Shown here piece by piece: positions 1 through 39,951 of a DNA stretch of 39,951 nucleotides (position 1 is its first letter; the number at the start of each line of letters is the position of its first letter). The notes under the pieces are model-generated. The model was not told the DNA's origin. It did not search any database and saw only the letters and a list, made by a program, of their open reading frames with translations. The position numbers and the translations under genes are program-made. The DNA lies in NCBI GenBank assembly GCA_009778355.1, contig WRJY01000336.1:1-39951 (forward strand), read 5' to 3'. The stretch comes from Desulfovibrionaceae bacterium. GTDB taxonomy: Bacteria; Pseudomonadota; Gammaproteobacteria; Burkholderiales; Burkholderiaceae_C.

Positions 1-7
1 AGACCAC

Positions 8-1033
8 ATGTCGCACCACGAAAAACTTGCTCACAAAATGGAGTTCCCTCCCGCCACAGAGCAACCCAACGTCTATCCGTTGAGCTGGCACAACCAGACC
101 AAAAAGCTCGAAGAAGTCTGGGACGCCTCGACGCGCGAGTACTGGGACCCCAAGAAACTGCCCTGGGACACCTTCAATCCCAACAAGTATTCCTGGGAAG
201 AGCGCGAAGCCATCGCCTACTGGTGGACCATCCTGTCGGTGTTCGACGCTTCCGCGCCGCCGGTATTCGCGGCAGCCTTCATCAAAACCTATGAAGCGCA
301 TGAGGAAGACGCCGTGCGCCGCTGCTTCTTCTCGGTCACGCGCGACGAACAGAATCACGAAACCATGTGCGGCATGGCCATCACCAAGCTGCTGGAGCAT
401 CCCGACCCGCTGACCTACACGCCCAAGACCGAAATCGGTCGCAAGGCGCAAAAGAATGCCCAATGGCTGTACTACAACGGCAGCCGTTACTGGTCTGGTT
501 ACAAGAGCGCCGTGCCCAAGTACCCCCTGGCCGTGCTGTTCACCTCGTTCCTGATGGGCGAGATCGCCGCGGCGACCATCTTTCACCAGATGGCCGCCAA
601 GTGCACCGAGCCGGTATTCCAGGAGGGCTTTCGCAAAATCGGGCGCGACGAAGGCCGCCACATGGCCATCTGCATGGCGCTGATGGAGCGCGACTATCCG
701 AAGATGGATCTGACCAACAAGCCGTTGATTACCAAGCAGGTGCGCGCGGGTTACCTGTTCCTGTCGGGCGTGCTGTTCGAGCCGCCAGAGGACTTCTGGG
801 ACATCGGACCGGACTTCATCAAGCACCAGCGCGAGATCGAAACCGTGGCGCGCAATGCCGGCTTCTTCATCCCCGACTACGAGGCCAAGAAGGAGAACTG
901 GAAAAACGCCATGCTCAACCTCAAGGGCGTACTCGACAAGTACGACATTCCTTTCCCGGCGATTCCCGAGGTGGGCATTTCGGGGCAGGAAGTCACCGAT
1001 GTCGACATGAAAGACATCATCCCGGTGTTCTAA
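8..1033 (+). CDS. Ferritin-like diiron oxygenase/hydroxylase-type protein
   Basis: 341-aa ORF with two carboxylate/ExxH motif pairs typical of diiron four-helix proteins: YEAHEED...RDEQNHE and GEIAAATIFHQ...GRDEGRHM. It is followed 4 nt later by a ferredoxin reductase gene. Confidence 0.8.
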   Translation: MSHHEKLAHKMEFPPATEQPNVYPLSWHNQTKKLEEVWDASTREYWDPKKLPWDTFNPNKYSWEEREAIAYWWTILSVFDASAPPVFAAAFIKTYEAHEEDAVRRCFFSVTRDEQNHETMCGMAITKLLEHPDPLTYTPKTEIGRKAQKNAQWLYYNGSRYWSGYKSAVPKYPLAVLFTSFLMGEIAAATIFHQMAAKCTEPVFQEGFRKIGRDEGRHMAICMALMERDYPKMDLTNKPLITKQVRAGYLFLSGVLFEPPEDFWDIGPDFIKHQREIETVARNAGFFIPDYEAKKENWKNAMLNLKGVLDKYDIPFPAIPEVGISGQEVTDVDMKDIIPVF

Positions 1034-1037
1034 AGCC

Positions 1038-2063
1038 ATGAAGACCGTCTCGCTATCTCCATCGGGTCAAAGCGTACCGGTCGCCGAAGGCGAGACGGTC
1101 CTTCAGACACTGGAAAAGGGCGGCTTCGCGCTGCCCAGCAACTGCCGCGCCGGCACCTGCGGCGAATGCAAGGTGCGCGTGCTCGAAGGCGAGGTCGATC
1201 AGGGCTTCGTCATGGACATGTCCCTGTCGCAGGAAGAGCGCGCACAGGGCTATCGCCTGATCTGCGTATCCCAGCCCATTTCCGACAACATCGTCATCGA
1301 ATGGGGCGCCGCCGACGCCGCGCCCAAGTTGTTTCCTCCGCGCGAAAACGTGCTTTACCTGGTCGTGGACAAAATCCAGCGCACGCCGCGCATCGTCGAA
1401 TTGCACCTGATGCCGCTGGGCGAGCCGATGCGCTTCTGGCCGGGCCAGTACGTCGCCATCAAAGCGCCGAACCGCTCCGGGCAGCCGCGGCATTATTCGC
1501 TGGCCAAGGCGCCGCGGCCCGATGGCATGCTGGTGTTGCAGATCACACGGGTGGATGGCGGCATCACCAGTACCTGGCTGCATGAAAAAGTCATCATCGG
1601 CGCCACTCTGCCCATATCCGGTCCTTACGGCGCGTTCATTGGCGACCCGAAAGCCGAAACGCCCGTGCTGTGCCTGGCCGCCGGCTCTGGCCAGGCGCCC
1701 ATTCTGTCGCTGGCCGATGCCGCGCTCAGGCGTGGTTACCGCGCTCCCGTCACACTGCTGTTTTCCGCGCGCACCGCCGATGACGTGTACGCGCAAGGGC
1801 AACTGGCGTACTGGACGCACACACACCGCAACTTCAAATCGCTCATCACGCTCACGCGCGAGCAGCGATCAGGTTTGCTGCACGGGCGCATCCCGGACAT
1901 CCTGCCCAGCCTGTTTCCCGACTTGTCGGCCTACAGCGTCTTTATCGCCGGAAGCCCGGCGTTTTCCGAGACTTGTCTCGCCGTCGTGAAACGGCTCGGC
2001 GCCAGAGACGATCTGCTGCACACCGAAAAATTTGTCGATCAGCACGCGCCTGCAAAGGCGTAA
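1038..2063 (+). CDS. 2Fe-2S ferredoxin / FAD-NAD(P)H oxidoreductase (oxygenase reductase component)
   Basis: N-terminal plant-type 2Fe-2S motif CRAGTCGEC...C, flavin-binding RHYSLAKAP motif, nucleotide-binding CLAAGSGQAPILS motif; adjacent to the diiron ORF. Confidence 0.88.
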   Translation: MKTVSLSPSGQSVPVAEGETVLQTLEKGGFALPSNCRAGTCGECKVRVLEGEVDQGFVMDMSLSQEERAQGYRLICVSQPISDNIVIEWGAADAAPKLFPPRENVLYLVVDKIQRTPRIVELHLMPLGEPMRFWPGQYVAIKAPNRSGQPRHYSLAKAPRPDGMLVLQITRVDGGITSTWLHEKVIIGATLPISGPYGAFIGDPKAETPVLCLAAGSGQAPILSLADAALRRGYRAPVTLLFSARTADDVYAQGQLAYWTHTHRNFKSLITLTREQRSGLLHGRIPDILPSLFPDLSAYSVFIAGSPAFSETCLAVVKRLGARDDLLHTEKFVDQHAPAKA

Positions 2064-2067
2064 CGCG

Positions 2068-2274
2068 CTACCGCCGCGCCGACGCCACGCCCGCCATCGA
2101 CAGCAGCGCGCCGGCCAGTTGTGCGCGCGTCACCGGCACGGCAAAAAACAACCGCCCCAGCGCCAGCACCCACAGCGGCAGGCTGGAGGCTACCAGCGTC
2201 ACATTCAGCGGCGTCGAAGTGCGCAGCGCCAAGTATTGCAGCGCGTTGTACAACCCAACCCAGAAGCCTCTCTA
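2068..2274 (-). pseudogene. Fragment of EamA/DMT-family transporter
   Basis: Only about 65 residues (GFWVGLYNALQYLALRTSTPLNVTLVASSLPLWVLALGRLFFAVPVTRAQLAGALLSMAGVASARR) resembling an internal DMT segment. An in-frame stop lies upstream at 2272-2274 and the fragment is much shorter than a full transporter. Confidence 0.6.
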
Positions 2275-2466
2275 ACGAATGGCATCAAGAGCCTGTAGGG
2301 GAGGGGGAAAAGACCGGGAGCGATAGCCTCCCAGCGGGGGAAGAAGCACGAGACAGTCTCACCGACTCGCCGGCACTCGTGAAGCTCCTCGCACGTTTCG
2401 CCCTTGCCCTGCGCCTGCTGCAAACCCTGTTGGTCAACCGCAGGCTTTCCGGGCCGCCGAACGCGG

Positions 2467-3384
2467 TCAATCGTTGGGCCGGAATGCGATGGTAAGCGGG
2501 TTCCAGTAGCGGCCCTGGTCGGAAGGCAGTTTTTGGGTGCTGTCGAGGGCGCGCAGCACGGCGGCGTCCCAGGATTTGATGCCGCTGGACTTGGTGATGC
2601 GGCGGCTGATGATGACGCCGGTAGGGCTGGTCTGCACTTCCACTTCGGCTTCAGGGTTGCCTGACACGATGTCGGTGAACACGATGCGGGGCTTGACCGC
2701 CGCACGGATGAGGTCGCCGTAATTGCTCGATGGGCTGGCGGCGACGGCGGCGTTGCCGCTGCCGCCTTCGCTGTTGGCTGCAGCCAGCATGTCGCGCTGG
2801 GCTTCGGCCAAGCGGGCGGCTTCGGCTTTCCGCTCGGCTTCGACCTTGGCCTTGGCCTGCAATTCCTCGCGCCGGGCTTGTTCTTCGGCGGCTTTTTTCT
2901 CGGCCAGTTCTTTTTTCTTCTGACGTTCTTCCTGGGCCCGCTTCTCGGCCAGTTCTTTCTTCTGGCGTTCTTCCCGGGCCAGCTTCTCGGCCCGTTCCTT
3001 TTTCTGGCGTTCTTCTTCGGCCAGCCGGCGTTGTTCTTCTTCGCGCTTTTTCTTCTGTTCCAGGGCGATTTCGGCCTCGCGCTGCTCGGCCTCCTGCTCT
3101 TCGGTGACGTCGGGCTCGGGCGGCGGGGCGGGCGGCTGCGGAACAGGCGGCGGCGGGGGCGGAGGTGGCGGAACAGCGGGAGGGGACGGAGCGGCTTGCT
3201 GGACCACGGGCGACCACAGTTCGGCTTCGACGGACATGGTTTGCGGCTCGCTCTTCCAGCGCAGGCCCCAGGTCAATGCCAGGATCAGCAGCAGGTGGGC
3301 CAGCAGCGCCAACGCGAGCGCAAAGCCGAAACCGCCCTGGGGAGGCGGATCGAACTCGGAGCGTTCGGCGGCGACGGCGTTCAT
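2467..3384 (-). CDS. tolA: Cell envelope integrity protein TolA (TonB C-terminal family)
   Basis: N-terminal TM helix, proline-rich segment, long E/K/A/R coiled-coil, TonB-like C-terminal domain; directly downstream of tolQ-tolR. Confidence 0.9.
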   Translation of the reverse strand: MNAVAAERSEFDPPPQGGFGFALALALLAHLLLILALTWGLRWKSEPQTMSVEAELWSPVVQQAAPSPPAVPPPPPPPPPVPQPPAPPPEPDVTEEQEAEQREAEIALEQKKKREEEQRRLAEEERQKKERAEKLAREERQKKELAEKRAQEERQKKKELAEKKAAEEQARREELQAKAKVEAERKAEAARLAEAQRDMLAAANSEGGSGNAAVAASPSSNYGDLIRAAVKPRIVFTDIVSGNPEAEVEVQTSPTGVIISRRITKSSGIKSWDAAVLRALDSTQKLPSDQGRYWNPLTIAFRPND

Positions 3385-3390
3385 GTTGCC

Positions 3391-3801
<411 letters not shown>

Positions 3802-3803
3802 GG

Positions 3804-4526
3804 TCAGTACTCCGCCGCCGCTGGCGTGGCGGCGCTGCGCGGCGCTGGCGCGGGCACGCCCAGGTTGCGTTGCAGGATGTTGGAGAACTCCTCGATGAAG
3901 GTCTCCATCTTGATGGCGATGCGGTCGATGTCGCGCGCGAAGCGGTTGTAGGCAACCACCGCCGGAATGGCGGCGAACAAGCCCAGCGCCGTGGCCACCA
4001 GCGCTTCGGCAATGCCGGGCGCCACCGTGGCCAGCGTTACCTGCTGCAAGCTGGCCAGGCCGGAGAAGGCATGCATGATGCCCCACACAGTGCCGAACAG
4101 GCCGACGTAGGGACTGACTGAGCCGACCGAGGCCAGGAACGACAGGTTGACCTCCGCCGCGTCCAGTTCGCGCTGGTAGCTGGCGCGCATGGCGCGGCGG
4201 GCGCCGTCCATCAGCGTGCCGGGGTCGGCGATGCGGCGCTCGCGCAGCTTCTGGTATTCGCGCATTCCGCTGGCGAAGATGCGCTTCATGGGGCCGCCGC
4301 GCGCGGGGTTCTGCGCCGCGCTGGCGTACAGGTCGTTCAGGCTGGCGCCGGACCAGAAATCGCGCTCGAAGTCCTCGTTGTGAACCTTGATCTTCTTGAG
4401 CGCGCGCAGTTTGCGGAAAATGGCGGCCCAACTGGCAATGGAGCCCAGCAGCAGCAGCAGCATGACCAGTTGGACGATGAAACTGGCGTGCATGACCAGT
4501 TGGACGATGGAAAGATCCTGGTTCAT
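3804..4526 (-). CDS. tolQ: Tol-Pal system protein TolQ (MotA/TolQ/ExbB proton channel)
   Basis: 240 aa with three TM segments, GLFGTVWGIMHAF motif, upstream of tolR. Confidence 0.94.
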   Translation of the reverse strand: MNQDLSIVQLVMHASFIVQLVMLLLLLGSIASWAAIFRKLRALKKIKVHNEDFERDFWSGASLNDLYASAAQNPARGGPMKRIFASGMREYQKLRERRIADPGTLMDGARRAMRASYQRELDAAEVNLSFLASVGSVSPYVGLFGTVWGIMHAFSGLASLQQVTLATVAPGIAEALVATALGLFAAIPAVVAYNRFARDIDRIAIKMETFIEEFSNILQRNLGVPAPAPRSAATPAAAEY

Positions 4527-4936
4527 TGGTTCAGCTTTTCAACGATGGCAGGCGGAATGCGCGCCGGTTTCATGGACGCCGCATCGACCCAGCCGATGCG
4601 GATGATGGCCTCGCACAGCAGTTGCCGCGATCCGGTTGGCCCGGGCAGCCAGGCGTGCTGCGCAATGGTCAGCGCCGCCCGGCCACTGGCCTGGAGCCGG
4701 GCGGCAACCGCCAGCTCGTCGTCCAGCCGGGCGGGCCGGTGGTACTTCAGGCTGGCATCGGTCACCACGAACATGCCGCCCGCGCCTTCGCGCTGCGCGC
4801 GCTGGCCGACGCCGAGGCGGCGCAGCCACTCGGTGCGCGCGCGCTCGAAAAATTTCAGGTAGTTGGCGTAGTACACGATGCCGCCGGCATCGGTGTCTTC
4901 CCAATAGACGCGGATGGGCAATTCGAACGCCGCCAT
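4523..4936 (-). CDS. ybgC: Tol-Pal associated acyl-CoA thioesterase YbgC (hotdog fold)
   Basis: VYWEDTDAGGIVYYANYLKFFERARTEWLR motif; overlaps the tolQ start. Confidence 0.94.
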   Translation of the reverse strand: MAAFELPIRVYWEDTDAGGIVYYANYLKFFERARTEWLRRLGVGQRAQREGAGGMFVVTDASLKYHRPARLDDELAVAARLQASGRAALTIAQHAWLPGPTGSRQLLCEAIIRIGWVDAASMKPARIPPAIVEKLNQ

Positions 4937-4942
4937 GATCTG

Positions 4943-6163
4943 TTAGGCCAATAGCTCGCGCAGCCGGTCGATGGCGGCCTGCAATTGCGGCATGGAGTTG
5001 GCGGTCGAGAAACGGATGTAGCGCGCCGTATCGGCGTGCCCGAAGTCGCGCCCGGGCGTCACCGCCAGATGCGCGCGCTCGATCAAGGCAAAAGCCAATT
5101 CCCAACTGCCTGGTGTCTGCATGGCGCTATTATATTGGGAGCTAAATGTAAGAACTTTGTCACAAATAGCGCCACAATCGGCCCATGCGTAGAAGGCGCC
5201 GTCGGGCATCACCGGCACTTTCAGGCCGAGCGCGTCGAGTTGCGGCACGAACCAGTCGCGCCGCGCCTTGAACTCCTGCCGGCGGCGCTCGTATTCGGCC
5301 AGGCTTTCGGGCTCGAAGCAGGCCAGCGCGGCATGTTGCGCGACCGTGCTGGGGCAGATGAACAGGTGTTGGGCCAACTGCTCCACCACGTCCGTCAGCG
5401 CGTCGGGCACCACCAGCCAGCCCAGCCGCCAGCCGGTCATGCAGAAATACTTGCTGAAGCTGTTGATGCTGATGATGTCTTCCGACAGGCCGAGCGCGCT
5501 GCGGCCATAAGTGCTGTCGTAGCTCAGACCCAGGTAGATTTCGTCGATCAGCGTGATGCCGCCGCGCTCGGTCACCACGCAGTGGATGCGCGCCAGTTCA
5601 TCGGGGTGAATCGAGGCGCCGGTGGGGTTCGACGGCGAGGCCAGCATCACCCCGCGCGTGCGCGCGCCCCAGGCTTGGGCCACCTTGGCGCTGCTGAGCT
5701 GAAACCGCTCGGCGGCGCTGGCCGCGATCGGCACGGCCCGGCCTTCGGCGGCGCTGACGAACTGCCGGTTGCAGGGGTAGCCGGGATCGGACATCAGGAT
5801 TTCGTCGCCGGGATCGATCAGCGCCAGACAGGCCAGTTGCAGCGCCGCCGACGCGCCGGCGGTGACGACAATGCGCCGCGCCGGCACTTGCAGGCCGAAG
5901 CGGTTCTGGTACCAGCCGCTGATGCGCTCGCGCAACTGCGGCAGGCCGGTAGCCTGGGTGTACTGCGTGCGGCCATCGCGGATGGCGCGCTCGGCGGCCT
6001 CGATCACCAGCGGCGGCGCGGTGAAGTCAGGCTCGCCGATGTTCAGGTAGATCATGGGCCGGCCGGCGCCGGCGGCGGCGGCGCGCGCGACGGCCTGGGC
6101 CGACTTGGCGATCTCCATCACGTAGAACGGTTCGACGCGCCGGGCGCGCGCGGCAATCCTCAT
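4943..6163 (-). CDS. Pyridoxal-phosphate aminotransferase class I/II
   Basis: [26 protein letters not shown] (PLP lysine), [10 protein letters not shown] motifs; start codon at 6161-6163 overlaps the nusB stop region. Confidence 0.9.
5122..5174. repeat. 53-bp AT-rich inverted-repeat insert inside the aminotransferase gene
   Basis: TGGCGCTATT (5122-5131) and AATAGCGCCA (5165-5174) are perfect 10-bp inverted repeats; the interior is AT-rich in a GC-rich gene. Confidence 0.6.
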
Positions 6164-6672
6164 GCCTTTTTGGCCGTCCGGGCAGCGGCGCGGTCGGCCT
6201 CGACTTCGTGCGGGCGCAGCTTGGGCGCCAGGCCGTTGAGCACCGCGTTGACGTACTTGTGGCCGTCGGTGCCGCCAAAGTCCTTGGCCAGTTCGATGCA
6301 CTCATTGAGCACCACGCGCCAGGGCACGTCGGGGCACTTGAGAAACTCGTAGGCGCCGATCCACATGCAGCCGTGCTCGATGGGCGAAATCCGCTCCAGT
6401 TCGCGGTCCAGCAGCGGCGCGATCAGCGCGTCCAGATCGCCCCCGCATTCGACGCAGCCGCGCAGCAGCGCGTCGTAGTGCACCGAGTCGGCCTTGGAAA
6501 AGCCTTGCAGTTCGCGCGTGAAGGCGTCGATCAGCGCCACGTCGCTGTTGCCGACGAAATGCTGGTACAGCCCTTGCAGCGCGAATTCGCGCGCGCGCGA
6601 ACGGGGCGATTTGGCCGAGGACTTGCGCGTGCCGGGCGGCGCGGCGCGGGCGGCTGCCGTCATGGTCGTCAT
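6160..6672 (-). CDS. nusB: Transcription antitermination factor NusB
   Basis: [16 protein letters not shown]...[32 protein letters not shown] NusB signature; adjacent to ribH. Confidence 0.95.
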
Positions 6673-7136
6673 GCCAGTTGCTCTTTCAAAAGCGCCATCT
6701 CCACGGCCACGCGGGCGGCGTCGCGGCCCTTGTCGGTCTGGCGGGCCACGGCCTGCTCGATGTTCTCGGTGGTCAGGATGGCGTTGGCCACCGGCAGGCC
6801 GCTGTCCAGCATCACCCGCGTGACGCCGTCGCCCGATTCGTTGGCGACCAGCTCGAAGTGGTAGGTCTCGCCGCGAATGATGCAGCCCAGCGCGATCAGC
6901 GCGTCGAAACGCCCGCTGCGGGCCATGTGTTGCAGCGCCAGCGGTACTTCCAGCGCGCCCGGCACGGTGACGTGCACGATGTTCTCGCGCCGCACGCCCA
7001 GCGCCGCCAGTTCATCCAGGCAGGCGCCGGCCAGCGCCGTGGTCACGCCTTCGTTGAAGCGCGCCTGCGCCACGCCAACGCGCAGCTTGCCGCCGTCGAG
7101 CGCGGCGGCGGATCGTCCCTTGTCAGCGTTCAACAC
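6669..7136 (-). CDS. ribH: 6,7-dimethyl-8-ribityllumazine synthase
   Basis: [33 protein letters not shown] motifs. Confidence 0.96.
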
Positions 7137-8283
7137 GTTGCTTGCCCTCTTCGGTTCCAGTGATGTAGCCGACGCCTTCCAGCCCGAAGCCGCCGGTAAT
7201 GCTGGGCAGGCGCCGTTGCGTGCCCAGCACCATCATGCGGTGCACGCCGAGGTTGCGCAGAATCTGCGCGCCCACGCCGTAGCTGCGCAGCGCCACGTGC
7301 CCGGGCGCGTGGGCGGCGCGCGACGCGCCGTTGAACTGCGCCAGCAACTGCTCGGCGCTTTCGCCGCAGTTGAGAAACACCGCAACGCCGCGCCCTTCCT
7401 GCCGCAGGCGCGCCAGGCTGGCGTCCACGCTCCAGGAGTGGATGCCGCGATCGACCTCCAGCACGTCCAGCACCGACAGCGGCTCGTGCACGCGCACCGG
7501 CACCACGTCCTGCGGCGCCCATTGGCCCAGCGTCAGCGCCAGGTGCAGCGAGCCGCTGGGCTTGTCGCGGTAGGCGTGCGCCATGAACTCGCCGTGCGCG
7601 GTGCGCAGCGGGCGGGTGGCGACCAAGTCCACCAGCGATTCGGTGCGGCTGCGGTGCTCGATCAAGTCGGCGATGGTGCCGATCTTCAGGCCGTGCTGCG
7701 CCGCGAAGGCCCGCAGATCGGGCAGGCGCGCCATGGTGCCGTCGTCCTTCATCACCTCGCAGATCACGGCGGCGGGCGAGCAGCCGGCCATGGCGGCCAG
7801 ATCGCAACTGGCCTCGGTGTGGCCGGCGCGCATCAGCACGCCGCCGTCCACCGCTTGCAGCGGGAAGATGTGGCCGGGCTGCACCAGGTCGCTGGCCTGC
7901 GCGCCGGGCGCCACGGCGGCGGCCACGGTGCGCGCGCGGTCGGCCGCCGAAATGCCGGTGGTCACGCCCTCGGCCGCCTCGATGGAGACGGTGAAGGCCG
8001 TTCCCATCTTGGTGCCGTTGCGCGTCGTCATGGGCGGCAGGCGCAGGCGCTCGCAACGTTCGCGCGTCAGGGCCAGGCAAACCAGGCCGCGGGCGAAGCG
8101 CACCATGAAGTTGATCGCCTCCGGCGTCACGTGGTCGGCGGCCAGCACCAGGTCGCCCTCATTCTCGCGGTCTTCCTCGTCCACCAGAATCGCCATGCGG
8201 CCGGCGCGCAGATCGGCGACGATGTCCTCGACAGGCGAAATCGGCGCCAGCGCGGGCGGGGAAACAAGAACGGAATCGGTCAT
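7123..8283 (-). CDS. ribBA: 3,4-dihydroxy-2-butanone-4-phosphate synthase with degenerate GTP cyclohydrolase II-like domain
   Basis: [37 protein letters not shown] synthase motifs. The C-terminal domain is RibA-like but lacks the Zn-binding Cys cluster. Confidence 0.9.
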
Positions 8284-8444
8284 GATGGGGCAATGATGAA
8301 CGTGTGGCAAAACCGGCGCGGCGCGCGCTGCCGGCGCCCGCGAGAGTGTGCATTATCCGGCCCCGGTCAGCCGCGCGCGGCGGCAGGCGATTGCCGTTGC
8401 CGGAAAATAAGATCATTCAGCCGCCTCACCTTCATCGCCTCGAC

Positions 8445-9188
8445 ATGCCCAACCATCCCGACCGCTCCCTGCGCCTGGCCGGCGCCAGCAATTTCCGCGA
8501 CCTCGGAGGCTACGCCGGCGCCGACGGGCGATCGGTGCGCTGGCGGCGGCTGTTTCGCTCCGACCACCTGGCGGCGCTGACCGCCGCGGATGCCCAAGTG
8601 CTGCAATCACTGGGCGTGACCCGCGCGTTCGATTTGCGCGGCGAGGCCGAACGCGCCGCCACGCCCTACCACTTGCCCGGCGCACGGCAATATTCGCTGC
8701 CGATCGAACCGACCGTGGTGCAGCGCATGAAAGACCTGCTCAACACCGGCCAGCAAATCACGCCCGCCCGGACGGTGGAACTGATGCAGCTCACCTACCG
8801 CGCCTTCGTGCACGACAACGCGGCGCGCTTCGCGGCGCTGTTCGAGCACCTGCTGGACAGCGATGAGCCGTTGATCTTTCACTGCACCGCCGGCAAGGAC
8901 CGCACGGGCTTTGCCGCCGCGCTGATCCTGCTGGCGCTGGACGTGCCGCGCGAGGCGGTGATGCGCGACTACCTGCTCACCAACGAGCTGTACCGAATGC
9001 CCGCGTTCGCCGGCAACCGCGTCTCGCCCGAAGTGCTGAACGTGCTGTGGCGCGTGCAAGAGACGTTCCTCGACGCCGCGTTGCAAGCGGTGGACCAGGA
9101 CTTCGGCGGCGCCGACCGCTACCTGACGCGCGAACTGCGCCTGCCCCCCACCGCGCGCCAGCGGTTGAAGGCGCTGTACCTGAAGTGA
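8445..9188 (+). CDS. Tyrosine-protein phosphatase family protein (HCxxGxxR)
   Basis: NFRDLGGY and [17 protein letters not shown] signature motifs. Confidence 0.9.
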
Positions 9189-9243
9189 CCTTTTCGAGCG
9201 CGCAACGCCGTATCAACCCCCGCACTGTGAAAAAATAGCGCCG

Positions 9244-10155
9244 ATGCAAACCGTTTCCGCCCCCACGCCGCCGTCCCCGCTGCGCGAAAAGCTTGCGCTG
9301 TACCTCGACCTGATTCGAGTCAAGCCGCCCGTGGGCTGGCTGCTGCTGACCTGGCCGACGCTGGCCGCGCTGTGGCTGGCCTCGGGCGGCTGGCCGGGCT
9401 GGCACCTGTTCCTGATCTTTGCGTTCGGGCCATTCCTGATGCACTCGGCCGGCTGCTGCATCAACGACGTGGCCGACCGCGAATTCGACCGCCACGTCAA
9501 GCGCACCGTGCAGCGCCCGATCACCACCGGCAAAATGGGCGTGCCCGAGGCGCTGGCCGTCGGCGCGGTGTTGTCGCTGGTCGGGCTGGGCATGGCCTTC
9601 ACCATCAACTGGCAGACCGTGGTGTGCTCGATCCCGGCGCTGCTGATCGCCATCATCTACCCCTTTTCCAAGCGCTGGTTTTCCATGCCGCAGGCCGTGC
9701 TCGGCGTGGCCTTCGGCTTCGGCATTCTGATGGCCTACACCGCCGCGCAAGGGCGCCTGCCGCTGGACGCACTCCTGCTGTTTGCCTTCTCCATCATCTA
9801 CACGCTGGGCTACGACACCAGCTACGCCATGGTGGACCGCGACGACGATTTGAAGATCGGCATCCAGACCTCGGCCATCACCCTTGGCCGGCTGGACGTG
9901 TTCGCGATCATCAGCTTCTACGTGATCTTCCTGGCCGGCTGGCTGGCCGTCATCGCCTGGCGCTTCACGGCGATGGAACTGCCGCCGCGTTCACTGCTGT
10001 GGCTGTGCCTGGGCTTTGCCGCCGCCGCCGCGCAAGTGGCCTGGCACTACACCCTGATCCGGGGCCGCACCCGCCCCGGCTGCCACAAGGCGTTTCTCAA
10101 CAGCCACTGGATCAGTTGCGCCGTTTTCGTCGGTATCGTGCTGGCAATGGCGTAG
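9244..10155 (+). CDS. ubiA: 4-hydroxybenzoate octaprenyltransferase
   Basis: [19 protein letters not shown] and [20 protein letters not shown] UbiA motifs, multiple TM helices. Confidence 0.95.
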
Positions 10156-10206
10156 CCTTGCCGAAGCCGCGAATGCCAAACCCCATGCAGTTTGCATGAA
10201 GGCGCA

Positions 10207-10229
10207 GCGAACAGCCGGCTGCCGTTCGC
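10207..10229. terminator. Possible bidirectional hairpin between convergent ubiA and ppx
   Basis: GCGAAC...GTTCGC 6-bp stem (extendable past one mismatch) between convergent stop codons; no clear T-tract. Confidence 0.35.
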
Positions 10230-10238
10230 AGGCTTGAT

Positions 10239-11750
10239 TCACCCTTGCCGCAGCGCCAGACTCCAGGGCGTTTTTTGCCACGTGGCGGCTTCCTCGCGCA
10301 GCAGGTGGGCCGATTGCGGCCAGTCGGCGCTCCAGCCGTCGCGGCAGTCCAGCGTGAAGCCGCGCGCTGGTTCGGCGCCGGGGCCGATGCTCAGGCGGAG
10401 CAGTTCCGGGTCTTGCCGCGCGTGGCACAGGATCACGGCCAGCCGCAGTGCCAGCAACTGGCGCATGAACGGCGCATCGCCAAATTGCGCTTGCAGTTTG
10501 CGCAACTTGCCGCGCTGGCCCAGCACGAGTTGGCCAAGCCGGTGCAGCTCGTGCATGGCAAAGCCGGGCGGGTCGGCGTGCTCGATGATGTAGGCGCCGT
10601 GCTTGTGATGGTCGGTGTGCGAGATGTACGCGCCGATTTCGTGCAGGCGAGCCGCCCATTCGATCTGGCGCTCCAGTTCCTGGCGCTGTTTGTTTTTCAA
10701 CTGAAGCGCCGGTGTCAACTGGCCGAACAGGTACAGCGCGGCGCGCGCCACGCGCGCGGCCTGCGCCGGGTCGGTCTGAAAGCGCGCGGCCAGCGCTTCG
10801 ATGGCGGCGGCGCGCACGTCGGTGGCCTGGTCTTGCCGGCCCAGCATGTCGTACAGCGCGCCGTGGCGCAGTGCGCCGTAGGCGTAGCGCAGGCGGTCGA
10901 TGTGCAGCAGATCGGCCAGCGCGCACAGCGTTGCCAGCCCGCCGGCGATGACGCTCTTGCGTTCGTCCTTGATGCCATCGAGCCGGATGGCTTGCACGCG
11001 CCGGGCCTTGATGAGCTTCTCGCGCAACCAGGCCAGGCCGGCGCGGGTGATGATGTGGCGCGCCGGCGTCTGGCCGGCGGCCAGCAGTGTGTCGGCGATG
11101 GCGCCCACGGTGCCTGAGCAGCCGTAGGCCATGTCCCACTGCGCCGGCCCGTGGGTGGATGCGGCGGCGTCGAACACCGCCTTGGCGGCGATTTCGGCGC
11201 GCTCGAAGTTGCGCGCCGAAAGCTGCCCATCGGCAAAGTAGCGCATCGACCACGCCACGCTGCCGATGGGATAGGACTCCATGACGCGCGGCGCGCGGCC
11301 CTGGCCGACGATCAGTTCGGTGGAACGCCCGCCGATATCGAGCACCAGCCGCCGCTCGTCCGACGGCGGCAGCAGGTGCGCGACGCCCTGGTAGATCAGG
11401 CGCGCTTCCTCGCGACCGGAGATGACGTCGATCGGAAAGCCAAGGATCCGCTCGGCCTCGATCAGAAACTGGTCGCGGTTGAGCGCCTCGCGCAGCGTCT
11501 GCGTGGCGACGGCGCGCACCTGGCTGGGCGCAAGGCCGGCCAGCCGGCCGGCAAAGCGGGCGAGGCAACTCCAGCCGCGCTGCATGGCCTCCTGCGACAG
11601 GCGGCCCTCATCGTCCAGCCCGGCGCCCTGGCGCACGGTTTCCTTGTGGTATTCCACGCGCCGCAACTGGCCCAGTTCGAGTTGGGCGATTTCGAGGCGG
11701 AAGCTGTTGGAGCCCAGATCCACGGCGGCGAGGCGGTCGGCGGTCGGCAT
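10239..11750 (-). CDS. ppx: Exopolyphosphatase / pppGpp phosphohydrolase family
   Basis: AAVDLGSNSFRLEIA, DIGGRSTELIVG, AYGCSGTVGAIADT ASKHA-type Ppx/GppA motifs; C-terminal HD-like helical region. Confidence 0.92.
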   Translation of the reverse strand: MPTADRLAAVDLGSNSFRLEIAQLELGQLRRVEYHKETVRQGAGLDDEGRLSQEAMQRGWSCLARFAGRLAGLAPSQVRAVATQTLREALNRDQFLIEAERILGFPIDVISGREEARLIYQGVAHLLPPSDERRLVLDIGGRSTELIVGQGRAPRVMESYPIGSVAWSMRYFADGQLSARNFERAEIAAKAVFDAAASTHGPAQWDMAYGCSGTVGAIADTLLAAGQTPARHIITRAGLAWLREKLIKARRVQAIRLDGIKDERKSVIAGGLATLCALADLLHIDRLRYAYGALRHGALYDMLGRQDQATDVRAAAIEALAARFQTDPAQAARVARAALYLFGQLTPALQLKNKQRQELERQIEWAARLHEIGAYISHTDHHKHGAYIIEHADPPGFAMHELHRLGQLVLGQRGKLRKLQAQFGDAPFMRQLLALRLAVILCHARQDPELLRLSIGPGAEPARGFTLDCRDGWSADWPQSAHLLREEAATWQKTPWSLALRQG

Positions 11751-11800
11751 GATTGCGGGCGATTGTGGCGCATGAACGCGTGCGCCGGGCGGCTGTTGCT

Positions 11801-11873
11801 GCGTCATCGTTGCGTCATCGTTGCGTCATCGTTGCGTCATCGTTGCGTCATTGTTATGTCATCAAATTGTCAC
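11801..11873 (+). promoter_or_regulatory. Tandem Pho-box array (7 PhoB half-sites, 11-bp period) upstream of pstS
   Basis: GCGTCAT-N4 repeated x5, then ATGTCAT and TTGTCAC, all in exact 11-bp register. TACATT (11884-11889), a plausible -10, begins 10 nt after the last half-site. Confidence 0.85.
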
Positions 11874-11926
11874 ATGGGCTGCCTACATTGCCTTGTGTCC
11901 GCTTCAACCACGAGAGACTTTTTGCA

Positions 11927-12955
11927 ATGAAACGCACCTTTCTCAAAACACTGGCCTTCGCCGCCATCGGCGCATTCATCGGCGCCACGGCGCAGGCTGC
12001 CGACATCACCGGCGCGGGGGCGAGTTTCCCGTACCCGGTCTACGCCAAGTGGGCCGAAGGCTACAAGGCCGCCACCGGCACGGGCCTGAACTACCAGTCC
12101 ATCGGCTCGTCGGGCGGCGTGCGCCAGATTCAGGCCAAAACGGTGGCCTTCGGCGCTTCCGACGCGCCGCTGGCAGCCGGCGATCTGGACAAGGACGGCC
12201 TGGCGCAGTTTCCCGCCATCATCGGCGGCACGGTGCCGGTGCTGAACGTCGAGGGCTTTCAGCCTGGCGAATTGCGCGTGACCGGCCCGGTGCTGGCCGA
12301 CATTTTCATGGGCGTCATCGCCAAGTGGAACGATCCCCGGTTCGCGGCCCTGAATCCGGGCAAGAAGCTGCCTGACCTGGCCATTACCGTGGTGCACCGC
12401 GCCGACGGTTCGGGCACCACCTTCAACTGGACCGACTACCTGAGCGCCGTCAGCCCGGACTGGGCCGCCAAGGTGGGCAAGGGCAACGCCGTCAAGTGGC
12501 TGGCCGATACGGCGGTGGGCGGCAAGGGCAACGAAGGCGTGGCCGCCAACGTCAGCCGCATCAAGGGCGCCATCGGCTACGTGGAATACGCCTACGCCAA
12601 GAAAAACAGGCTGACCCACATGCAGGTGCAAAACCAGGCCGGCAAGTTCGTCAACCCCGACGACACCAGCTTCGCCGCCGCCGCTGCCGGCGTGGACTGG
12701 TTCAGCGTGCCGGGCATGGGCGTGTCGATGGTCAACGCCAGGGGCGACAACGCCTGGCCGATTTCCACCGCCTCGTTCATCCTGATGTACAAGCAGCCCG
12801 TTGACAAGGCGCAGTCCGCCGAGGTGCTGAAGTTCTTCGACTGGGCGTTCACCCACGGCAAGCAGGCCGCCGCCGAATTGGACTACGTGCCGCTGCCCGA
12901 CTCCTTGACCGCCGACATCCGCGCCAAGGTGTGGCCGCAGATCAACACCAAATGA
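11927..12955 (+). CDS. pstS: Phosphate ABC transporter substrate-binding protein
   Basis: Signal peptide then ADITGAGASFPYPVYAKWAEGY...GSSGGVRQI; followed by pstCAB. Confidence 0.96.
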   Translation: MKRTFLKTLAFAAIGAFIGATAQAADITGAGASFPYPVYAKWAEGYKAATGTGLNYQSIGSSGGVRQIQAKTVAFGASDAPLAAGDLDKDGLAQFPAIIGGTVPVLNVEGFQPGELRVTGPVLADIFMGVIAKWNDPRFAALNPGKKLPDLAITVVHRADGSGTTFNWTDYLSAVSPDWAAKVGKGNAVKWLADTAVGGKGNEGVAANVSRIKGAIGYVEYAYAKKNRLTHMQVQNQAGKFVNPDDTSFAAAAAGVDWFSVPGMGVSMVNARGDNAWPISTASFILMYKQPVDKAQSAEVLKFFDWAFTHGKQAAAELDYVPLPDSLTADIRAKVWPQINTK

Positions 12956-13014
12956 AGACGGGCGTGCACGCTGGGGCTTGTGAGGCGCGATGGATGCTCT
13001 CGCCGTCATTCACC

Positions 13015-13255
13015 GCCGCGGGCCCCCATCCCAGCCTTCCCCCAGAGGGGGAAGGAGCAAGACTTCTTCTCCCTCCGAGGGAAAGTTTTCCATTCCCTCC
13101 CTCTCTGGGGGAAATTTTTCCATTCCCTCTCTCTCTGGGGGAAAGTTTTTCATTCCCTCTCTCTCTGGGGGAAAGTTTTTCATTCCCTCCCCTCTGGGGA
13201 AAAGTTTTCCATCTCCTCCCCCTCTGGGGGAGGGTAGGGTGGGGGCCTGCGGCGC
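13015..13255. repeat. Intergenic repeat element in pstS-pstC gap containing five about 30-bp tandem units
   Basis: Outer GGGCCCCCATCCCAGCCTTCCCCC ... GGGGGAGGGTAGGGTGGGGGCC imperfect inverted ends. Inside, CCCTCTCTCTCTGGGGGAAAGTTTTTCATT-type units repeat with about 30-bp period at 13081-13230. Confidence 0.8.
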
Positions 13256-13343
13256 AACGCACGCCTGAGTCAAAAATACGCCAGAGCCATCCATGACCAC
13301 GGCAGCGCACCTCATCGTCAAGCGAACAGGGATAGCATGGGGC

Positions 13344-14339
13344 ATGAGCGCCTTGGAGCACGCACCACAAGCCGTACCGGAAGCCGTCGCTGCTTCCCGC
13401 ATGGCGGCGATCGCGCGCCGGCAACGCTGGCAGGACTGGCTGTTTCATCGCGGCACGCAGGCGTTTTCGCTGCTGGTGCTGGCGGCGCTGGCGGGCATTC
13501 TGGTGTCGCTGTTCATCAGCGCCTGGCCCGCGTTCCAGACCTTCGGGCTGCCGTTTCTGTGGACCGTGGAATGGGATGCCGTCAACCAGCGCTTCGGCGC
13601 CGCCATCGCCATCACCGGCACGTTGCTCAGTTCCGGCATCGCGCTGCTGATCGCGGTGCCGCTGGCCTTCGGCATCGCGCTGTTCCTGACCGAAAACTGC
13701 CCGCCCTGGCTGCGCCGGCCCTTGGGCACTGCCGTCGAATTGCTGGCCGCCGTGCCCTCCATCATCTACGGCATGTTCGGCGCGTTCGCATTCGCGCCGC
13801 TGTTCGCCGACTTTTTCCAGATGCCGGCGCAGCGCGTGCTGGGCGGAATGCCGCTGGTCGGCGGCCTGTTCGGCGGCGCGGCCAACGGCATGGGCATTCT
13901 GGCCGCCGGCATCGTGCTGTCCTTCATGATCCTGCCCTACATCGCGGCGGTGATGCGCGACGTGTTCGAGATCGTGCCCGCCACTCTGCGCGAATCGGCC
14001 TACGGCCTGGGCTGCACCACCTGGGAGGTGGTGCGCAAGGTGGTGCTGCCCTACACACACAAGGGCGTGGTCGGCGGCATCATGCTGGGCTTGGGCCGCG
14101 CGCTGGGCGAGACGATGGCCGTCACCTTCGTGATCGGCAACGCCAACCGCATGCCGGCCTCGCTGTTTTCGCCCGGTACGTCGATTGCCGCCACCCTGGC
14201 CAACGAATTCGGCGAGGCGACGGGCCTGCACCTGAGCGCGCTGTTCGCCCTGGGGTTTTTGCTGTTCGTCATCACCTTCGTGGTGCTGGCGCTGGCCAAG
14301 CTGATGATTCTGCACGCCGAAAGGGCCAAGGGCGCATGA
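13344..14339 (+). CDS. pstC: Phosphate ABC transporter permease PstC
   Basis: Permease with [15 protein letters not shown] motif; between pstS and pstA. Confidence 0.95.
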
Positions 14340-15202
14340 CCGCCATTGCACCAACCACCTCCCTGTACCGCAAACGCCGCGCGGCCAACGCCATCGGCCT
14401 GACGTTTTCGATGGCCGCGATGGCCGTTGGCCTGCTGGTGCTGCTGTGGATTTTGTTCGTGCTGCTGTCCAAGGGGCTGGCGGCGGTCGATCTGAACATG
14501 TTCCTCAAGGACACGCCGGCCCCCGGCTCCGAAGGCGGCGGGTTGCACAACGCCATCGCCGGCAGCCTGATGATGGTCGGCCTGACGGTGCTGGTGTCCA
14601 CGCCGGTCGGCATCCTGGCCGGCATCTACCTGGCCGAATATGGCGATGCGGGCCGCACGGCGGGTATCACGCGCCTGATTACCGACATCATGCTGTCGGC
14701 GCCGTCCATCGTACTGGGGCTGTTCGTCTATGCCGTGATGGTGGCGCCGATGGGAGGTTTTTCGGGTTTTGCCGGTTCGATGGCGCTGTCGCTGATCGCC
14801 ATTCCGGTGGTGATGCGCACCACCGAGAACATGCTGCGCCTGGTGCCCGGCAGCCTGCGCGAAGCGGCGGCGGCGCTGGGCGCGCCGCGCTGGAAGGTGT
14901 CGCTGGCCATCGCCCTGCGGGCCGCGCGCAGCGGCGTCATCACCGGCCTGCTGCTGGCGGTGGCCCGCGTCAGCGGCGAAACCGCGCCGTTGCTGTTCAC
15001 GGCCCTCAACAACCAGTTTTTCAGCGCCAACATGAACCGGCCCATGGCCAACCTGCCGGTGGTAATCAACCAGTTCGCCATGAGCCCCTACGACAACTGG
15101 ATTCGCCTGGCCTGGGGCGGCGCGCTGCTGATTACGCTCACGGTGCTGGTCATCAACATCGTCGCGCGGGTGTTTTTCCGCGACCGCTCGGCGCGGCATT
15201 GA
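14336..15202 (+). CDS. pstA: Phosphate ABC transporter permease PstA
   Basis: ATG overlapping the pstC stop (ATGA); [18 protein letters not shown] PstA motif. Confidence 0.95.
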
Positions 15203-15225
15203 CAGGCAATTTCCAAGGAACTCAC

Positions 15226-16041
15226 ATGGCAGTCGCCACCCCCCGTCCGCTGGTTGCGCCGCGCGCCGACGCCGCCGAGCCTGGGCGCGCCGCGCTGGAA
15301 ACGAGCAATCTGGACTTTTTCTACGCCAACGGTTTTCAGGGCCTGAAGAACATCAACCTGTCGATCCCCGAGCGCAAGGTCACGGCCTTCATCGGCCCGT
15401 CGGGCTGCGGCAAATCCACGCTGCTGCGCACGTTCAACCGCATGTACAGCCTGTACCCGGGCCAGCGCGCGGTGGGCCAAATACTGCTGCACGGGCAGAA
15501 CATTCTCGATGCCGGCGTGGACGTGAACCTGCTGCGCGCCCGCGTCGGCATGGTGTTTCAGAAGCCGACGCCGTTTCCGATGACGATCTACGACAACATC
15601 GCCTTCGGCGTGCGCCTGTACGAGCGGCTGGGCAAGGCCGACATGGACGATCGCGTCGAATGGGCGCTGACCAAGGCGGCGCTGTGGGGCGAAGTCAAGA
15701 ACAAGCTGGGCCAGAACGGCCTGTCGCTGTCCGGCGGCCAGCAGCAGCGCCTGTGCATCGCGCGCAGCGTGGCGGTCAAGCCCTCGGTGCTGCTGCTGGA
15801 CGAGCCGACCTCGGCGCTCGACCCCATTTCCACCGGCAAAATAGAGGAATTGGTGCACGAACTCGAACGCGACTACACCATCGTCATCGTGACGCACAAC
15901 ATGCAGCAGGCCGCGCGCGTGAGCGACTACACGGCCTATATGTACCTGGGCGAGTTGATCGAATTCGGCGCCACCGAGGAGCTGTTCTTCAAACCCAGGC
16001 GCAAGCAAACCGAGGACTACATCACGGGCCGTTTCGGCTGA
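15226..16041 (+). CDS. pstB: Phosphate ABC transporter ATP-binding protein
   Basis: [18 protein letters not shown] Walker [15 protein letters not shown] signature, [12 protein letters not shown] Walker B. Confidence 0.97.
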
Positions 16042-16047
16042 GGCGAC

Positions 16048-16745
16048 ATGCAGGACAAACACCTTTCCAGCCAGTTCGACCATGAGTTGAATGCAATCTC
16101 CTCGCGCGTGCTTCAGCTCGGCGGCATGGTGGAGATGCAGATCCATCAGGCCATGGTCGCGCTGGCCGAGTTCAGCACCGAGGTGGCCGACCAGATCGAG
16201 CAGACCGAGCGCAGCGTGAACGCGCTGGAACTCGACATCGACCGCGAGCTGTCCACCATCATCGCGCGCCGTCAGCCCGCCGCCATCGACCTGCGGCTGC
16301 TGCTGGCGATCTCCAAGACCACCGCCAACCTGGAGCGGGTGGGCGACGAGGCGGCAAAAATAGCGCGCATGGTCAAGCGCATCATCGCCTCCGGTCACGC
16401 GCGCAGGCTGCCCTCCGGCGAACTGCGCGTGGCTGCCGACCTGGCCGCGCGGCAACTGCGCAAGGCGCTGGACGCCTTCGCGCGCCTGAGCGCCGAGGAC
16501 GCCGTCATCATCATCCGCGACGACGACCAGGTGGACCGCGAGTTCGACGGCTTCGTGCGCAAACTTATCACCTATATGATGGAAGACCCGCGCACCATCT
16601 CCGCCTGTCTGGACCTGCTGACGCTGGCCAAGGCCATCGAGCGCGTGGGCGACCATGCCAAGAACATCGCCGAGTTCATCATCTACATCGTCAAGGGCGC
16701 CGACGTGCGGCATGGCGGCCTGAAAAGCATGGAGCCGGCAGCCCA

Positions 16746-16749
<4 letters not shown>
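16048..16749 (+). CDS. phoU: Phosphate transport system regulator PhoU
   Basis: Two PhoU three-helix repeats (ERVGDEAAKIA, ERVGDHAKNIAE), downstream of pstB. Confidence 0.96.
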
Positions 16750-17441
<692 letters not shown>

Positions 17442-17481
17442 CGCTGGAGCGGTTGTGGATTCGGTCATGCTCATTTTCCGC

Positions 17482-17640
17482 GCTGCCGGCCCCCATCCCA
17501 GCCTTCCCCAAAAGGGGGAAGGAGCCGCAATCCCTCCCCTGCTGGGGATGCTCCTTCTTTTCCTTTCCTCACTGGGAGATGCTCCTTCTTCTCCCTCACC
17601 CGCTTGGGGAGGGCTGGGGTGGGGGTCAGCGGCGGCAAAT
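17482..17640. repeat. Second copy of the CCCCATCCCAGCCTTCCCC...GGGGAGGGCTGGGGTGGGGG intergenic repeat, between phoB and phoR
   Basis: Shares left and right ends with the pstS-pstC element; interior contains two GGGATGCTCCTTCTT-type hairpin-like units. Confidence 0.7.
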
Positions 17641-17702
17641 AACGCACGCACCTCCAATGCGGAGGCGATCCACTCAAAACCGCTTTAGCGCCCTGCTTGC
17701 CG

Positions 17703-19031
17703 ATGCGCATCCTTGTCTTTGTCCTCGTGCAAGCCGTGCCCGGCCTGCTGGGCTGGCTGTGGCAAGGCTGGCCTGGCGCGGCGGCGGGCGTGGCCGGCGG
17801 TTCGGTTGCGCTGCTGGCGCTGGATGCATGGCATGGCCGCCGTTTCATGCGGTGGCTGCGCGCGCCTGAATCCAGCCCGCCGCCGGCGCTGCGCGGCCTG
17901 TGGCGTGAAGCCGCTCACCGCGTCGCGCGGGCGCTGCGCGAAGAGCGCGAACGCGGGCGCGAAAGCGCCCGGCGGCTGGACGATTTCCTGGCCGCCATCC
18001 AGGCCTCGCCCGACGGCGTGATCCTGCTCGACGCCGAGGGCCGCATCGAGTGGTGCAACGGCATGGCGAGCCGGCATTTGGGCATCGACCCGCGTCGCGA
18101 CCTGTTGCAGCACATTGGCAACCTGGTGCGCGATCCGGCCTTCGCCGCACATCTGGCGGGGCGCGACGGCACCGCGGAAGTCGCGCTCGCCGGACGCGAC
18201 CACACCCCGGCGCAGCCGGTGCGGCTGTCGGTGCAGATGCATCCTTATGGCGCGGGCCATCGGCTCATGCTCTCGCGCGATGTCACGGCGCTGGTCCAGT
18301 CCGACGCCATGCGGCGCAACTTCGTCGCCAACGTGTCGCACGAGTTGCGCACGCCGCTCACGGTGCTGGCCGGTTTCGTCGAGACCATGCAGTCGCTGCC
18401 GCTGGCCGAAGACGAACGCGCCCGCTACTTGGACTTGATGGCCGGGCAGTCGGCGCGCATGAAGGCGCTGATCGACGATCTGCTCACGCTCTCGCGGCTG
18501 GAAGGCAGCCCGCCGCCCGGCGCTGACCAGGCTGATCTGCCCGCCCTGATGGCGCAGTGCGAGGCCGAGGCGCGCGCTCTCTCGAACCTGCTGCATCCGT
18601 CCGCGGAGCCGGCGCAGCGCCTGCGCTTTGCCGAACTGCCCGGCTTCGCCCTGACGGGCGCGGCCCATGAGCTGCGCAGCGCCATCTCCAACCTGGTCAA
18701 CAACGCCGTGCGCTACACCCCCGCTGGCGGCGCCATCGACGTGGCCTGGCAGCGCCTGCCCGATGGCGGCGCCCGGCTGTCAGTGGCCGACACCGGCCCC
18801 GGCATCGCGCCCGAACACCTGTCGCGGCTGAGCGAGCGTTTTTACCGCGTCGATCACAGCCGCGCGCGCGCCTCGGGCGGCACCGGCCTGGGCCTGGCCA
18901 TCGTCAAGCACGTGGCGCAGCGCCACGGCGGCGAACTCCAGATCAGCAGCGTCCTCGGTCACGGTTCGTGCTTCGCGCTGGCGCTTCCGGCGCAGCGGGT
19001 GCGGGAGCTGAACGCGGCGACGGCCCCTTGA
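17703..19031 (+). CDS. phoR: Phosphate regulon sensor histidine kinase PhoR
   Basis: PAS-like segment, H-box NVSHELRTPLTVLAGFVETM, N-box NLVNNAVRYTP, G-box GGTGLGLAIVKHV; next to phoB. Confidence 0.95.
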   Translation: MRILVFVLVQAVPGLLGWLWQGWPGAAAGVAGGSVALLALDAWHGRRFMRWLRAPESSPPPALRGLWREAAHRVARALREERERGRESARRLDDFLAAIQASPDGVILLDAEGRIEWCNGMASRHLGIDPRRDLLQHIGNLVRDPAFAAHLAGRDGTAEVALAGRDHTPAQPVRLSVQMHPYGAGHRLMLSRDVTALVQSDAMRRNFVANVSHELRTPLTVLAGFVETMQSLPLAEDERARYLDLMAGQSARMKALIDDLLTLSRLEGSPPPGADQADLPALMAQCEAEARALSNLLHPSAEPAQRLRFAELPGFALTGAAHELRSAISNLVNNAVRYTPAGGAIDVAWQRLPDGGARLSVADTGPGIAPEHLSRLSERFYRVDHSRARASGGTGLGLAIVKHVAQRHGGELQISSVLGHGSCFALALPAQRVRELNAATAP

Positions 19032-19209
19032 TGCCGTCTGACCCGCACTGGCCGCATTCGTCGCAGGCGTGGCAGTTGCCAATGTTGGCCGCGCGCGCGC
19101 CCAGGCCCAGCCGGGCGGCGGCGCGGCGGCGCCAGCGCGCGGGCATGAAGTGCCAGGCCGCGAACGCCAGCGCGGCCAGCACGATCAGGGCGACGGCGAT
19201 TTCCTGCAT
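18943..19209 (-). CDS. Small membrane protein with Cys-rich CHACDECGQC motif, downstream of feoB (possible DUF6587-like)
   Basis: MQEIAVALIVLAALAFAAWHFMPARWRRRAAARLGLG...CHACDECGQCGSDG; begins 6 nt after the feoB stop; 3' end overlaps convergent phoR. Confidence 0.65.
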   Translation of the reverse strand: MQEIAVALIVLAALAFAAWHFMPARWRRRAAARLGLGARAANIGNCHACDECGQCGSDGIKGPSPRSAPAPAAPEAPARSTNRDRGRC

Positions 19210-19214
19210 GAGCC

Positions 19215-21272
19215 TCACCCCGCGCCCAGCGCCAGCGCCGCGCGGTACGTGACGAAAGCCGCCAGGTAGGCCAGCCCGAACAACTGCGCCAGCATGACCA
19301 GCGGAGTGCGCCAGCCGCCTGTTTCGCGCTTGACGGCGACCAGGGTGGACACGCATTGCGGCGCGAACACGTACCAGGCCAGCAGCGCCAGCGCGGTGGC
19401 CAGGCTCCAGCTTTGCGCCAGCAGCGGTTCGAGTTGCCGCGCCACGTCGTCGCCGCTGGCCGACAGCGCGTACACCGTGCCCAAAGCGCCCACCGCCACT
19501 TCGCGCGCGGCCATGCCGGGCACCAGGGCGATGGCGATTTGCCAGTTGAAGCCCACCGGGGCCAGCAGTTTTTGCAGCGCCAACCCGATCTGCCCGGCCC
19601 AACTGTGCAAGATGGCCGGCCCGGCGGCGCCCGGCGGCGGGGCGGGGTAGCTGGAGAGGAACCACAGCAGCACCATCACCGCCAGAATGATGCCGCCCAC
19701 CCGCCGCAAAAAAATGCGCGCCCGCTCCCACAGCCCGAAAGCCAGTTGGCGCGGGCTGGGCCAGCGGTAGGCCGGCAGTTCCATGATGAGCGGCGTGGGC
19801 TGCGCGCCCTGACTGGCGTTGCCCAGCCGGTAGCTCCAGGCCAGGCCGAGCGCGCTCAGAATGCCCGCCAAATACAGTGCGAACAGCACCAGCCCTTGCA
19901 GATTGAACCAGCCGGCCACCGCGCGGTTGGGAATGAAGGCGGCGATCAGCAGCGCATACACCGGCAGCCGGGCCGAGCAGGTCATCAGCGGCGCGATCAT
20001 GATGGTGACCAGCCGGTCGCGCCAGTGCGTGATGGTGCGCGTGGCCATGATGCCTGGCACCGCGCAGGCAAAGCTCGACAGCAGCGGAATGAACGAGCGC
20101 CCCGACAGCCCCACGCGGCCCATCACCCGGTCCAGCAAAAAGGCGGCGCGCGGCAGGTAGCCGGAGTCTTCCAGCGCCAGGATGAACAGAAACAGAATCA
20201 GAATCTGCGGCAAGAACACCAGCACGCTGCCCACGCCGGCAACGATGCCGTCGGCCAGCAGGCTGCGCAGCGGCCCTTCGGCCATGTGCGCGTGAACGAA
20301 TGCGGCGGCGCCCTTCATGCCGCTTTCGATCCAGCCGGCGGGCACGGCGGCCCAACTGAACACGGCCTGAAACATCAAAAACAGCAGCGCCGCCAGAATC
20401 GCCATGCCCCACAGCGGGTGCAGCAGCACGCGGTCGATGGCGTCGTCGCGCGCCAGCGGCTGCTCGGGCGCCTGCACGGCTTCGCGCACGATGCGCTGCA
20501 CTTCGTGGTGGGCCAGCATCACTTCCTGCACGCCGGGCGGCTGGCTGGCGGCGGCGGCGCTGCGCTGAACCAGCGGCGGGCGGCGCGCGTCCAGCGCCGC
20601 CACCAGCGCCCTGGCGCCGCCGGCCTGCACGCCCACCGTCGGCACCACCGGCGCGCCCAGCAGCGCGGCCAGGCGTTCGGTGTCGATGCGGATGCCCAGC
20701 CGCTCGGCCATGTCGCTCATGTTCAGCGCCACCAGCATCGGAATGCCCAGCCGCCGCGCTTCCAGCACCAGACGCAGGTTCAGGCGCAGCTTGGTGGCAT
20801 CGACCACGCACACCAGCAGGTCGGGCAGCGCCTCGCCGGCGCGCTGGCCGGTAACCACGTCGCGGGTGATTTCCTCGTCCAGCGACAGCGCGTTCAGGCT
20901 GTACGCGCCGGGCAAATCCAGCACCACGGCATCGCGCCCGCTGGGCAGATGCAGGCGGCCTTCCTTGCGCTCCACCGTGACGCCGGCATAGTTGGCCACC
21001 TTCTGGCGGCTGCCGGTCAGCAGGTTGAACAACGCCGTCTTGCCGCAGTTGGGGTTGCCCAGCAGCGCCACGCGCAAGGGGCGAGTGGCCTGGGGGCTGC
21101 CGGCAACGGGGCGCGGCGGCGGCTCCCCCGCTGGGAGTTGAGCGTTGAGCGTTGAGCGTTGAGCGTGGTCCGGGTCAGGACGCTGAACGCTGAACGCTGA
21201 ACGCTGAACGCTGAACGCTGAACGCTGAACGCTGAACGCTGAACGCTGAACGCTTTTTTGCGGGGCGGTCAT
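19215..21272 (-). CDS. feoB: Ferrous iron transport protein B with heptad-repeat-encoded N-terminus
   Basis: GNPNCGKTALFNLLTG G1 motif, NYAGVTVERKEG, FeoB nucleoside-recognition/gate regions. N-terminal SVQRSAF x3+ repeat; ATGA overlap with feoA. Confidence 0.95.
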   Translation of the reverse strand: MTAPQKSVQRSAFSVQRSAFSVQRSAFSVQRPDPDHAQRSTLNAQLPAGEPPPRPVAGSPQATRPLRVALLGNPNCGKTALFNLLTGSRQKVANYAGVTVERKEGRLHLPSGRDAVVLDLPGAYSLNALSLDEEITRDVVTGQRAGEALPDLLVCVVDATKLRLNLRLVLEARRLGIPMLVALNMSDMAERLGIRIDTERLAALLGAPVVPTVGVQAGGARALVAALDARRPPLVQRSAAAASQPPGVQEVMLAHHEVQRIVREAVQAPEQPLARDDAIDRVLLHPLWGMAILAALLFLMFQAVFSWAAVPAGWIESGMKGAAAFVHAHMAEGPLRSLLADGIVAGVGSVLVFLPQILILFLFILALEDSGYLPRAAFLLDRVMGRVGLSGRSFIPLLSSFACAVPGIMATRTITHWRDRLVTIMIAPLMTCSARLPVYALLIAAFIPNRAVAGWFNLQGLVLFALYLAGILSALGLAWSYRLGNASQGAQPTPLIMELPAYRWPSPRQLAFGLWERARIFLRRVGGIILAVMVLLWFLSSYPAPPPGAAGPAILHSWAGQIGLALQKLLAPVGFNWQIAIALVPGMAAREVAVGALGTVYALSASGDDVARQLEPLLAQSWSLATALALLAWYVFAPQCVSTLVAVKRETGGWRTPLVMLAQLFGLAYLAAFVTYRAALALGAG
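21137..21254. repeat. Heptanucleotide tandem repeats: (GTTGAGC)4 at 21137-21164 and (CGCTGAA)10+CGCT at 21181-21254
   Basis: Direct reading; both arrays lie in the feoB 5' coding region and are approximately reverse complementary to each other. Confidence 0.97.
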
Positions 21273-21592
21273 GCGGTTTCTCCGCCCTCGCCTTCGGGCT
21301 GCACCCGCACCAGTTCGGCCTCGCGCCGGCGCAACGCGAAAGTGGACTGCCCGCCCAGCCGCACCGCCACCGGTTCGCGCCCGCCAGCGGCGCGGGCCAC
21401 GACGCGCACCGTTTCGCCGGGCAGAAAGCCGATTTCGATCAACCGCAGCAGCACTTCGTGCTCGCCTTCGTCTTGGGGCGCGCCCAGTCTGACGATGGTT
21501 GCGCGCGCGCCCTGGCGCAGCGCGTTCAACGGCAGCGCGTCAACGGCATCGAGCACGCTGCCCGAAAGGAATGGAGCGGAAGCGGCGATCAT
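21269..21592 (-). CDS. feoA: Ferrous iron transport protein A (start uncertain)
   Basis: LNALRQGARATIVRLG...LLRLIEIGFLPGETVRVVARAAGG...VAVRLGGQSTFALRRREAELV FeoA SH3-like domain; overlaps the feoB start. The ORF track starts at 21610, but the upstream portion overlaps the Fur-like palindrome. Confidence 0.88.
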   Translation of the reverse strand: MIAASAPFLSGSVLDAVDALPLNALRQGARATIVRLGAPQDEGEHEVLLRLIEIGFLPGETVRVVARAAGGREPVAVRLGGQSTFALRRREAELVRVQPEGEGGETA

Positions 21593-21613
21593 AATGAGAG
21601 TAGTTCTCATTAT
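21591..21613. promoter_or_regulatory. Fur-box-like palindrome between feoA and ruvB
   Basis: ATAATGAGA-GTAGT-TCTCATTAT, a perfect 9-bp inverted repeat with 5-nt spacer resembling Fur boxes, immediately upstream of feoAB. Confidence 0.8.
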
Positions 21614-21642
21614 AAATCACCACGGCGCCGCATCGCGTCAGA

Positions 21643-22719
<1,077 letters not shown>

Positions 22720-22759
22720 AGTGCCAGCACGAGCGATGGGCCGGGAGATAATTGCGGCC

Positions 22760-22798
22760 ATGCGCATCCGCTGTATCCAGATGCAGGGCGCGGCTTGA
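22760..22798 (+). pseudogene. dapF: Putative dapF (diaminopimelate epimerase) N-terminal scar
   Basis: MRIRCIQMQGAA-stop resembles the DapF N-terminus (M.IRF.KM.GAGNDF), after a GGGAG Shine-Dalgarno-like site, in the expected position upstream of DUF484-xerC. Confidence 0.45.
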
Positions 22799-22876
22799 CC
22801 GGCCCGGCGCGAATGCAGGTTTGCCCGGCGTTTTCGATAACCCCTGACCCCGGCCCGCGCGAGCGGCATCGATCCC

Positions 22877-23551
22877 ATGCAACCGCCCTCCCCCATCACC
22901 GAAGAAGACATCGCCCAGTTCCTGATTCTGACGCCGGACTTCTTCGAACGCCATGCCAGCCTGCTGGCCGCCGTGCAGCTCACCAGCCCGCACGGCGGGC
23001 GCACCGTCAGCCTGCAAGAGCGCCAGGCCGAAATGCTGCGCGACAAGATCAAGCTGCTGGAGCAGCGCCTGATGGAGCTGATGCGCCACGGCAACGAGAA
23101 TATGCTGATCGCCGACAAGCTGCTGCGCTGGGCGTGCCAGATGTTCCTGGTGGCGCGGCCCGTCGATTTGCCCGCGGTGCTGGCCAGCGAAATCAAAAGC
23201 CAGTTCAACGTGCCGCAGGCGGCGCTGAAAATCTGGGACGTGGCCGAGGTGTACGCGAACCAGCCGTTCGCCCAGGGCGCCAGCGACGACGTGCGCAGCC
23301 TGGCCGGTTCGCTGGCCACGCCGTACTGCGGCGTCAACGCCGGCTTCGACGCCGTGCAGTGGCTCGACGAGCCGCAGTCCGTCGCCTCGCTGGCGCTGAT
23401 CCCCCTGCGCGCCAACGCCGCCGCGCCCGCCTTCGGCCTGCTGATCGTGGCCTCGCCCGACAGCCAGCGCTACCAGGCCGGCATGGCGACCGATTTTCTG
23501 GAGCGCATCGGCGAGCTGGCCAGCGCGGCGCTGTCGCGCCTGAGGGATTGA
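22877..23551 (+). CDS. DUF484 family protein
   Basis: ITEEDIAQFLILTPDFFERHASLLAAVQLTSPHGGRTVSLQERQAEMLRDKIKLLEQRLMELMRHGNEN signature; upstream of xerC. Confidence 0.92.
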   Translation: MQPPSPITEEDIAQFLILTPDFFERHASLLAAVQLTSPHGGRTVSLQERQAEMLRDKIKLLEQRLMELMRHGNENMLIADKLLRWACQMFLVARPVDLPAVLASEIKSQFNVPQAALKIWDVAEVYANQPFAQGASDDVRSLAGSLATPYCGVNAGFDAVQWLDEPQSVASLALIPLRANAAAPAFGLLIVASPDSQRYQAGMATDFLERIGELASAALSRLRD

Positions 23552-23558
23552 CGCATTC

Positions 23559-24986
23559 ATGAACGGCATCGCATCCCTTGCCCCGCTCGATGACGAGCAG
23601 CACACCATCCGCAACCGCACGTTCGACGAAATCGCCGTCGGCGATGAGGTCACGCTCCAGCGCACGCTGACCGAGGCCGACATCCAGTTGTTCGCCACGT
23701 TGTCGGGCGACGTGAACCCGCAGCACCTCGACCCGGCATTCGCCAACTCGACGCGCTTTCGCGGCGTCATCGCGCACGGCATGTGGGGCGCGGGGCTGAT
23801 CTCCGCCGTGCTCGGCACGCGCCTGCCCGGCCCGGGCACGGTTTACCTCAGCCAGACCCTGAAGTTTCGCGCTCCGGTGCGCATCGGCGACACCATCACC
23901 ACCCGCGTCGTGGTGAGCGCGCGCGACGAGCAAAAAAAACGCCTCTCCATCGACTGCTCGTGCATCAACCAGGACGGCGTCACCGTCATCGAGGGCGAGG
24001 CCCAGGTGCTCGCGCCCACCGAACGCATCGAACGCCCGCGCGCCACGCTGCCCGAAGTGCGCCTGATCGACCGCTCCGGCAAGACCTTGCTCGACCTGGC
24101 GCGCCCGCTCGGCCCGATCCGCGCCGCCATCGTGCACCCCTGCGACGCACCCAGCCTGCGCGCGCTGCTCGACGCTAGGCAAGCCGGCCTGATCGAGCCG
24201 CTGATCATCGCCCCGCGCGCCAAAATCGAAGCCATCGCCAGCGCGGCGGGCCTGAACATCGCCGGCATCCAGATCGAGGACGTCTCGCACAGCCACGCCG
24301 CCGCCGCGCGCGCCGTCCACCTGGCCGGCAGCGGCAAGGCCGATGTCCTGATAAAAGGCAGCCTGCACACCGACGAGCTGATGACCGCCATCGTCGCCCA
24401 CGACTCGCCGCTGCGCACCGCGCGCCGCATGTCGCACTGCTGCCTGATCCATACGCCGGCCTACCCGCAGCCGTTCATCATCACCGACGCCGCCATCAAC
24501 GTCGCGCCGACGCTGGAAGAAAAAGCCGACATCGTGCGCAACGCCATCGAACTGGCGCAAATCATCGGCGTCGCCGAGCCGCGCGTGGCGATCCTCGCCG
24601 CCGTCGAAACCGTCAACCCGCGCATGACCGCCACGCTCGATGCCGCCGCGCTGTGCAAAATGGCCGACCGCGGCCAGATCAGCGGCGGCATACTCGACGG
24701 CCCACTGGCGCTCGACAACGCCATCTCGGCAGCCGCCGCGCGCCTCAAGGGCATCGAATCGCCGGTTGCCGGCCATGCCGACGTGCTGATCGCGCCCGAT
24801 CTCGAAAGCGGCACCATGCTTGCCAGACAGCTCGAATACCTCGGCGACGCCTCCAGCGCCGGCATCGTCATGGGCGCGCGCGTGCCCGTCATCCTGCCCG
24901 GCCGCGCCGATTCGCACGAAACCCGTCTCGCCTCCTGCGCCCTCGCCGCGCTGGTCGCGCACCGCAAGCGCAAGGCGGCACCGTAA
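23559..24986 (+). CDS. Bifunctional MaoC-like enoyl-CoA hydratase / phosphate acetyl(butyryl)transferase
   Basis: N-terminal MaoC/hotdog (FATLSGDVNPQHLDPAFA, FRGVIAHGMWGAGLISAVLG) fused to a Pta/Ptb domain (GKADVLIKGSLHTDELM, ISGGILDGPLALDNAIS). Confidence 0.9.
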   Translation: MNGIASLAPLDDEQHTIRNRTFDEIAVGDEVTLQRTLTEADIQLFATLSGDVNPQHLDPAFANSTRFRGVIAHGMWGAGLISAVLGTRLPGPGTVYLSQTLKFRAPVRIGDTITTRVVVSARDEQKKRLSIDCSCINQDGVTVIEGEAQVLAPTERIERPRATLPEVRLIDRSGKTLLDLARPLGPIRAAIVHPCDAPSLRALLDARQAGLIEPLIIAPRAKIEAIASAAGLNIAGIQIEDVSHSHAAAARAVHLAGSGKADVLIKGSLHTDELMTAIVAHDSPLRTARRMSHCCLIHTPAYPQPFIITDAAINVAPTLEEKADIVRNAIELAQIIGVAEPRVAILAAVETVNPRMTATLDAAALCKMADRGQISGGILDGPLALDNAISAAAARLKGIESPVAGHADVLIAPDLESGTMLARQLEYLGDASSAGIVMGARVPVILPGRADSHETRLASCALAALVAHRKRKAAP

Positions 24987-25160
24987 CGCGCCAGCAGTTG
25001 CGCGTTGTGCGCCCTCCCCTGTTGTTCTGCAGGGGCGATAGCAGGGAAGGCAGCGCATCGTAAACCGCCATCACCAGTTCCCGGCCCAACCTTCCCAAAG
25101 CGCGGCAAGAAGCCGAGCAGCCCTTGCCATTTCATCATCATGTGCTACTATTTAGGTAGC

Positions 25161-26147
25161 ATGACAGCCGCTGAACCCCTCGTCATCGACCCCGCCGGCG
25201 CAGCGCTGGTCGCGCGCTACCTGGAGCACGCGCGGGTCGAAAAGCGCCTGGCCGGGCGCACCGTCACGTTGTACGGGCTGGACCTGGACAGGCTGGCGCG
25301 CCTGGCCGCCACGGCGGGCGTGGCGCTGACCGCCGTGCAAAACCACCACGTGCGCCACTGGACGGCGCAGATGCGCGCCGGCGGGCGCAGCGGGCGCGGC
25401 ATCGCGCTCATTCTGTCGGGCTGGCGCGGCTTTTATGCCTGGCTGGGCCGGCAGGGGCTGATCGGGGCCAATCCGGTGCAGGACGTGCGGGCGCCGCGCC
25501 AGCCGCGTCCGTTGCCCAAGGCGCTGGGGGTGGACGAGGCGGTGCAACTGGCCGACCACGTGGCCGGGGCCGACAACCCCTGGCTGGACGCGCGCGATGC
25601 CGCCATGGTCGAGTTGTTCTACGGCTGCGGCCTGCGCGTGGGCGAGTTGATTGGCCTGAACATCGCGCCCAGCGCCGGCGCCCTGCTCGCCGGGCGCGGC
25701 TGGATCGACCTGGCTGCCGCCGAGGTGCAGGTGCAGGGCAAGGGCAGCAAGCGCCGCGCCGTGCCGCTGGGGCGGCAGGCGCTGGCCGCGCTGCGGCGCT
25801 GGCTGGCGCTGCGCGGCCAGGCGGCGGGCGCGGCAGCCGCAGGCAATGGCGATGCGGCGCAGGCGCTGTTCATCGGTCAGCGCGGCACGCGGCTGACGGC
25901 GCAGTCCATCTGGCAGCGCCTGCGGCGGCGCAGCCTGTGCGCCGGCCTGCCGACGCCAGTGCACCCGCACATGTTGCGCCATTCATACGCTAGCCACGTA
26001 TTGCAGTCCAGCGGCGATTTACGCGCGGTGCAGGAACTGCTGGGCCACGCCAGCATCGGTTCGACGCAGGTCTATACGCGGCTGGATTTTCAGCACCTGG
26101 CACAGACTTACGATGCCACTCATCCGCGGGCGCGGCGGGGAGGGTGA
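25161..26147 (+). CDS. xerC: Tyrosine recombinase XerC
   Basis: GCGLRVGELIGLN (Arg), HPHMLRHSYASHVLQSSGDLRAVQELLGHASIGSTQVYTRLDF (HxxR, H, Tyr) catalytic motifs; start after RBS-like AGGTAGC. Confidence 0.93.
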   Translation: MTAAEPLVIDPAGAALVARYLEHARVEKRLAGRTVTLYGLDLDRLARLAATAGVALTAVQNHHVRHWTAQMRAGGRSGRGIALILSGWRGFYAWLGRQGLIGANPVQDVRAPRQPRPLPKALGVDEAVQLADHVAGADNPWLDARDAAMVELFYGCGLRVGELIGLNIAPSAGALLAGRGWIDLAAAEVQVQGKGSKRRAVPLGRQALAALRRWLALRGQAAGAAAAGNGDAAQALFIGQRGTRLTAQSIWQRLRRRSLCAGLPTPVHPHMLRHSYASHVLQSSGDLRAVQELLGHASIGSTQVYTRLDFQHLAQTYDATHPRARRGG

Positions 26148-26271
26148 CTGCGCCTCGAGCCGCTGATGCGACTGGCGCAGGGCTGGCTTTGCGACCTTCG
26201 GTTTTTTGGCTTTGCGCGCGGGGCTAAACTGTGACGCTTTGCTGTCACCACGCTGCGGCGTTTTATCAACC

Positions 26272-27333
26272 ATGTCCATGATTCCCGCCACCATCCTCAC
26301 CGGCTTTCTCGGCTCGGGCAAGACCACGCTGCTCAAGCGCGTATTGACCGAGGCGCATGGTCAGAAGATCGCCGTGATCGAAAACGAGTTCGGCCAGGAG
26401 AACATCGACAACGAGATTCTGGTCGCCGACGCCCAGGAGCAGATCATCCAGATGAACAACGGCTGCATCTGCTGCACCATCCGCGAAGACTTGCGCGCCA
26501 CGCTGTCCGATCTGGCGGCCAGGCGGCGCAAGGGCGAACTGGATTTCGAGCGCGTGGTCATCGAAACCACCGGCCTGGCCGACCCCGGCCCGGTGGCGCA
26601 AACATTCTTCATGGACGACGAGATCGCCGAGAGCTACCTGCTGGACGCCATCGTCACGCTGGTGGACGCCAAGCACGCCGCCGGGCAACTCGACGACCGC
26701 GTCGAGGCGCAGCGCCAGGTGGGTTTCGCGGACCAGATTTTCATCAGCAAGGCCGACCTGGTGTCGAGCCAGGAATTGTCGGCGTTGCAGCATCGCCTCA
26801 AGCACATGAACCCGCGCGCGCCGCAACGGATGGCGCACTTCGGCGAGGCGCCGATCTCGGAGGTGTTTGACTTGCGGGGCTTCAACCTGAACGCCAAGCT
26901 GGACATCGACCCTGATTTTCTGGCCGGTGATGACCACGATCACGACCATCACCACGAGCATGGCGAGCACTGCGATCATTGTCATTGCGGTCACTCATCG
27001 CATGAACACGCGCACGGCCGCCACCATCATCACGATGACGACGTCCAGAGCTTCGTGTTCCGCGCCGAGCGGGCGTTCGATCCGGCCAAGCTGGAGGACT
27101 TTCTGGGCACCGCGGTCAACATCTACGGCCCGCGCATGTTGCGTTACAAGGGCGTACTGTGGATGAAGGGCACCGAGCGCAAGGTCATCTTCCAGGGCGT
27201 GCATCAACTCATGGGCAGCGACCTCGGGCCGGCCTGGAAGGCGGGCGAGCCGCGCGTCAGCAAGATGGTGTTCATCGGCATCGATCTGCCGCGCGACATC
27301 CTGACCCAGGGGCTGGAGCAGTCGCTGGTTTGA
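26272..27333 (+). CDS. CobW/COG0523 family GTPase (putative metal chaperone) with His-rich loop
   Basis: TGFLGSGKTTLLKR Walker A, GCICCTI CxCC metal motif, ETTGLADPGPV; DDHDHDHHHEHGEHCDHCHCGHSSHEHAHGRHHHHDDD insertion. Confidence 0.93.
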   Translation: MSMIPATILTGFLGSGKTTLLKRVLTEAHGQKIAVIENEFGQENIDNEILVADAQEQIIQMNNGCICCTIREDLRATLSDLAARRRKGELDFERVVIETTGLADPGPVAQTFFMDDEIAESYLLDAIVTLVDAKHAAGQLDDRVEAQRQVGFADQIFISKADLVSSQELSALQHRLKHMNPRAPQRMAHFGEAPISEVFDLRGFNLNAKLDIDPDFLAGDDHDHDHHHEHGEHCDHCHCGHSSHEHAHGRHHHHDDDVQSFVFRAERAFDPAKLEDFLGTAVNIYGPRMLRYKGVLWMKGTERKVIFQGVHQLMGSDLGPAWKAGEPRVSKMVFIGIDLPRDILTQGLEQSLV

Positions 27334-27353
27334 CCCGAACCCACCAGACGTTC

Positions 27354-27384
27354 ACCCGGGGTGACCGCTTCCTCGTCACCGGGT
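27354..27384 (+). terminator. Possible hairpin downstream of the CobW-family gene
   Basis: ACCCGGGGTGAC / GTCACCGGGT imperfect stem with 2-nt bulge; no strong T-tract. Confidence 0.3.
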
Positions 27385-27493
27385 TATTGGCACACTGTTG
27401 TCAGACCGATACAATCGCCGCCTTCGACCCGGTCGGCCACGCCATGATTCACTTGGCGGAATCACCCGATAAGGTCTATAAAGAGCCCTTTGT

Positions 27494-27524
27494 GCGAACG
27501 AGTGCCCCCCATTGCTTCGTTCGC
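27494..27524. other. Perfect 8-bp stem-loop upstream of dksA
   Basis: GCGAACGA (27494-27501) ... TCGTTCGC (27517-27524), 15-nt loop, about 30-60 nt upstream of the dksA start. Confidence 0.5.
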
Positions 27525-27552
27525 TTGACATGCGGTCGAAGCCGGCGCAGCG

Positions 27553-28464
27553 ATGCGCCAGCCTCGACAGGAGAAACCCGAAGTGAAATCCGCGGCTGCC
27601 AAGCATCCGGCCAAAGCCAAGCCCCCATCGGCCAAAACCACCGCCGCCAAGCCGGCGGTCAGCCACGCTGGCGTCAAGGCGTCGGGCAAAAGTGTGTTGA
27701 CCACGAAGGCGAAGACGCTCGCGTCCCCCAAGACACCAGCGGCCAAGGCGGCAGCAACCAAACAGCCCGCGCCCAAGGCGCCGGTAGCCAAGGGGGCGGC
27801 ATCCAAAGCGAAAGCGCCAATAGCCAAACCGGTTGCGCCCAAAGCGCCGGCGGCCAAGGGCGCTGCGTCCAAAGCGCCCGTGAAAGCGCCTGCCAAGACG
27901 CCGGCGTCGAAAAGCCACGCAGCCAAGCCCGCGGCTGTCTCCCGGCCAGCGGCGCCCAAATTGTTGCCCTTGCCAGTGGCGGCCTCCCGGCCCGTACCGG
28001 TGGCGGTCCGAAAAGACCCCAGACTGGCCAACAACTGGAAAATCAAACCCATCGAACAGTGGACCGATCCGGAAGTCATCGCCATGCCGGACGGCGAATA
28101 CATGAACGACAAGCAACTGGCGTTCTTCCGCCTGAAGCTGGTCGAGTTGAAGGACGGCATCCTGTCCAACGCCGGCCAGACCGCCGAAAACCTGCGCGAC
28201 GACACCGTGGTCGTGCCCGACCCCGCTGACCGCGCGACCATTGAAGAGGAACACGCGCTGGAGCTGCGCACGCGCGATCGCGAGCGCAAGCTGCTCAAGA
28301 AAATCGAGCAGTCCATCGCGCGCATCGACGCCGGTGACTACGGCTACTGCGACGAGACGGGCGAGCCCATCGGCGTGCCGCGTCTGCTGGCGCGCCCCAC
28401 CGCCACGCTTTCGCTCGAAGCCCAGCAGCGGCGCGAGATGAAGCAAAAAATGTTCGGCGACTGA
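27553..28464 (+). CDS. dksA: DksA-family RNA polymerase-binding regulator with long Lys/Ala/Pro-rich N-terminal extension
   Basis: C-terminus RIDAGDYGYCDETGEPIGVPRLLARPTATLSLEAQQRRE (DksA Zn-finger region with one Cys); about 130-aa histone-H1-like KAP repeats at the N-terminus. Confidence 0.9.
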   Translation: MRQPRQEKPEVKSAAAKHPAKAKPPSAKTTAAKPAVSHAGVKASGKSVLTTKAKTLASPKTPAAKAAATKQPAPKAPVAKGAASKAKAPIAKPVAPKAPAAKGAASKAPVKAPAKTPASKSHAAKPAAVSRPAAPKLLPLPVAASRPVPVAVRKDPRLANNWKIKPIEQWTDPEVIAMPDGEYMNDKQLAFFRLKLVELKDGILSNAGQTAENLRDDTVVVPDPADRATIEEEHALELRTRDRERKLLKKIEQSIARIDAGDYGYCDETGEPIGVPRLLARPTATLSLEAQQRREMKQKMFGD

Positions 28465-28490
28465 GGACGCGGGCCGCGGAGTCATTCGAC

Positions 28491-30299
28491 ATGGACAAGA
28501 ACCCGGATTCGAAGGACAGCGGCAACCGCCGTCTGCTATCGAAGATGGTTCAGTTCGTCAAGAGCCCGACCACCCACTGGTCCGATCTCAGCCAGCCGCC
28601 GCCCGATGCAGCGGACACCCAGTCCAGGCAAATCCTCAAGGAAATGATCGAGCGCAAGCGGCGCAATGACTTCGTGCGCAGCCGCGAGTTCGATATGCTG
28701 CGCAAGCTGCGCCGCAAGGAAATGCTCAAGGACGAGCACAAGCCTGCCGGCCCCAGCAGTCAGCATCCTTGTCCCATCAGCACATCGGCCAGTTCCCGCG
28801 GGCGCGCCCAGACGCTGAAGAAAATCGACGAGATCGAATCCCAAATAGCCAATGCCTGGTTCCGGCGCAAGGGCCATGCGGTAACCGCGTCAGTCAGGGA
28901 CGCTGGCGCTGCCACGCCCCAAGCCGCGCCCGCCAAGGCGGCGGCTCCGGCGCCGCAAGAGCGGGCCGCGCCGCCGCCTGCTGCCGCCGCTACGCCGCTC
29001 CAGCCGGTCGCCGTGCATGCATTCGTGCCCACGATGCCAATGAACTACGCCGCGTTCGAGGCAGAACAGGCGCGCAAAGCCCAGGAGCGGAATGCGGCGC
29101 AAGGAGCCATTGAAGGAGTCGCCCCCCTGCCGCCCCATTCCGGCATGGCCGGCGAGTTGGCGGACTTCCAGATCGAGATCGCCGCCGCTGCCAAGCTGGA
29201 CCCCGCTACCGAAGAGGCCGCAATCCGCTTTGCCAATGGCGACATCGCCGGGGCCGAAGCCGGCCTGCGGGACCTGGTGGCCGATGACGGCGGGCGCGAG
29301 GACGACATTTACACGTGGCTGACCTTGTTCGATCTTTACCGCGCCACGGGCGAGCCGGACAAGTTCGACGATCTGGCGCTGCATTTCGCGGCGCGGTTTG
29401 GCCGCTCCGCGCCGCAGTGGGGCGTGGATGCCGCGGCGAGCAGCCGCCCGGCGCCGGTGGCCGCGCCAGCCGCGGTCAGCACCGCGCGCTTTCACTGGAG
29501 CAGCCCGCCCGCGCTCGGCGCGCCATCGATGGTCACGCTCAACGCCGCGCTGGCGCGCAGCGCCCCGCCATGGCGCGTCGATTGGCGCCGCTTGAAAACC
29601 ATCGACTTCGCGGCCTTGCCGGCGTTGCACGACACCCTGCAACGCTGGGCCAGGCAGCCGGTACAGATTCAGTTCACGGGAGCCGAGAGCCTGCTGCAAG
29701 TGCTGGCCGAGAACTCGCCCCCTGACGACCGCCAAACCGACCCGCTCTGGTGGCAAACGCGCCTGGCGCTGCTTCGGGTGCAAGGCGAAATGGACGAGTT
29801 CGAACTGGTGGCGCTCAACTACTGCGTGACCTACGAAGTTTCCCCGCCTGCCTGGGAAGACCCGAAAAACAGCTATCGCTCGATGAACGAGAAGGGCGAT
29901 GCGGACACCCCCGCCGAATCGCAGCGCCAGGCAGCGTTGGCATGGCCTTCGACAAAGTCCGGGGCAACCGACTTCGGAATCACCGACTTCCCTGGCACGT
30001 GGCCCATTGCGCCGGACGACAGCGTGGTGCGCCCCGAACTGGCGGGAGAATTGCTCGAATCGGCGGACAACGCACTCGGTCAGGTGCCCCTGACCAGCGC
30101 CACCCGGCTGGTCGAATTCAACTGCCGCAACCTGCTGCGGGTGGACTTCGGCGCCGCTGGCGACCTGCTCAACTGGGCGATAGCCCAGAAAAGCGCGGGT
30201 CTGCAAGTCCGCTTCAAGCAGGTCAACCGCCTGGTGGCGGCCTTTTTCGGCGTGATTGGCATCACCGACGCCGCCGGCGTCGTCCTCCGCACCGATTGA
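28491..30299 (+). CDS. Large hypothetical protein with C-terminal STAS-like domain
   Basis: 602-aa ORF with RBS-spaced start after dksA. The C-terminal segment TSATRLVEFNCRNLLRVDFGAAGDLLNWAIAQKSAGLQVRFKQVNRLVAAFFGVIGI looks STAS-like. Confidence 0.7.
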   Translation: MDKNPDSKDSGNRRLLSKMVQFVKSPTTHWSDLSQPPPDAADTQSRQILKEMIERKRRNDFVRSREFDMLRKLRRKEMLKDEHKPAGPSSQHPCPISTSASSRGRAQTLKKIDEIESQIANAWFRRKGHAVTASVRDAGAATPQAAPAKAAAPAPQERAAPPPAAAATPLQPVAVHAFVPTMPMNYAAFEAEQARKAQERNAAQGAIEGVAPLPPHSGMAGELADFQIEIAAAAKLDPATEEAAIRFANGDIAGAEAGLRDLVADDGGREDDIYTWLTLFDLYRATGEPDKFDDLALHFAARFGRSAPQWGVDAAASSRPAPVAAPAAVSTARFHWSSPPALGAPSMVTLNAALARSAPPWRVDWRRLKTIDFAALPALHDTLQRWARQPVQIQFTGAESLLQVLAENSPPDDRQTDPLWWQTRLALLRVQGEMDEFELVALNYCVTYEVSPPAWEDPKNSYRSMNEKGDADTPAESQRQAALAWPSTKSGATDFGITDFPGTWPIAPDDSVVRPELAGELLESADNALGQVPLTSATRLVEFNCRNLLRVDFGAAGDLLNWAIAQKSAGLQVRFKQVNRLVAAFFGVIGITDAAGVVLRTD

Positions 30300-30362
30300 G
30301 CTTGCCCTTGCACGTATCGCCAGCGCCCTTGATTTGCGCCCCCGCGCCCCCACTTTGACGCG

Positions 30363-30935
30363 ATGCAAGCATTTCACGGCACCACCATCATCAGCGTGCG
30401 CCGGCAAACCCCAGAAGGCTGGCAGGTGGCCATCGGGGGCGACGGCCAGGTCACGCTGGGTAACATCGTCGTCAAAGGATCGGCGCGCAAGGTGCGCAAG
30501 CTCTACCACGGCAGGGTGCTGGCGGGTTTTGCCGGCGCCACGGCGGATGCCTTCACGCTGTTCGAGCGTTTCGAGGCCAAGCTGGAAAAGCACCAGGGCC
30601 ACCTGACCCGCGCCGCCATCGAGCTGACCAAGGACTGGCGCACCGACCGCGTGCTGCGCCGCCTGGAGGCCATGCTGGCTGTGGCCGACAAGAGCGCTTC
30701 GCTCATCATCACCGGCAACGGCGACGTACTGGAGCCTGAGCACGGGCTGGTGGCCATCGGTTCCGGCGGCGCCTATGCGCAGGCGGCGGCCAAGGCGCTG
30801 CTCGATCACACCGAATTGCCCGCCGAACAAATCGTCAAGAAGGCGCTGGAAATCGCTGGCGAGCTGTGCATCTACACCAACATGCAGCACACCGTCGAAA
30901 CGCTTGGTGATGCGGGTTCCGCGTCGGGCGTTTAG
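30363..30935 (+). CDS. hslV: ATP-dependent protease subunit HslV
   Basis: TTIISVRR N-terminal catalytic Thr, [27 protein letters not shown]. Confidence 0.97.
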
Positions 30936-30982
30936 CGTTTAGCGTCCCACGCTCAACGCCCAACGCCCACGCTCAACGCTCA
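30928..30982. repeat. Heptad repeats (GCGTTTA)2 ... (ACGCYCA)5 between hslV and hslU
   Basis: Direct reading; the first unit supplies the hslV stop codon. Same motif family and polarity as the feoB heptads. Confidence 0.85.
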
Positions 30983-30993
30983 ACGAACGCCCC

Positions 30994-32328
30994 ATGTCCT
31001 CCATGACGCCGCAGGAGATCGTCTCCGAACTCGACCGCCACATCGTCGGCCAGCAGGACGCCAAGCGCGCCGTGGCCATCGCGCTGCGCAACCGCTGGCG
31101 CCGCCAGCAGGTCGATGAAAAGCTGCGCGCCGAAATCACGCCCAAGAACATTCTGATGATCGGCCCCACCGGCGTTGGCAAGACCGAAATCGCGCGCCGG
31201 CTGGCGCGGCTGGCCGACGCGCCCTTCATCAAGGTCGAGGCCACCAAGTTCACCGAGGTCGGCTATGTCGGCAAGGATGTCGATTCCATCATCCGCGACC
31301 TGGCCGAAATGGCCGTCAAGCAAGAGCGCGAGCGCGCCATGCGCCAGCACCGTACCCGCGCCGAGGACCTGGCCGAGGAACGCATTCTCGACGTGCTGAT
31401 TCCGCCCGCCCGCAATGCCGACGGCAGCAGCGCGCCGCCCGCCGACGGCGCCGCGCGCCAGACCTTCCGCAAGAAACTGCGCGAGGGCCAGTTGAACGAC
31501 AAGGAGGTGGAGATCGAACTCGCCCAGCCCGCGCCCGCCCTCGAAATCATGGGACCGCCCGGCATGGAGGACATGACCGAACAGATCAAGGGCATGCTCG
31601 GCAACCTGGGCGCTGGCCGGCGCAGGCAGCGGCGCGTGAAGATCGGCGAGGCGATGAAACTGCTGATCGACGAAGAAGCGGGCAAGCTGGTCAACGAGGA
31701 CGACATCCGCACGCAGGCCGTGCACAACCTGGAGCAGAACGGCATCGTCTTCATCGACGAAATCGACAAGGTGGCCTCGCGCAGCCTGGAAGGCGGCGGC
31801 AGCGCCGAGGTGTCGCGCCAAGGCGTGCAGCGCGATTTGCTGCCGCTGGTCGAAGGCACCACGGTCAGCACCAAGTACGGCATGGTGCGCACCGACCACA
31901 TTCTGTTCATAGCCTCCGGCGCCTTTCATCTGGCCAAGCCCAGCGACCTGATCCCCGAGCTGCAAGGGCGCCTGCCGATCCGCGTCGAACTGGCATCGCT
32001 GTCGGTGCGCGACTTCGAGGCCATCCTGACGCAAACCGACGCTTCGCTGGTGCGCCAGTACCAGGCGCTGCTGGCCACTGAGGGCGTGACGCTGGACTTC
32101 AAGCCCGACGGCATCTCGCGGCTGGCCGAGATTGCGTTCGCCGTCAACGAATCGACCGAGAACATCGGCGCGCGCCGCCTGTCCACGGTCATGGAGCGCC
32201 TGCTGGAAGAGGTCAGCTTCGAGGCCACGCGGCTCCAGGGTCAGAGCGTGACCATCGACGCCGCCTGCGTGGACGCGCGCCTGTCCGCGCTCAGCCGCAA
32301 CGAAGACCTGTCGCGCTTCATTCTCTGA
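30994..32328 (+). CDS. hslU: ATP-dependent protease ATPase subunit HslU
   Basis: [61 protein letters not shown]-terminal LSRFIL. Confidence 0.97.
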
Positions 32329-32381
32329 CCCGCGCCGGAAAACTGGAAGCGTCGGACGACTGGCACGGAAACCCCACGCAA

Positions 32382-32403
32382 TGGCCTTTGGCTTTCCAGG
32401 CCA
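32382..32403. terminator. Hairpin between convergent hslU and MTase genes
   Basis: TGGCCT ... AGGCCA perfect 6-bp stem between the two stop codons. Confidence 0.4.
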
Positions 32404-32406
32404 CTG

Positions 32407-33405
32407 CTACCACAGGGCAAGTTCGGCTTGCTTTCGGTACTGGTCGATGTTTATGCAGTCCCCCGAGGTGATCTTGTCGTAGATCGCCTTTAATTGTTCC
32501 AACGGCGGGTCCTTGTCGAGGAAGCGAAATGCGGATGCAGCCACGTATTCGGGCAATGCCTCGAACGCAAGCCACTGGCGCCCTTCTGCTTCGGCGACCT
32601 GTCCCGTAGTGTTCGATCCTGCGAAGATATCCACCACCAAGTCCCCAGGCTCTGTCAGCATCTTGATGAAGAACTCGGGCAGCTTTGCCGGAAAGCGCGC
32701 CGGATGACCATTGATGCCCATGGCCTTGCAGCCCGCGAGGTAGTGGCTGTTCGACTCTGAGTTGGGCAACTGAATCAAGTTCGGCGGAATCGCTCCACCG
32801 TTATCCTTGGCAAAGCCCTTCCCGATGTCGTGCCCAGAGGGGCGAACCTTGGGCGTGTAAAACTTGCCTGGGTCTTCAATCAGCTTCTTCATTCGGTCGC
32901 TGTACGGCGCAAGCACTTTCGTGATGTCCGACTTGGGCCACTCGGTCTTGCTGAACCACCACACGGTGTTGATGGAGTCTTTCGCCCGAAGCTTGCGCTT
33001 GTTTACCCACTCGATTGGGCTGGGCAACTTCGAGGGGTTGAACCAATAGAAGTCCTCCGCGAGGAAAAAACCAAGTTCATCGACCATGCGGATCAGAACG
33101 CGAAAGTTGTACAGGCTCCGGGCCGGAACCCCTTTCATGTAGGCTCCGCCGAAGTCAACGACAAAGCTGCCGTCGTCGCGTAGCTTGCGATGGACGATGC
33201 GCCCGAACTCCAGGAACCAGTCGATGTATTCGTGTTGATCCAGGTTGCCGTACTCTTTCTGTCGTTGAAGCGCGAAGGGCGGGCTGGTCACAACGAGATT
33301 CACGTTTTCGTCCGGCAATTCCTCCAGCAACTTGCGCGAGTCGCCCACGAAGGCCGCACCGTTGGGGGTGTAGTAGGCGGGGGCGGTTTTCGTTCTCATC
33401 AGCAT
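32407..33405 (-). CDS. PvuII-like N4-cytosine DNA methyltransferase
   Basis: NLVVTSPPFALQRQKEYGNL (SPP(F) m4C-type catalytic motif), DIFAGSNTTGQVAEAEGRQWLAFE (FxGxG-like SAM motif). Extended resemblance, recalled from memory, to M.PvuII; paired with C and R genes. Confidence 0.92.
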   Translation of the reverse strand: MLMRTKTAPAYYTPNGAAFVGDSRKLLEELPDENVNLVVTSPPFALQRQKEYGNLDQHEYIDWFLEFGRIVHRKLRDDGSFVVDFGGAYMKGVPARSLYNFRVLIRMVDELGFFLAEDFYWFNPSKLPSPIEWVNKRKLRAKDSINTVWWFSKTEWPKSDITKVLAPYSDRMKKLIEDPGKFYTPKVRPSGHDIGKGFAKDNGGAIPPNLIQLPNSESNSHYLAGCKAMGINGHPARFPAKLPEFFIKMLTEPGDLVVDIFAGSNTTGQVAEAEGRQWLAFEALPEYVAASAFRFLDKDPPLEQLKAIYDKITSGDCINIDQYRKQAELALW

Positions 33406-33413
33406 CGGATGCT

Positions 33414-33438
33414 ACTCAAAGTCTGTAGATTCATAGTC
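33414..33438 (+). promoter_or_regulatory. C-box (controller-protein operator) in the M-C intergenic region
   Basis: ACTCAAAGTC-TGTA-GATTCATAGTC: two ACTC/AGTC-type half palindromes with a TGTx spacer, like C-boxes of Type II R-M systems, directly upstream of the HTH gene. Confidence 0.7.
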
Positions 33439-33443
33439 GTCAC

Positions 33444-33701
33444 ATGGGCATTATCCTGTTTGTGAACAGGAAGATAAAGCCCTCACATACAAGGAGAGTC
33501 TTCGCCTTCAATCTGAGGGCTACGCGTGAACGACTCGGATTGTCTCAGGAGGCGCTGGCCGATGCTGCGGGCCTCCATCGAACTTACGTCGGCTCGGTGG
33601 AACGAGGCGAGCGGAACATCTCCATCGACAACATCGAAAGACTGGCGACGGCGCTCGAGATCGATCCTGCGTCTTTATTGGCGGGAGGCTCGAAGAAGTG
33701 A
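33444..33701 (+). CDS. XRE-type HTH restriction controller (C) protein
   Basis: [63 protein letters not shown]; small HTH ORF overlapping the REase start. Confidence 0.88.
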
Positions 33702-34240
33702 TCTTCTTGCCGCACAGCGACTACAAGCGCCTGCTTCAAGTCTGGCCCGCCGTTCAAGAGTATCAGACCCTTGCCACCAAACACGGGATTGATGACGTGT
33801 TTCAAGACAACGGCGGAAAGCTTCTCCAGGTGCTCTTGCTTCTGGGCCTGAAGATCATCCCGGGCCGCGAGGGCAACGACGCCATTGACACTGAGGGGCG
33901 CGAGTATGAGTTGAAGTCAGTCAACATCGAACTGACGCACGGTTTTTCCACGCACCACCACATGAACCCGGCCATCATCGCCAAGTACCGGCAAGTGCCT
34001 TGGGTGTTCGCTGTCTATCGAGACATCGCGCTACAGACTGTCTACCTACTGGAGCCGGCTGACTTGGAGTTCTACTTCACCAAGTGGGAAGAGAAGTGGC
34101 ACGCGGACGGAAGGAAGGACATCAACAACCCAAAGATTCCCATCAAGTACGTGATGAAGTACGGCAAGCTGATACACGGCACTGCGCCGGGTCTTTCCAT
34201 CAAACGTAAGAAGGTCGTGACGAACAAGCGCAAGCCGTAG
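33698..34240 (+). CDS. PvuII-like Type II restriction endonuclease
   Basis: GTG start overlapping the C-gene stop. [75 protein letters not shown] strongly resembles R.PvuII (D..ELK catalytic motif). Confidence 0.93.
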
Positions 34241-34293
34241 CTATGGCTATGGCTATGGCTATGGCTATGGCTATGGCTATGGCTATGGCTATG
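34240..34293. repeat. Hexanucleotide tandem repeat (GCTATG)9 immediately after the REase stop codon
   Basis: Direct reading. Confidence 0.97.
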
Positions 34294-34619
34294 GCGAAGG
34301 GTTGCAACATCGCAACCGTTCCGGTCGGCAGGTGCAACACGGCGCGGCGATTCGTAGAAGGCATCTTCTGTCCTGTGCTTCCCAAGCTCCAGCGCAGGTG
34401 CGGTCATGGCTTCCCGTTGAGTGGTTGGATTCGCCGTGTCAGTGCGGCGGCACAGGCGCGGCAGCCGCCCAGGGTTAGCGATTTACTTTGACTGTGTTCG
34501 CTAAGTTGTTAATTACAAAGGTTTTTGTCCTTGGTATCTCGCCAAAGGCCCATCTAACACATTGATTTCATTGAAATAATTTACTGTTTCCCTGTTGCGC
34601 GGCGCTCAATTCCTGCTAC

Positions 34620-34659
34620 AGTGCCAAAAAGTGCAATTAAGTGGTGAAAAGTGCCGGTA
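34620..34659 (+). promoter_or_regulatory. MraZ operator: four 10-bp AGTG direct repeats
   Basis: AGTGCCAAAA AGTGCAATTA AGTGGTGAAA AGTGCCGGTA in exact 10-bp register, 37 nt upstream of the mraZ start. Confidence 0.75.
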
Positions 34660-34695
34660 TCGTGTAAAGTCGGCGCTTGCAACAGGAGTTTTCGC

Positions 34696-35124
34696 GTGTT
34701 TCAAGGGCCATCGTCGTTGAGTCTGGATGCCAAGGGAAGGCTGTCGGTGCCGACCCGGCATCGCGACGCCTTGCTGACGGCTTGCGCCGGCGCGCTGACG
34801 ATCACCAAACACCCGGAAGGTTGCCTGATGGTGTTCCCGCGCACCGAGTGGGAAAAGTTCCGTGACCGCGTGACCGGACTGCCCATGTCCGCCCAATGGT
34901 GGAAGCGCATTTTTCTGGGCAATGCCATGGACGTTGAAATGGACGCCACGGGCCGCGTGCTGGTGCCGCCCGAGTTGCGCGCCGCCGCTGGCCTGACGCG
35001 CGAGGCGATGCTGCTGGGCATGACGACCTACTTCGAGCTGTGGGATCAGGCCACCTACGAGGCCAAGGAAGCCGAGGCCAGGCAGGCGGGGATGCCCCAG
35101 GCGGTTCAAGACTTTGTATTCTGA
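34696..35124 (+). CDS. mraZ: Division/cell wall cluster transcriptional repressor MraZ
   Basis: [18 protein letters not shown] ... [19 protein letters not shown] duplicated AbrB-like motifs; first gene of the dcw cluster; GTG start. Confidence 0.95.
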
Positions 35125-35136
35125 TGGCGCAGACAG

Positions 35137-36069
35137 GTGAACACATGGTCCCACGCCACGGTACTGCTGAACGAGGCGGTCGACGCCCTCGTCACGGACC
35201 CGCAAGGCCAGTACGTGGATGCCACGTTCGGGCGCGGCGGGCACGCGCGCCTGATTTTGAGCCGGCTCGGCCCCGAAGGCAGTCTGACAGCCTGCGACAA
35301 GGACCCGGACGCGCTGGCCGAGGCGGCGCGGATCACCGACGCGCGCCTGGCCATCCGTCACCAAAGCCTTGCCGAGCTTGGCCGGTGGCCCTCGGGCAGC
35401 TTGGCTGGCGTGCTGATGGACTTGGGCGTCAGCTCTCCGCAAATCGACAACCCCGCGCGGGGTTTTTCTTTTCGCGCCGACGGCCCGCTGGACATGCGCA
35501 TGGACCCCACGCGCGGCCAGAGCGCGGCCCAGTGGCTGGCGCAGGCCAGCCAGCGGCAGATCGCGGAGGTCATTCGTGATTACGGAGAAGAACGGTTTGC
35601 TGTGGCCATTGCAAAGGCGGTTGTTGCGCGCCGACAGGCACGGGGGCCTGTTGCAACCACCGCTGAACTGGCCGCAATCGTGGCTGGCGCGGTCAAAACC
35701 CGCGAGCCGGGCCAGAACCCTGCAACGCGCACATTTCAGGCTGTTCGGATTTTCATCAACGCCGAGCTTGAAGAGCTCGAACAGGCGCTAGAGGCGAGTC
35801 TGCATGTGCTGCAACCTGGAGGCCGGCTCGTGGTGATCAGCTTCCATTCGCTGGAAGACCGCATCGTCAAGCAGTTCATCGCGCGGCATTCGCGCGCGGT
35901 GGTGGATCGCCGCGCGCCCTTTGCCGAACCCGCGCCCGCGCTGCTGCGCGCGCTGGCGCGCGTACGCCCCAGCGAGGCCGAGGTGGCCGCCAATGCGCGC
36001 GCGCGCAGCGCCATCATGCGCGTGGCCGAGCGCACCGCCGCGCCAGCCGATCCGGGGAGCGCGCCGTGA
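35137..36069 (+). CDS. rsmH: 16S rRNA (cytosine(1402)-N(4))-methyltransferase RsmH
   Basis: [49 protein letters not shown]; downstream of mraZ. Confidence 0.96.
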
Positions 36070-36413
36070 CGCGGCTGTCGATCATGCTGCTGGCCGCCGT
36101 GGTGGTGTCGGCGCTGTACCTGGTGCGGGTGCAGTACGACTCGCGCCGCCTGTTCACCGAGCTGGACCGCGCGGAAGCCGAGTCGCAGCGGCTCGAAACC
36201 GAACGCAGCCGGCTGGAAGTGGAAAAGCGCGCCGGGGCGACCTCGCTGCGGGTCGAAAAACTGGCCAAGGAAAAGCTTGCCATGCGCACGGTGACGCCCG
36301 CCGTTACCGAGTACGTGACCTCCACCGCCGCCATGCCGGCGGCGCTGGCCCTGGCCGCGCCAGCCGCATCGGCTGCGTCGGCAGCGTCGCAAACGGAGGC
36401 CGGTCAGCCATGA
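36066..36413 (+). CDS. ftsL: Cell division protein FtsL
   Basis: Single TM plus coiled-coil small protein between rsmH and ftsI; GTG start overlapping rsmH. Confidence 0.88.
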
Positions 36414-38146
36414 AGGACCTTCGCTACACGTCGAGTCCCCTGCTGGCGTCCAAGACGCCGGTCTGGCGCAGCAAGTTCATCGTGGCGGCGCTGGGGCTGG
36501 CGTTCGTCGCTCTGGTGGCGCGCGCGGGCTATGTGCAGGTGGTCGGCAACGCTTTCTTCCTGCGCCAGGGCGAGGTGCGTTTCGCGCGCACGCTGGAACT
36601 GCCGGCCAGCCGCGGCCGCATTCTGGACCGCAATGGCCTGCTGCTGGCTTCGAGCGTGGCGGCGCGCGGCATCTGGGCGATTCCCGAGGATGTCGAGCGC
36701 AACGCCGCCAAGCTCAAGCAACTGGCCAGGCTGCTGAACATGACGCCGGCTGAACTGAACCGCCGGCTTGCCGACGAGGACAAGACTTTCGTCTGGCTCA
36801 AGCGCCAGGTCGATGAGCCGGTTGCCCAGCAGATCGCGGACCTCAAGCTGGCCGGCATTTACCAGCGCAAGGAATACAAGCGCAAATACCCGGAAGGCGA
36901 AGCCGCCGCGCACATGGTGGGCTTTACCGACGTGGACAACAAGGGCGTGGAAGGCGCCGAAAAATCGTTTGAACAGCGGCTGGCCGGCAAGCCGGGCTCG
37001 CGCCGCGTCATCAAGGACCGCCTGGGCCAGGTGGTGGATGCCGTGGGCGAGGAGGTGCCGCCGGTCGATGGGCAGGACGTTCAGTTGTCCATCGACTCCA
37101 AGGTGCAGTTCTTCGCCTACCAGAAGCTGCGCGACACGGTCACCCAGCACAAGGCCAAATCCGGCAGCGTGGTGGTGCTCGACGCGCAGACCGGCGAAGT
37201 GCTAGCGCTGGCCAATTACCCCAGCTACAACCCCGACGAACGCCGCAATCTGGCCGGCGCGCAACTGCGCAACATCGCCGTCACCGACACCTTCGAGCCC
37301 GGCTCGGTGATGAAGCCCATCACCGTGGCGATGGCGCTGGATGCCGGCAAGGTGACGCCGCAGACCATCATCGACACCTCGCCGGGCTCCTACCAGTTCG
37401 GCAAATTCACCATCCGCGACACACACAACTACGGCGCGCTGACGGTGGAAGGCGTGATCCAGAAGTCGAGCAACATCGGCGCCCTGAAGATCGCCCAGAA
37501 GCTCAATGCCCAGCAGATGTGGGAAACCTACACCGCGCTGGGCTACGGACACAGGCCGGAACTGGCGTTTCCCGGCGCCGCCGCGGGCCTGCTGCGGCCC
37601 TGGAAAAGCTGGAAGCCGATCGAGCAGGCCACCGTTGCCTATGGCTATGGCCTTTCGGCGTCGCTGTTCCAGATGGCGCATTCGTACACCGCGTTCTCGC
37701 GCGACGGCAGCGTGATTCCCGTCACCTTGCTCAAAAGCCCGGACGGCGAACCGGCGCGGGGCGTGCGGGTGTTCTCCGAAAAAAGCGCCCGCGCGATACG
37801 CAAGATGCTGCAAATGGCCGCCGGCCCCGGCGGCACCGGCCAGCGTGCGCAAACCATGGGCTATTCGGTCGGCGGCAAGTCGGGCACGGCGCGCAAGCAG
37901 CAAGGCAACGGCTACGCCAGCGGCAAGTACCGCGCCTGGTTTGCCGGCATGTCGCCGATCGAGCAGCCGCGCGTGATCGTGGCCGTGATGATCGACGAGC
38001 CAGGCAACGGCGAATTCTTCGGCGGCCAGGTGGCCGCCCCCGTGTTCAGCGAGGTGGTGCAGCAAACGCTGCGCATCATGGGCGCGCAGCCTGACATGGC
38101 CGTCAAGCCCCAGATCGTGGCCGATCAGGTGGAGGAGTCCCTGTGA
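36410..38146 (+). CDS. ftsI: Peptidoglycan D,D-transpeptidase FtsI (PBP3)
   Basis: SRGRILDRNGLLLA; active-site KSSNIG/SSN and KSGTA motifs. Confidence 0.96.
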   Translation: MKDLRYTSSPLLASKTPVWRSKFIVAALGLAFVALVARAGYVQVVGNAFFLRQGEVRFARTLELPASRGRILDRNGLLLASSVAARGIWAIPEDVERNAAKLKQLARLLNMTPAELNRRLADEDKTFVWLKRQVDEPVAQQIADLKLAGIYQRKEYKRKYPEGEAAAHMVGFTDVDNKGVEGAEKSFEQRLAGKPGSRRVIKDRLGQVVDAVGEEVPPVDGQDVQLSIDSKVQFFAYQKLRDTVTQHKAKSGSVVVLDAQTGEVLALANYPSYNPDERRNLAGAQLRNIAVTDTFEPGSVMKPITVAMALDAGKVTPQTIIDTSPGSYQFGKFTIRDTHNYGALTVEGVIQKSSNIGALKIAQKLNAQQMWETYTALGYGHRPELAFPGAAAGLLRPWKSWKPIEQATVAYGYGLSASLFQMAHSYTAFSRDGSVIPVTLLKSPDGEPARGVRVFSEKSARAIRKMLQMAAGPGGTGQRAQTMGYSVGGKSGTARKQQGNGYASGKYRAWFAGMSPIEQPRVIVAVMIDEPGNGEFFGGQVAAPVFSEVVQQTLRIMGAQPDMAVKPQIVADQVEESL

Positions 38147-38149
38147 AAT

Positions 38150-38323
38150 CGAACCACCCCCAGGCTTCACTCGCTGCGCGATGTTTCGCCTCCACCCTCG
38201 AGGGGGCGCGCCCACTGGCCGGGGAAACCCCGTCCACGGGCGCCTTGGCGTGGCCTGCTCCGCGGCCTTCGGTCTCTTTTTTGTTTCATGCGTCGCGGGT
38301 CGTGCAAAACGCGGTGGAGCAAC
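38150..38323. repeat. Probable Comamonadaceae-type intergenic repeat element inserted between ftsI and murE
   Basis: Contains CCCCCAGGCTTCACTCGCTGCGCG, CCACCCTCGAGGGGGCGCGCCCA, GGGG-AAA-CCCC hairpin, CCTGCTCCGCGGCC; flanked by direct repeats TGAAAT at 38144-38149 and 38324-38329. Confidence 0.6.
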
Positions 38324-38327
38324 TGAA

Positions 38328-39821
38328 ATGATGCTGTTTCACACGCCGCAAGACGCCGCACGCTGGCTGCATGAGCGCGTGCGCGGCGATCTGCACGCCG
38401 ACAGCCGCAAGGTGCGGCCCGGCGACGGCTTCATCGCCTGGCCGGGCGCGGCCACCGATGGCCGGCAATTCGTGCCGGCGGCGCTGGCGCAGGGAGCGGG
38501 CGCCTGCCTGGTCGAGCGCGAAAGCGTCGAGGCGTTCGGCTTCGACGGCGAGGCCATCGGCGTTTACCCCGGGCTCAAGGCCGGCGCCGGCCCGATTGCC
38601 GCCGCGTACTGCCAAACGCCTTCGCGCTCGCTCGCGGTAGTGGCCATCACCGGCACCAACGGCAAGACCTCGTCGGCCTGGTGGCTGGCCTGGGCGCTCT
38701 CGAAATTGAAGCATGAAACCCTTTCGCCATGCGCCTTGGTGGGAACACTGGGCGTGGGGCTGCCGGACGCGCTGGAATACACCGGCCTGACCACGCCCGA
38801 CCCGGCGCTGCTGCAGCGGCGGCTGCGCGAGTTCGCCGATGGCGGCGTCAAGTCCTGCGCCATGGAGGCGTCGTCGATCGGGATTGCCGAACACCGGCTG
38901 GACGGCACGGCGATTCGTGTCGCGGTTTTCACCAACTTCACGCAGGATCATCTGGACTACCACGGCAGCATGGACGCCTACTGGGCCGCCAAGGCCGCGC
39001 TGTTCGGCTGGCCCGGCCTGCAGGCCGCCGTGGTCAACGTGGACGACCCGCGAGGGGCCGAACTGATGGAGCGCGCCCGCGCGCGCGGCCTCGACGTCTG
39101 GAGCGTGTCGCTGCGGCCCGGCGCGCGGCTGCACGCAACCGATCTGGCCTGGGGCGAACGCGGCCTGCGCTGGACGCTGTGCGAAGGAGCGCAGACCGCG
39201 CCCATGACCACGCCGCTGGTGGGCGAGTACAACGTGTCCAACCTGCTGGGCGTGATTGGCGCGCTGCGCGCGCTCGGCGTGCCGCTGGCCGACGCCGCCC
39301 GCGCCTGCGCCGATTTGCCGCCGGTGCCGGGCCGCATGGAGCGCGTGCAGGGCACGGACGGCTCGGGCGAGCCGCTGGTGGCGGTGGACTACGCCCACAC
39401 GCCCGCCGCGCTGGAAAAAGCGCTGGCCGCCCTGCGCCCGCTGGCCACGCAACGCGGCGGGCGGCTGTGGTGCGTGTTCGGCTGCGGCGGCGAGCGCGAC
39501 GCGGGCAAGCGGCCCCTGATGGGCGCGGCGGTGCAAGCGGGCGCGGATGCGGTGGTGGTCACCAGCGACAACCCGCGCGGCGAAGCGCCACAGGCGATCA
39601 TCGACGGCATCCTGCGCGGCCTGCGGCGCGTGGATGCGGCGCGGGTGGAGCCGGACAGGGCGCGGGCCATTGAATGGGCCATTGTGCAGGCTGGCGAGCG
39701 CGACGTGGTGCTGATCGCGGGCAAGGGCCACGAGGATTATCAGGAAGTGCGCGGCCAGCGGCTGCCTTTCTCCGACCAGCAGCAGGCGCGGGCGGCGCTC
39801 GCTTTGCGGGGGGCGTCATGA
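38328..39821 (+). CDS. murE: UDP-N-acetylmuramoyl-L-alanyl-D-glutamate--2,6-diaminopimelate ligase
   Basis: AITGTNGKTSSAWWLA ATP motif; VTSDNPRGEAP (DNPR, meso-DAP-specific MurE motif). Confidence 0.95.
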   Translation: MMLFHTPQDAARWLHERVRGDLHADSRKVRPGDGFIAWPGAATDGRQFVPAALAQGAGACLVERESVEAFGFDGEAIGVYPGLKAGAGPIAAAYCQTPSRSLAVVAITGTNGKTSSAWWLAWALSKLKHETLSPCALVGTLGVGLPDALEYTGLTTPDPALLQRRLREFADGGVKSCAMEASSIGIAEHRLDGTAIRVAVFTNFTQDHLDYHGSMDAYWAAKAALFGWPGLQAAVVNVDDPRGAELMERARARGLDVWSVSLRPGARLHATDLAWGERGLRWTLCEGAQTAPMTTPLVGEYNVSNLLGVIGALRALGVPLADAARACADLPPVPGRMERVQGTDGSGEPLVAVDYAHTPAALEKALAALRPLATQRGGRLWCVFGCGGERDAGKRPLMGAAVQAGADAVVVTSDNPRGEAPQAIIDGILRGLRRVDAARVEPDRARAIEWAIVQAGERDVVLIAGKGHEDYQEVRGQRLPFSDQQQARAALALRGAS

Positions 39822-39951
39822 CCAGCATGAACCTCAGCTTGCGCGACGCCGCTTCCGGCCTGACCGGGGCGCGGATTGTGGGCAACCCCGCCGCCGTCAT
39901 CGCCCGCGTCCACAGCGACACGCGCACCCTGCAAGCGGGCGACTTGTTCGT
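39818..39951 (+). CDS. murF: UDP-N-acetylmuramoyl-tripeptide--D-alanyl-D-alanine ligase (5' part only)
   Basis: ATGA overlap with murE; MTSMNLSLRDAASGLTGARIVG...VHSDTRTLQAGDLFV Mur ligase N-terminal domain; truncated by window end. Confidence 0.85.
   Translation, partial: MTSMNLSLRDAASGLTGARIVGNPAAVIARVHSDTRTLQAGDLF

Follow-up and report, generated by a model that had tools for sequence, protein, structure and literature searches.

An expanded palindromic heptad element in the N-terminal tail of FeoB, very probably one copy of a dispersed repeat family

The feoB locus and its heptad arrays

The window (the whole stretch of 39,951 nucleotides analyzed here) encodes feoA and feoB on the minus strand, and two arrays of heptanucleotide repeats lie within the open frame of feoB near its 5' end. 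The features of the locus are as follows.

19215..21272, minus strand: feoB, a 685 aa open frame with FeoB_N from residue 67, followed by Gate and FeoB_C (PF02421, PF07670, PF07664)
21269..21610, minus strand: feoA (PF04023), the stop of which overlaps the feoB start (ATGA)
21132..21256, minus strand: complete palindromic (hairpin) element, in frame at approximately residues 7-47 of FeoB (covariance model score 79.3 bits, E 2.2e-22; fold z -10.1), absent from the FeoB of congeners
21180..21254, minus strand: expanded arm of 10.7 AGCGTTC copies on the coding strand, 100% matches (TRF)
21167..21179, minus strand: spacer or loop; GCGTCCTGAC.....CCACGC around the spacer recurs unchanged in a further copy of the element in this genome, on contig C53
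21137..21166, minus strand: second arm of 4.3 ACGCTCA copies on the coding strand, 100% matches (TRF), with an inverted core

The FeoB N-terminus reads MTAPQK SVQRSAFSVQRSAFSVQRSAFSVQR PDPDHA QRSTLNAQ... Within the window, lag-7 identity extends over at most 68 consecutive bases, compared with a maximum of 13 among 200 first-order random sequences with the neighbour frequencies of the window. The cores of the two feoB arrays are inverted (AGCGTT / AACGCT), and together the arrays form a hairpin with an MFE of -52.9 kcal/mol (z -10.1). A sequence-only reading of this DNA had placed 10.6 AGCGTTC units and four ACGCTCA units in the feoB frame, coupled the feoB ATG to the feoA stop, and seen no Met codon between the array and the GTPase domain. 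Each of these observations holds, the unit counts being 10.7 and 4.3, both perfect; the only candidate codons for an internal start are the TTG at codon 66 and the GTG at codon 68. That reading overlooked the hairpin pairing of the two arrays and the second copy of the element in the window. A classical -1 slippery site at AAAAAAG was considered and rejected, as the codons show that the zero frame is offset from it.

Three other repeat regions occur in the window. In the interval that separates a Ppx/GppA gene from a PstS-like gene (11800-11875), approximately six 11-base repeats of TGCGTCATCGT and then TGTCATCAAATTGTCAC are present; with their 11-base period and TGTCA words they form a candidate extended Pho-box array. 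A PvuII-type restriction endonuclease gene (33698-34240) is followed, immediately after its stop, by a (GCTATG) x 9.3 tract (34240-34295), and five 30-base tandem repeats (GGGAAAGTTTTCCATTCCCTCCCTCTCTGG) at 13079-13231 are mainly non-coding and located between called genes.

Effect of unit gain or loss on FeoB

The consequences for the reading frame were checked by adding and removing heptads in silico. A change of +1, -2, or +4 units brings a stop right behind the array, as had been claimed for one shifted frame, with a 34 aa product at +1. After a change of -1 or +2 units, reading continues for 53 codons beyond the array and stops just past the G1 motif (82 aa at -1), so that the stop at the G1 region proposed for the other shifted frame stands and its proposed length of about 45 codons does not. 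The frame remains open after three-unit changes. In these simulations, adding or removing one or two heptads cuts FeoB to 20-40 or 68-96 residues, varying with copy number, which bears out the earlier claim that a single-unit change shifts the frame and truncates the protein. Both arms, as oriented, are stop-free in any frame, so feoB stays open whenever the net length is divisible by three; in this assembly FeoB should be ON.

A dispersed palindromic element

The feoB arrays share a bipartite, inverted anatomy that recurs across the genome and the genus, GGTTS(AGCGTTS)n-loop-(SAACGCT)nSAACC, in which arms of the heptad AGCGTTS / SAACGCT flank a variable loop and the whole element measures approximately 62-120 bp. 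The window contains a second copy.

30911..30989, no strand assigned: palindromic element (59.7 bits) at the 58-base gap between HslV-like (proteasome-family) and HslU-like (AAA_2) genes

Heptad arrays were found in 11 of the 29 genomes of the genus (comparison set of one genome per species), and a reversed-pattern control gave zero. A covariance model (R1), built from 20 compact copies (alignment A1), matches 16 of the 29 genomes (E up to 0.01), and the feoB copy scores about 79 bits. The matches come in strand pairs and are dispersed in many copies, reaching 114 strand-paired matches, or approximately 57 elements, in one genome among the best 150 scored candidates per genome, as counted from the search listings. 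The palindromic nature is apparent both from the consensus arms and from the fold of a single copy (z -10.1). Few both-side changes occur in the arms because the arms are nearly invariant.

Copies of the element are mostly intergenic. According to a simple codon-usage caller, 31 array clusters are intergenic, 8 lie at gene edges, and 6 lie in ORFs; this classification began with 40 arrays from tandem-array loci, and the caller missed the feoB tract because it placed the gene start behind it. When a wider sample of the bacterial family was searched with stricter filters (E up to 1e-6), matches occurred in 16 of 301 genomes, representing 9 of 141 genera. Matches beyond the family are weaker, and some of these loci have no clear heptads around the densest spot. 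The loop word was discarded as a family marker, given that exact matches occur in the feoB and C53 copies only and matches with three mismatches are mostly due to chance. RAYT was likewise rejected as the mobilizing enzyme, as its presence does not correspond with element load: Y1_Tnp is absent from the genomes G006 and G007, both 99% complete, which have about 35 and 7 elements.

The arms of orthologous copies differ in length between species. The arm of an intergenic copy beside rsmA has 14.1 units in one species and 3.9 in another, and that of a second orthologous intergenic copy (L152/L251) has 7.9 versus 1.9. Among 16 in-gene copies, feoB alone has a perfect arm of at least 5 units (the next longest has 4.4); the corresponding proportions, 1/16 in genes versus 15/80 elsewhere, are not significantly different (Fisher p 0.29) in a sample partly chosen by tandem repeats. 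Such interspecies differences in arm length elsewhere make slippage at feoB plausible.

In-frame copies in other genes

In a sample of 96 copies, 16 lie in frame within genes, at 10 sites in 8 genes; this fraction is biased, as the sample was picked by score and tandem repeats. Spurious or antisense in-ORF cases were removed by hand (L254, L169, L149, L298 322-390, and the reverse frames of L299 and L265), and the host gene families were confirmed by Pfam.

uvrA-type gene: in-frame element at two sites, six copies
ligA: in-frame element in two species
cobQ: in-frame element at two sites
hydantoinase/oxoprolinase gene: in-frame element in two species
alaS, a carboxyltransferase gene, lnt, and feoB: in-frame element

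Empty ortholog sites are available for two of these unrelated genes. Between fixed motifs of ligA, the orthologs with and without the element have 171 and 96 nt (net 75 nt), and the equivalent distances in alaS are 159 and 90 nt (net 69 nt). One common reading frame for all insertions can be rejected because more than one phase is used; every frame gives an identical cyclic peptide, as three heptads equal seven codons. In the window genome, the lnt copy (L143 2695-3001) has expanded into a long, degenerate array that repeats every seven codons (21 bases) and so maintains the frame.

A second coding repeat, with peptides like LPLPLAGEGWGEG and LTPTLSPEGRGS, occurs in congeners (L265, L256, L336, and L335) at the heptad-element sites of cobQ, the uvrA-type gene, and ligA. 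The occupation of the ligA, cobQ, and uvrA sites by GEGRGEG-type repeats in other congeners suggests that these sites are insertion-tolerant hot spots.

FeoB in relatives

No heptads are present in the linkers between the start and G1 of congener FeoB proteins (G001, G002, G006, G009, G014, G020, G024, G025, G027, G028, and others), which measure 30-45 codons and retain the ATGA-coupled start. Nor was an array found at 78 FeoB loci in a wider set, which have at most one isolated AGCGTT/AACGCT hexamer; beyond the genus, FeoB similarity suggests a position within Burkholderiales, close to Acidovorax and Variovorax. Because congener FeoB orthologs are without the element, the feoB insert appears to be an insertion private to the species, and we infer a gain at feoB, not a loss in relatives. 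As the linker is not conserved, neither the insertion boundary in feoB nor an empty site there can be placed with single-base precision. In the AlphaFold model, FeoB residues 1-61 have pLDDT values below 50 and no secondary structure, so the insert lies in an unstructured segment as judged by pLDDT, an assignment that applies to FeoB only. Matches to feoB in two frames were seen in G006 (L020/L027) and G025 (L021/L026), away from heptads, and may represent frameshifts or sequencing errors.

Discussion

The feoB repeats are very probably one copy of a dispersed hairpin-forming element with one of its arms expanded; the copy lies in frame in the N-terminal tail of FeoB, a region that is not conserved. 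The element would have inserted in frame into the tail and added a disordered peptide, which FeoB presumably tolerates. One arm may then have grown to 10.7 perfect heptads via slippage or unequal exchange, as judged from other loci, and from this point a change of one or two heptads would truncate FeoB. The sequence-only reading had proposed a phase-variable Fe(II) transporter and, as a fallback, a general repeat family that slid into the gene. The fallback is the better-supported half, as the element is palindromic and dispersed, absent from congener linkers, and in frame in unrelated housekeeping genes. Of the phase-variation idea, the in-frame, non-triplet repeat and the truncation upon unit change stand, whereas an evolved contingency locus is weakly grounded because the insertion at feoB is not conserved. 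Phase variation of feoB might arise as a side effect and would not be a conserved trait. As a by-product, the inserted copy probably raises the mutability of feoB above the normal level, and FeoB loss via slippage is likely more frequent than in an ordinary gene.

A true contingency locus, in which the tract would be maintained by selection as a slippage-driven on/off switch of Fe(II) uptake in a fraction of the population, is improbable. The tract is perfect, non-triplet, and near the 5' end, truncation depends on frame, heptad arms differ in length between species at other loci, and feoB is the sole in-gene copy with a long perfect arm, albeit not to a significant degree. However, no congener has the tract, and the element is also found in frame in ligA and alaS, two genes that would hardly benefit from being switched on and off. 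We found no description of repeat-mediated feoB phase variation in the literature.

Slightly less probable still is that FeoB translation starts mainly downstream of the repeats, at the TTG or the GTG, which would make the tract a leader without effect on the frame. The codon-usage caller places the start at 21077, the TTG, and FeoB proteins in the wider set can begin a few residues before G1. On the other hand, the unusual composition of the array skews the start call, the arms fold strongly between feoA and the internal candidates, and congeners retain the coupled start and a linker of 30-45 codons. An assembly artefact affecting the array or its length is very unlikely: the source is a metagenome-assembled genome (62.8% complete, 338 contigs) and N runs interrupt such arrays in G006, but the 75-base tract is shorter than common reads, its frame is intact with flanks running into feoA and the GTPase domain, and similar elements are present in single-contig genomes of the family.

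An extension of the preferred reading, that of a dispersed element inserted into feoB, is that in-frame hairpin elements with expandable heptad arms could seed phase-variable loci, in that an insertion would at first be neutral and subsequent arm growth would make the host gene (in this case feoB) reversibly switchable. We regard this as a rather unlikely conjecture.

Comparison with known repeat systems

The tract at feoB resembles simple sequence repeat contingency loci, such as those of Haemophilus influenzae (PMC2651432), in being a non-triplet tandem repeat in frame, where a unit change shifts the frame. Unlike those loci, it is not conserved and is part of a mobile-looking element, in a comparison with one genome per species. 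REP/BIME repeats, which are associated with RAYT transposases (PMC3733652), are also short, scattered, mainly intergenic palindromes, although the element-rich G006 and G007 genomes described above lack Y1_Tnp. The TAACTGA heptad direct repeats of Beggiatoaceae, cyanobacteria, and Bacteroidetes (PMC4679880) similarly form dispersed, mostly intergenic arrays that are long in some species, with occasional ORF copies in the stop-free orientation. However, they consist of another heptad, are direct repeats as opposed to the paired inverted arms found here, and have ORF copies mostly at protein ends. A literature search for the heptad sequence itself returned one unrelated match.

The best match in kind appears to be the protein-coding palindromic repeats of Rickettsia (Rickettsia palindromic elements, RPE) and Wolbachia, described by Ogata and colleagues as cited in PMC10969869 and PMC2996958; in the literature considered, such repeats are reported from Rickettsia, Wolbachia, and Methanocaldococcus jannaschii. 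As in those systems, short palindromic DNA is scattered in many copies, some of which interrupt unrelated housekeeping genes in frame and are tolerated where the protein is unstructured. The likeness drawn here is one of anatomy and insertion pattern. RPE are approximately 150 bp according to PMC10969869, compared with about 62-120 bp here, and the present elements differ in having Burkholderiales hosts, arms of expandable heptad tandem repeats, and mostly intergenic copies. In this Burkholderiales family, insertions are present in ligA, alaS, cobQ, lnt, and a uvrA-type gene, and sister species offer clean empty sites for comparison, so that both the insertion step and its consequences for essential proteins become directly testable in culturable bacteria. 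With their heptad arms, these elements combine in-frame repeat insertion and microsatellite mutability, which are usually treated apart.
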